Shown here: in pieces, positions 1 through 64,000 of the stretch
How positions within the stretch are numbered: position 1 is the first letter of the stretch
How the letters are laid out: the number at the start of each line of letters is the position of its first letter
Assembly: GCA_963971405.1 (NCBI GenBank)
Contig: OZ020486.1
Span: forward strand, 39,021,419 to 39,085,418
DNA from: Psococerastis gibbosa
Lineage: Eukaryota; Arthropoda; Insecta; Psocodea; Psocidae
DNA: 64,000 bases
Reading direction: 5' to 3'
The notes under the pieces: generated by a model
The model's input: the letters and a program-made list of their open reading frames with translations, nothing else
What the model was told of the DNA's origin: nothing
Databases searched by the model: none
Translations under genes and position numbers: made by a program

Positions 1-154
1 TATTTCAATTCTTCAAACAATACAGGTTTACATATAATGATAAATTGTATCACTAAAATATAAAAATTAATTTAAATTTGTGTAAAGCCCTCTTATTTCG
101 TGGGGGGGGGGCGGTCCTGACCCCTTGAACTACCCCCTGGACACGGCCATGATA
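1..154. mobile_element. hAT-like MITE, cut by the window edge
   Basis: The stretch has a G-run followed by a CCCCTGGACACGGCCATG end. The same internal words (tacaggtttacat, then atttcg and a G-run) recur in better preserved copies at 8990-9114 and 15657-15839. Only the right end is inside the window, so no target duplication can be checked. Confidence 0.5.
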
Positions 155-1257
155 TGAGGTATCAAGAACACCTGACTGAGTTGCCAGGCTATCATCAAGA
201 CCCCGCCATATTTCTACATCTCTCTTTAAGATAACACTTTTGGTTGTATCACGAACGCGCCAAGAAAACGGTTAGTTGGAATTATAATTAACCGATATTG
301 CAAATGACCATCTCGCTCATGACACTCATGTACTGAATCAAATGAAATAACGGACAGCAATGCAAGATTTAGAAGAACGCATTATCCTATTTTCCACATT
401 TCTGTTTGTATTGAAAATGAGGATGACTAGCAATAAAGAAACCCAAAAACAGCTGTTAAAGACAACTGACCAAGTTAACAGATGATGATCTGGCGGGAAA
501 TAATTATTCTATAAACTATTTTGACGGTTGGATTTTACAAAAGGAACAAAGGAGTCGCATCAGACCCTCCCCGAAATCAGACCGGCCTTGGATCAAGGGA
601 GGTACAGGGGTTAAAATTTTCTAAAGCAATGCACTGTCGTGCCCTTCAGCAAGCATTAGAAACCAATCCTCACATAAGCAATGCATACGCGATACATTTG
701 ATCATAGGATAGAAATTTCTGTTTGAAAAACGATGAGTTATGCTTAAATAGGGTGGCAAATGTAGATAAAAATGTTACGGGGGATTTCGCTTGCGGGAAC
801 AACAGCAAAGTCTTCTTAAATTCAGTGTATTGATGGTATGAATTGGTGTAAAATGTTTGCAGCTGTACCTGCTGGCATGTTAGATTGGGGTTCTTCTTAG
901 GGTGCATAAGGGACACCTGTATGCCACGCGACAGCGCACGCTTTGGAGCCACCTACCTTCGGCAGAAGTTGAATTGGAATCAATCACTGGTTTGTGATGG
1001 TACCAGCTGTCCTTTTCAATACCGGGCCCCAAAAGGTCTGATTTCAAGCAATGCGAACACCTTATCTTTTTTTGCCACATGCCATTATGGGACTTATTGA
1101 TGGTTACCGTACTGTGTAACTGCACTTTTGTAAGCGTACAGAAAGTTAAACTCAGTTAGCCTAGTAGGCTGCAGTTCATAGTAATTAACTACTATGTGTG
1201 TATAACAAATTTAAACGGTATTTATTTGTTATATTTTATTGCTTTCCTTATTAAACG
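155..1257. other. Unassigned AT-rich stretch
   Basis: There are short overlapping ORFs on both strands near 520-1125. None shows a recognisable domain, splice context or coding-like composition. I see no RNA gene or clear repeat here. Confidence 0.5.
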
Positions 1258-1380
1258 TAGTACACGGAAAGTTTTGTGATGGTCAAAATTTTCGATTTCG
1301 GGATTTTAGTGGATTCACAAGCCTTGAGGTCCCAGGAACAATAATAAAATTGTTTTTACGAAATTTCTGTCGGAGTAGAC
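1258..1380 (+). mobile_element. Helentron-like element, 5' fragment
   Basis: The order 'ggaaagttttgtgatggtc', 'gaggtcccaggaac', 'tttttacgaaatttctgtc' matches the left part of the full elements at 30580-32593. It breaks off just before the microsatellite, so it is a truncated relic. Confidence 0.6.
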
Positions 1381-1849
1381 TGCCACAATTACCTGCCACT
1401 ATATTACTGTTTTGAATCGTATTATATTAATCTGCTAACTCTTAAATATGCAATTGTCCCAGAAATTCAGTGTTTTGTGATGGGGAAGTTCAAAATTTAA
1501 ACCTAAACCGAAATTTAACCACAGGACAATTATTTAACAGGGAACTATTACAATATCTATCGTAATTGATCAATAAGAAAACATGTTCAGCACTCCAACT
1601 GATTCTTTATGTTTTTTTTTGTTAATTACATACATGGGCGGCTTTGGCTTTGTGCGGATATTGATTTGATTTGATGTACGCACCCGCGTCATTTGCCTCA
1701 GTTGCCTAGTGGTAAATCCGCCACTGATTATATACTAGTATTATTTAATGTTACTAAATTTGTCTTATTTTGGCGATTGAAGGGGGTGTTCCCCCTGTGA
1801 ACCCCTCCGTGAATCCGCCACTGAGTAGGACTAGTCCTAGGTGGCCTAC

Positions 1850-2116
1850 CAGTGCCGGATTGACCCATGGGCACAGGCCCACGCGGCCCCTACAAAAAAA
1901 ATGCCTGAAAAAGATTCTGGCCTCCACAAACGAGTTTTTTTTTTAAATAAACATAAAAATAAATAAAAAATTGAAAACCATTTCCAAACAACGTTTTGAA
2001 ATTGGCGGGAAATTAAACGTTTCTTTTTTGCTGAAATGTTGGTAGCTACAGAGTTTGCACCCACGGCTCCCACACATCTTGTGCCCACGGCCCCCCCAGG
2101 GGTTAAGCCGTCACTA
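1850..2116. mobile_element. hAT-like MITE (CAGTGCCGG type)
   Basis: The element starts CAGTGCCGGATTGACCC and its other end reads, inverted, TAGTGACGGCTTAACCC. It is flanked by TGGCCTAC (1842-1849) and TGTCCTAC (2117-2124), an 8-bp target duplication with one mismatch. It is non-coding. The copy at 36549-36871 is related. Confidence 0.75.
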
Positions 2117-2921
2117 TGTCCTACCCCTGGATGCTTCCATGCAAATTGCAAATGGCGCGTGTTTTGAATTTTGAGTAACCCGCTTCATTACCACATGCAC
2201 TGCTACATGTAGTGTGCTCATGCACCGCTGCCATATTAATGACAGATGGAAATAACTTCTCTTCCCGACTTCCCCCTTTGTTTCCACAAATAACTCACCT
2301 CTAACTCCCTCACAAGCTAAACATAAGTAGTCACTGTTTAGTTGATACTGCAGCAGGACGCATGCCCGGAATGGGGTCTGTCATTGGTCGCACTCCTCAC
2401 CGGTGTTTTTCCTGCTGTTACTTTCAAACCTCCTCTGAATTTTGTGCTCCTGATAGGCAAACTCGCAGAAGAAGCCGCAAGGCGTTCCGCAGGTGTCGGA
2501 AAAAATTTTTGTTTACCTGAAAGACGTTCTCTGCAATTTTCAAGAATATGCTGTGGGTCCATATTAAAGGAGATTTATTAAACAGTCCCTTAAACTGAAT
2601 TTAAATATCATTAGACTATTCCTTGAAATTCATACATAAGGGATAAATAAAGTGGACAAAATTCCTGTCCGTACTATTGTAGAATTAATTGGAAGCAACG
2701 AACCAAAGCTGTAAGAAACCGAGAATGGCAAGAGGGACAGCTGGATCCGTCCCTGCAGAGTAGGCCCACTGATGGAGAGAGAAATCTGTCGGACTGCCGG
2801 AACAAATTTGTTTGACTGGTTTTGCCTTATTTTAAAGCATTTGAAATCCATCAGAAATGATTGTTGCCAAGATTTCTAAAAAATTGCTGCACTCTGCTCC
2901 TAGCTCTAAAACGAGTATAGC

Positions 2922-3167
2922 CAGTGGCGGCGCTACGGGGGTGCCCGAGGGGGCCTGCCCCCCCCCCCAACCGACTCTCCGGCCCCCCCCCCCCCCGGGG
3001 CCCCCCCACATTTGAGATATTTTACATGGTGTTAAATTGCAGAATTATTGAACGGTTTACCAACTCCCAATGAAAAATGTTTTGGGTTTTAATTGCCCCC
3101 CCCCCAGATAGAAGTCATGCCCCCCCATGCCCCCCCCCCCGCCTTACAATTTCTAGCGCTGCCACTG
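2922..3167. mobile_element. hAT-like MITE with perfect target duplication
   Basis: The terminal inverted repeats are CAGTGGCGGCGCTA and TAGCGCTGCCACTG. AGTATAGC occurs directly on both sides (2914-2921 and 3168-3175), a perfect 8-bp duplication as expected for hAT transposition. The 246-bp interior is rich in G/C homopolymers and has no coding capacity. Confidence 0.9.
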
Positions 3168-3636
3168 AGTATAGCCAGGTGCTTCTTTATCAAAACGCTT
3201 TATAAACTGGGACACATGCTCGATAAAAGTAAACTTTGCGAGAAAAATAGAAAATATTACTTAATCAAAGGTATATTGCGGGGCAAGGAGGCGGGTGGCG
3301 GTTTAGAACCACAAAAACTTATTTATATTAATATAATATTAATATGCATGATTGCAGTGCTGATTCAAACATAAACATTGACAAAAGAACCGTCCAAAAC
3401 TCCGAAATTCCCAACATAATGCATTACAATAGTCGAAATATCGAACTTAATTGTTTGTTTTTTTATTCTCTGCGAAAAAAACTGTCGTATTTTTAATTAT
3501 TGATTTATTTATTAAGTTTTTTTCAATCACTTTCTTTTATTTCCTCGAAAATCCTGGGGGGACTTGACAATTACCTAGGGATGGCTAAGCCTAACCCCCT
3601 AATTACGCCAATGTAAATTACTGCCGTAAAAACCTA

Positions 3637-3960
3637 TGCAATGGAATAGAAGAAAAAACAAAAGCAATAGGAACAGCAACAGATATTCCGCGTCAGACAC
3701 ACGTTCAGCTCTGGCGTCAGCGAACGCTTGCGGACAAGCTAGCAGGCGTTTTTGTCCTGCGTTGACGCTGAACGCCACATGGGTTGACGCTATTTACCAG
3801 GCCATCAAAAACGAAAGCGCGGGAAAGCATTCGCGGCTAATTCGAGCGTTCGGTGCGGCGGGGGTGCGCGCGTGTTCAAAATTATCGATCGCACACCCAT
3901 GCCCCGTCAGCACGCGTCTCACCTCCTATCTTTCCTGCCACGCTATTCCATTTCGCAATG
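3637..3960. repeat. CpG-rich inverted-repeat stretch
   Basis: AATGGAATAG near the left edge faces CTATTCCATT near the right edge. Inside, 3717-3773 holds an imperfect CpG-rich stem (ggcgtcagcg facing cgctgaacgcc). It may be a decayed MITE. The overlapping open frame (3636-3986) has no recognisable domain and I do not call it a gene. Confidence 0.35.
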
Positions 3961-4529
3961 GAATCGCTGACAAATTTTTGGATTAAGCAACAGGGGGACC
4001 ACCTAGGTCCCCAGGATGGGTCCTTTTCGTTTTTTTATATTTTTATTTAAGCAGTAAGCAGCAAAGGGTTTGCATCCACGGAGCATGCGTTTCTTTTGCC
4101 AGCGAGGACTTTTCGCGCTCCTATTGTTAGCTTATGTGTTGGTGGGTCTGATTGTCGAAAATTAAGTTTATTCAGCAATTCATTTGTTAAGAATTTCAGC
4201 AATGCTGTATATAAGGGTGGTTTTGTGTATTAAATGACTTTATTAGGTAAATATACACGCCATTTAGGTTTATTTAGAAGAGCATTAGTTTTATTTATAA
4301 GTCTATACACCACAGAATGTTCAAAATGATTAACTATTTCTGAAACAGACAGTAGATTTTCATTTTATAATAGTTTTATTCATATTTTATTTATTTATTT
4401 TATTTTATTTATTTTATTTATATTCATTTATACCTACTATAGTTAAATTATACATTTATGTATTGATTAAGTAAGTCATGCAGCAAAATTTATTATTTTT
4501 CGATCGTTTGCCTTACCATGTTGATTCCA
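3961..4529. other. Unassigned AT-rich stretch
   Basis: Contains ttattttattta-type simple sequence (4385-4430). I see no gene. Confidence 0.5.
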
Positions 4530-4620
4530 TTAGAGCAGAGCATGTTGCAAGCTGCGGCAACTTGGTAGTGTGCACAGCGTTGGCAGGGGAACCTGGTGGG
4601 AGATGACAACGCGCTATGTT
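4530..4620 (+). repeat. Dispersed repeat B, fragment
   Basis: Shares 'cttggtagtgtgcacagcg', 'ttggcaggggaac' and 'tggtggga' with the minus-strand copy at 7986-8320 and the plus copy at 11263-11440. Confidence 0.6.
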
Positions 4621-5884
4621 TACATTATGTAAAGTACAGGCCTACTATAATACCGTACTTCTAAAAGGTAAGTGAGTAATTTATATTAAACCCACAATAG
4701 CTTTAATTCTTCTTAAAGTGTTGCATGTGTTGCCGTCTTGTAGCCAAACTAAGTCACTTAGCACACTCCCCAAACACACCGAGTGCAACAAGTTACTGTA
4801 CAACCTACGAGAAGCATTTTTAAGCCTTTGTATGCATGGGGCTTGCGAAGTAATAATTTGTGACAGTGACTTCCCTCTATGGGTCCACTGCATAGCATAC
4901 ATTAACTAAAAAAAAATTTGTTGTCTTATTTTAATTGGTATGTATCGGTAGGTTAATATTATTGACATTTTTAGGGCAACAGATTTCGGGGAACAGGAGC
5001 AGAGGAGGCATCTCGTCCCGCCACAGAAAATGTTGAAGCAAGGAAATTCGAGTGGAATTTTTAAGTCAAAGCAAGACAACCTACCGGCTACCAGAAGGAA
5101 AAAGTCAAAAATAATAGTTGTGTTCCTTCCTCTTCACTGTAAATTACTGTCTATTTGTTATTACATTTATGTTATTGCATTAAGCTGTATTTTAGAAGCC
5201 TTTTCCATGGAACTCACCTTGAGTTTCCACTTGTCACCCATGGCTTACGGAGTCAAAAGTAAGGGAACATGGTAGGTGTCGCCGTATTGCGTTAGTGAGG
5301 AACTACCCGTCAGAATAAATAGGGGTAAAGGCTGAGGTTGTGAAAATGTCCGATACATGGTCTACTGTGTGGTGTGGTATGCTTAATGAACACGACGCAA
5401 AGACGTTTTTTGCCACTTTCCTCATACAGGGGTTTGGTTTAAAATGTTAAACCCCCAGTGACCTGCACGAAAAGGCCCTAATGAATGCTTGCCGTAACGT
5501 AAAGTACAGTACTCTATCTAAACTTATGTTGGAACATAATTTGAAGTATTGTATGTGATACTTCCATACATTTATACATACTGCGTAGGATACCACGAGC
5601 ATTTTTTTTTTAAATATTCATTTGACCATTGTACTGTAGATAGGCCTAGGTGTGCGAATGATACAAAAAACTAGTTTGTTTCATTAAATTTGGGTCATTA
5701 TGGATTTATTAATATGAAACGACACATTAAATTGATATTGACTACTACATTTCAATTTTTAAATTTGTGCGGGAAACACCCAAGCGCTACCAAGTGGCCA
5801 AAATTCCAAAGTGGGACGCAAATATTTTGTAACTTCGATCCTGTGATTTCATGAAAAAAATCACAAAGCCCTGAAATACTGCAT
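4621..5884. other. Unassigned stretch
   Basis: Short ORFs on both strands around 4681-4909 and 5030-5275 show no domain or splice support. I see nothing else. Confidence 0.45.
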
Positions 5885-6182
5885 CCTATGTATAAGCATA
5901 GGGATGCCAGTCAGCTTATTACGATTGGCAGGCTATGGTATAAGTCGAGTCCTGGTCACTTCCGATTTAATCGTGTGACTTTACCATGTTCCCCAAGTGG
6001 TTCGGAATCCACTATAATCAGGAGGTCCACCCTGTTAGTCAACTCCCGTTTCCCCGAGGTGAAAGAGTCTGCCCTTAGGGTGCCTCAAGTTAACAAACAG
6101 ACTCACTCCGCCCTCCAGGCTTACAGGGTTGCTTAAAGCAGAAATGCTGAAGGCAGGCGTTAGAAACAACAACAACAACAAC
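5885..6182 (+). mobile_element. Dispersed repeat B (SINE- or LINE-tail-like) with (AAC)n tail
   Basis: The body runs through 'ctggtcacttccgatttaat', 'aagtggttcggaa' and 'gaaggcaggcgtta', and ends in an (AAC)n tail at about 6165-6182. A simple-repeat tail of this kind marks the 3' end of a retroposed element. Related copies lie at 7986-8320 (minus) and 11263-11440 (plus). No protein is evident, so I cannot tell a SINE from a 5'-truncated LINE tail. Confidence 0.6.
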
Positions 6183-7557
6183 ATGAACTGCAAATACCTG
6201 GCTAACCTTAAAAATACATTAAAAAATTAAAAATGTATCAAACCAAAACAAAGACATTACATTAATTTCTTGTTTATTTTATTTTACGGTAGGTATGAGA
6301 AGTAAGTTAATTTTACTTAAATTCATATTCGATCTTTTTCTGGATGTGATAGCCTAGGCAATTGGGCAAAGCCAAGAATATTTTTCTAGCTATGGCTATA
6401 CAGAATACATAGTACGTTTAGTATGTAGGATATGTTATTATTGTTATATACGATATGTTCGCATGCGTGGAAACTATTCTTGCACAGTATGTAACTTAAG
6501 TACTTTTCTCAAGTGAATGTTCGGGACCAGTTTAGATTGTAGAAAATTAGACGGAAGCTATGGGCTTGAGACTTGACATAACAGAAAACCGAATCCACCT
6601 AGGCTATAGGTGCACACTTCTTCAATGGGTAACTTTATCCAATCCAACCTTATATTCGTGTAGCTGACCACGACATCCCAAATTGAGCTGTGGTCTGTTA
6701 GAGAATCCTCTACCAGTCCTCATGTCGAGTTTCTCACTGTCTTGTGGTGCCATGTTTTTTTTTAAATTTTTTCTCCGTAGTCAATCTACATACAATTTTT
6801 GCATACATATTGTCGGCTCGGACCTACCCTGAGTGCATACATAAGCAATGAGGGCGCACTACAGTTATAAATTAAAACAGGCTAGTAAAAAATTTTGAAA
6901 ATCAATGAAATATGAAACTAATGCAAGATTTCTCAAACCACCTGCGCAAATCTTGTACCCTATTATAAAATTTTCAACTCTTGAGTCACTTCCATGAACG
7001 ACTGAAAGTTGAAAAAGACCCCATTTTTAAACCTAATACACCAAATCTCTTAATAAAAAAAATTAAATATAAACATATTTTTTTATTACTTGATATACCC
7101 TTCGATAGACCAATTAAAGAAAGTTTCCCGTCTCAAATTTACAAAAGAAATAAAGTAATTTAAATATTCTTAAAACTAATTTTGCGCATATGGCAGATGT
7201 GTAAGACGGTTGTTTACTCTGTCTGCGGCTGGCATGGCAACTTGTTGATGAGATCAGGTGCCCGAAAGGATCTGTCTGATTCACGGCACAAACACAATGC
7301 CGATTCAAGAAAAGAAGTCACACAAAAACGGCTCCAAAGAAATTTCAGTGGATTTAGGCCAGGTGGCACAATCCTGCGACTATATTCTTGAACGTACCGT
7401 AGACTGGGGTGATGTAGATATACAGTATGTTTTGACGTTTTTTTAGTGAAAACTATTTTTTTAATACATTTTTCTAGCTGAATCGCTTGCCAGTGTACAG
7501 AGTAATTCGTTAGGCGTCACACGCTATACGTTTTAATAAAACACATATTTTCAATTT
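6183..7557. other. Unassigned AT-rich stretch
   Basis: Only short unsupported ORFs are present (for example 6981-7163 and 7182-7446). I see no RNA gene or repeat family recognised elsewhere in the window. Confidence 0.45.
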
Positions 7558-7765
7558 ATAAATTGACTTTTAGGGGTTTAATGCCCTCAAAAATTGAGTG
7601 AGCCAAAAAAAAAAAATTCCTGACTTGTGATTTATGTGAACCTACATACCGAATTTCATTAAAATCCCTGGAGTAGTTTGTCAACAAATCGACGGACAGA
7701 TAGACAGACAAAAAAAACTATTTTTTGGGCTCGTGGAACCTCAAATCGTGTAATTAGAAGTTCAA
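7558..7765 (-). mobile_element. Helentron-like element, degraded fragment
   Basis: In reverse orientation it contains the family core: a short GTCT-like tract, 'tttgttgacaaac', an 'attttaatgaaattcggta' equivalent, and 'gtaggttcaca'. It is diverged from the better copies near 25.9 and 31.7 kb and lacks both ends. Confidence 0.55.
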
Positions 7766-7985
7766 TATGCAAGTTACTACGTAAGTTGACCAATGCATAA
7801 ATAGAAAAGCAATAATTTGGGTTCTCTTTATAGAAGACATGAGGTGACACCATTCTCTTCTCATTTTGGAAATTAATAATGATAAATAAGTTATTTCATT
7901 TAATTTATGGAGTATTATTGAGAAGTTTTATTAATGGAGTAGGCTACATACTTTAATACTTTTAGTTTTACTGTTTATATTGTTT

Positions 7986-8320
7986 TTAACGCCTGCTTTC
8001 AACATTTCTGCTTTAGGTAACCCTGTCAGCCTGGCGGGGGGAGTCAGTCTGTTTATTAACTTGATGCATCCTAAAAGGGCAGACTCATTCACCTAGGGGA
8101 GAAGGGGGATTAACTGACAGGGTGGATCCCACATGGGGAACAGAGTAAAGTCACACGATTAATTCGGAGGTGACCATGACTCGCCACGCACGTAGACTGA
8201 CTGGTATAGTCTCAGCACGTTATCATGTCCCACCATGTTCCCCTGCCAACGCTGTGCACACTTCCAAGTTTGCTGCCGTTTGAAACACGCTCTGCTCTCG
8301 TTGATTCAACTTGGTTAGGC
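7986..8320 (-). mobile_element. Dispersed repeat B, long minus-strand copy
   Basis: Read on the minus strand it begins 'accaagttgaatcaacgaga', passes 'gtgtgcacagcgttggcag' and 'tcctaggtgaatga'-like segments, and ends 'gaaagcaggcgt'. This is the fullest copy in the window. Plus-strand copies are at 4530-4620, 5885-6182 and 11263-11440. Confidence 0.65.
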
Positions 8321-8559
8321 TGTTTTATCCCGCTTTTCCCCGGTCTATAGTACAGCAGAGGAATTTCGGCGAAAAGACATGCTCTTTTGTCAGGATCTAT
8401 GAAACCTGCGGGTCTCATATTGTTCCCTTTATATACCATTCTCCTATAATTCTTTGCGATCCCCCTACCCGTGTCTCATCTTTAAAAAAAAAAATTTAAG
8501 ATTTATTTCAAGCTTGCTAGATTCATAAAAATTTTACGAGTGTTTACAGTATACCTAGC

Positions 8560-8975
8560 ACGTGGAAACACAGTTGGGCTGGTGAATTCCTCGTAAAAAC
8601 TTAAAATTGAATTGAATTGAATTTTGCTTATTTAAATTTAATTTTTAAAGGTACGGGTTATTATAATTAATTAAATAAATGAGATAGTTATAAACACACC
8701 GCATCGTTTATTTCCTTCCTTCCTTCAAGTTACAACTTCCTCACAACTGTAGTACACGCATACGCCACCAGTTGCAATAAATATTGGCGGTACATTTTAA
8801 TTTTTTTTTGTTCCCACAATTTTATACTTTAGTCAGTTTAGCCATTAGTGGTACAATTTATTATTTTACATATACTTGTATTGTTGAAGCACGTGGAAAC
8901 ATAGTTGGAATGGTTAATTCCTCGTAAAAATTTAAAATTAATTTAATTTAGTTTATTTAAATTTAATTTTATATT
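8560..8975 (+). repeat. Pair of about 90-bp direct repeats
   Basis: 'cacgtggaaacacagttggg' near 8560 and 'cacgtggaaacatagttgga' near 8890 each begin about 90 bp of matching AT-rich sequence, including 'attcctcgtaaaaa' and 'tatttaaatttaattttta'. They are about 330 bp apart. This may be a local duplication or two ends of an unknown element. Confidence 0.6.
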
Positions 8976-8989
8976 TTAGTAATTAGTGG

Positions 8990-9114
8990 CACGGCAATTT
9001 ATTAATGAATTAATGGATAAATTCTTAAAGCCATACAGGTTTACATACACAACATTTATTTCGGGGGGAGGGGGATGCCCAGACCCCATGGACCACCCCC
9101 TGGGCACGGCCATG
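8990..9114. mobile_element. hAT-like MITE, 125 bp
   Basis: ATTAGTGG flanks both sides (8982-8989 and 9115-9122), a perfect 8-bp duplication. The right end TGGGCACGGCCATG matches the copy at 1-154. The left end has decayed to CACGGCAATTT. Confidence 0.7.
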
Positions 9115-9277
9115 ATTAGTGGTACAATTTATCATTTTATGCAGGCTTGCATTGTTGAAAAATTGGAATAAATACCATGCATACTGGACTATTGAACTGA
9201 CTATTGGAAGGCTTGACAAGAAATAAAAATAAAAATTTCAAACACTTCTTAAGAGGAAGCTGGTCGTTGATATTGTT

Positions 9278-9340
9278 AATAGTCATTAGAGGCACGGGCC
9301 TCATGGTCATCGAACAATTAGGGCGGAGCCCATTGTCAGG
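9278..9340 (-). repeat. Dispersed repeat fragment (SINE 3' body)
   Basis: The reverse complement matches 29098-29164: 'gacaatgggctccgcccta', 'attgttcgatgaccatgagg' and 'cctctaatgactatt'. Confidence 0.65.
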
Positions 9341-10256
9341 GGATTATTACTTACGTTACAAAGATTTGGTCCCGACTATAATATGCAGAGGACTATTTCA
9401 TACAAATGAGGAAAAAAATTTTTGTATGGGTGGAGGGGATTTTCCGTGAATCTGATAGATGACAGAAAATTTCCAAATTATCAAGTTAATGGAAAAATTT
9501 AAAGCAAAAATGAAAAACATCTTATAATACGGTCTATGTAATAGTCTTCTACGAAACTTTTATCAATAAAATATTAAATAAAATAAATAAATAAATATTT
9601 TCCCCGAAATAAATTTAAAAAAATTTGTTATTCTTATTATTCACTTGAATAACCATAATTGTTCAACAGGCAAACAATTTTCTAAGCAACATAATATAAC
9701 AGATGTTCAGTTTACAATCATTGTTTATAATAAAACTGGAGCGACATATCATTAGCCCCTCAGTCTTAAAACCCCCAGTGCTGGACGGAAACTAGACAGT
9801 CGACAGTCGTGTGTCTTACCGGAAACGGGGCGGGGCGGGCAGAGAGTCTGCAGATGCAAGAACTCTCTTTAGGGACACACCGCCTGCAGACGGACCTTTG
9901 TTTTAATTTCCGCTCCTGCAACCGGTATTCGCCATGCCTTGCAAATGTTTCCTGCCGAATAACTGCTTTGAATCCCCCTCCTTGCCTCTGCCAAGGGTTC
10001 AATAAAAGGGCAGGAAAAAAATAGACCGTTCTTTTTTAAACCTCTTGTTTTATTTTTGCCCCTTTTTGGGTTTGCTTTGGTTTTTGCTGTTGCTCTTACT
10101 CTTGTTTTGCAGCATCACCTGCTCATGATTTTTAGTGAATGAGTGCTTTTTTTGCTGCCTATTGCATGAAAATGTCACAATTGAGGTAAATTTGGGACCG
10201 GTGTAGAGAGGTAGCTTATTGCCATTGTCATCGCCCATGAAACTTGCTGTTGCAAC
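9341..10256. other. Unassigned stretch
   Basis: AT-rich to about 9760, then a more GC-rich part (9780-9900). No supported gene. Confidence 0.45.
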
Positions 10257-10628
10257 GGTACTGCAGTCAGTTGTTGTTGTTGTTCTTGTCGTAGTTGTTA
10301 TTGTTGTTGTTGTGGATGTGGCTGTAGTTGTTGTTGTTGTTGTGGATGTGGCTGTAGTTGTTGTTGAGGTTGTGGTGATTGTGGTCGTTATTGCTATTAT
10401 TGTTGTTTTTGTGGTTGTTGTTGAGGTTGTTGCTGTTATTGTCACAGTTGTTGTTATTGTGGATGTGGCTATAGTTGTTGTTGAGGTTGTGGCGATTGTG
10501 GTCGTTATTGTTATTATTGTTTTTGTGGTTGTTGTTGCTGTTGTTGTAGTTGTTGTGGTTGTTGTTGTTGTTGAGGTTGTTGCTGTTGTTGTCACAGTTG
10601 TTGTTATTGTAGTTGTTGTTGTCATTGA
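10257..10628. repeat. Degenerate GTT/GTG trinucleotide tract
   Basis: About 370 bp of GTTGTTGTG-type repeat with interruptions. It creates valine-rich frames on the plus strand and threonine-rich frames on the minus strand; these are artefacts of the repeat, not proteins. An expanded (AAC)n tail of a retroposed repeat on the minus strand is a possible origin. Confidence 0.9.
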
Positions 10629-11262
10629 CTTATTTAAAAAAAAATATGGCGTCATTTGACTGCAAATAAACATTTGGAAATACAATATTTACCATAAGTT
10701 TTAGGTCGCGTCCCGTCGAGATATACCCGAAACTTTTAAAGCGACGATGGGAACCGCCCCCAATGGAAATTTGAAGGTTGAGTTCTAATAACAAAACAAA
10801 ACTAACGTAACTACCCCACGATGCAATAAGGTTAAATAAAAGCACAACCCCCCTCTTAATTCACATTATTTCTGATGGCTACAGGGTAGCTAATGTGTGC
10901 TCACATAACACAAACACTTGATTACCAATTCGGATTTCGGATATTTAATTAGCATAATTCCCATAAATATCTCTTCATAGAGCAAAGGTAAAAACCCCAA
11001 GTAAAACAAAAAAATTGTACTTCGTGGAATATTTTGAATTAATTTACCTTTCAGTCAAGTTTCTTCAAATGACTAATTAATTATACATTGTGGAGCCTGA
11101 GAAATGTAACGGATTTTGGACCATTTTATTTTTTTATTATATATTATTACTATTTTATTTAAAATTAGGCTATAATTTTTTTAATATCCACAAGTTTACT
11201 ATACGTTTTTAATAAATCTTTCGCACATTATTTCAAAAGCTTAGAGTCATGGATGCCGGCCG

Positions 11263-11440
11263 CCTTACCAAGTTGAATCCAGCGGACCAGAGCAGGTTCA
11301 AAGATGCAGATAACTTGGTCGTGTGCACAGTGCCGGTAGGGAAACATGGTAGGACTTGTCCTGGTCACCTCCGAACTAATCGTGTGACTTCACTGTGTTT
11401 CCCAAGTGGTTCGGAAACCACTATAATCAGGAGGTCCCCT
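11263..11440 (+). repeat. Dispersed repeat B, partial copy
   Basis: Contains 'accaagttgaatccagcgga', 'gtgtgcacagtgccggtagg', 'aatcgtgtgacttcac' and 'aagtggttcggaaacc', shared with 5885-6182 and 7986-8320. It stops before the (AAC) tail. Confidence 0.65.
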
Positions 11441-11592
11441 GTCCTACGGGCCCACACCGTGGCCTGGGACGGTGTCCAATCATACTACTACTAGAGTCAT
11501 GGATGCCAATGCATTCATAACGTACATATCGGATGTCTTTTTTCAGCCTTTCAGGACGAGTTTCTACCAGCTGCGATTTGCCAACGTCTTTA

Positions 11593-11976
11593 GGTGCCCA
11601 TTCCATTGACCGGCTAGGGCTATTTCCAACAACGGTGACGTGGTAGCAGACATTCAAGACTTAGGTGGCGTTTCCACAGACCTTGCATTGCAGAATTGAC
11701 GGGAATGTTTATTTTCCTCTATGCAATAGTTAAAATTGATCAATGATCATACAGTAAAATCACAAACAAAAAAACTAAAATTAAAAAATGGCGTCATGGG
11801 ATATGTTAAGTACAAACATTTTAATAGATTTCTATAAAAAGAAAAATTCTAATTTCCGTCAATGTCATTTGCATTCTGCAATGCGAGATCGGTGGAAACG
11901 CAACCTAAGTCTTGAATGTTTGCTACCACGTCACCGTTGTTGGAAATAGCCCTAGCCGGTCAATGGAATGGGCACC
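11593..11976. mobile_element. Long imperfect palindrome (fold-back element)
   Basis: The left arm begins GGTGCCCATTCCATTGACC and the right arm ends GGTCAATGGAATGGGCACC. The arms stay complementary for more than 100 bp, through GACGTGGTAGCAGACATT and TTAGGTGGCGTTTCCAC, around an AT-rich centre of about 130 bp. It may be a hairpin with a second TIR element (TTAGG...CCTAA) in its loop, since those inner ends look like TIRs of their own. Confidence 0.8.
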
Positions 11977-12074
11977 TTACCACTGTAGCTATAGAGCTAA
12001 CAGAAGATTTCTCGACGATTTCGCAAGCTGGCGTGAAGCCGACCGTACACGCCAGATCATAGAAATCATCTAAA

Positions 12075-12222
12075 TAAGGCGGGGTTTCCACATACGTCAA
12101 TAGTCAATAGTAAATGTTGTTTTGACGTGGTAGCAGACATTAAAGACATACTAAAAATGTCTGCTACCACGTCAAAACCACATTTGCTATTGACTATTGA
12201 CGTATGTGGAAACCCCGCCTTA
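12075..12222. mobile_element. Near-perfect palindrome, 148 bp (fold-back MITE)
   Basis: Arms of about 66 bp run from TAAGGCGGGGTTTCCACA to TGTGGAAACCCCGCCTTA around a loop of about 15 bases. The inner part of each arm is TTTTGACGTGGTAGCAGACA, the same motif as in the palindrome 100 bp upstream. The two arms differ at only a few sites. Confidence 0.9.
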
Positions 12223-12710
12223 GTCTCTGTGGTTTTTACCGAACATTCACCAAGCTCTATCCCTATAATGGAAAAGACGTCGGCAAATTGCTACTGGCCT
12301 AAGCCCTAAGGCTAGGAGAGCAGTGGGTGTTAAGTAACGTGGCAAATGTAGACCTCGCGGCCAGGTTTTGTTCCTCAGGCGCTCCGCACGGACATTGAAG
12401 AGGCGGTACTGCCACCAAAAATTAGGCTAGAGTAATTAAAATCCTTGGTCGATATAGCCAGAGATTTTGATTTATTTTCAGATGAGAACATGGCTTTCAG
12501 GTTCGGAATCTGTTGTGCAAGTGTGCAACATATCGTGGGAAAATTAAACATTTCTGTCTAGCTCTGGTAGACAAATACTTGTAATTTTTCTTTCACTGGC
12601 TCATGTAAAATGTGATAGGCCAATTCTTAATCTTGGGACTAGACACTTGGAGCTTAAGGTATTGTTTACAATTAGTCAAAGCACTTCTTCAAGGCTTTCC
12701 CTATTGTCAG

Positions 12711-13470
12711 GCCCAACTGGTACCGAGTTAGGTGGCTCGGGCCAGTAAGCACTATATTATGCCCCTTGGAGTATAAGGGCACGGTAAGCAAACATCCACC
12801 CTCAGTTCTTCCAGACATTCTTTATTCCTACCCCGTCATACACAACAAGTGGGGTAGTTAACTACACATTCACTCTCAGTTCTTCCAGACAATCCTTATT
12901 CCGGCCCCTGCTGTCATGCACGTACAGGGCGCATCCAGCGCCCCAGCCAGTAAGCACTCATATGGTCCCTTGCAGTACAAGGGCTAGGGAAGCAACATTC
13001 ACTCTCAGTTCTTCCTAAATTTCCTTATTCCGGTCTCTGTCATGCGCAACGGTACTAGGTAAGATGTCTCTGGCCAGTGTGCACACATATGCCCCCTTGG
13101 AGTATAAGAATAAGGTAAGCACACATTCACTCTCAGTTCTTCCAGACAATCCTTGTTCCGGCCCTTGTCATGCACAACGAGTACTACCTTTAGGTACAGG
13201 GTGTCTCCAGCCAATGAGTATAAGGGCCAGGTAAGCAACGTTCACAGTCAGTTCTTCCTAAATTTTCATATTCTGGCCTCTGTCATGCGCAACGGTACTA
13301 GGTAAGATGTCTCTAGCCAGTAAGCACACCTATGCCCCCTCCGAGTATAAGAATAAGGTAGGCACACATTCACTCTCAGTTCTTCCAGGCTTTCCTTATT
13401 CCGGCCCCGTCATGCACAACAGGTAGGGTGGCTCGAGCTAGTAAGTACACATATGCCCCCTCGGAGTAAG
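12711..13470. repeat. Minisatellite of about 120 bp with dimeric higher-order period
   Basis: 'ctcagttcttcc'-type starts occur at about 12801, 12874, 13004, 13132, 13247 and 13374. Each unit continues through 'ccttattccggcc', 'gtcatgc', 'agccagtaagca' and 'gagtataag'. Units at 13004 and 13247 share 'tcctaaatt' and 'gcgcaacggtactaggtaag', which the intervening unit lacks, giving a two-unit period of about 242 bp. Confidence 0.85.
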
Positions 13471-15060
13471 TACAGCACACAAAAGATGGCGCACCTGAGC
13501 AGCAGATGTGGATGCTGCAGCTGCCCTCGTTTTATTCTCGTGTACACATTTACACATTTCAATCCCCACAGTCACTTCCTTCTTAAATTACCTGCTGCAG
13601 CTTGTCAGTTCATTTTGATACTTTTTCATCTTTTATTTCATTAGCGTTAGTAGTTGCTCTGGAGTCTGGAAGTAAGCTGGAGTTCTATATAGGAGAGATG
13701 GGACAATCACATCCTCAAAAATATCGGGGGTAACCTGCCCCTTCTTTTCAGTGGCTGGTCATAGGAGACGTCGTGGCAGGTGGCCCCTCAAATAAAAAAT
13801 ATATACGTATATCTCTTCTTTATGCAGTAGAACTCTAGGGTAAGCAATTAAGTGGGTAGCTGAAGTTTACGATTATTTCATTGTGATGCACCAACTTTTA
13901 GCTACCCCATGTGTAGATATTTCAATAGTTAAGTATGGAAAGGTCAAGCGTCACTGATCAGTGACGTTAACATTATTTTTATTATCTTCTTAAAGTATGT
14001 AATTTAATACTTTAAGTATGTACATTATTAATAATAACTGTATTTACTGAATGTTAACGTGGAAGGACAGAATTATATCCATGACTATTGGGGGAACCTA
14101 ATTTTTTAGGGAGTCCTGCTCAAATGAAAGTTTGAGAACCCATGTCATAGACTATGGATAAAGATAAAAAAGATTGTACCAATATCGTAGGAGCATTTCG
14201 CAAGTCGTTAGTCGTAACACACATCAAACACGCAGTGGAGTAACCAGCAATAATCAAATTAAAGGTATTCAAAATAGCAGTAAGATTCACCCATCTGCTG
14301 CCACGCTAAATAGGACTTGTAGTGGCGGCAGAACACCTTTCGACGCGGCACCTCGTTAGTCTAATGCTAATTTAACATTATTTTTATTGATCGATTAGCA
14401 ATCGTTATTAGATAACGACCGTGTCGTTAAGGCCGCCATCCTTTTTTGTTTCGCGTAATCGACATGGTTTTCACTTTTTTTACGCATTGCGAAATAAGCA
14501 TTGTCATTGGCTAATTGAGTGAGAAATTCAAAACTCAGCGTATGTGCGGTGTGTTTTAGGGTTAGCGTAGGTGTTAAGCATGCAATTTTGTCATTCTATG
14601 ATGAGATCATTTTTGCCTATTGCTTAATATTGACTTGAGTAATGTACTGGGAGGTTTCAATGTAGAGGAGGTTGCCTATGAAAGTAATATTTTCTTTTCG
14701 AACCCCGCAATAACCAGCAGGCCTAGTACCATCGTGATTTTTGACAGAATAATAATTTATCCGAGAATAAGGCGTGTAAGCCATCCTACGCGATTTAACA
14801 TTTTTTTTATAAAACAAAAAAAAAATGACCCTGCAAATGAGTGTTAATTGACTTACAAGAAATACAGCGATTTCGGGTCTATAGAAATTATGATCGTCGC
14901 ATTTAGGTTAATTTATATGCCGTATTTAAATAGTTTAAAACTTTAAAATTTAAGTATCTAGGTAACAGAAAATTTTTGCTGAGGGGAGACCGATAATGTA
15001 AAGGCGATGTAGGAAGAGATAGAAAAAAATAAGTGACATGTGATTGATAAATAAAAAAAT
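13471..15060. other. Unassigned stretch
   Basis: AT-rich, with short unsupported ORFs (14174-14359, 14620-14847). No RNA gene or known repeat family seen. Confidence 0.45.
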
Positions 15061-15302
15061 AAATAAACAAAGACTTTTTATTGTTTCTATTACTAAGCCA
15101 ACCTAGCGGAGTTAGGGCTATAAGGCCCTCTCTTACACTGAACTAGGATGACCCGGGACCACTTTACATGCCCTCCGAAGCATGGCCAGGAAATGCAGCC
15201 AGTGTGGGACTCGAACCAACAACCTTTCGGGTGAAAGTCAGAGTCCATACCACTACGCTACATGTCCTGTTAGTTATTTATTTATATATATAGAGAGAGA
15301 GA
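15061..15302 (-). mobile_element. tRNA-derived SINE (family 1), near full length
   Basis: On the minus strand an A-box-like TAGCGTAGTGGT (15249-15260) and a B-box-like GGTTCGAGTCCC (15206-15217) lie inside a tRNA-like head with a ctttcacc anticodon-loop-like segment. The body then runs to 'ctaggttggcttagtaatag' and an AT-rich tail. The head is preceded by a (TC)n(TA)n leader also present in the copy at 32143-32398. Such elements use RNA polymerase III and LINE machinery. Confidence 0.85.
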
Positions 15303-15356
15303 TGCCAAGAACTAGGCGGGAATATTAGATGCTGAAGAAAGACAGAGCCGAACGAG

Positions 15357-15570
15357 CAGGCGCGGATCTACGGGGGGGGGGGGGCTATGGGGCTATAGCC
15401 CCCCCATTAGGTTCCTCAAAATGTGTAAAAACCCCCTATTTCAGTCATATTTTTCACAAATTTTCTCCCGGGCCCCGTATTAATTACCTATAATATAGAA
15501 CCCTTATTGCTCTGAAAATTCGTAAAACCCCAATATTTCATCCCTATTCTTCATTCTTGATCCGCGCCTG
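15357..15570. mobile_element. hAT-like MITE (CAGGCGCGGATC type)
   Basis: The ends are CAGGCGCGGATCTACGG and TTGATCCGCGCCTG. Flanks CGAACGAG (15349-15356) and CGAATGAG (15571-15578) form an 8-bp duplication with one mismatch. A G-run follows the left end. The sister copy is 42124-42352. Confidence 0.85.
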
Positions 15571-15656
15571 CGAATGAGTAATGATTTGGAGGCAGGGAAA
15601 CCAAAAAAGCGACCTAGTGAGTTTTAATCACACTAATGAGTAATGACGGCTACTTT

Positions 15657-15839
15657 CAAGACCATGCCCAGGTTTTTTATTTCGGGGGGGGGGGCAAAAG
15701 AATTTTCTATGTTTTTTTTATTTGTTAATGAATTAATGGATAAATTCTTCAAACCATACAGGTTTACATACAAACATTTATTTCGGCGGGGGGGGGGGGG
15801 GTCCGGACCTCATGGACCACCCCCCTGGGCACGGCCCTT
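15657..15839. mobile_element. hAT-like MITE with two G-runs
   Basis: The ends CAAGACCATGCCCAGG and CCTGGGCACGGCCCTT are inverted. GCTACTTT flanks both sides (15649-15656 and 15840-15847). The interior matches the elements at 1-154 and 8990-9114. Confidence 0.8.
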
Positions 15840-15877
15840 GCTACTTTTATATAGGCTATATGAACTTTAATAAAATT

Positions 15878-16040
15878 GTTTGAGTCGTCTTTGAGAAATA
15901 ATTTTATAGACGAGTTTTTTACATTTTGGGGTTATAATAAACAGAAAAGAAATGTTAAGAGACATGACTATTATGAACCTACATGCCGAATTTCTTCGTA
16001 ATTCATCGAGTAATTTGCCCACAGTTTGCGACAGTTTGCG
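15878..16040 (-). mobile_element. Helentron-like element, fragment
   Basis: In reverse it holds 'gggcaaattactcgatgaat', 'gaaattcggcatgtaggttc' and 'tttctcaaagacgactcaaa', the internal order of the full copies at 25.9 and 30.8 kb. Both ends and the microsatellite are missing. Confidence 0.55.
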
Positions 16041-16118
16041 TCACCAAAAAGGATAACTATCCTATCAATCCTATATCCTATCTACCCAATCAATTTGCTT
16101 AATTTGGTCCAGAGTACA

Positions 16119-16695
16119 GACCCAGATGCCTCCCCCCCCCCTTAAGCTACGCCACTGTCCACAAACACACGATCATATACAAGAATTCAGCTTCGAGTTT
16201 GTAGCATTATTTCTGAAAATAATAATATTTCAGGGGGGGGGGGGGGGGTTAAGCCCTGACCCTCTGGTCTTTACCTCCACATCCTACGAAGGTATGCTGC
16301 TTTTTATCTTTGGATGAAAAAATAATAATTTATCGTCTCAAGACTCGGCCTTTCGTTTCCAATTCCCAACCAACCTCCTGTGACCAGTTGAATAGACGGG
16401 AGTGAAAGTGAATTTTTGAAATGAAATGAAAAACATCTTTATATTAGGCGAGCTTTAGCCCCGAAGGGCTACTCTACTAGCTAACCTATGATATTTTTGC
16501 GGTTACCAGTGAAATTGCGAACAGGCCCATCGCCATCAAGTTTTCTAGGGGGGGGGGGGGTCAATTTCACTTCACCGGATGTGAGGTTAGCTCAATATAT
16601 TTAAAATTCCATTCTATGTAATGTACGCTGCAAATATTTCGGGGGGGGGGGGGGGGGTCCAGACCCCCTGGACTCCCCCCCCCCCTCTGGCTACT
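16119..16695. repeat. Cluster of MITE fragments with G/C homopolymer runs
   Basis: There is a right end 'aagctacgccactg' near 16143, a run of about 15 G near 16235, another near 16550, and a G-run/C-run pair at 16640-16685 followed by 'tctggctacttgtg'. These resemble hAT-like ends, but I could not pair them or find duplications. Confidence 0.45.
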
Positions 16696-16781
16696 TGTGA
16701 CTGGAGACGTTCTATGTAAATTATATGATGACGACCACCGACAATGGTATAGAGATAGGTGTAGTTCAATTTGGCAAACAA

Positions 16782-17077
16782 TAAGGCACTATATACCCGG
16801 GTATTGTCATCCGCCATCTTTTATCCTTTATTTCCTATATGGTAAGTATTGTAATTATTTTTAAGAAATTCAAAAGATTGAAAAAAACGAAAACACGTTT
16901 TAGTATTATTTTATTAAACACTACCCTAATTGGTAGATAGTTTTTTTAAGTAAAAATAAATAAACAACGATAAAAATCTAATAATAAATGGGTAAACTCC
17001 CAATGCTTGGCTTATACACCAGACTTATAATGGATAAAAAATGGCGGATGACAATACCTGTCTAATATAGAGCCCTA
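16782..17077. mobile_element. MITE with about 35-bp TIRs and perfect 8-bp duplication
   Basis: It begins TAAGGCACTATATACCC and the other end reads, inverted, TAGGGCTCTATATTAGACAGG. Both then share TATTGTCATCCGCCAT. GCAAACAA flanks both sides (16774-16781 and 17078-17085). The length is 296 bp. The copy at 45079-45375 is in the opposite orientation. The 8-bp duplication and YA-GG ends fit hAT. Confidence 0.9.
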
Positions 17078-17848
17078 GCAAACAAGTAACAACGCTCCCT
17101 TGGCAAACAATCCTATGAACTCCCACCTCCTTGCGTGCAACTACCACTGCGAAAATAAGCAATTAATCATTAGCTTTCTCCAGCTGGCTGTTGTCCAGAA
17201 CTCGAAAACTCCAAGTCAAAACCTTTACATTAAAAAAAAATATTTTAAACCTGCTCTGGACACGTCACGCCCAGCTGCCTAGAATTGCGGAGACCACTTC
17301 CACAAAGGTGGCTAAACAAATATTATAAATATTATTTCGCTAACACCAATTAAAACACAACGACGGGAACTCAGGTACATGCGCATATGTGTTGATTGGT
17401 GATTGGAACTCGCGAAATCAGAACAGGTTTCTAGCTGAGCGGGCTGACATGTCATAATAGATGAGGCCCCCCGACCACCAGGATTTTATTCGAAGTAATT
17501 AATTAAATATCAGTTAGATTGAGATCTAGGCAACCTGTCCTATATTAAGCAAAGTTATTGCATTATTTACACGGAAAAGTTCAAAAAAGGTTCAAATCAA
17601 ATTAAATGATATATATAATCAAATAGTCAGTATGCCTACATTCATGCAGTCCATGGATTGAGATCGACTTCGTTAAAAAGCATGTTGCAGTTCCTACCTA
17701 CCATACAAAAGAATTAATTAAGTTAATTAATTAGTCACAAAATTTAATAAATAAATAAATTTTACACGGTGAACAAATTAGGAATGACCCATAATTTAAT
17801 TTGGGTAATAAAATAACTTGCAGAAATCCGCCGGATCGGACAACTACT

Positions 17849-18545
17849 CAGTGGCGGCTCGTCCATAAGGGCACTGGGGCTACAGCCCTCCCATAATTTT
17901 ACAGGCAAACAAAGCAATTTCCTTTTAATAATAATAATAATAATAATAATAAAATAATAATATACTATTCTGAAGAAAAATGCAACTGCTACAATTCGGC
18001 TATGCTATGTGCGTGCTCTGGGCAACTTGGGGCAATTTTCAATTTAGCCCCGGGTCGCCATGGCAACCGAGTCAGGCAAAAGTTAAGAAGATCGTTCGCA
18101 CCATTGAAAAGGTGTACACAACTTTTCTCTTATGGACCTTGCAATGCAATTCATGCCATATGCATTTATACATGGGCAGCGGGGCAGAGCCCCAAAAATG
18201 ACTTTAAATGTTTCGTATTAATAATATCATTGAATATTGGTATTTTTTTAAAATCATAATTATAAGAGTTATTTTTGAGAAGAATTTCACTATTTTGTCA
18301 TGACTGATGATTATTATAAAAATTTTCAAAGAAGAATTTTTGACTAGGGAAGTCAGGTTCTGCCCAACGGCCAGGCAGGGTAATGTAAACAAATATTACA
18401 AAAATGTAAACAGCGAGTGATAGACTTGTTTGCCACATCGAAATGCCGAAGAATCTATTTGATATTAAAGTAGTGGTAAGTTATATGCTATTACTTTATT
18501 ACAATTCGTTGCCCCACCATTTTGATACACCACGAGCCGCCACTG
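17849..18545. mobile_element. Non-autonomous hAT-like element, 697 bp
   Basis: The TIRs are CAGTGGCGGCTCG and CGAGCCGCCACTG, with a perfect CAACTACT duplication (17841-17848 and 18546-18553). The interior has AATAAT simple sequence, an RFX-like X-box GTCGCCATGGCAAC (18054-18067), and near the right end an ATG-initiated stub (18444-18476, start MPKNLFDIK) running into GTAAGT. The stub could be a leftover first exon of a deleted transposase gene; that is inference. Confidence 0.9.
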
Positions 18546-19102
18546 CAACTACTGCAGCATGGGACCTTTTTCAGTTGCATCAGCGAAAGAGGACTGTACC
18601 AAATGTAGAATAGAGCGCAGAAAACAACCGGATCCATAGAAAAACAACTGGCGCTAACACAAATGAATGCGTTCCCACAAACACCCTCTCCTCAGGGGGC
18701 CCTTTATTTGTTAAACCAAAATAGACCGACTTTTCAGAAGAAAGGGTACCTGTCACTTACGCGAAGCCATATAATGCATGTGATGGACACGACCTTGGCT
18801 GAAAACAGGTACTTCTGAACCTTACTGGGAAAGAATAGAACCTGAATTTTTTTGTCGGTACAGAAGTATTGTCCACTTTTGGCACATTGTTAAAATATTT
18901 TGCTTGAGCTACCTGTTTGTATCTTTGCAAAATTCCATGTGTGACAGGTGTATCGATCCCATTGGTCACTTCCAGACCCTAGTTTGTAATTTTTTTTTCG
19001 TAGGTTTCTTCCCTTCCCTGAAGACTCCAACGGCTACTTTAGTTTGCGTTACACAGTCCATTCAATTCCCATTCTTTGTCAAGCCGGCCTTTCGGGTTAA
19101 TA
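18546..19102. other. Unassigned stretch
   Basis: Short ORFs on both strands (18757-18969 minus, 18904-19140 plus) lack recognisable domains. Nothing else seen. Confidence 0.4.
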
Positions 19103-19489
19103 GTGTACAACCCATAGGTAAGTGGCAGCCCGAAATTTAATACTTTTTATTTTTTATTTAATTAACGAAGCATGTTATTAAAGATTTGGTGGCTCATCAA
19201 AGTTGTAGAAGACTACTTCATGCCTCACATTATAAGATATTTTTAATTTTCGAAATTCTAGTTTTTTCATAAACATGCAAATATTTGAAAAGTTATTGTT
19301 TATAAAATATTGTATTTGCATGTTTATGAAAAAAGTACAATTTCGAAAATTAAAAATATTATTATAATATATATGAAGTAGTCTTCTACAATTTTGATGA
19401 GCCAAATCTTTAATAACATGCTTAGTTAATTAAATAAAAAATAAAAAGTATTAAATTTCGGGCTGCCACTTTCTTACGGGCTGTACACT
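19103..19489. mobile_element. Long fold-back element, about 190-bp arms
   Basis: The left arm starts GTACAACCCATAGGTAAGTGG and the right arm ends CCACTTTCTTACGGGCTGTAC. The arms remain complementary almost to the centre near 19295 with few mismatches, including 'aagcatgttattaaagat' and 'gtagaagactacttca'. It is AT-rich and non-coding. Related single-arm sequence appears near 19826 and 9530. Confidence 0.85.
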
Positions 19490-19544
19490 CTTAAGGTGTT
19501 GGGCTGATTTCATTACGATGTAGTATTATATATGGTATATATAA

Positions 19545-19665
19545 CACTGACATCAAATTAACTATGGTTGAAGAGGTAACCTCCTCGTAATAAACAAAAT
19601 TAGAGGATAGGCTTGTGGTTCAGCGGTTAATACGATGTGAGCCGGTCTTGGATTGGATGGCCCTT
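19545..19665 (+). mobile_element. tRNA-like SINE (family 2), partial
   Basis: 'ggttgaagaggtaacctcctc' and 'aaaattagaggata' lead into a tRNA-like A-box region 'cttgtggttcagcggttaa'. The same order occurs on the minus strand at 46298-46445, and the tRNA-like part is intact at 57684-57756. No B box is preserved here. Confidence 0.5.
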
Positions 19666-21476
19666 TTTCTATGTACGGTATTTGCACAATGCGATGCGAA
19701 CGAAAATGGCAGGTTTCGGAGGTAACTTATACATTAGCCATTTCTGGATCATCCCCAAATAGGTCCCTTTATATTTTACCATATAGGTTAATACTGAAGC
19801 AATAAAAAATGTATCCATTCAATTGGTAGAAGATTATTTCATACGCCATATGATATGCTACGCTAATTTTCATTCTTGTTAATGCTATAATTAATCCATG
19901 AATTTGTTAATTCCGAAAATTTAAGTCGCTAAATTGTATAGAAATAGTTACATTGCCGTTATTCGAAAAAGGGGGTCTCCCCAAATTTTGAAAAAAAATT
20001 GGCGCCGAAATAACGCATTTTAACAGCAGTAACGTTTAGATTTCACAAAGCTTACAGAGGAACCCCTATTCATATTATTGCAAAAATGAGCTGAATCCGT
20101 CCCTGGCCATGAACCGCAGAATACATAAAACGACTTTACTCCATGTGACGGTTTGCAAAAAAGAGGGGTACAAGTTTGTCAATTTTTTATGTCAATACCA
20201 TAACAACAAAATTTTGATTTATTTTTTTCCCCATCAACCCAAATCTCCCAATTGCACCACCACCATTCATGATTCTCAGTTTTTTCGTAAGCCAAAAAAC
20301 AATGTTTACCCAAAGTCCCACTCTGTCTTCTAACTTCCTTGTACCTCGTCCTTTTCTATAGCGATTTTTTCCCTTTTCCAGGATCACTATTGTTAACGTT
20401 TCTTTCATTCCAATTGATTTATCGTTAGGTAAGCTCAGCATGAGCCACGTCAGACTTGCATTCCTCACCTTAACAAGTGCCATTGGGACGGTTTGATCAA
20501 TTGGTGATAATTGGTGGCAAGTTTTCGCTAAATCCGTTCATTCTTTGTTTATCTTCCATCGGCTATTTGTCCCGATTGTTGTTGTCCAGCGTCCTAGGCA
20601 CGTCCCTCGCGCAGGTATCGCGCGTCTTGTTCTCCAGGGATTTCGTTTGACATCGGTTTTTCGGCCCTACGACCACCCTGACAAACCAGTCATGGGTTGA
20701 TCTTGAAGGACCTTTAACAAGCAGTTGTACCTGAGTCTTGGAACTACACAAAAAATTCTAATTTTGTCAAAAATATACATCAGTAACTTCTTTGAAGACC
20801 AGGACCACCCAAATACAGGTACAAAACCAAAAAAGGCAAGATTGGTGCAAATTTTGATCCAACTTCCAGCCAAAGGTACCATTCCAAAATTAAGACATTA
20901 TATCAGCCTGTCGACATCTGTGATACGATACCTCACCTGATATTACAGGAAACAACAAATCCAGAGAAGACCCTCCATCTCCGGAAGACCGAAGGCGCCT
21001 GAAAAGTGAAAACTGATGGAGATGGTCCCCAATGAGCAGGTGTGTGCCCAATACACCTGGCTAAATTTGATTTATAGTACCTTAGATTGACACAGACCCC
21101 ATACAGCACGTGTATGGACTCCTTGACCCTGGACCTGGGTCTTGCACTCCCGTAGGGCTGGCCGAAGGTTGGAAGGTTCTTTGATGGGTACGGGTGGTGA
21201 TGGTGGCCGATGGGCATGAGATGCCAAGGGTAGCTGCCAGCTGCCTTATACAATGAAGAATTTATTGAAAATCTTTTCTTGAATCTTTTCAATGTCCTTG
21301 TTTATCCTTGTTAGAGCAGCAGCCGTAGAGTGCACCTGCTTTTTAAGATTTTAGTTTGTCTTTGGAGGGCAGACATTTTTCAAATTCTTGGGCTGGTTGG
21401 TGGAAAACTGAACTGTGACACGAAAATTCAAAGTTCAAGGTCTAAAACTTTTTCAGTCAACCCGACCCTAATGGAT
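19666..21476. other. Unassigned stretch with short open frames
   Basis: Open frames exist at 20187-20483 (minus) and 20933-21292 (minus). A plus-strand piece after an acceptor-like 'gatattacag' (20938-21018) reads NNKSREDPPSPEDRRRL before a stop. None matches a family I know. Confidence 0.35.
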
Positions 21477-21515
21477 ACCAGGGACGGATCCAGGCCATTT
21501 TTTTTGGGGGGGGAT
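21477..21515. mobile_element. hAT-like MITE, left end only
   Basis: CAGGGACGGATCCAGG followed by T and G runs matches the TIR of the elements at 33062 and 43259. The element is cut by the LINE-derived sequence that follows. Confidence 0.55.
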
Positions 21516-22103
21516 AGTTATAATAATCTTTCTTTCTTCTTTTCCTTGTCCAGTATTCCCTGGACAAGGAGCATATATTACAAAAATTCAATACATAATA
21601 ATACCATCCCGCATCCCCAAGCTAGCGCTTATTTGGGACAAAAGACTCATACAGTGCTGCTAAACAAGGCTTAATCATTTATTTTTGTTATTTACTTATA
21701 ATGTTTATTTTATTTTATTTTTATTTTTATTTTATTTTAGCTTGTTATTTTAATGTCAGTTTTTATTATTATTATTTAACATACCCATCTGTTTAAATTT
21801 TTTCATTTGTGGAGGAAGTTCATTAAATATCTTTGGTATAAGTACTTTGTTTAATCTCTCTCCGTATTTGTTATATGTTATCTCAAACTTAAGCTTTTTT
21901 GGGTTTCTTGTATTGTACTTCCCTTTATCATCTATTTGGTATTCTTTTTTAAAATAGTTATCTCTTATTAATTTATACTTGAATAGTTTCGTTATTGGCA
22001 GAATGATAGCATGTTTGAATTTTTCTTCGTATTGTTTGTATTTCTTATAATAATCTTCTTCTTCTTTCTTTTCCTTGTCCAGTATTCCCTGGACAAGGAG
22101 CAT
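21516..22103 (-). pseudogene. Non-LTR retrotransposon C-terminus and 3' region
   Basis: A minus-strand frame (22103 to 21756) ends with a YNTRN motif followed by IPKIFNELPPQMKKFK, the kind of tail seen at the C-terminus of jockey/CR1-type reverse-transcriptase polyproteins (basic YNTRN, then a xLPxxxK block). The reverse transcriptase itself is absent. The 3' region holds a hairpin (tccttgtccag facing ctggacaagga, 21541-21569) and AT-rich simple sequence. About 330 bp of this 3' region is duplicated at 22046-22420. Confidence 0.6.
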
Positions 22104-22416
22104 ATATTACAAAAATACAATACATAATACTACCATCCCGCATCCCCAAGCTAGCGCTTATTTGGGACAAAAGACTCATACAGTGCTGCTAAACAAGGCT
22201 TAATCATTTATTTTTGTTATTTATTTATAATGTTTATTTTATTTCATTTTTATTTTTATTTTATTTTAACTTGTTATTTTAATGTAAGTTTTTATTATTA
22301 TTATTAACTCCCATTGACCAGCCATCTTTTTATACCCGCTTTTAACTCACCCATCTGTTTAAATTTTTTCATTTGTGGAGGAAGTTCATTAAATATCTTT
22401 GGTATAAGTACTTTGT

Positions 22417-22420
<4 letters not shown>
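22046..22420 (-). repeat. Second copy of the LINE 3' region (tandem duplication)
   Basis: Nearly identical to 21516-21856, including the hairpin and the NKVLIPKIFNELPP frame. In this copy the frame continues to ELKAGIKRWLVNGS and a stop, the more complete end of the protein. The offset between the copies is about 530 bp, and the first copy's extra coding part lies between them. Confidence 0.75.

Positions 22421-22475
<55 letters not shown>
22420..22475. repeat. (AAT)n microsatellite, about 18 units
   Basis: A pure TAA repeat abuts the truncated LINE frame. The Asn-rich ORF across it is an artefact. Confidence 0.95.
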
Positions 22476-22485
22476 TGTTTCTTTA

Positions 22486-22612
22486 TTGCACTAGGCCAAA
22501 ATAGGAAAAACATCTGTATGATCGATAAAATCAGAGCGTAATAAATTAATTTACAAAATTTGGGGGGGGGGGTAGCCCACCACCTCTGCCTCCCACCCTG
22601 CCTGTATCCGTC
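22486..22612. mobile_element. hAT-like MITE (GGACGGAT type), partial
   Basis: 'ccaaaataggaaaaac', 'atcgataaaatcagagcgta', a G-run, then CTGTATCCGTCC. This is the reverse order of 33062-33228. The other end is lost next to the microsatellite. Confidence 0.6.
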
Positions 22613-22710
22613 CATGATGGATTCCTATGATGGATTCCTTATAATGTTTCGGAACTTTTTTTACATGGATTTAACAGGTGGTCCCCGAACTTTACTATTG
22701 ATTTATTTTA

Positions 22711-23624
22711 AAGAACCGGTCCGAGTTTACTCGAACATGCTTTCCAATTTATCAAAATTAGTAGATAGAGAAAATGAGTAATTTCATGGTAAATAATTTT
22801 CCTATGGTTAAATTTCCGATATCTCGGGGGGGGGGGGGTGTGGTGTTGTCTACCTGATGTCACTAGAGGTGTGGTAAATTCTAGATGGGTCAGATCAACA
22901 CATTACCACTCAGCAATACTGGCAGGGCGCGCAATGCATTTCAACGTGAATTTTCTATCATTTTTTCAAAAAAAACATTTTTTCTACAAAACCAAATACT
23001 TTTCTGGGAAAGCAACCTGTCCGGCTTCGTTACTCAATTTAACACCTAAAACATGCCTGAAGGTAGAAACCATCGATAGAAAGGTTTCGCAGAAAAATTA
23101 TCTTTAATCATTTTTCATTAAAATTTAGTTATTTTTATTTTTTTTGCCCCAGAAGCAAACTATCAAGGGGCACCCTTGCATTTTGTCAACATTATTAACG
23201 ACTACAATATATGTATGTATGTATATATATATAATGTTTAAATGAAATCGTTGGAGCCGTTTTTGAGAAGTAATTTTTTTAGACGTTCTTTTGGATTTTT
23301 TTTGAGAATAAAACCCTCCCAAATTAAGTTAGCCCCAAATAAAAAATATAGTTCCGAGGTATGATTTTTGTAAACCTACATGCAAAATTTCATCAAAATC
23401 GACCGAGTAGTTTGCCCGGAAATCGACGCACAGACAGACAGACATACAGACATACAGACATACAGACAGACAGACAGCAGACAGAGCGACAGACAGACAT
23501 TTCGTAAAAACCACCTTTTTTGGGTTCCTGGGACCTGAAAACGTGTAAATCCGTTGAAATCTCTGAATCGAAAATTTCGACCATCACAAAGCTTTCCTTA
23601 TACTATACGTATAAATTGGAAAGC
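22711..23624 (-). mobile_element. Helentron-like (DINE-1/HINE-type) element, near complete
   Basis: Read on the minus strand it starts GCTTTCCAATTTATACG, carries a GTCT/GTAT microsatellite (about 23430-23500), then 'cgatttccgggcaaac', 'gattttgatgaaattttgca' and 'gtaggtttac'. It ends with ATAAATTGGAAAGC, a hairpin CGAGTAAACTCG and GGACCGGTTCTTT. A 5' motif repeated inverted near the 3' end plus a 3' hairpin is the plan of Helentron-type rolling-circle elements. No Rep/helicase is encoded, so it is non-autonomous. The Cys/Val/Ser-rich frames here are microsatellite artefacts. Confidence 0.75.
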
Positions 23625-23663
23625 AGCAATTGAAGTAATACCATCATACTTACTTACTTTACT

Positions 23664-23815
23664 TTATCCAACGCCCGAACGTGGTAGTTCAACCATTCGT
23701 CGCCGAGCTTCCCAATAGCGGTTCACCAAGTCATCGTTCGGGTAGGTGAGAGCCGTGCAGTCCCTCAGGTGGTCTTCGTCCATCATGTGACATGTTATCG
23801 CCATGGACGGGCTGC
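23664..23815 (-). pseudogene. Non-LTR retrotransposon C-terminal remnant
   Basis: A minus-strand frame ending at 23664 reads CHMMDEDHLRDC followed by YPNDDLVNRYWEARRRM and a stop. A Cys-His-Cys knuckle of this kind (CxxxxxxxHxxxC) close to the stop is common at the end of LINE-encoded polyproteins. Just upstream, a 31-bp sequence (tggttgtatgcagaaatgta...) occurs twice at 23816 and 23961. The clade cannot be named. Confidence 0.5.
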
Positions 23816-24344
23816 TGGTTGTATGCAGAAATGTAATTACCCTCCATATAAAAGTAGCACTTTCCGGACATTTCTTGCGTTTGCGCCCCTGGAAATATTC
23901 TTATGAAGAGTTTCTGTGGACGGTCGCATAATGAATTTGAGAGTGTGACGTTGAGGACCTGGTTGTATGCAGAAATGTACTTACCCTCCATCAAAGGTTC
24001 GTTACCAGGTGAAGTCACGAACGTCACGTCCGTAGCCAGTGAAGCTTGATGTGACGAGGATGCCCTCACGACTCCGTCAATACTATCTCACAGGACAGTT
24101 GTCGTTTGATTGCTCCGCACTTTACTGGATTCAAGGAACGGTATCAGGAAATAGGTTAGGATATAGCCTCAAAGGAAACATTGGAAATTAACACTGTTTG
24201 ACTGTGTACTTTTTCGGCCGGTACTCACCAGCACCAAAGTACAACAAATTGTAAAAAGGTATGTATGTACTGTAATACCAACATACCGTGGGCTCCATGT
24301 TAAAAAAAACTTGTCGTAAGTTCACGCAGCAACGCTGCAGCCAT

Positions 24345-24460
24345 TAACGGATAGGAGGGGGTGGGGGGGGGGGGGTAGCTGCCCCTCAAAAATGTCACTA
24401 AAACTATTGTTAGTTAAATTATTACGCTCCAATTTAATCGATACTATCTTATTTATAATT
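24345..24460. mobile_element. hAT-like MITE (GGACGGAT type), partial
   Basis: 'acggataggagg', a long G-run, 'tagctgcccctcaaaa' and 'ttacgctccaatttaatcga' match 33062-33228. The right end is missing. Confidence 0.6.
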
Positions 24461-25326
24461 TACATTTAATTTGTAATGGTGTTTTGAACAATTCTGTCAA
24501 TTTTCAGCCAGCTGCGAATTATTGTAATCTCGGATGTCTATATTGACCGGACAAAAATCTAAATATTAAAGATATAATTTATTGCATTCGAGTTTTTGTC
24601 GTTTTTGCATTTAATAAGAAAATTAGTGTGAAAATAGCATATATTGTTTTTTACAAAGTTGCGATTTCAATGAACAAAAAGCCCACCAACTTTTTAAAAA
24701 AAATCTATATTTTGACGTGAAATTTTTGATTGAAAATTAGTGTGCTTTCACGATATTTGTCAAAATTAGGTGAAAAAATAAATAATAAATAAAAGGTAAG
24801 TTTTCACCAAATTTCGTGATTTTTTTTTGTAACAGACATAAATAAAAAACAAAAACTTATTTTTCTGCATTTTCACATAAGTTTTGAGGTTATGTGAAAA
24901 AAGTGTAAAACCGAAAGTTGTAGATCTTCTTATTACCTACATTTTTACTTTTAACGTTTTTCAATAAGACTTGAAAACTAGCAGGAAATTAAGATATACC
25001 CTATTTCACCCTCCAAAATTCACTCCCACCTACTTCCCGACCCGACCACCCGTAATTTATTTATTTTTTCATTCTTATTATATTGTCTTCTATTTCCAAT
25101 GGGTTTTATCCTAATATAATTTGATGTCACTTTTTACCATTTTTAAAGGGATCTAATTTTCCATTTTATTCAAATGTTATAATATTATAATAATAAAAAC
25201 TAGTACTAGTAACTAGTACCTGGGGGTACAGGAAAGGAGCCTCCCCGAAGATAGTTTTTTAAACACGTGTCATAAAAACCGTTAATAAAAACCCGATCGG
25301 GCTTACCCTGGGCAACGCAAAGTGGA
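24461..25326. other. Unassigned AT-rich stretch
   Basis: Very AT-rich with many stops in all frames. Nothing recognised. Confidence 0.5.
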
Positions 25327-26241
25327 AAGAACCGGTCCGAGTTTACTCGAACATGCTTTCCAATTTATAAATTAGCAGATATAGACATGTGTAATTTCAT
25401 AGGAAATAATTTCCCAATGGTTAAATATATACAAATATATAAAAAAAACCTTACAACCTAATGGCATATTCTGGAACGAACAGACCAATACATTGTAACG
25501 GTAGTAACAATGACACATGCCACGTAATATATTGGAGCGTGAATTTTCCATAATTTCTCAAAGAATAATTTTTTGCACAGAAGCAAATATTTTTTGGGAA
25601 TGCAACTTGTCCGTTTTTGTTACCCTATTGAACACCTAAAACATACCTGAAGGTAGAAATCATCGATAGAAAGGTTCCGCAGAAAAATTATTTTTTAGTC
25701 ATTTTTCATGAAAATTGAGTAATTCTAATTTTTTCACCCCCAGAAGCAAACTATCAAGGGGCAAGCGACCCCCCGCATTTTGTTAACATTAATAACGACT
25801 ACAATAGATGTGAATTTAAAAGAAATCGCGTTGGAGCCGTTTTTGAGAAATAATTTTTTTAGACGTTTTTCTGGAGTTTTTTGAGAATAAAACCCCTCCA
25901 AATTGAGTTAGCCCAAAATAAAAAAAAATTGGTATCGGGGTATGATTTTTGTGAACCTACATGCAAAATTTCATCATAATCGGCCGGGTAATTTGCCCGG
26001 AAATCGATGACCATACAGACAGACAGACATACATACAGCCAGACAGACAGACATGCAGACAGACAGACAGACAGACAGAGTGACAGACAGATATTTCGTA
26101 AAAACCAGTTGTTTTGGTTCCTGGGACCTCAAAACGAGTAAATCCGTTGAAATCTCGGAATCTAGAATTTCGACCATCACAAAGCTTTCCTTATAATACG
26201 TATAAATTGGAAAGCAAGAATCGGTCCGAGTTTACTCGAAC
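25327..26241 (-). mobile_element. Helentron-like element plus end of an adjoining copy
   Basis: A near-complete minus-strand copy occupies 25327-26215. It is immediately preceded in its own orientation (26216-26241) by the 3' end of another copy: hairpin, then GGACCGATTCTT. The middle part belongs to the same subtype as 31413-32593 ('gcatattctggaacgaacag'). The microsatellite is at about 26008-26095. Confidence 0.75.
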
Positions 26242-26445
26242 TGGAGTCTCTTGGGGAGGCAACTGCGGGATACCAACTACAGTACACCTCTCTGTTTGCA
26301 ACTGGAATGGACATCTGACTATCATAGGCCTCAGAGAGCATGCAGATTCTGCAATTAAGGAGCGGAGGACCCCAAGCACATCCTCCTTCACTGCGTTATC
26401 ATGTGACTAAACCATTATGCTCAAGTTGTTTTTAACTTTGGTCAG

Positions 26446-26625
26446 TGAAAATGAAAAACTCAAATTATGTGGAACAGGATAGTATATTAAAAATTAATAA
26501 GGAATAATTTCTCCTGTGCAAATTGTAGTATTAAAGAAATGAAAAACTCACAAAGTGTAAATTTCTCCTGCGCAAAGTGAAGAAATGAAAAACGCACTAA
26601 AAATAATTTCTCCTGTGTTAACAAA
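26446..26625. repeat. Short irregular tandem repeat
   Basis: 'aatttctcctgtgcaaa'-like and 'gaaatgaaaaactca'-like words alternate about three times. Confidence 0.5.
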
Positions 26626-27440
26626 CCCTACTTTACAGAACTCCTCGTCTGTCTAAGCCGAAGAGGCCATCTCAGCTAACACACCAAATAAGAAAGGCAG
26701 CTAAAAACGAGTAAAGCCTCCAACTGTGAAAAAACCTGGAAACAAAACGCGCGTGTCAGATTCAGAATTATGTATCAAACCCGCTGACAGTCAACTCCAT
26801 TTCAAAACGAGACCGCGCGGTGCGTATCTTAAAAATTTAATATTTCACCAAAACTATTACATTTGTAATAATTTAGCCGTTCGTGTTGTAATGTTATAAT
26901 TAGAAGGTATAGAGTCTGCAGGGGGCAGAGACCCACCAGGTCGCAGAACGAGCACCGCCACATTTGTCAGAGGGACTGCGCCTTTCCGAATCATCGGCCC
27001 CTTTCGCAACTCTTTCCGCCGACATTTATAAAGATGCAACCTGAAGAATTTATTGTAGTTGGTGCCTGTATTCCTTTTATTCAGCATGGCGCCATCGTGT
27101 TATCTATGGGTGGGATATCATTCTACTATGACTCGGTTCAGGCCTATATGGGTAGTCTATTTACTGCTGCATATGTAGTTATTTTATGTTTAGATAAGGA
27201 TGTTATCTGTTTGATATTTATGTTGTTGCTGTTCTCGATATTAGTGCGGTGAGGCTTATATGAATTGTTCTTGGTTGGCACGATTTAGGTTCGTCTTTGA
27301 GGCACCGCCCCACCTTTATAATGCGTGCGGTATCCACAGGATTTACAGGTGTATATAGGTATGAGAGACAAATATGTTAATTTATGCATATTATTCTCAA
27401 TTCTCATCTACATCATTATTCGATGTCTATGCCAATAATC
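26626..27440. other. Unassigned stretch
   Basis: Contains a short GC-richer part (26920-27010). The ORFs at 26857-27087 (minus) and 27034-27252 (plus) have no recognisable domain. Confidence 0.4.
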
Positions 27441-27545
27441 AGTGCCGGATTGTCTCCCTTGGGGGGGGGGGGGGGGGAGGGGGGGCTACTTACAATATTT
27501 CATTTAAAAAAAAAAAAAAAAAAAAACGTAGTTGGCTGTCTAATC
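27441..27545. mobile_element. hAT-like MITE end with G-run and A-run
   Basis: CAGTGCCGGATTG at 27441 matches the end of 1850-2116 and is followed by long G and A homopolymers. No matching right end was found. Confidence 0.5.
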
Positions 27546-27754
27546 GTAATGGTTAGTTGAATATCTATCCAGATTTTTATTTTAAATTATGTATTTTTTA
27601 TATTTTTTATAGTGATTTTTTGCCTACGTCTATTGTGAGGACCCATTTAACGGGGTTTTTGTATTAGTTTTTGTAGTCATGAACCCGTACACTGCAGTGC
27701 TAATCTAAACCACATAAGGACTAAAAAATCTGCTTCTGAAATGTTTTTCTTAAT

Positions 27755-28140
27755 AGCATACAAACAATTTAACGAATGTATCCGATTGACCTCTTCAGCT
27801 GCCTCCGTAGGTTAGTACCCGTGTTGAGTTACGACACGTCTCCGATCGCATGGCGTTTAGAGACTCGCACAAGTACAAGCACGCTATACCACAAGCACGT
27901 AGCCAGGATTTTATTTCGGAGGGGGCTAACTAACAGTAAAACGGCGGGTCCGCCCCCCCCCCAGAAATTTTTAAGAATTTACATGCAAAAACACACAGTT
28001 TTAGTGTTTTTAGAGGGCGAAAAAAAATCAAACTGAGCAATGCAATTTTTTTTTGCATTTCGTGGGGGGGGGGCTTCAGCCCCCAAAGCCCCCTCCCTGG
28101 CTACGTGCCTGTATACCACCTTGTCGTCGAAGTCGATATT
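27755..28140 (+). repeat. Dispersed repeat D, interrupted by a MITE
   Basis: 'gcatacaaacaatttaacga', 'gtatccgattgacctcttca' and 'tctccgatcgcatggcg' match 52605-52770 and 57805-57950. The sequence resumes after the inserted hAT-like element as 'tcgtcgaagtcgata'. Confidence 0.65.
27892..28111. mobile_element. hAT-like MITE nested in repeat D
   Basis: The ends are CAAGCACGTAGCCAGG and CCTGGCTACGTGCCTG. TATACCAC is found at 27885-27892 and 28112-28119. G and C runs lie inside both ends. The insertion splits repeat D, so it is younger than that copy. Confidence 0.8.
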
Positions 28141-28289
28141 TGTGTTGAGTTACATTATCAACTGCAAAACATATTACGCAGACAATATCTCTATCAAAAT
28201 ATTCATTAGTAATATACGCACACCTCACATGATTGCCATAAGATTGATGTTGCCATTTTACGCCATTGTTGACTTAATTACAAGTTAAT

Positions 28290-28322
28290 CAATCAGTCAG
28301 TCAGTCCGTCAGTCAGTCAGTG
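28290..28322. repeat. (TCAG)n microsatellite
   Basis: Seven or so units of cagt with one substitution. Confidence 0.9.
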
Positions 28323-28916
28323 TTCTTGATATCACTGGTTACCATGCACAGCCAAAATTGGCAGGGCCCCCACAGGCCATGTGATTGATGGTTTTCGGTA
28401 CAGGGGTTACTTCATTCATTCCAGCAAGGTAACCTCATTACTGGTGGCAGTACACATTGTTTTGTATATCTCATTCGGCGCATGTGCAGTAAATTTGACA
28501 TGGGCATTACAAACGTTCATTCAGTAGATTCGCATTCGCCTTGGGCATTCTGCTGTTTTCATTGGCAGTAAAATTTTTAAACTCATTCTTAGCTTACGCT
28601 GAAGCATTGAAAGCAAATTCTAGTAGCCTTTGCGGCTTTGCAGCTGCCGATATATTCTTAGGTACCGTTATTTACCGTTCATTAAATTTTATCTCCTTGG
28701 GCTTTGGTGGAAAAAATATGAGGCTCTCATTCACAGCCATTATCATCAAGGAGATAGTGACACAAGAAGGTCATATTCCTCAAGAAAACTGCCTGAAAAC
28801 TTTATTTTTTAAATATATTTAATAACATTTAAATGTATAGGGAGATAGTAAAAATATCGCCTATCTAAAAAAAGTGAAGTTCAAGTAGAAGTTTCAAACT
28901 AGTATACTCTGACGAG

Positions 28917-29165
28917 GGCCGTGGTCGAGTGGTTAGAGAGCTTGCATTTCAATCGGGAGAACGGTAGTTTCAAATCCTCAAGGTTATTTCATTTACTTAA
29001 TAATTCAGAGTAGAATACAAGAGCGATGTGTCAGCAATCGACCAAAAACTAAGCCTGATGATGGGAGTAGCACCCAATCCCGAAACGTCGGCCCTTCGCC
29101 TGACAATGGGCTCCGCCCTAATTGTTCGATGACCATGAGGCCCATGCCTCTAATGACTATTAACA
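28917..29165 (+). mobile_element. tRNA-like SINE (family 3)
   Basis: The tRNA-like head has an A box TGGTCGAGTGGTT, a tttcaat anticodon-loop-like segment, and a decayed B box ggtagtttcaaatcc. The body contains CTGATGATGGGAG...CCCGAAACGTCGG (29055-29090). Its 3' part (29098-29164) recurs inverted at 9278-9340. Confidence 0.6.
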
Positions 29166-30579
29166 GAACAGGCAATGTAAGTCTAACTAATCCTTTGTTA
29201 AATAGTTTTAAACCATTGCCATTAACCTTTACAAATAGATTATCTAAATCAGTTTCAGTATCCGCCGCCTCTGGGCAGCGAAGCTTGCCCCCCCCCCCTC
29301 TTGCTTGTCAGCGGCCTCCCCGATCTCACTATGACTGCTGCAATAAATCTGTTGATTATGTAGAAAAGTAATCAGCAAGTGTCGCTCTAATGTGGCCGTT
29401 ATCATAAGTTAACTCAAGAAGTATTTGTTAAACTTTTACGTATTTTCGTGGGCCCTACACCAAAAGTAGAATAGGCTATTTCTTTATCCCTAAAATTTGC
29501 CATCTAGTCCTCCTATTTGGAATTTCATCACTGACCATATTACCAATTGTAAGCTTGTTTAACTAATTAATATTCTGCTAATATAAAAATTAAAAATTAA
29601 AAATTTATATTTATTAATTAGGCCTACTGTTTTAACTAGGTATTCCTTAACTTTTTTTCGGAATATACGATATTTCATTTTTTGCTTTATTTACAGTACA
29701 ATAAAATGCAGCTAGTGAGTGAGTGAGTGTCGTGAAGCCCTTAAGGGACCTTTTTCCCAGAATTGGCAATCCACCCCAACCGTTTCGGCAACCTATGGTA
29801 CCCTTTTCCCGGTGCAGACACACCCCATCACCTTATGCAGAATCTCAGCCAATCAGGAGCCACCGCGGTTTTCAACGGTCAAGCCTTTGTTGAAGTGTCC
29901 AACCCAAAGAACTTATATAATAAACTAGAAGAACCATTGGCGCTAGTGTCGCATGGTCATTTGACTTCTGCCATTTTTGGGCTCACAGCAGGGGGTATTC
30001 TGAGTTTTATTTTAAAACTAAGAGAAAATGCCTTTTTGTTGCCCTGTTATTACTGCCTATAATTTAATTTTGCATTTGCTACATTTAAAATTTCATAGGG
30101 TACAGTACAGTTGCTGTTTTGGATGATTGAACTTATTTGATGCTATTGTTTATTTTTAATCCACATAATTTTCAGCTATTTTGGGAAAGCATATGTATCA
30201 TAATATAGTGAAGTTAGACAGCCAAAATATTCAATAAAGACACATTTTTTTTAGTTTTAAAAATCTTGGATTAGGTACCATAAGATAACTATTGAGTTTC
30301 ATTTGGCGCGAAAATGTGAGGCCAAAATATGGCGGATCTTCTATTGGTCCCCTGTTCCGCAAGCAAATCATATGGAGGTGTAGGGGCTCGGTCCAACCTG
30401 TGCCTTGAAGATTTTTACCCACGGATATTTTATATAAAATGGAGTAACTTGGCTTTATTTTTATAAGCTAAACATAGGCGATAATTTATTTTGATTCAAG
30501 ATTCAGGCAGCCATTTGCACTGATATCTTCGTTGCATCATGATGCATGTTTCCCGTTCTACGAGTAGATCCCATGTATT
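29166..30579. other. Unassigned stretch
   Basis: Open frames at 29719-29928 and 29763-30062 (99 codons) resemble no family I know. A C-run at 29288-29298 suggests a further MITE fragment. Confidence 0.4.
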
Positions 30580-31412
30580 GCTTTCCAATTTATACGTAGT
30601 ATAAGGAAAGCTTTGTGATGGTCCAAATTTTCGATTCCGAGATTTCAACGGTTTTACACATTTTGAGGTCCTAGGAACCCAAAAAAGTGGTTTTTACGAA
30701 ATCGCTCTGTCTGTATGTCTGTCTGTTCATCGATTTCCGGGCAAACTACCCGGCCGATTTTGATGAAATTTTGCACGTAGCTTCACAAAAATCATACCTC
30801 GAATCCATTTTATTTTATTTTGGGCTAACTCAATTTGGGGGGGAGGGTTTATTCTCAAAAAACTCCAAAAACGTCTAAAAAAATTATTTCTCAGAAACGG
30901 CTCCAACGATTTCTTTTAAATTCACATATATTGTAGTCGTTATTAATGGTAACAAAATGCGGAGGTCGCTTGCCCCCTGATAGTTTGCTTCTGGGGTAAA
31001 AAAATAAAAATAACTAAATTTCAATGAAAAATGACTAAAAAATAATTTTTCTGCGAAACCTTTCTATCGATGGTTTCTACCTTCAGACATGTTTTAGGTG
31101 TTAAATTGAGTAACGAAACCGGACAGGTTGTTTTCCCAAAAAACAATTTGGTTTGCGCAAAATTTTTTTAAAAAAAAAATGAAAATTCACGCTTTAATGC
31201 ATTGCGTGCCCTGCCACTATTGCTGTGTGGTAATGTCAGACCTATCTAGAATTTGCTTCACCTCCAGTGACGTCAGGTGGAACCCCCCCCCCCCCCCCCC
31301 CCCGAGATGTCCGAAATTTAACTATAGGAAAATTATTTACCATGAAAGTACTCATTTTCTTTACTAATTGATAAATTGGACAGCATGTTCGAGTAAACTC
31401 GGACCGATTCTT
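30580..31412 (+). mobile_element. Helentron-like element, complete non-autonomous copy
   Basis: It starts GCTTTCCAATTTATACG and has a short GTCT tract (30708-30726), 'cgatttccgggcaaactac', 'cgattttgatgaaattttgc', a long C-run (31268-31303), an inverted subterminal 'gataaattgga(c/a)agc', the hairpin CGAGTAAACTCG (31390-31401), and ends GGACCGATTCTT. The length is 833 bp. It abuts the next copy head to tail with no spacer. It is the same internal subtype as 22711-23624. Confidence 0.8.
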
Positions 31413-31541
31413 GCTTTCCAATTTATACGTCTTATAAGGAAAGCTTTGCGATGGTCGAAATTTTTTATTCCGAGATTTCAACGGATTTACACGTTTTGAG
31501 GTCCCATCCAGGAACCACAAAAATCTGGTTTTTACGAAATG

Positions 31542-31718
31542 TCTGTCTGTATGTCTGTCTGTATGTCTGTCTGTATGTCTGTCTGTATGTCTGTATGTCT
31601 GTCTGTATGTCTGTCTGTATGTCTGTCTGTATGTCTGTCTGTATGCCTGTCTGTATATCTGTCTGTATGTCTGTCTGTATGTCTGTCTGTATGTCTGTCT
31701 GTATGTCTGTCTGTATGT
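31542..31718. repeat. (GTCTGTCTGTAT)n microsatellite
   Basis: An almost pure GTCT/GTAT array. The long frames of repeated Cys-Met-Ser-Val or Tyr-Arg-Gln-Thr across it are artefacts. Confidence 0.95.
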
Positions 31719-32142
31719 CAATCTGTTCATCGGTTTCCGGGCAAAGTATTCGGCCGATTTTGATGAAATTTTGCATATAGGTTCACAAAAATCATACCTC
31801 AAGATTTTATTTTTATTTTGGGCTAACTCAATTTGAGGGGGTTTTATTCTCAAAAACGGCTCCAATGATTTCTTTTAAATTCACATATATATTGTAGTCG
31901 TTATTAATGTTAACAAAATGCGGGGGTCGTCTGCTTCTGGGGGTAAAAAAATAAAAATAACTAAATTTCAATGAAAAATGACTAAAAAATAATTTTTCTG
32001 CGAAACCTTTCTATCGATGACCTCTACAAAAACGGACAGGTTGCATTCCCAAAAAAATTATGTTTTGAGAAATTATGGAAAATTTACGCTCCAATACGTT
32101 ACGTGCCATGTCACCATGTGTCATTGTTACTACTGTTACAAT

Positions 32143-32398
32143 AAATAACTAAATAAGGACTTTTTATTGTTTCTATTACTAGGCCAACCTAGCGGAGTTA
32201 GGGCTATAAAGCCCTCTCTTACACTCAACTAGGATGACCCTGGACCGCCTGCTTTACATGCCCTCCGCAGTATGGCCAGAAAATGTAGCCAGTGTGGGAC
32301 TCGAACCAACAACCTTTCGGGTGAAAGTCAGAGTCCGTACCACTACGCTACATGTCCTGATAGTTATTTATTTATATATATATATATAGAGAGAGAGA
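32143..32398 (-). mobile_element. tRNA-derived SINE (family 1), full length with target duplication
   Basis: The A-box-like segment lies at 32339-32350 and the B box GGTTCGAGTCCC at 32296-32307 (minus strand). TACAAT flanks the insert on both sides (32137-32142, 32399-32404). The uninterrupted host sequence exists at about 25480, which fixes the SINE limits. They include a (TC)n(TA)n leader before the tRNA-like head. Confidence 0.85.
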
Positions 32399-32703
32399 TA
32401 CAATGTATTGGACTGTTCGTTCCAGAATATGCAATTAAGTTTTAAAGGGTTTTTAATATATTGAGGTGGACCCCCCCCCCCCTCAAGGGATCTGAAATTT
32501 AACCATAGGGAAATTATTTCCATATTACCCATGTCTATGTCAACTAATTTACCAAATTGGAAAGCATGTTCGAGTAAACTCGGACCGGTTCTTTTAAATC
32601 ATTTAAATTTGAATTGTGGAAACATTGCAAATGGCCGCGGGAATCCTGCCGACCGGTAGGTTGTTATGTCACCATATATTATTTATATGTCCATGTTTCT
32701 ATC

Positions 32704-33009
32704 CAGGGGCGTAAAGTTGGGAGGGGGGCACGGTCCATCTTGCCCCCAGCTCCTTTTGGGGGGCTATGCCCAGCCCCCCCCCCCCCCCAGCCTCGAGCAT
32801 TGTAAGACGGGGTTCGTGGAGACCCCCGGGCCTCTTTGCAGGCTTGCAGCCAGCTATACGAATTTAAGCATTCCTTTGTTAGCTTTGTAAAATCTAATCT
32901 AAATCTAAATTTTGCTGTTATATTCTCAATTTTTCCTTATTCTGCCTGACGACATCATAAGGTCTACTTAGTTTTGCTCCTGCCACCATTCTAAAACTTT
33001 ACGCCTCTG
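32704..33009. mobile_element. hAT-like MITE (CAGGGGCGTAAAGTT type)
   Basis: The ends are CAGGGGCGTAAAGTT and AAACTTTACGCCTCTG. The interior shares 'gcattgtaagacg', 'gacgacatcataaggtct' and 'acttagttttgc' with the better copy at 55787-56074. No clear 8-bp duplication is left. Confidence 0.8.
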
Positions 33010-33061
33010 TAATTCTACCTATCAATTTAAATATCCTACAGGCATGTTAACGTCTTCAACT

Positions 33062-33228
33062 CAAGGACGGATACAGGGGGGGGGGTAGGGGGGTAACTGC
33101 CCCCCCAAAATTTGGTAAATCTATTGTAAATTAAGTTATTACGCTCTAATTTAGTCGATCCTACAGTTTTTCCTATTTTGACCCTCAGCTAACCCCCCCC
33201 CCCCCAAAATGGGCTGGATTTGTCCCTG
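33062..33228. mobile_element. hAT-like MITE (GGACGGAT type), complete
   Basis: It begins CAAGGACGGATACAGG and ends GGCTGGATTTGTCCCTG. CTTCAACT flanks both sides (33054-33061 and 33229-33236), a perfect 8-bp duplication. G-runs lie inside the left end and C-runs inside the right. Reference copy for this family in the window. Confidence 0.9.
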
Positions 33229-33423
33229 CTTCAACTGCATAGCATTTTCCTCTACTAATACTGAGGTCTGGACGAGATCTATTGCCCCAAACCCTGATGA
33301 CAACGTGTTTTTGTATAAACAGGCTGTCAGCTGTGAGGAATGCGAATACAAGAGAAAGTAGGTACTAAGAATTATTCAGTTGTGCATATGGACTTTAATA
33401 TTTTTTATTTATATTTTATTAAA

Positions 33424-33550
33424 TAAATAAAATAAATAAATAAAGACATTTTTGTTCTATTACTAAGCCAACCTAGCGGAGTTAGGGCTATTAAGCTCTC
33501 TCTTACACTCAACTAGGAAGGCCCGGGACCGTCTGCTTTACATGCCCTCC
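33424..33550 (-). mobile_element. tRNA-derived SINE (family 1), 5'-truncated
   Basis: Only the body and tail remain ('ttctattactaagccaacct', 'agcggagttagggctat', 'catgccctccga'). The tRNA-like head is lost, the usual 5' truncation of retroposition. Confidence 0.8.
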
Positions 33551-35429
33551 GATTTTTTGTATTATTTAAACTTTTTTTATAGTTGGGTTTATTACACTCA
33601 CAAAACCAATCCTTGCATCCTAATCCTACGGTTCCAGTGTTATTTTTTTTTTCCAAATGCTAATCACCTCTCTCTTGTTCTTGTTCATCATCGGCTTCGT
33701 CTTCTTCTTCCTTTTCCTGTTTCTTTTTCTTCTTCCTGCGCAACAGCCTTTTGTACCACGTCGTCCACGTCTCTCCAGACATCTCGGTCAGTCGGTCCTT
33801 TCGTTTCCACAACCAAGCCACTTCCATAGTAATCGCCTTGCGATTTGCAGGATAAAACCTTCGTTACGACAACCTCGTCTCCATCACTTCACCGCGCAGC
33901 AAATTATGCCCATTTTATTGTGCACTCATAAAAAGCATTGGAGCCCTTGAAAATCACTATGATTGGCAAATAGATACATTTACACTTCACAATAATTTCC
34001 CATGTATTGCACCTAACATGCACTCAAGCAATTTGACCCACTACGGCCAATTTTCCACCAATGCTGACCTTTGATTGATGGGCATTCTCCACCTCAGCGT
34101 TCGCAACCTCCCACTCTGTTTTACGTGAATCCGTGTGAAAATGCCCGCATGAATTGACAGTTCTACGGAAGCATTAGTACCAAGCCTTCAGAACAACACC
34201 GCAACAAGGCATCATCATCGTTTCCAAACTTTGCTTCTTACCCGTCAGTTTCGCAATCGAAACCACTCGGAAAACGACTCACATCATTAATTTTTAAAGT
34301 CTACTTCTCTTTTATATCTCTCTTTTCACCTGTTGATTACCATTGTTGAAGTTATAGATAGTTTTTCTTACGCACCATCGTTCTTATTGTTACTAACCGG
34401 TCGTAGCTTGTATTGCCTTGTCACTCAGGAGTTCGGCAGTTGGTCACGAGTGTGATTTGTCGGTTTTGGTTTGTTAAAGTGGTGGCGGCATGTTGGCCAA
34501 CCTGCTCCTTAGCCACTGATCATGTTGTCGTCTAGAAGAACACTGTCATCATTGCAGTGAAAATAATGGCGGTAGGTAGTTTGACGACGACGGAGGTTTT
34601 GTCTGTGTGTCGCTTCTTTAATTCTTCTTTGTGTGTTTGGTTTGCCTTTTGCGGCTTTTCGGTTCGTTGGGTTCACAAGAAAATCAATTTTACACTTGAC
34701 TTTTAATGTGAAGTAGATTGGATGGCTGTTTTGTAGGGGAAGCTGCTGATTTTGATTTCATTTGCTATTTGCTTCTTACATGGTTCCCTCTTTCTATGCG
34801 TGTCCAGAATCAAGATGGAGCAATACTATCACCGTAATGGACTCAAATATGATCCATGTAACAGGGGTGCCATTCGCTCCCTCCATAAGGAAAATTCACT
34901 CAAGTTGTTTTAATGAAAATAAACTAGGAAAACAACGTTTTTTACGAAAGTAATACCTAATCTAATAAAAATAAGTTAACTTAAAATAATAATAGGAAAC
35001 AGACTAATTTAACTTTTTATAATGGTCGATAAATTTGACACTTCAGTTAATAAATGGCGGGAATCTACCATCCATTAAGTCATGTAAGTTAGGATAAAAG
35101 AGGGCGTTGAAAATTTAATTTCGTTTGCCCCCCCCCCCCCTCCAAGCAAAAGATAAAATGTCGCCACTGTCAACAGGGAACCAATATGGCTCTCTCTATA
35201 ATGTAGGCCTAGATTTATAAAAAGGACATTATGATTTATTAACCTTAATAATTAATTTACTACCCTATATCTACACAAGTCACATGAATAAGTTATTTGT
35301 ATCAAATTATTACCACAGGCCTTCTTGAGTACAGTACATTTTCTGAGAGTAACTTAGTATAGACTGTATGGATATAGCGTTTGTCTAAATAGCTGACAAG
35401 CGACTGGAATACCTAAATCAAACAAAACC
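33551..35429. other. Unassigned stretch with GAA/CTT-rich part
   Basis: 33695-33750 is CTTCTTCC-rich. A minus-strand frame there is Lys/Glu/Arg-rich and could be a LINE tail. An ATG at 34566 opens a 51-codon frame (MAVGSLTTTEV...) after a moderately GC-rich leader, with no confirmed identity. A C-run MITE-like end (tgtcgccactg) is near 35160. Confidence 0.35.
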
Positions 35430-35545
35430 TCTCACATAGAATGATAAATTTTGTAAATCTATAAGTTAATTTATTACGCTCTGATTTAGTCGATACTACA
35501 TATATGCTTTTCCTGTTTGGACCCACATCTACCCTTCTCTTGCCT
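35430..35545. mobile_element. hAT-like MITE (GGACGGAT type), internal fragment
   Basis: 'tttgtaaatctataagttaa', 'ttattacgctctgatttagt', 'cgatacta' and 'tttttcctgtttggaccc'-like words match 33062-33228. Both ends are missing. Confidence 0.55.
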
Positions 35546-36548
35546 CTCCCCATCACTTCACTTTTGGTTGATTTTAAAGACGCATCTAAAATATAAAAAT
35601 TAAAGAAACCGACCAACACTACTACAGTACCTAGTTCGCACAACATAAGACATGGAAAAAATTAAGTTCTTGCAAACTTCTTGAGGAAATATGCCAACTA
35701 CTTCTTGTCTTGCAAAACTTGTCCTGACTTAGCCCATAAAGGAAAATTCATATTCAATCTGAAAATCTGAAAACCCTGCGACGTCAAACTCGACAAAAGT
35801 CGCAACATTGCGGTAACTGTCGCAATGTTAACATTCCTTAGAGTATTTTATCCTTTAATGGACATGCATTAGTGCGGATAACTATAGCAATTTGACTCAC
35901 TGTCACAAAATGTCACTATGTCAATCGCTGATTGGGTCTCGATACCTCAGCCTGACAAACAGACCGCGTCTATGTGCCCAGTGGCAGGGAGGGGCACCAA
36001 TCAGATGGGGGGGAGACTAAAATGTTATTTGATTAGAGAGTGGAATTGCCTATTGGGCAATTATAATTGGGATTGGGCAAGTGAAGGGTTCAAGGAGGAA
36101 TTTGTAGGTATTAAAGTAGGTTATGTCAAAACGAGCAGCGATAAGACCCATATTATGCATGACTCATCATCGGGCTATGGTTTAATGTCAGTTTAAGCTG
36201 ATTCAACGTCATGTTATATTTTGAAATGTAGAATGTTAAAAAAGGAAAAAAGAAAGAAAATTGTCTTGAATGAATGCATGAATGAAACGTGTATTATTTA
36301 AAGATTGATTGATCTTACAAACAAAACAATGATTCAAGTATTACTGGCACTGAGTCTCATCACCCAAAGATATTGCAGGACCTAAAAAAAAAAGTGGCAG
36401 CAGCTCGAATGTCACATTTCAGATGATCATAAACGATCTCAAACGAAAAATAATTTATTTATATTAAATAGTTTAGTTGTTATTATTTTTAATTAGTTAG
36501 TTAATTAATTGAATATTTCGATGTAAAAATTATGCATAGGCATGTAAT
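35546..36548. other. Unassigned stretch
   Basis: A 92-codon open frame at 35918-36196 ends near 'tcatcgggctatgg'. I recognise no domain in it. Confidence 0.4.
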
Positions 36549-36871
36549 CAGTGTCGGGTTTGGCCATGTGGGGGCCCGTGAGCCGGAATTGTGAGGGGGC
36601 TCTTTCTGGGGTAGAAAATTCACCGTTAGACGAGTATTATATTAATTATAAATAATAATAATTAATAAAACCGATTATAAAATGTAGACACAGAATGCAA
36701 AATAGAATGGAGTAAGGCGATTAATCATTAATGTCATGGCACGTTCGAATTTCCCGCCAAATATTTCGACAAGTTTATTTCCTTTACTTTTTTGTTTTGG
36801 TTATTTAATATCTTGTAATTTTGAATTTTGTTGGGGTGGGGGCCCTGGGGTCATGGCCAAACCCGGGACTG
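36549..36871. mobile_element. hAT-like MITE, 323 bp
   Basis: The TIRs are CAGTGTCGGGTTTGGCCATG and CATGGCCAAACCCGGGACTG. Flanks CATGTAAT (36541-36548) and TATGTAAC (36872-36879) match at six of eight bases. Related to 1850-2116. Confidence 0.8.
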
Positions 36872-38207
36872 TATGTAACTTAATATAATCGCAAGGATAA
36901 AGATTATACACTACTATGAAAAATTCAGTCGCGTGGTAACTCAGTTAATTCATGCATCAACTCCTTTACTCCGAAATAAATTCCACTTACAAGTTATGCA
37001 ACCTACTGCTATAATCAAATATTTGTTGAACAATACTCACTCCTGCATTAATTATAATTTACAGAAAGTCCAGTCCCCAGTCCCAGTCCCGAAATTGTAA
37101 GCTAAAATAAATCTATGCAACTGACAGCACAATAGCTCCCAAACAGATGCAATAAACAAATATAAAAAGCTACCTTGCTATTCAAAGACCAAACCTGCTG
37201 GCAAGTTGGCAAGACAGGTGAAACATGTAAACACAAAACAAAACTTGGCGCTCATCATCATTCATAACCGAATCATCCATGATCCAAACAAATGTCCACG
37301 TCCGAATCAGCTTCAAACTCGAAATATAAACAATAACCGGCCAAAGGTCAACATCTATTTCAATTCATACTTGCTATTACTTAGACGTTTCAACACAGTT
37401 TGTCTTTCTCTATAGTAGTTCGTGCGTCCTCTCTGCAGTAAATCATGTTGGTATCCCTTCATTTGTTGGGTCTCGCTATGAGAACTGCACTAATAGCTCC
37501 GCAATGTTGGTCATGAACTTATTGATGTCTTTATTGCCGTTATTTAAAAGTAAGCCATTGTTCCCAACGTTTTCATCATCTACGCGATGAGTTATGGGTT
37601 TGTGCTTTTCCGACGTTGGTAGTCCTTTCTATGCTTTAGCAGAAGACAATGGATCTTTATCTGGTTAGTCTCTAATTGCGCGGCGTAACGTTGGTAGCCA
37701 CGACAATTACTCCTTTTTCATTCTCCTTCATACCGACTGGTTCAGTGCTCGAGCCTCGGGTAGTCCATATGTGTTTAATCACTTTAATCATTTACTTAGC
37801 TTATAACCGAAGAGATTAAGGTGATAGTTTTTCAAGGAGCTATTAAGTTTGGGACCAGACCATGTTATTTAATAGTGAATGGTATAGTGAATAGGGTCGT
37901 AACTTATAGTTTGCATTTGTTTGGTTCTTAGTTCCAAGGCCATACCCAGGAATTCAGAGAGGGAGGGGGGGGGGGCTCAGTTAAAATTACTTGTAGTTAG
38001 TTTTCGTTGTTGAGTGCTACCCTCGCACGGCGCAGCTTTGACCCGATTCACCACCACCGTATTACTATACACGTCATACACGTCAATTTATGATATGTCT
38101 ATAATGGTCTAAATTAAATGACTTTTTACGTGTTAGAGATTGCCTAAAGTTACGTGTGTACACACATCATACTTTCAGGGGGGGGACAAGAGTAAAATCA
38201 GAGTCAG
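36872..38207. other. Unassigned stretch with one MITE end
   Basis: 'ggccatacccaggaattcag' and a G-run at 37942-37975 are a hAT-like left end without partner. The ORF at 37206-37415 is unsupported. Confidence 0.4.
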
Positions 38208-38401
38208 TTAGAGTAGCGGTGTGGACTCAGACTTTCACCCGAAAGGGTCCCTGGCCTTTCTTCGGAGGGCATGTAAAGTAGTCGCCCCCTGGACGTTCCT
38301 AGTAAGTATAAGAGAGGGCCCTGCAGCCCTAACTCTGCTAGATTGGCTAAGCAACAGAACGAAGTCATTAAATTTTTATTTGTTATTTATTTATTTATTT
38401 T
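38208..38401 (+). mobile_element. tRNA-derived SINE (family 1), diverged
   Basis: 'gtagcggtgtggactc', 'gactttcacccgaaagg', 'cggagggcatgtaaagtag' and 'attggctaagcaacagaac', then a TTTA tail. The B-box region is deleted, so this copy should not be transcribable. Confidence 0.8.
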
Positions 38402-39803
38402 ATGTAATCTATAGTTTATAATTTACTTCACATATTTCCTCGAGGCTTGAAGAAGCAGAACATAAAGTTTCTAGGCCTTTAAGGCCGCATCATTTTGGGC
38501 ATTTTAAGTGGCCCGCTAAGTAAGTAGCCTATTCCACCTGTGATGTCTACGTAGGTAGCGAATAATTTAAATTCGATTTTCTAAATCACCATGGCAAACA
38601 GATAAGTTCGGAAAGCTTCCCTTTACATGAGGCTCAATAGGTATATGCACTAGCTCTCTCCAGCTTATGCCATAAGGACAAGCCCGTACCTGGATCAGGT
38701 CCAATAAATATTTGTTTCCAGTCCGTTATTGTCTTGACATTAACAGTGAGCGCGTGCCTGATTTTATCCTATCCCAACTGTCCAATCAAATATTCATTTG
38801 GTACGGCCATAAGCCAAGCACTGCCCACAGTCCTCTTATCGCGGACCTGTCTTTTCAAGACCTTCTATGGATTGATAGTTGTTGAAGAGTAGGGCGCTTT
38901 TAATGCATAAGAGTGGGAGGCGATGTGCCCACTGCAAAGCTTTGCCTTTAGTATCTTTTCAACAGTTTTTTTTAGCGTAGTAGGTAAAAGTTAAATGGCC
39001 GGCTCCACCATCGCTTGAAAAGTATCTGTAAGGAATGCTGATCGGTACTACCATCTACCGTGCCGAGGCTTTTCAAACGATAATGGTTTCCACTCTTGTA
39101 TGATGCAGGGATGTTTCTCCTCTCCTTGGTGGGTGTTCCTTGCAGAAACAAAGACTTAGGTCTCTTCAGACCCATTGAGAACACAGCATTTTTCCAGAAG
39201 ACCCCGGTTTAAATCATTATCCGGGCCAACCTCCCTCCCGGCGCGGTATCCTCTTCCAATTCTTTAATAATGGTTTGGCACAACTTTCCGCATCAATAGA
39301 CAGCAGAAGATGTGACGATGTCTCCCAGTCCAACAAGCCAGTGTCTGAAGCATTGTCAAAGCATCCATGTCCATGCGCACTTAAATGTAGGAGGTTTATT
39401 AACCATTTAGATTGGAACCTCCCTTGTTGTTCCTTTCGAGGGTACTTGTCCAGAGCTTATTGTATTGAGCATTTAGTAGGCTACATCTTATCTTAGTAGT
39501 TCATCTAGTTGTTCTTTTACCGGACGCTGATGCCTCGAAACTACGAATGTTTGAGAGAACCATCGGGGTAAGCATATACTGATGACGTGTGAACGAAAGT
39601 GACTTCTGTTTTGAGCCTAGACTTTTATCGGGGGGCTGCGACTCTATAGTATGGAGTGAAATGGCGCACGTCAGGAATGTTTAATGTTAAATTTTATCTT
39701 GTGTAAAGCCAAAAATTTGGGGGGGGGGGGGAGGAGGCTGCCCCCCTGAGTGTCTGACTGTCTAGAGAAGGAAATAACAACTGTCGAGAGGACGTGCGTA
39801 GAA
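38402..39803. other. Unassigned stretch
   Basis: Includes a G-run fragment at 39716-39735. The ORFs at 38972-39184 (minus) and 39275-39496 (plus) are not recognisable. Confidence 0.4.
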
Positions 39804-39968
39804 TGAGGATACAAGGGGGGCAGGGGGACGTTGCTCCCCCCCCCCAAAAAAAAACAACCTGTTGTCAGTCAATTTATTACGTAATAATTTAATATATTGT
39901 AGAACATACATTTATTATATTTTGACTCACCACTACCCCCCCCCCCCCATGGGATAGATCCGTCCCTG
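39804..39968. mobile_element. hAT-like MITE (GGACGGAT type), decayed left end
   Basis: 'aggatacaaggggggcaggg', a C-run, 'aatttattacgta', 'ttttgactc', a C-run and 'gatagatccgtccctg'. The right end is intact and the left mutated. Confidence 0.65.
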
Positions 39969-40547
39969 CTTGAGGCCTCCATTCACCCCATCTTCTCATC
40001 TCAGTCTCGGCCTTCCCCGACTGCTGCGTCCAACTGGCTGCTGTGCCCAGCCCAGACCATTCGCCATTCTCCAGGTATCCTTTTCAGGGGATCTCCCCAC
40101 CGCAGGGAGGTTCCCTTGTACCCCCCACCCGCTCTCTCTACGGCCTAGATTATGCTTCCAAATCTATAAAAACAGGAGAAGCCGCGTCAACAACAACAAA
40201 TTTGGAAAATTCGCACGAAGCCGCTGGTTGTCAACCACCCACTACAGATGACCTTATGCTGTATGGTTTCGCCCAATGTTTTGCAGCATAACCTTGCGCT
40301 ATGATATGCATATTGCCTTTCCCATTCATATGACAGGGTGTCTTCCACACCCACTCACGCGATCCTATTTCCCGATAATAACTCTATATTGTACTTCTCC
40401 TTGAGGACTATTACTCGATTATCTGGGCTTCACGGTCCTGTGGGCACCACAGAGGTCAGAGGTTTCTGGTTCATGCAGCATGCTGCTTTCTTACAAAAAG
40501 TCAGGATTAATTTTATTTTCTAATGGAATCCATAACTACGTAACTAG
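39969..40547. other. Unassigned stretch
   Basis: Moderately GC-rich near 39990-40160, with overlapping short plus-strand ORFs. No domain seen. Confidence 0.35.
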
Positions 40548-40797
40548 ACGTCGTACGAGTGCCAGATGACCACATGCTGAACATGACGTACAAAGCAAGC
40601 ATGACAGGAAGACGACTGGCCGGACGTCCTCGAAAATCCTTGAAGGATGTGTTGGACACATCCTTCCAGCTTGTGGGAGTCCGTAGATGGTGGAGCATTG
40701 TGCAAAGCCGAAATGACTGGAGGAGTGTTGTCGAGCAGGCCAATGCTCATCAAGGGCTGTAGAGCCAAAAGAAGAAGAAGAAGATGAAGAAGAATCC
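40548..40797 (+). pseudogene. RTE-like LINE 3' end (C-terminus and GAA tail)
   Basis: The frame reads GRRLAGRPRKSLKDVLDT, then VRRWWSIVQSRNDWRSVV and ends NAHQGL-stop. Gly-Arg-Arg/Gly-Arg-Pro-Arg-Lys followed by RW...DW and HQGL at the stop is a familiar C-terminus of RTE/BovB-type or similar LINE polyproteins. A (GAA)n tail follows the stop. The reverse transcriptase is absent, so it is a dead-on-arrival copy. Confidence 0.7.
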
Positions 40798-41833
40798 ATA
40801 ACTACAATGTAATTGTCCATATCTATATGTACTATAGGAGTAAGAACCATGTCTGGTTTCCTAAGAAAAAGAACTCGGAACCGGAAGATATAGATTCTAG
40901 TCGAGTTCGAATCTTAGAGATATAATACAGTAAATGGAAGAATAAGAAAAACAATATTTTCATAATGTGGGGTACATTAATGGGTGTATTATCGCCTTCT
41001 GCATGTAATAATCCAAGGAAAGATTTAAGGACAGAGAGCTCCCGGCAGGAGAAGAACATTCTGGTTGAAAACCCGGAGACACTGGCTTGGCAAGAGCACG
41101 ACTTCCCTTTTCAAAGCAGCAGTCACCAAGATCCACATGATGATCTGCAATCTTTGATAGAATATTTAAAGAAGAAGATGAAGAAGGTTATCTTTAGTCT
41201 ATGGTCTGAATTTCAACATTCACTTCTGTTGGGTCAATAGATTTTGGTCAAGACTTCATCAGTTCTACCCATGATTAGAGTATAGGTTTGTTTTTCTCAG
41301 ATCTCAAAAATCCAGAAGTCCCATTTTCTCCAGCAATCCAGAACACTTCTCAAAAGTATTATGATTTTTTATATCAATTTTCACTTTCCATCGTATCGGA
41401 CAAGTGAAACCAGGGAAACCTATGGTTGTCTGCAATGAAGCGGGATGATTATCGACAGCAAAGGGGCAGCAGATGATGCAGAAAAGAGAGTGATCCCACC
41501 CAGGCATGGATAGCGCAGTTTCCCACCGGGTTTCAGGGTCACTGGAGTTATCCGCTCCAGATATAATTCACTTCAGCTCCAGATGAGAGATTCTCATCCT
41601 CAAGGACGCTATGGCCCGCTGAATCATGGTCCTCTCACTCCTACACCTGATATTAGATGGGTATTACGTTATTACGGTACATTACTCATGAGATTTTGAC
41701 AGTAGTAGGCTACGGTAGATGAAAAAAGAAATGATTATCAGCTCTCGTGGTTTGCAGAATTGTTTGATAATGCTATATCATATCAATACGCAATACTCAG
41801 CAGAGAAGATATTATAGTCCGGTTTGTAATAGC
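40798..41833. other. Unassigned stretch
   Basis: A 91-codon open frame at 40965-41240 is polar and Lys-rich at its end, without a recognisable domain. Confidence 0.4.
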
Positions 41834-42030
41834 GCAACGCATAAGATGGCTGGGACACGTGATACGAATGTTGACAGCATGTCGAACAAGATGTACAAAG
41901 CAAGCATGACAGGAAGACGACTGGCAGGACGTTCTCGAAAACTCAGGAAGGAGGGGTTGGATACTGACCTTCGCGAGTTGGGAGTCGGTAGATGGTGGAG
42001 CCTTGTACAAAACGGAGATGACTCGAGCAG
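41834..42030 (+). pseudogene. RTE-like LINE 3' end, second copy with frameshift
   Basis: First RIRWLGHVIRM in one frame (about 41834-41868), then in another frame YKASMTGRRLAGRSRK and LRELGVGRWWSLVQN. The change of frame and the loss of the HQGL end make it non-functional. It is closely related to 40548-40797 and upstream of that copy's start shows more of the protein. Confidence 0.65.
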
Positions 42031-42123
42031 GACAATTTATATTTATTATCAATTATATTGTACTTTGGAGGAACTAACAGGTGGTTTAACAGACAAAGAC
42101 CGGGTGTAACATAAGTTAGTAAC

Positions 42124-42352
42124 CAAGTGCGGATCTAGAATGAGACCAAGGAGAGGGCTAAGATTAAATTTCGATTTTTTTTTTTAATAGGGCCGAAATA
42201 AGGGTTTTATAATATATTATAGGTAATTAATACTATCGGGCATAAGGGGGGCCGGAAAATTTGTGAAAAATAGGTCTGATAGGACGCATTTTGAGGATCT
42301 TAATGGGCTGTAGCCCCATAGCCCCCCCCCCCCCCCCGTAGATCCGCGCCTG
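42124..42352. mobile_element. hAT-like MITE (GCGGATC type), perfect duplication
   Basis: It starts CAAGTGCGGATCTAG and ends GTAGATCCGCGCCTG. TTAGTAAC lies on both sides (42116-42123 and 42353-42360). The interior matches 15357-15570 inverted (tatagcccccc, gggccccgtatt-like). Confidence 0.9.
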
Positions 42353-43224
42353 TTAGTAACGCATTGACTGCATTATTATATAATGCTGTAAATTATTTAT
42401 AATACTGTTCGATATAGGACGATCAAAAAATTGAAAAATAGTTTTTACTGACCGCCCTACAGTCATGTCATACCATGTCATGACGTTTGCTCTATCTCCT
42501 TCCACTTTTAATCCAAGCTAGTATGTGTATCTGTTTCCAGTTCTATTACACCTGATGATGGCCTAGTGCCGAAACCGTCGCATAAAAATATAATTGTTTT
42601 CTATCTTGTGGACTAAGCTATTGCACTTGTAGGTTAGTTATTATTTTTATTAAGTCATGCCAATATATACAATATATATACGTCAATAATGAATTTTTAA
42701 GTTACTACCGTTTACACCGTCTGAGCCTAATACCATAAAAATAAACAATTCATTCACTACTGGTAAAATAATGCTATCAAATCGTAAAGATGACCATAGG
42801 CGTAGGCGTGGTTAATCAGCCACCCCCGCTATAGCTACCGAGGTCTTGACCTAATACCACATCACCGCTGCAAATTTATTCATTAAAAAGATATCTCGAA
42901 TTAACGATAATTTTGAGTGACCAAACATTATGCCAATCGTGACAGAGGCGGAGTGGTGGGGCTGGCCATTATGGCATACTGGCCTTGTCCGCGTGTTAAC
43001 ATAAACATGAACGTATTTTTTGTATAATTATCGCATTTCTCAGGAGTGTTAAAGAAAATATATATCATATACCGTGACTGCCAAGGTGGGGGGTGCACGA
43101 GTCAGCTTTTATTATAATCTAAACAGGAAAAAGGATTGTTGTATGGCTCAAAGGTTGTGACCTCGGAGTAAACAGTGAAAAAGCTATGTCATTTTTTAAC
43201 TTATAGTTTGATATAATGAGGTTT

Positions 43225-43649
43225 GTGTACATAATGGATATTAAACAGAACCCTACGCCACGGACGGATACAGGGGGGCTAGGGGGTTGCTGTCCCCCCC
43301 CCCCCCCAAGTTAGTAAAATCTGTTATAAACGCTCCAATTTAATCGATACCACATATTTTTGTACTATTTTTACTCCCTCCTCTCCAAATAGGCAGGCTC
43401 CGTCCCTCCCCTACGCATAGAATCTTGAAGATATCTTGGAGAGACCATATAGCTAACGAAGACGTATTCCTTAAAATGAATGAAAAAAGTTCTATTATTG
43501 CCCGCCATTTCAATAAGAAGAGCCAAATGGATGGGGCATTTTCTGGGACATTAAGGACTCCTCAAGAACATCATTCAAGGTATGGTCGAAGGTACCAATC
43601 CAGGAAGACAACGGAGGACCTGGATCACATCATGAAGAACCTAGAATGA
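43225..43649 (+). pseudogene. LINE polyprotein fragment interrupted by a MITE
   Basis: Across the inserted element the frame joins ...NPTH to RILKISWRDHIANEDVF. The phrase (R)ILxISWxDHxxNE is a well-known segment near the C-terminus of CR1/RTE-like LINE polyproteins, just before the 'GHVxR' region. After that the frame decays to a Ser/Arg/His-rich tail and stops at 43647-43649. No endonuclease or polymerase domain is present. Confidence 0.6.
43259..43408. mobile_element. hAT-like MITE (GGACGGAT type) inside the LINE fragment
   Basis: Starts CACGGACGGATACAGG and ends GGCTCCGTCCCTC. CCCTACGC flanks both sides (43251-43258 and 43409-43416). 150 bp with internal G and C runs. Confidence 0.85.
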
Positions 43650-43770
43650 GACACCTATCTTGCACTAAAACGAACCGCCCAAGACGGTCAAGAGTGGAGA
43701 AGGTGAATTAAACATTCGCTTCAAACCAATCAATAGATTTATAACAGCAAAGGCTTTCGCGGCCGGAGTC

Positions 43771-44047
43771 GAATGAAGAACCAGTAGAATCCGGGGTGAT
43801 GGGCCGTGTTCGAAATGAAAGCGAACTTCCAAACGTTTCGTCAACATCTGCGGTCGACGTCTTCAGTGGAACTGCTGAGACAGTGACTGCTCGACTGTGA
43901 CAGTCGCTGCTGAGCCTCCGAGATACAATCTTAGAAGTCTACGCAGTTCCACTGAAGATGTCGACCGCAAATGTTGACGAAACGTTTGGAAGTACGCTTT
44001 CATTTCGACCACGGCCCATCAGCCCGGATTCTACTGGTTCCTCATTC
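43771..44047. mobile_element. Fold-back element, about 105-bp arms
   Basis: The left arm begins GAATGAAGAACCAGTAGAATCC and the right arm ends GGATTCTACTGGTTCCTCATTC. Both include CTTCCAAACGTTTCGTCAAC (or its complement) with few differences. A short deletion derivative lies at 58183-58376. Confidence 0.85.
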
Positions 44048-44261
44048 AATCAATAGATTGAAACTCCAGAAGAAGGCATAGGGTCTAGTCCTGAGGAAAA
44101 GTAGTGGATCCACTTTGTGGTAGAATTATGTAGCGGTCAGTGCCTCGCTTTTAAGATACTTGGGTAGCTATTTAAATCCAGTATTCACAAAGAATAGCTT
44201 TTTTGGTCAAAACCGGTTGAAAGCTTTTGGCCTTTCGAAACGTGGTTCAGCTCCTTTTTGT

Positions 44262-44315
44262 AAATAAATAAATAATCACTTTTGCTTTATTGCATTACTA
44301 AGCCAACCCAGCGGA
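44262..44315 (-). mobile_element. tRNA-derived SINE (family 1), 3' end fragment
   Basis: 'aaataaataaataatcactt' and 'attactaagccaacccagcg' are the tail and last body segment of the family. Confidence 0.6.
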
Positions 44316-44390
44316 TGAAGCAGTTCAAACCCGATTCCAGCACGATGGGCCGTGGTCGATCTGAAAATATGATATTCGTGTCAATAATGG

Positions 44391-44592
44391 GCAAGAGCGG
44401 ATCCAGCGGAAAATTTAGGGGGAGAGGGTCACAAGTTGCATGTAAGTTTAAAAGGGAATTTTTTTTGTTGAAAATTTGAGTTTTATTCAATTTTTTTAAA
44501 CAATTATTTTTTACTATCATATGAATTTATGGATTTACTCATTTAAGGGGGGGTCATGACCCCCCTGACCCCCTCTTGGATCCGCCATTGAT
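44391..44592. mobile_element. hAT-like MITE (GCGGATCCAG type)
   Basis: CAAGAGCGGATCCAG faces CTTGGATCCGCCATTG. The interior is AT-rich with a C-run near the right end. The flanks do not give a convincing 8-bp duplication. Confidence 0.65.
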
Positions 44593-45078
44593 AGGTAACG
44601 GGTAGGGCCGTAGCTCGTAACAAATGGTTATAATTTAGTATCCATAGCTAAAATCCTGTATGCTCTAGGTGAGACTTCTAAATTTGGTTTTTTACTGCAA
44701 TACCTTTTGTATGACTCTGATCCAACATGAGCATATTGAAGGAAATGTTCCAAGTAGTTTTATGAGGTTGTACCTGTACGGTGTGAACAGTCGTGATGTC
44801 CATAAAATCCACCCACGATACAGGTTTGGTGTAATGTGCAGTGTGATAGCCTTTGCTGATTATTGCATTGATACCATTATCATACATAACTTATAAAATC
44901 AGTATGACTTTATGGGTACCGTAGTAGTAGTGGCATAAAAAGTAACTCAACCGAACAGAATCAGTATTAGCCATAGATGTACCTGAAGACCGCATTAGGA
45001 TTTTTTAAAACCTTTTTTTGACAAATGATGTTTCAGCGGGCCTATTATGCCGTTTGTTTTTTAGTGTTTACTTATTAT

Positions 45079-45375
45079 TAGGGCTCTATATAAGACAGGT
45101 ATTGTCATCCGCCATATTGTATCCTTTATAAGTCTGGTGTATAAGCCAAGCATTGGGTGTTTACCTAGTTATTTTTAGAAATTCATAGTTGTTTATTTAT
45201 TATTATTTAAAAAACGTGCTACCAATTAGGGAAGTGTTTAATAAAAAATTACTAAAACGTGTATTAGTTTTTTTTTCAATATTTTTCAATCTCTTACTTT
45301 TCTTACAATACTTACCATATAGGAAATATGGGATACAACATGGCGGATGACAATACCCGGGTATATAGTGCCTTA
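45079..45375. mobile_element. MITE with about 35-bp TIRs, inverted sister of 16782-17077
   Basis: Starts TAGGGCTCTATATAAGACAGG and ends CCCGGGTATATAGTGCCTTA. CTTATTAT flanks both sides (45071-45078 and 45376-45383). 297 bp. It shares interior words such as 'ataagccaagcattgggt' with the other copy in reverse. Confidence 0.9.
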
Positions 45376-45848
45376 CTTATTATTGAGGTTAAAAATGTAA
45401 ACAAATTATTTTGAATAGCATTTTCCATTGTAAAATTATCTTGTTTACATAATTAATTCCAGGTTATGATTAAAAATAATCGCCATAGCAACGCACAGTG
45501 ACACTTTCACGTTGTAGTGAAGGGGTTCCTAACAAGATACATAAATACGAAATAGTGTACCCCTTTGTGCCCCCTATGAGCGGTCATTCATTATATATGC
45601 AGTACCCCACAAAGCAGCGGCAAGAAGCCTATTTAGTTTATGCACTGTAGTATAGTACTATAGTATATTACTAATATTAAATGCCACACTGTAATTTTAT
45701 GACCCATTACAATAGAAACTGAATGCTGACTTCAACATACGACCTGAACATATAAGTAACCGACAATAAAAAAAATGGCAGTTGAGTAGTTGAGTAGGCT
45801 TGCCACCCGCAATCAGTCGCATTGCATTCATATAACATACTCGCGTAT

Positions 45849-45862
45849 ACGCGCATGCGCAT
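45849..45862. promoter_or_regulatory. NRF-1-like palindromic site
   Basis: CGCGCATGCGCA is a match to the consensus YGCGCATGCGCR of NRF-1-type factors and sits at the start of a CpG-richer segment (45840-46000). The plus-strand frame downstream (45908-46144) has no domain I recognise. Confidence 0.3.
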
Positions 45863-46297
45863 TACGAAATCCCGCCGATTTCTATAATTGATTGCTTTTC
45901 GAACACATTGCGGGAGGAGCCGGATTTGCCCCTGGACATTTTCGTTGCTCCATCACACGTGACTGATGTATTGTTCATGCGGGCGCTTGCGGGCGGGAAT
46001 AATAGCAGAGCTGCAGTTTTGGACAGCAAACGTAAGGAGTGGTTCACAGTATGTTCTCTTCGTGACATGTCATTGTACAATATTGATTGTTCATGTGAAT
46101 TCGTCACTAGGCAACTGATGTTAAGAGATGTAGAAGAGAGTTGAAGCAGAAGTTATTGGAGTGGGTGTGTGTTCACTGGGCTTGACGGATTCTTATCCTT
46201 CCTGATGGTTCAAGAGGCTGGGGTTATATGATAGATTTTACAATCATTTCTTTAGCTTTCAGGTCTGCAATGTACGTAAGTACATTTTTCAGCATAG

Positions 46298-46445
46298 AAC
46301 TGAAATTAGAGGATATAGAAAAAACTGGGCTTGGCAGGATTCGAACTCACGATCGTCGATCAACGCCTAACCTGGGCGTCCAGTGTTTTCTATGTCCTTT
46401 AATTTCAGCAATAACGAGAAGTTTACCTCTTCAACCAAAGTTAAC
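46298..46445 (-). mobile_element. tRNA-like SINE (family 2), minus strand
   Basis: On the minus strand 'ggttgaagaggtaaac' leads to the tRNA-like 'cccaggttaggcgttgatcg', a B-box-like GAGTTCGAATCC, and the tail 'tatcctctaatttcag'. It aligns with 57684-57790. Confidence 0.6.
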
Positions 46446-46469
46446 TTCTTCTTTTTCTGCTTCTTCTTC

Positions 46470-46660
46470 TACTTCTTCTTCCTCTTCTGGCTCTACAGCC
46501 CTTGATGAGCTTTGGTCTGCTGTACATCACTCCTCCAGTCATCTCGATTTTGTAAGACGTTCCACCATCTACGGTAACCTACTCGCGATGGTCATTCCCT
46601 ACTCGCGATGGTCAGTTTCTAACTCATCCTTCCAGCGTTTTCGAGGACGTCCCACCAGTA
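46470..46660 (-). pseudogene. RTE-like LINE 3' end, third copy
   Basis: The minus-strand frame has VGRPRKRWKDELETDHRE, then a stop; later RWW..LQNRDDWRSDV and AHQGL appear in another frame. A 20-bp tandem duplication (46577-46616) caused the break. A GAA-rich tail lies beyond the stop (46442-46490). Confidence 0.7.
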
Positions 46661-48202
46661 ACATACAATCTGCTTACAAACGAGTAAAACACAGAATTGC
46701 GCAACTTCTCTTTCGGCAGTTGGAAAAGTGCCCATGAAACCTTGAAATGTGGATTATTTTGAAAACAGACAGACAGGTATAGGCATAATTTTGTTGCAGG
46801 AGTTGTTTCAACACTTGCGAGCCTGGCAATTAACACCTGGCTGTCCATTTCTAATTACATGAATTACCCTACTGCCCAATTACCGTCAGGTTCCAATCTA
46901 GGTACAGCCAGTTGTGTGCGCATTAAGGATACTGTACCAGGAAGCACACTTGTCTTTATTTAACTCTTTTGGAATATTGGGGGCATTAACACTGCTGATT
47001 GATACCGATTTGGTAGCAGTGGCGGGTACTGGTAGACACTATTGGTCTTATGTAAATACGAGTATATACATTTTGGCCAGTGGAAAACTGAAGCCCGTCC
47101 ACGATAGTTGCGCCACTGCCCCCCCCCCTATATAGAACTCTATGCAGACCCATCATAGCTACGTGTGTTATGGCTGCGTCATAGATCAGTAGGCCTAAAT
47201 TTTCAGTTCCACCTACTTCTTATTATGACATAAACTACTCCGATTGTGAAACAGCAAAAGTCAAGTCACGGCCGACCGGGGCATTTCCATCAAAACCCAT
47301 TTCTATTTCTAAATTGCATGATTTTGAATCCGTGATTATTTTCGCATAAACTACTAAAATATCCCACTTAACTTCACCCGCTCTTTTTTAAAACGAGCCA
47401 GAGGCAAGGCTAGCTTTATGGCCGAGTTATTTATTGATTATTAATTCAATGCACTATGGTTCGTGCGTAATTTGAGCGCACATGTTGAGCTTATGGTGGT
47501 TGCGTTGCTCTTATTCTTCTTGTAGAATGTGGGTGATGCAGCCTCGGGCAATGTGATTAAGACGCGGACTGTTTTTTTTTTCTTGTGTAGAATGTCTCGG
47601 GCCTGTTTGATAACGAAGAAGGATGATGAAGCTGCATTAAATAGATACTTTTACTTTCTTTAGACTGTCTGTTTTGACCAGGGGTTGTTGAGAGTTGGGA
47701 CACGTTGAGAGAACGGCTTCTTCGTCTATTACATCTTCAATCGAAGATTGGCGATCATTATGGCAATTGTAGTCATGATGACTTCAGTGGGGAATTGTAA
47801 AGCCAACGTTTCCCGTCACCTTCTTACTTGCATCCTTATGCCATTGACTCTTCATTGAGTTCCTCAACCTTCGGGCCAGTTTCCCAAGCCAACAAGCGAG
47901 TGCGCTGCACAGGAAAGACTAGGTTTTTCGCTTATCCCGGCTCCAATTCTTTCCCCTATCTGTTCAGTTTTAGCCTGGTCTGGGTCTTCTTAGTCCAAAT
48001 GGGTACCATACCTCCATGGGAAGGTAAAAACACGGCTGCCTAGCTGCCAATTTCTGGAATGCGTCGTCTGCTTGTACCTGAATGAATGAAATGAATGTAA
48101 CGAAATATAAAACAATTAATGCACAATAATTGTTGGGCCACCCTAAGTAGACCTGTAGCTATTTTCCCTACCTAAAACTACAAATAAAATTAGACATATA
48201 CT
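46661..48202. other. Unassigned stretch
   Basis: CAGTGGCG at 47019 and CGCCACTG near 47110 could be the ends of a 100-bp MITE, but the flanks do not match. No gene recognised. Confidence 0.35.
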
Positions 48203-48281
48203 ACTGGCTTTATAGCCCTTACTCCGCTAGGTTGGCTTAGTAATAGAACAAAAAAAGTCCTTATTTATTTATTTATTTACT
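48203..48281 (+). mobile_element. tRNA-derived SINE (family 1), 3' end
   Basis: 'ctccgctaggttggcttagt' followed by 'aatagaac' and a TTTA tail. Confidence 0.75.
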
Positions 48282-48360
48282 ACTGACCAGTACCAGTACA
48301 GTATTATTAAACTAAACTTACATATTAATAACATAGTTCACATAATCACATAACGGTCTC

Positions 48361-48490
48361 ACTTCACCCGAAAGGTTGTCGATTTGCTACATTTTCTCGC
48401 CATGAAAAGCAGGCGGTCCCGGGTCTTCCTAGTTGAGTCCCCTAGGTCTTCTTAGTAATAGAACAAAGAAGCCATTATTTATTTATTTAT
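48361..48490 (+). mobile_element. tRNA-derived SINE (family 1), internally rearranged
   Basis: 'acttcacccgaaaggttgtc', 'caggcggtcccgggtcttcc', then a shortened body and a TTTA tail. The central body segment is deleted. Confidence 0.7.
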
Positions 48491-49956
48491 ATAGTCCACT
48501 ATTTCAAATATGGGTTCCACCTCTTCCCGTCTCATCAGCCATTCCCGGATGAATTTGGGAAATGCATAGGTGGTGCCCATTCTGGGACACGTGATACCAC
48601 AACCAAATAACCATTAGAAGCAATTGTTGCATCCAAAACCAAAGCATCAAAAAAAGTAACACTAAAGAACGTAAATTTGGTAATGATACCACTCAAGTAA
48701 GCATTCAGGCTGCACCTGAACTTCAATAATGTTTTCAATGCTGATGCCTAGCATTACCTGTCCTATACCAATCAGTTACGATGATAATTTATGTGCTACC
48801 TGACACAACCCGCCTCACAGCCCTGCAAGGTAAGTTAGAAGCGCCATGTGCTGGCATGTATTAAAAAGGCGCTCAGTAATTTGTTTGCGCTATATATCAC
48901 AATAATGAGCGACGAAAAACACGCTGACAGCCTCTCATTACATCTACTTAGTCTACTGTGTAAATTTCCAGGAATACCAACCTTATAGCCCCTGCATATC
49001 ATCCAGGTGCACAAGGTGATTAGTAAGTACCAACATAAAACGCTTTCTGTGCCTTATGCGCCGACAAGAATGACTTACATTGCCATATAAAATGTTATGG
49101 TGAACCTAAATAGAGTTGTATTAAATAATAGTGACGGCTGAATGCTATACGCCGAGCGCCATCTTTAAATATATGTGTGGCCGCCGTGTATTGCAGTAAT
49201 GTACGCGAATTGTTTTTACTTTATTATATTATTTATATTATACTTTATATTGTACTATATTATATTCCTCTTCTTTGTTTCGTCTGGTATTGCCAAGTCG
49301 TACAATAAGTGCTATAAGGATAACATGGGGGCATTCATAATGCGTATTAAATTTGGTAACGCCTCCTCCCCCCTAAATTGGAGGCAAAATCCGCCCTTGC
49401 GTAGTGGCTGCATGAAAATTCATAGACGAGGAGAGAACATAAATGCACATGTTTGCAATCACTGCTAGACAGATAACTGCGCTCAAAAATATTGTCATAA
49501 CCCTCTTAAATAACCTTCTATCCATTTCTATGGAATGCCTCCACCTTCAATAGTCTTTTATCTTTAAACAAAAACTAGTATAATGGGCTAAATTAGCTTT
49601 TGTCGCCATGACCAGTGGCTTATTCACGATTTCGGTGCATTCTGATCCAAGCACGAAGTGGATTGCCTCACTTGACTGTCATAAGTCCCATTAACCGCCT
49701 CACTTATCGCCCAAATTGTACTTTTGGCGTAGCCTGCAACATTGGATGGGGGATTCACGAATTTTGATTGTTATAGCCAAGATTGAGTAGCTCGGTGTGA
49801 AGGACTGATTTACAGATTATATAGACGTAGAGTCACGCCTGAGTTCCTCATATTTTTACCGTCCCCTTGAACTATTTAAAGGTATGCACAATAACGCAAA
49901 TTAATGTTTTAATACATAACATACCGCACTTAAGAAATTTATATAATCAGTCAATA
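48491..49956. other. Unassigned stretch
   Basis: A minus-strand frame (48535-48738) contains FDALVLDATIASNGYLVVVS and looks protein-like, but I cannot assign it. A MITE right end (ccgcccttg) is at about 49390. Confidence 0.35.
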
Positions 49957-50238
49957 CTATTTTACGGCAGAGAGTTCCAATTTTTCGGCATCAACCTTGT
50001 AGTTTACAGAAATGTATTTCTTGATGGCTTGCAGTGAAAAACCAACGCGTCCTTTCAAATTCTTCACGGCAGCAATGTCAGATGTTTTCGGGTGAGTTGA
50101 CTTTACTTGGGGCTTCTTGTTATTTGCAGCAGCTGCTGATGGCTTCTTCGGGGTCCTTGCCTGAGCTGGAGCGGTTAGAGCAGTTGTGTCTGCAGCAGAA
50201 TCAGACGTTTCGAGAGATGTGTTTGCTGATCTCTTCTT
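49957..50238 (-). pseudogene. His1: Truncated histone H1 gene
   Basis: A minus-strand frame reads an Ala/Thr/Pro/Lys-rich tail (TPKKPSAAAANKKP), then HPKTSDIAAVKNLKGR, FSLQAIKKYISVNYKVD and AEKL before a stop at 49957-49959. This is the winged-helix globular domain of linker histone H1, whose usual form is HPxT...IKxLKERxGSSxxAIKKYI...YKxDxxKL. Two to three residues are missing after TSD, the conserved ERGGSS is GRVGFS, and the frame stops where APFIKKYLKxAV should follow. There is no ATG in the frame and the Lys-rich tail is gone. I read it as a broken or retroposed H1 copy; a partial gene with introns is less likely. Confidence 0.75.
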
Positions 50239-50244
50239 TCCCCC

Positions 50245-50730
50245 TCACGTGGTCCGATAATATACGCAACTGCCAGTCTGTGGTGGAGCCTATTTATTGC
50301 TCAGATTGCCCAATTTTGCAAGAACTCTTTCAAAAATGCAGTGGGGAATGAAAAAGGCTCAGACGTTTTGCTTATATTCGCGTCTACGGCCTTCTCCGCT
50401 CGCGTGGTCGGATAATGCACGCAACTGCCTGCCTGTTGGAGGTCGAGCCTCAGATTGCCGAAATTTGCAACACTTCTTTTTAAAAGATGCTGTCAGGAAC
50501 GAAAAAAAGCTGAGAAGTTTTGCTGATATTCGCGTCCACGGCCTTTCCCCTCACGTGGTCAGATAATATACGCAACTGCCTGTCTGTGGTGGAGCCTCAC
50601 ATTGCCCAAATTGGCAATAATCCTTTCAAAAATGCAGTACGGAACGAATGAAGCTGAGAAGTTATGCTGAAATTCGGGCCTACGGTCTTCCCCCTCACAT
50701 GGTCGGATAATATACGCCACTGCGCGCAGG
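50245..50730. repeat. Tandem repeat, about 145-155 bp unit, 3.3 copies
   Basis: 'cccctcacgtggtc(c/a/g)gataatatacgc' recurs at about 50243, 50396, 50549 and 50692. Units share 'aactgcctgtctgtggtgga', 'gcctcagattgcccaaattt' and 'gaagctgagaagttttgctg'. The first unit abuts the histone H1 remnant. Confidence 0.85.
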
Positions 50731-51476
50731 TGTTCGCCTGCAGGAGCAAGAGTGCTGTAGCTCGCAGCTGCTGCAGATGTAAATACAAGTTCTACAACAA
50801 TCGCAACAGAAATCATATTCTTTTGTACGGACCAGGGACCCTCCTCTTCCTTCCTTACTTCCTATCTTCGCCGCTCCAGTTTTTTCTTCTCTATTTTTAG
50901 GGTAGTAACTGGTAAGACATCATAAGATGAATTAATTATTAGTCTCTTCTGAGCAGAACTGTGGGTAATTTTGTAATTTGGTAACTTGAGGTTTCACATT
51001 GGGTCCCTCTAGTTACACCAGCCAGGTTGCTGCTGAGGTAGCCCGTGCACTAAGTACTGTCTTTGCAAGTCAGATTCCAACAAGAGCCACTGTGCTCCCT
51101 CCAAACTACGCCGAGTATAGAATAGAATCTGTTTATGGCGTAGCCAACCTTGGATAGATCGATGGAAGATGAACGTTAAAGACTGACCCCTTGACCTGGC
51201 CAATATTGACCAGCCTCAATATGACCTGCCCCGCTATATCATCGAGTCAGGCACCACTAGGTGACACAAAAACTTTGCGCCACATCCATTAGCCAGGCAC
51301 ACACACACCACAATCTCCTTTGACCGCTATTGATGTGAGCCTGATCCACCAATCAGATGAACTAATTTCAACAGGGTCAAAGCTGTTAATGGCGCATGGC
51401 TGTGCTAAGTTAAATAACGTCAGTTCTTGCTTGAAAATGGATACGTCAAGCGTGGAGAGCCACTGAAGACATTTCG
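50731..51476. other. Unassigned stretch with a short open frame
   Basis: After 'ccctctag' a plus-strand frame (about 51010-51171) reads SYTSQVAAEVARALSTVF and continues to YRIESVYGVANLG-stop. The composition is protein-like, but I cannot identify it. Confidence 0.3.
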
Positions 51477-51849
51477 CTCATGCACGAGAAAAGTGACACA
51501 TTTCTAAGTATTGACTTTTGAGATAATTCAAATTTTAGTTCGTAGTTTTAGTTTTTACTTGTAGTACTATCGAGGCACTTAATACTTTTGAGATGTGACA
51601 GTTTACTTGAAAGAGAAGTGTAATTACCACGTCAACGCCTGGAGCACATTCCGAATTATGTCAGTATTGCCAAACCCGAAGTAGTCAAACTTGACAATGG
51701 ATCAGTGACAAAACGCAATCTTATGGAAACAAATTAAACTAGATATGTGACACTACATTCATAAAATTCGCTATATTTTCCTCGACATTTTTGTATAAAT
51801 AACTCAATTTTGCAATTTTTTGAAATGTGTCACTTTTCTCGTGCATGAG
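51477..51849. mobile_element. MITE with perfect 28-bp terminal inverted repeats
   Basis: The element begins CTCATGCACGAGAAAAGTGA and continues CACATTTC; the right end is the exact reverse complement. 373 bp, AT-rich, non-coding. The flanks show no clear target duplication, so the superfamily is open. Confidence 0.85.
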
Positions 51850-52299
51850 TGATTTATTGATTACCTGTTGGCTGTTGTGGCCGTTAAATTTAGGTGCAGG
51901 CAGGGAAGTGAGTGAAGTTACTACTTGCTACTTAATTTCAGTGTTACAAAGCGAAGATTGTGAAGATTAAAGAATTATTCTGCAGTTTTATTCTAAAATA
52001 AAAATCTAAGTTAGAAGATATCTATATCTATACTTATAAATTCACAGATTTCGGCCAGGCTTGATTAACTGTAAGCTGCTGCCAGGATTTTTTTTTTCGG
52101 GGGGTAGGGCTGTTGTGCGGTGACTTAGCTTACCTAGTATTAAGCGCGAAGTAGTAAGGTTTCCACAGTTCCACAGTTTACCGTTTATAGTTAACTACCT
52201 CACCCCAAGAGGAGAGTCTAAATTCACCTCGGCCTGGGCCCTGCTTAGTAATAGTAATTATAATAATGCCCTGAAGGACCAAGGCTTACTTACTGGTCC

Positions 52300-52568
52300 C
52301 TTGTCAATGCCAACGATCCCATGGATTTTTGGACATTATTTATACTGTTTCCGTAAGAATGCTGGGCCATTGGCATACTGGTATGCGTCCCCAAAGTCAA
52401 CCAACACCGGTTACAAGCGATAGTGGACAATTAAGCTGCGACAAGCTTACCATTGACGCAGTGTATAGGTAGTAGGTGGAAGCATGGCTTAAACAAGTAC
52501 AGATACGAGTCAAAGCCCTGGGCCCTGCTTACTCCACCTTGATCAAAACGATCGATCGGCTCTCACCT

Positions 52569-52570
<2 letters not shown>
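52300..52570 (+). repeat. Dispersed repeat D, 3' half
   Basis: 'cttgtcaatgccaacgatcc', 'catggatttttggacatta', 'ggttacaagcgatagtggac' and 'agtacagatacgagtc' recur at 52855-52965, 56820-56955, 58080-58180 and 63222-63420. Confidence 0.65.

Positions 52571-52600
<30 letters not shown>
52571..52600. repeat. Poly-T run, 30 bases
   Basis: A pure T homopolymer directly before a repeat D copy; it may be the poly-A tail of a minus-strand retroposon. Confidence 0.95.
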
Positions 52601-52604
<4 letters not shown>

Positions 52605-52606
<2 letters not shown>

Positions 52607-52965
52607 TTAATCGCATACAAACAATTTAATGAATGTATCCGATTGACCTTTTCAGTCGCCTCTGTAGGTTATTACCTGTGATGAGTACGACGCGACTCCG
52701 ATTGCATGGCGTGTAAAGACTCGCACAAGTGCAAGCACGTTGCCACCTGGCCATCGAAGTCGATAAAACCCTGGATCCCCCCCTGACACAAGAGCCCAGA
52801 GTATTGGCATTGAGCAGTGCAGGACGCACGTTGCAGACAAAAAAGCTGGTCCACGATGGTAACCTACACCGGCTACAAGCGATAATAGACAAGATGTGAC
52901 AATCTTACCATAGTCGCAGTGTAACAGGTGGAAGCATGACTTAACCTAGTACAGATACGCAGGGA
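52605..52965 (+). repeat. Dispersed repeat D, long copy
   Basis: Begins 'taatcgcatacaaacaattt' and 'aatgaatgtatccgattgac', and passes 'gcacaagtgcaagcacgttg' to 'ctacaagcgataatagacaa' and 'agtacagatacg'. The internal piece 'agtattggcattgagcag' is shared with 53280-53330. Confidence 0.65.
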
Positions 52966-53330
52966 CGCCGAGTTTTAAAAATTCAGGGAGGGGGCAAGAA
53001 TTCGGTACTCTGGAAAGTATTAAGAAAATGCATTGGTAAATGGTTACTTAAAATAACTATAATGCAGAAAACGTTGATCGACGTACACTCCCTCTTTCTA
53101 TAAAATTATTGATTATTTATTTATATCTTGATGTTTTAAATATTAAAGGAGACAAAAAATAAACTGCACTAAGGGCTCTTTGCTTCTGGGGGGGGGGGGC
53201 GCTGCTTACTCCGCCTTGATCAAAACGATCGATCAGCTCTCACCTAATTAACACCCTAGCTGGATTCTCCCCTGACTCAAGAGACCAGAGTATTGGCATT
53301 GTGCAGCACGCAAGTTGCAGACAAAAAAGC
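52966..53330. repeat. MITE-like and repeat D fragments
   Basis: 'cagggacgccgag' followed by a diverged G-rich part and a G-run at 53189-53200 suggests a decayed MITE. Then 'ccttgatcaaaacgatcgat' repeats the sequence at 52540. Confidence 0.4.
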
Positions 53331-55416
53331 CGCACACTGCGCTTGGTTTGGGCCCCATAACTCACAGTGACCGCGGGTCAGAATCCAAATGGCTCATAAA
53401 CACTGCGCGATTGAGCGAGAGCGCATTAAATCACTAGTGGCACGATTAATTAATGCGTCGGGTATATTAACTGCATATTAGCGTGATAGTTCGTTGTGCT
53501 ATTGACAATTTTATAACGTCGATGTAGTATGAAATATTAATAATTAATTTAATTACCTTGCTATAGTGTGCTGTAGGTTGTTATAGGTCAAAAGGACAGG
53601 TGTAATTTTTCTAAATTAATTTGAATATTTACTGATATTTTCTATTTGGACAGAGAACGTCCGAATTGGGATGTGAAATTGAAATTCTAAACGTTATCCT
53701 AAAATTTCATAACCTCCGCGCTTGGCTGTACGTTCTGTATCAAGAATCCCAGCTGCCTGAGATCTGCGCTCACTCCTAATATAAAACCTGCCCAGGTCCA
53801 TGCGAGAGAAGCTGATGTCCGAGGTGGTGCCAGAAATGACAGAGGCTCACCACAGGCTGCAGTGCTCAAAGATGGAAGGACATGGTGGTGATACTAACAT
53901 ACGCCCCCTATTCTTCTGCATTTGGGGATCGGGTCCCATGGTATATTATAGTTCCCACAGGGTGACTCACGCACACTTGTGTCTCCAGACGACCTTTATG
54001 CTCCTGTAGGGGTTCGATTGCAATCCTGCCGCGAGTTGCGCCGGCACGTCCCTCACGTGAGAATGCTCCTCCTCAATGGAATTCTTCACCGAATTACCTT
54101 CTTCTTCTTTATCTTCACTTCTTCTTCCGTACATCAATCTTCTTTCTCGCGTCAGGTGGTGTAGTTCTCACCGCTACCACCGAGTTAACCGTCCCAAGAA
54201 TTTGGGAAGTGTGGTTCTTTTTGGTATTTATTCATCCATCGTGTAGATGTAGATTAGCACCTCCTTTCACCATTGACATCATAGTTGAGATGAACGGTTT
54301 TGTGATGATAATGATACGCGTCACATGACTTATAAATAGGTGTGTAATTGCCTCCAAAAGAGAGACTTTTGCCACAATATTGGCTCTGAAAAAGAGACAC
54401 AGCTGCCGAGTGCCGCCCAATTGTGGGTAGAAATAATGTTTCTAATATTAAAAACAAGCTAAATATTTCTTACAAATATATTGCGCGAACCCAACTGGCC
54501 TAGGAAGAACTATCCCAACAGAGAGCAAGAAAAGAAAATATTTTCTAAAATCGACCACCCAATTGAGAAGCATAATATTACGTCATGGTTAAGAAAGAAA
54601 ACAAAATATTGGCAAAACTCATTGATTCCACTCCCTACTGCTCAGCTGCCACTGCGGGCTCCAACATAAAAGCTTTGTTCTGCAGCATAAGATGAAAATA
54701 ACCTCCTGCAGCATAAATCAAACGAGTTGGGAGAGTCTGCAGAGGCAAGTGCAAGAATTCACCTTGGCAAGGGGTTGGGACACCAGCAGGTTGTTGCATT
54801 GTGCAAACTCGCTCACAAGGGGCTTACACAATTTCTTATGCAAGGTGAGTTTTTCGAGCAACCCCTTAACGGAGGGTAGCCCAAGGTCAATTTTTCAACT
54901 ACAGCGTTATTCCAGTAAATGAGCTGGATAAAATTGTCGTTGTTTGTTTATTTCTTGCGACTTTTGCTACTTGATTTGTACTTTGGAAATGAAATGGCTT
55001 CTTGCAGAGTATCTACTTTTACTGTGTCCTCAAGGAGTGTCGTCGGCGCGGCATCGGCGTTTCTAGCTGACTCTGTTGAGAACGCCTTCTATGTTTAGGG
55101 TGAAAGTTCTCAGGTCGTAATCGATTTTTCTGGAGAGTGTCAACTTCGTTCTACTCATAGGGCGAGGACTTGCTGAGTATAGTTTTTGCCAGATTTATTT
55201 TAATTGCTGTTTTTAAGAATTCGCATCAAAAACTCAAAAACTTTATTATAGGTATGTTTTGAAGGTATGTACTCAGTACTGTAGGTATACATTGAAAGAA
55301 GATTATTCTAGCAGAAAGACGAATGGCAAGAGTTCCTGCGGGCGAATAATATTTCGGATTACTTCAATGACTATGGCTGCAATGTCCATGCCATGCATAT
55401 AGTACAATATGCGTGC
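53331..55416. other. Unassigned stretch
   Basis: ORFs at 53800-54009, 54232-54457 (minus), 54481-54669 and 54692-54922 have no recognisable domain, start context or splice evidence. Confidence 0.4.
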
Positions 55417-55538
55417 AGGGACGGTTCCAGCTCATTTCTTTGGGGGGAGGGGGGAGGGTAGTTGTGGGTCAAAATAGGAAAAACAGGATCGATTAAATCA
55501 GAGCATAATAAATTAATTCACAATATATTTACCAAATT
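55417..55538. mobile_element. hAT-like MITE (GGACGGAT type), cut by a SINE
   Basis: CAGGGACGGTTCCAG, G-runs, 'gggtcaaaataggaaaaaca' and 'gatcgattaaatcagagca' match 33062-33228 in reverse. The other end is replaced by the SINE copy that follows. Confidence 0.65.
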
Positions 55539-55540
55539 TT

Positions 55541-55646
55541 TGTTGAGTGTTGAGTTGAGTGTAAGAGAGTGTTTTATAGCCCTAATTCCTCCAGGTTGGC
55601 TTAGTAATAGAACAAAACGTCAATATTTATTTATTTATTTATTTAT
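55541..55646 (+). mobile_element. tRNA-derived SINE (family 1), 3' end
   Basis: 'gagtgtaagagagtg', 'tatagccctaattcctccag', 'gttggcttagtaatagaac' and a long TTTA tail. Confidence 0.8.
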
Positions 55647-55786
55647 TGAAGCATCCTATCCGGCTTTATTGAAGATTTCGATGTTATAACACATAAAGAA
55701 AATAAATTTCTATTAGACTAGGTACATTTTGTAGAGGTCTCAGTGCAAATAGACAGGCGATAATAATTCAAACCTAATGGAACACT

Positions 55787-56074
55787 CAGGGGCGTAAAGT
55801 TCAGGGGGGGGGGGGCACGGTCCAACTTGCCCCCCCCCCAGCCTTGAGCATTGTAAGACGTGGTTCATACTTCATGGTCCCCTTTGCAGCAATATGCATA
55901 TAGGCATTCCTCTTTTAGCCTTGTAAAATCTACAGCTATACTTTACAACCATTAAAATGAGTAAAACCCTATTGTTTTGTTCTTATATTTTCAATTTTTC
56001 CTTAACCTGCCTGATGACGTCATAAGGTCTACTTAGTTTTGCCCCCGCCATCATTCTAAAACTTTACGCCTCTG
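55787..56074. mobile_element. hAT-like MITE (CAGGGGCGTAAAGTT type), complete
   Basis: The ends are CAGGGGCGTAAAGTT and AAAACTTTACGCCTCTG. GGAACACT flanks both sides (55779-55786 and 56075-56082). 288 bp. Sister of 32704-33009. Confidence 0.92.
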
Positions 56075-56819
56075 GGAACACTGTTGTTTTATTTATTTTT
56101 TTTTGTCCACAAATCCTTTTTTACTATATGTAAAAGACTTTCTGGCTTCTAGTAAGAGGTCAATCAAAAGCACAGATTTTATTTTGTGCCGTCAAAACCG
56201 TATCCTGGAAAAGATATCCTAGATACGCGTCTGGATTTAGGGCAAATCAAATTCTAACCCAGATAATTGATAAATTATACATGAACCGACAGAACACAAA
56301 ACTATTCAAAATAGGGCTTCAAATTTTGAGATCGTAACAAGTATTTTGTAACCACCCCAGATAGGTGGCATAGACAGTATATTGCTCCCCTCATGCTGCC
56401 CATATCTGGTCCGGTCCGACCTGTTGTGTACAGCCCAACAGCATAAAGCCGGTCGTTCCAGTTTCTACAGCCTTTGCCGCAAGCTGCTGCTTGAAACCTA
56501 TCATTCTGCAGGTAAATCGCATTATAATCTGACTGATATAATGCTTTTGCTCTATAATTTTCAATTTCTGCCATAATAGACGACCACTCCTCTTTCATTC
56601 AAGTAGCCAGAACATCCTTTCGTATTGAGAATATTAAGGAGAGTGGCGGAAAATGAATGAAACTTGCCTTATTTTTATTATTTTGTCCTGAAGGACTTTA
56701 TATGAACATAGGCCTACTAAGAGAGGTTCATTGGTCCCTTGCCCAATATAGGACATTATATGAATATGAATATCAATATAGGACATTATTTACAATGTTA
56801 TTTACAATGAGTTTTTGGC

Positions 56820-56955
56820 TGTTATAATACCTCGTTGTCAACCTACACCCCGTACAAGCGATAATGGACAAACTGAGACAAGGTTACCATTGTGGGCTGT
56901 GGCAATATACCAGGCGAAAGCATGACTTAATCAAGTTTAGATACGAGTCATGCGA
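56820..56955 (+). repeat. Dispersed repeat D, 3' fragment
   Basis: 'cgtacaagcgataatggaca', 'aaggttaccattg' and 'gcatgacttaatcaagttta' match the other copies. Confidence 0.6.
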
Positions 56956-57284
56956 TAGTATTTTTAACACTATGCTTAGTTTATACAATGAGAGGGACAG
57001 ATAGCCGGACAGACACTTGTCAAAACCATTCTGTCCCAGACTGGGACTCACTGTCCTTATAAATATGACCTGCCTATAATGAAAATCGTGTTTTCAAAGG
57101 CATGTGTCTGTGTAAGACTAAAAGCCGTAGGCCCTATTGATGAACGATGAAAACATTCAATGTCTCCATTGAAGAGCATTCAGATCTAGATAAGTGGGGT
57201 AAAGAGTTCAGGGATTGTCTGTGGAACCAAGATGGAGATAACGAGGACAGCAGATGAAGATTGTGGGTGGTACCAGGGTTGTGC

Positions 57285-57435
57285 ACCGTAGCCAGGGGCG
57301 TCATTTGGGGTCCCAGAGGGGAGGGGGGTCATGTACCCCCCTGTGTGATTGAAAAAAATGCGAAAATGACCCTGACTAACGAGGAAATTGTTACAACCAT
57401 GATGAATATGTGCCTTATTGACATCTTACCCCCAC

Positions 57436-57469
<34 letters not shown>

Positions 57470-57470
57470 A
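57285..57470. mobile_element. hAT-like MITE end with 31-base poly-A run
   Basis: 'gtagccaggggcgtcatttg' with G and C runs is a hAT-like left end, followed by A-rich sequence and a pure A run at 57437-57467. No right end found. Confidence 0.4.
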
Positions 57471-57683
57471 CCGGGCTGCAATTATTTTTTATGTTTGGGT
57501 GTTGGGGTCAACATAATACGCATGTGACCAACAAGACTGCTGTTGATCGAAAATTTTGGTTGGGTTATACGTATGTCCCCTCTAACAAAGTATGGTTATG
57601 CAGCAATGTTATTATTATTACATTACGAATCATGTCAAAATACGAGCATACAAGTAGAGGATATTCATTAACTGTTCTTGTGC

Positions 57684-57790
57684 GGGCTTGTGGTCGAGCG
57701 GTTAAGACGACGTCCCGGTTAGGCGTAGATCGTGGGTTCGAATCCCGCCAGGTCCAATTTTTATTTATCCTCTAATTTCAATAATTAGTA
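57684..57790 (+). ncRNA. tRNA-like sequence heading a SINE (family 2)
   Basis: 57684-57756 folds into a complete 73-nt cloverleaf: acceptor GGGCTTG with CAGGTCC plus A, a 3-bp D stem, a 5-bp anticodon stem (57710-57714 with 57722-57726), a 5-base variable loop, and a T arm GTGGG-TTCGAAT-CCCGC. The anticodon loop CCGGTTA has C instead of the invariant U33 and U instead of a purine at 37, which argues against a working tRNA. The tail 'atttatcctctaatttcaat' is shared with 46298-46445, so I call it a SINE head; a diverged tRNA gene (GGT, Thr) is the alternative. Confidence 0.6.
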
Positions 57791-57804
57791 GTATTATTTA
57801 AAAG

Positions 57805-58180
57805 GTTATTCACACAATTTAATGAATGTAACCTAATGACAGTCGCTTCTGTATGTTAAGTACCCGCGCTGAGTTACAACATCTCTCCGATCGCATGGTA
57901 TGTAGAAACTGGCAGAAGTGTACAATAGTATAAGCACGCTAAACCTTTCCGATTATTATAAAAATTGATGCGTTTTTTTTATCAACGTAGGCCTACTTGT
58001 ATTGTAGCCAATTGAACCTTGCCTTCCAACGACCCCTTCGGATATTATTTTTTGACTTTCTAGCTATTGGCAAACTGGTTCACTCGATGCCAACCCACAC
58101 CGGCCATACAAGGGCCAATGAGCAAGCTCCGACATGTCCACCATTACCATTGTAACAAGTGTTAGCTCGACTTAAACAAA
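57805..58180 (+). repeat. Dispersed repeat D, near full-length copy
   Basis: 'cacaatttaatgaatgtaac', 'tctccgatcgcatggtatgt' and 'gtataagcacgctaaacc', then 'attggcaaactggttcactc' and 'acatgtccaccattaccatt', ending near 'cgacttaaacaaata'. Shows both halves of the repeat in one piece. Confidence 0.6.
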
Positions 58181-58182
58181 TA

Positions 58183-58376
58183 AAATCCGGGATGCTGTGG
58201 TCGTTCTGAAAGGGGACTTCCAAATGTTTCGTCAACATCTGCGGTCAACATCTTCAGTGGAAGTAGACTTCTAAGGTTAGAAGTTCGGAGGCTCAGCAGT
58301 AACACAGTTACGTTTGGAAGTACGCTTTCAGAACGATTACAGTCTATTATCCAGGATTCTACTGCTTCATCACGTA
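58183..58376. mobile_element. Fold-back element, related to 43771-44047
   Basis: 'gttctgaaaggggacttcca' and 'aatgtttcgtcaacatctgc' on the left face 'cgtttggaagtacgctttca' and 'gaacgattacag' on the right. The right arm is shortened relative to the copy near 43.8 kb. Confidence 0.65.
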
Positions 58377-58406
58377 ATCCAGCTTGTTTACTATCCAAGG
58401 TTTTAT

Positions 58407-58446
58407 ACCATTGAATATATAACACCAGTGTTATATATTCAATGGT
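58407..58446. repeat. Perfect 40-bp palindrome
   Basis: ACCATTGAATATATAACAC, a CA spacer, then its exact reverse complement. It would form a 19-bp hairpin. Confidence 0.9.
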
Positions 58447-59739
58447 TTTACTTACCAAGAAGCAAACTTTACTGTTGTGAAATTACCATGACCGTAGCCG
58501 AGGGGGTGCAGGGGGTCCGGACTCCTCCTCCCTTCTCAGGTAGAATGGGGTTTTAAAGTTTTAAACATATTGAGGTTACCTGAACTCCGGTCAGAATCTG
58601 CACCTGGTCTGTCCCATGAAAGGTGCCCATCCCCTCATTGTTCAATAACCATATGGTCAACATCGCAAATAATGCAAGTCTATTAATACATCTATATATA
58701 TACATCTACGAGGACCTTTTGTTTCAACTGGCAGATGTGCATAATAACTACATTTAATTAGCCTCTTCCGGGTCAAGTAGAAACCTAAAAATAAACCGGT
58801 CACCATTCACTAAAAGGGATGAAATTCGGGCAGCCCCAAAACAAAAGAAACATTAATGAATTAGACACTATACCAGAAGCAACAAGCAGTACAGAGTTTT
58901 GAAGAATGTTCAACCCCTAATGATCCTCAAAATTTATAACTAAAAAATGAAAATTTACCAATGGAGGGAAGCACATAGGAACATCAACATTTTCTCTATA
59001 GCCAGGCACTCTTTTACCAATACAATAATGTAAAAGAAAACCATATTTACTGGCAAATTAAAAAATTGCAACTCTCTTAACAACACGGTAGTGTTTTTTT
59101 TTTCAACCGGTGAAACACCAGGTTAATTATCATAATAAAGCACGGAGGGTCTGGTGGGTGCAGACCGCATATTGCACAAATACTGCTGCGCTCACACATG
59201 CTTAGCTTTCGGGCGATTGCTCTACGCGTGGCAGCTGGGCCGCTGGCATCATCGCGAGCCTAATGTACAAGAAAGGGGAGGGGGAGGTGACTGGACCTTT
59301 TTGGACTCAGGTCGGGGACTTGCGCACACCTTCCCCATTTTAAGATTTGTCTTGCTTCCCCCTGCGGCCTGCAGCTATTCTTTGAACATCTGCTTTATAA
59401 AAGCTCTGTCTGCTGTCTGTATAATACCGTACGTGAACGTGCCGGCGAAGTGCCACCTGATATATATTTTTTTCATTATAGACCTCTGTAGTGTGGCCCC
59501 CCTTCAAGAAAGAAAGAAAGAATTTTGGGTTTTCACTATTGAAATAAATTTTAGAGTAACTTTTGTAACTTTAAATAGATCTTAGTGCCATCTATCAATA
59601 ATGGGTCATACACTAGAAGGAATGGTCTTCTGCATTTTGATGCATAAAATGAGACCGACATTAAGAGGACATGCTACGTAGAAAATGTGCACCCCAAAAT
59701 TTGTTGTTTTTATGGACTTCCGGAGGTCCTTATGGACTT
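58447..59739. other. Unassigned stretch
   Basis: A MITE-like left end (tgaccgtagccgagggggtg) lies at 58490-58545 and a fragment resembling the SINE body seen at 29110-29150 near 58617-58665. The 143-codon frame at 59154-59585 has no recognisable domain. Confidence 0.35.
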
Positions 59740-60000
59740 CTGGAGATCCCAGAAACCCAAAAAAGTGGTTTTTACGAAATGTCTGTTATTCGCTCTGTCT
59801 GTTGCTCGGTCTGTCTGTCGCACTGTCTGTCTGTCTGTTCATCGATTTCCGGGCAAACTACTCGGTCGTGAGGTGGGCAAACCCCCCCCCCCCCCACTGA
59901 GATATCCGAAATTTAACAAGAGGAAAATTATTTACCATAAAATTACTAATTTCCTCCATCTACTAAATGATAAATTGGAAAGCATGGGCCGGTTCTTTTC
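59740..60000 (+). mobile_element. Helentron-like element, internally deleted
   Basis: 'agaaacccaaaaaagtggtt', 'tacgaaatgtctg', a GTCT tract and 'cgatttccgggcaaactact' jump directly to the C-run, 'gagatatccgaaatttaac' and 'gataaattggaaagcatg', ending 'ggccggttctttt'. The hairpin before the terminus is lost. Confidence 0.75.
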
Positions 60001-60173
60001 AGAGGGGTGGGTGGGAGCAAGATGATAAATTAATTTTTAAATAAGATTTCTTAGTTAGTCAGGGTCAGTCATATTTTTTTTTTTTTTTCAATCGCAGGGT
60101 ACCTGGGACCCATACAGTATTTTCCAACTCATTTTTGGCGTTTCAGAAATATACACTATACACCATGCCTCGC

Positions 60174-60345
60174 CAGGCACGGACCCAGCCCATTTGGGGG
60201 GGGGGGCGGGGTAGCTGTGGGTCAAATAAATAGAATAAACGTATGTAGTATCGATTACATTAGAACGTAATACTATCAATTAACCTACAACAGACTTACT
60301 AAATTGGGGGGGGGGGGGGATCTACCCCTCGCGTCGCAGCTATAT
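60174..60345. mobile_element. hAT-like MITE (GGACGGAT type), partial
   Basis: CAGGCACGGACCCAGCC, G-runs, 'gtagctgtgggtcaaa' and a second G-run near 60306. The right end is not preserved. Confidence 0.6.
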
Positions 60346-60952
60346 AGGCCAGTCAAGTAATAATTAAAACACGTTAAAAAACTGAAAGAAAGAAAGCAAG
60401 CAAACGAAAAAGTAAAATAAAAAACTTAAAAACACGAAGATGCTGCAACTGAAATACAGACGCAACTGCGCTAAAAGACTACTTATCCAGGTGTTCCAAA
60501 AACCTTAGACTCCTTGAGGATGCCTGTGTTGGGCGAGGTAGGCCCAGCCAGGTGCCGGCCGTGGCCCTATAGTTCATAGCGTACGGTACACCCAAGCACC
60601 TGCCGCCGTATCCCCTCTCCGGCTTCCAGCTCCAGTGGTCTATCCTCACAACATCGCCACTCTCCAGTGGCATATGGGCCTACCGCCCGAGTGACTAGCC
60701 GCTCAGGAATTTCGTAGGTGGTCACCTATAGGTCAGTATGATTGACCGATTTTATATTGTGTCTAGGTGTGTTGTTTTTTTGCATGATATCCCCGTTAGG
60801 AGACCCAATTCTTCTGCTATCTGGGCCTCTGGTATTTTTTAGGGTACATTACTTATGGCTGTTCTAGAATCTGGGTGGATTCAGTTGATTAATTGTGGTA
60901 AAATACAAAGGTGCAGGAAGACAGTGACAGTAGGGGCAGGTGGGGCTGTAGC

Positions 60953-61119
60953 CAAGGCCGTAGCCAGGAGTTTTTTTCGGGGGGGAGGGGGGTTCAGAAA
61001 TTTCAATGGATATTATTTTTCCTCTCAAAATCCGATTCAATCTAGTGTCAAGCCATTTCATTTCGGGGGAGGGGGGGGGGGGGTTGAACCCCCATGAACC
61101 CCCCTTGGCTACGGCCTTG
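60953..61119. mobile_element. hAT-like MITE (CAAGGCCGTAGCC type), complete
   Basis: The TIRs are CAAGGCCGTAGCCAGG and CCTTGGCTACGGCCTTG. Flanks GCTGTAGC (60945-60952) and GCTATAGC (61120-61127) form an 8-bp duplication with one change. 167 bp, G-runs inside both ends. Confidence 0.88.
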
Positions 61120-61869
61120 GCTATAGCCTATAAAAATTAAAGTCAGAAACTATAAAAACAATTTTGTTTTTCTATTGACTGCCCCCCCCCCTCCCTAAAC
61201 TAAATCCTGGATACGCATAGGTTCCTGATTGGCCCATAACCACAATAGAACTTTCTTCTTAAGACCCAGCTCTATTCGCAGCTCTATGTCCTAACCCTCA
61301 GGCCTTACTAGTAGTTTATTTTCCAAAAGCTAGCTTAGCTTAATCAATTTTAATACAATAGTATAACTGTATAAATGAATAGTGGATATATGATTTTTAT
61401 TTTTAATTTTCTGCTTATTTTGTTCTCATGACTATATGCTTAGATCAATGATAAAACGTTATGCTTATAACAGTATAATATAATCTATAAATATAATAAT
61501 ATAATAAAATATAATCGCCTAAATTGGTATAAAAATCGCTGTAACAGTCATTAAGTCAAGAGTTAATGGCTTGACGCACTCCCAAGCAGGGTCAAACTTA
61601 GGGGATTTCGTCCTATAAAAACTACTTTCTTTTCTTGTGTCTGAACAGAATAAATAAATAACATAAATAAATAACAGAATAAATAAATATAAATAACTGC
61701 CAAATAATGGAGACCACCTAGGTCAAACCAAGTGCCAGAAATACTTGTACCGACTACAGGTACATAACGATATAACACAAATATAAACTCACTATCCTTC
61801 AATGAACTACGCTCAAGTCGGATCGTTGTGAATTTTTCGCAGCTTTACCCAAAGGGGAAGCAACTCAAA
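61120..61869. other. Unassigned AT-rich stretch
   Basis: A C-run MITE fragment at 61180-61215 and AT-rich simple sequence at 61630-61700. No gene. Confidence 0.45.
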
Positions 61870-62000
61870 CTCGATGCTGATTGGTTAATCAGTTCGTTCT
61901 GTTTTATTATGTTTCGCTTCTATTGGTCGGTGAGCACGTGCTAGGTGCAGCTGTAGTACGATATGCATAGGGAGGGGACAAGGTGCAGCGCATTCAGATG
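61870..62000 (+). promoter_or_regulatory. Putative promoter of the Snail-family gene
   Basis: Two inverted CCAAT boxes (ATTGG at 61880-61884 and 61922-61926), a CACGTG E-box (61935-61940) and a CAGCTG E-box near 61948 lie within 80 bp in a CpG-richer part just upstream of the leader. A weak initiator TTCAGAT with A at 61996 has GGTTCG at +28 to +33 (62023-62028), matching the DPE consensus RGWYV. No good TATA box is seen. The start site is inferred only. Confidence 0.45.
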
Positions 62001-62167
62001 CGGCCAAGTTGTGTAAGGGAGAGGTTCGCTGATTGTTGTTTTCCTACCTTGTTTTTACGTACGACTTTTGTGATTCCTCTACTTTAGTGTGGGTGCTACT
62101 CCCTCAAACCGGTAGTTGCCTTTCGACCTCTGAAGTGAGTGGTTCAGTTGTGAGTTGCCCCGAAACC

Positions 62168-62197
62168 ATGGATTTCGTCTTCTTCATCGAGACGTGA
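62168..62197 (+). CDS. Upstream ORF in the leader, 9 codons
   Basis: ATG at 62168 in a strong context (aaaccATGg) encodes MDFVFFIET and stops at 62195-62197, 71 bases before the main start. If the leader is transcribed as proposed, scanning ribosomes should meet this ORF first. It may dampen translation of the main frame; there is no evidence that the peptide has a role. Confidence 0.4.
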   Translation: MDFVFFIET

Positions 62198-62268
62198 ACT
62201 TGTGTTTTATTTTTTTTTGTGTATTGTGCCTTTGGATTTTCCAATATTTTTGTTTCGGTTACTGGATT

Positions 62269-62392
62269 ATGTCATTGGAGAACTTGGATGGTGGAAAATT
62301 TGTGAAAATGGGTGTTTCCAAAAAGTATAGTAATTGTCCTTTGAAAAAGCGACCTGTTCAACTTGTAAAATTTGAACTGGATGAGTGCAAAG
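62269..62392 (+). CDS. esg/sna: Snail/Escargot-family zinc-finger repressor, first coding exon
   Basis: The exon encodes 41 residues and ends with one base of a split codon at an excellent donor (AAAG|GTAAGG, intron from 62393). Residues 18-30 read KKYSNCPLKKRPV. This is the NT box found at the N-terminus of arthropod Snail, Escargot and Worniu, where it occurs as NYxxCPLKKRP close to the initiator Met; these proteins are nuclear C2H2 zinc-finger repressors that bind CAGGTG-type E-boxes in mesoderm, neuroblasts and imaginal cells. The zinc fingers are not in the window and must be in later exons. ATG 62269 has a poor context (gattATGt); the in-frame ATG at 62308 has a better one (aaaATGg) and would put the NT box nearer the start, as in insect Snail. 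Assignment to sna, esg or wor is not possible. Confidence 0.8.
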
Positions 62393-64000
62393 GTAAGGAT
62401 TTTTATTTTATTTAATAATATTATATACATGTAAATTTAATATTTAATAATAATAATAATACCTACCACAATTCACAGTGCTTTTCAAATTGGTATTGGA
62501 CATTGCTACTATTTCAAATCAGATCAGGCTAACTTGTACACCTAAAACTATAACAGCACTATTTGAGATTTCAAATTGATTTTTTATATAATATTATTAG
62601 ATGATTCAAGAAATCAAAATAAGTTACTTAAATTTTCACAGCTTTGTAATAAAACAAAAACTTCTGACGATTTTATTCTTTTATCCCGTTAAGGCGTTAA
62701 CCTATCAAGTATCAACTATTAATATGCAATACAACTTATTTTCTAATATAATTTTATTCAAATATTATTTTAAACTATTCTTTTAATAATGAAAGTAATT
62801 ACGTAATTAATATTTTTGTCAGTTTTTTCGTTTTTTTCTTATGAGATTGCTGAGATTCCATTTTTGGATTCAAATTTTGGGCAAAATTTAGAACCTAACC
62901 GTTAGATCTTTTGGTACCTGCGTTAGGTTTGCTGGTCAGGTAGGCTATCAACCCCAACAATTAAAACTACCAATTTGCACTGAACACATTGTCTATTGTC
63001 TGTTGACCATCCTTTACTATAGTAAAGTATACTTAGCAACTGTACAATATAATATATATTGCAGCCTATAAATAATTTGAAATATTAATTATGGGCTTTT
63101 TAGATATAATCGTGTGTAATAGGGTTTTTTGGGGCCTATTGCATATAGACTACATTTTTATATATCCTCCCGGAAGTGTCGTTAAATAAAACTAGATTCA
63201 ATTTCTAGAATACATATTTTTTCCTTGTCCAATGGCAACGACCCCATGGATTTCTGACATTATATATATTAGTATTGTTTCGTATGAGTTTTTTCGCTGT
63301 TGGAAAACTCGTATACGTTCCCGTTGTCATAATGGGCAAGATGAGACAAGCTTACCAACGCAATGAAGCAGGCGAAAGCACGACTTAACCAAGTACAGAT
63401 ACGAGTCTAGAATGACCCGCTGCACTTCAGCGACTGGGTACAGTAGAACGCGTCTAAAGTAGTTTTCTGCCAATGCACATGGGACAGAACGACACCATTG
63501 CACCCACAAATTACAAAAATGAAGCTTATAGCGATATCGAAATAATTATTGAAATGTACATCCTCCTTTAATTGTTCTAATTAATAAACCTAAAATAATA
63601 GTTATATAGGTACCAGAACCTCATGGGTAATTAACCTATTTAAGAACGATCCTTCAGTAACTGCCCCATAATTATTTTAACATCACCGTAACCAAAACCC
63701 ATTAACAAGTAATTTTTTGCTTGAATACAAAGTCTTTTACCATTGTAGGCTACACTTGTTAACTGTTAAAGACTTTCTCTTTAATAAATTTCAAGTAGTC
63801 TGCTTAAGTAGGTATGATAAACCAAGGTCCCACAAAAGGGGCGGCTAATGTATATCATGTTAACAATTACACAATAAATAAATCCGGAAGGCACATATCT
63901 AAAAAGTGATCTTGAGTTCGTGGGCAGTGTCACGATCTCGCCGGATACTTTTTGTGTCATGCTAAATTACTGTAACTTAGTCATACTACGCTGTAACGAC
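62393..64000 (+). other. Start of first coding intron of the Snail-family gene
   Basis: Begins GTAAGG and stays AT-rich, with (AAT)n near 62445-62460 and a dispersed repeat D copy at 63222-63420. I see no second exon with an acceptor and zinc-finger codons before the window ends, so the intron is at least 1.6 kb. Confidence 0.6.
63222..63420 (+). repeat. Dispersed repeat D inside the intron
   Basis: 'ccttgtccaatggcaacgac', 'cccatggatttctgacatta' and 'agtacagatacgagtc' match 52300-52570. Confidence 0.65.

Follow-up and report, generated by a model that had tools for sequence, protein, structure and literature searches.

A probable first coding exon of a snail gene in Psococerastis gibbosa, with a phase-matched zinc-finger exon downstream

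Introduction

Snail is a well-known developmental switch of animals that silences other genes. The question raised by this locus is whether a short open frame near the end of a stretch of 64,000 nucleotides of Psococerastis gibbosa DNA (C3:39021419-39085418, hereafter the window) is where the coding sequence of a snail gene begins, as a preliminary description had proposed. We analyzed the window, the sequence downstream of it, and a genome of 409 Mb in 68 contigs. Judged from the sequence, the frame is very probably the NT-box exon of a snail gene that looks intact, has two coding exons and is probably single-copy. It is most likely the first of the two exons, and the likely start of the coding sequence of a key developmental repressor is thereby located in this genome. 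The coordinates of the features are collected in Table 1.

Table 1. Features of the predicted snail gene and of the two Scratch-like genes; positions are those of the window unless a contig is given.
Feature	Position	Strand	Basis or remark
Possible initiator TCAGTT	62144..62149	+	One of two matches in 61500-62268; not start-site evidence
Exon with the NT box, most likely the first coding exon of snail	62269..62392	+	41 codons from Met1 plus one base
Alternative start codon Met14, context GTGAAAATGGGT	62308..62310	+	In-frame ATG; start choice inferred
YSNCPLKKRP, repressor motif that would bind Ebi/Smrter (the NT box, here taken to be SNAG-2)	62326..62355	+	Six-frame motif search; function from PMC9890238
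Phase-1 intron, 4,928 bp, first part	62393..64000	+	Donor rank; ends past the window, at window-equivalent 67320
Exon 2, 368 codons including stop, five zinc fingers	C3:39088739-39089844 (window-equivalent 67321-68426)	+	Acceptor and frame
Two Scratch-like genes	C13:23035479-23035910 and C13:23133711-23134130	- and +, respectively	About 98 kb apart on one contig, opposite strands

Results

The exon encodes MSLENLDGGKFVKMGVSKKYSNCPLKKRPVQLVKFELDECK; a single base then remains ahead of GTAAGG. In a search of all six frames of the window, YxxCPLKKRP and the shorter PLKKR each matched a single time. A first-order base model fitted to the window predicts, for both strands together, 7e-6 chance matches to YxxCPLKKRP, 2e-4 to a looser form of it and 0.14 to PLKKR alone. 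The preliminary description had recognized the NT box of Snail, Escargot and Worniu in these 41 residues, and the single occurrence of YxxCPLKKRP, highly improbable by chance, bears this out; the sequence of the motif matches the NT box as given in the published motif text. Taken by itself, the NT box points most likely to an arthropod.

Searches of Pfam and the PDB with the 41 exon-1 residues gave no match, as expected because the piece is so short, and tblastn in plasmids gave none either. In the genome, a degenerate DNA pattern of the NT box was found at two places and a reversed control pattern at none; read by eye, the other place encodes KKS, not KKR, serine replacing arginine. An NT-box DNA pattern was also present in 23 stretches of prokaryote and viral collections (21 and 2, respectively), 12 of which read in frame as Y..CPLKKRP, one of these through a stop. 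The strict zinc-finger pattern is absent from all 23, and they are therefore taken as chance matches and not as homologues.

The donor AAG/GTAAGG at 62393 ranks sixth among the 3,563 GT sites on the forward strand of the window, as scored by an approximate weight matrix, in agreement with the consensus donor that had been claimed at the exon end. Downstream, a C2H2 search located a finger at C3:39089611-39089679 (+). It lies 4.2 kb beyond the end of the window, within an open frame that is 386 codons long. The stretch of downstream sequence used here (L032) is identical to the window over their 2,019 overlapping bases. Upstream of the finger, 18 AGs are able to open the frame in phase with the leftover base of exon 1. 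The best of these acceptors, tttttttttttacag/ATGTG, scores 11.1, a value that no more than 0.2% of the AGs of L032 reach; the second-best in-phase acceptor scores 4.9 (98.9th percentile), and its use would skip the motif PQDLT. With the best acceptor, exon 2 begins about 3.3 kb beyond the window. A phase-matched zinc-finger exon on the same strand and contig, predicted beforehand from 41 residues alone, is thus confirmed in the genome sequence, with a strong acceptor and five fingers. In the window itself, no match to the strict zinc-finger pattern was found; a looser C2H2 pattern matched once, at 13507-13575, and this looks like chance.

Splicing at the best acceptor would give a protein of 409 residues from Met1, or 396 from Met14, that runs without an internal stop. 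In the order of exon 2, PQDLT is followed by PEDLS and then by five fingers, the last of them of the C2HC form. A Pfam search of the protein returned C2H2 fingers, and its best match in the PDB is human SNAI1 (3w5k, E 9.4e-63). Over 113 residues of fingers 2-5, the identity to human SNAI1 is 80.5%, against 59.5% and 57.7% for the two Scratch-like genes of this genome. Members of the Snail family sensu stricto have usually five, sometimes four or six, Snail-type C2H2 fingers, and the predicted protein has five such fingers. By sequence, its second exon also supplies the CtBP motif of the family, once as PEDLS and once as a variant, PQDLT; as between Snail and Scratch proteins this motif is limited to Snail, where it is not in all members.

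Upstream, the frame of exon 1 stays open as far as a stop at 62131, and a further ATG in the same frame, at 62308, makes two candidate start codons: 19 residues precede the tyrosine of the box from Met1, and six (MGVSKK) from Met14. The chance that the protein starts at Met14, with 62269-62307 as 5′ UTR, is only a little under even, and such a start is compatible with our explanation of the gene. The context of Met14, GTGAAAATGGGT, is nearer to the start consensus than that of Met1, TACTGGATTATGTCA, and the six residues left before the box would come near to the leader of fly Snail, which we take to be short; Met1, however, likewise has an A at –3 and is the first to be met in scanning. The preliminary description had considered the leader unusual. 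It is probably ordinary: SNAG-1, which fly Snail also lacks, was not found, and a start at Met14 would make the leader short.

It is unlikely that a further coding exon lies upstream, so that 62269 would fall inside an internal exon. The open frame up to 62131 would permit this, and two AGs, with exon starts at 62192 and 62136, stand at the 88th and 78th percentiles; but none of the seven AGs examined from 62131 to 62330 is strong, the other five lying at the 23rd to 49th percentile, and an internal exon is therefore improbable. Against it, too, no SNAG-1-like sequence was found in the six frames of the window, in L032 or in the 80 kb upstream, as searched with a pattern that has no positive control. 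A very unlikely elaboration on a first exon with two starts is that both are used: one Snail isoform would then have a lineage-specific leader of 13 residues that replaces SNAG-1, the other would lack this leader, and the pair would tune the access of Ebi to PLKKR.

Core-promoter motifs upstream of exon 1 were not informative, and the CpG content there, at the 80th percentile, is unremarkable. An upstream open reading frame of nine codons, the ATG of which stands in a strong context (GAAACCATGGAT), occupies 62168-62197; if it lies within the mRNA, it may dampen translation of the snail frame.

A genome search, in which 111 of 1,699 first-look candidates were scored, returned the snail locus itself at 850 bits. 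The next two matches, at 168 and 167 bits and 56-57% identity, are the genes on contig C13; their fingers share 84% identity and presumably mark both as Scratch. No second Snail-class gene was found among the 111 candidates scored. Since the next-best matches are Scratch-like and far below the snail locus, this assembly appears to hold one copy of snail, a statement that covers genes with the degree of similarity expected of a Snail paralogue. In the neighborhood of the gene, the sequence THTLPC, the NT box and the SNAG-1 pattern were found in none of 18 loci, each of 10 kb, which came from the 80 kb before the window and the 100 kb that follow L032. Separately, many of the genome matches listed come from a dense cluster of C2H2 zinc-finger open frames on contig C15, at about 28.6-31.9 Mb, a possible lineage-specific expansion.

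Copy number bears on whether the gene could be a paralogue of Escargot or Worniu type and not the Snail orthologue, which is quite unlikely. The NT box and the fingers may not separate the three fly paralogues, but the genome search found a single such gene, which makes an undivided orthologue of fly Sna, Esg and Wor the likelier identity. That exon 1 belongs instead to another PLKKR repressor, such as Vrille, and lies near a snail finger exon by coincidence is scarcely credible: PLKKR is used by several fly repressors including Vri, but the longer YxxCPLKKRP is described for Snail (PMC9890238), and exon 1 connects in frame to the next finger exon through the strongest of its in-phase acceptors.

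Of the 64,000 bases of the window, 13,269 belong to repeats shared within it (E 1e-10, simple sequence masked). Exon 1 lies in 60315-63328, the second-longest stretch free of such repeats at the same threshold. Eleven open reading frames of at least 110 codons are present in the window; nine of them had no match in Pfam at E 0.1, and the two left out of this comparison are overlapping, low-complexity frames near 10 kb. Since only frames of at least 110 codons were compared, a smaller exon of another gene in the flank is possible. The preliminary description had seen the MITEs and SINEs of the flank as potential cis-regulatory material; the repeats may have such a role, a weaker claim than that of the snail exon. 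The 4.9-kb intron is a candidate for further regulatory DNA.

Several repeats of the flank were seen individually. A family of about 900 bp has at least three copies (22710-23625, 25326-26216 and 30579-31412; 78-81% identity, one inverted), and 31647-32142 is a shorter, more diverged relative. The 400 bp at 19097-19494 match their own reverse complement at 85%, forming a large palindrome that may be a MITE. A small MITE may also account for an inverted repeat at 60944-61128, which precedes the exon by about 1.1 kb; its arms measure 40 nt and are 78% complementary, and its interior is G-rich. At 57684-57756 (+), a tRNA-like sequence (53 bits in Rfam) was called tRNA-Thr with anticodon GGT, and no second copy of it was found in the window at E 1e-10. 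The anticodon GGT is unusual for a nuclear threonine tRNA, and this sequence may therefore be a SINE head or a decayed copy.

Discussion

The transcription, splicing, start codon and corepressor binding of this snail gene are presumed from its sequence. The spliced protein would bind DNA through its five C2H2-type fingers, PLKKR in exon 1 would recruit the Ebi/Smrter (NCoR/SMRT-HDAC3) complex to bring about transcriptional repression, and PQDLT and PEDLS in exon 2 would recruit CtBP to the same effect. Given PLKKR in one exon and CtBP-type motifs in the other, two corepressors working as in fly Snail would be the natural reading for this gene.

In Drosophila Snail, YxxCPLKKRP is the binding motif for Ebi, a subunit of the Smrter complex (Qi et al., 2008, cited in PMC9890238). 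According to the RD-seq results of PMC9890238, the repressor domains of Sna, Esg and Wor contain both PLKKR and PxDLS; PLKKR domains pulled down Smr, CG17002, Ebi and HDAC3; and the Snail domain was weakened by mutation of PLKKR and abolished only by mutation of both motifs. Dependence on Smr and Ebi was not testable in that study because RNAi depletion failed. As an earlier result of its authors, PMC10445730 gives the requirement of Ebi for Snail-dependent mesoderm specification, and it describes partial de-repression of sog on knockdown of HDAC3, for which HDAC3 catalysis is dispensable. In the gene described here, PEDLS fits PxDLS and the N-terminal CtBP-type motif PQDLT lacks a strict fit; PXDLT variants are described in two vertebrate Snails (Kerner et al., 2009; PMC2688512). 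A search of the window found no PxDLS near exon 1, the sole match lying at 20410-20424.

The NT box also bears on the SNAG domain. In the account of Kerner et al. (2009; PMC2688512), SNAG is split into SNAG-1 and SNAG-2, which rarely occur together. Members of the Snail family have one or the other, and in some both are missing. Because fly Snail is given only SNAG-2 in that account, we take the NT box as SNAG-2. A SNAG-1 pattern found nothing in the window, and the same pattern was also silent in both Scratch-like loci, which were searched together with flanks of 1.5 kb. With fly Snail lacking SNAG-1, and with SNAG-1 lost 11 times in the most parsimonious scenario (PMC2688512), a Snail without it is ordinary. 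The snail gene described here is of an ordinary kind, belongs to a known family and leaves knowledge of that family unchanged; our results suggest a single Snail gene beside two Scratch-like genes in this genome.

With Drosophila Snail, Escargot and Worniu the predicted protein shares YxxCPLKKRP (PLKKR being present in all three), a CtBP motif of the PxDL type within that repressor region, and five fingers; SNAG-1 was not found, as in fly Snail. Unlike Drosophila, there is apparently one gene here and not three, and the N-terminal CtBP-type motif is PQDLT. The leader of 19 residues (six from Met14) before the tyrosine would be a further difference. The two Scratch-like genes share the fingers of the Snail superfamily at about 55% identity and, by a signature in the finger sequence, presumably form a separate family. 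Human SNAI1 (3w5k) resembles the predicted protein in its fingers, at the 80.5% identity over 113 residues given above; unlike SNAI1, no SNAG-1 motif was found here, and the insect protein has five fingers, the first of which is lost from human SNAI1 (Kerner et al., 2009; PMC2688512).
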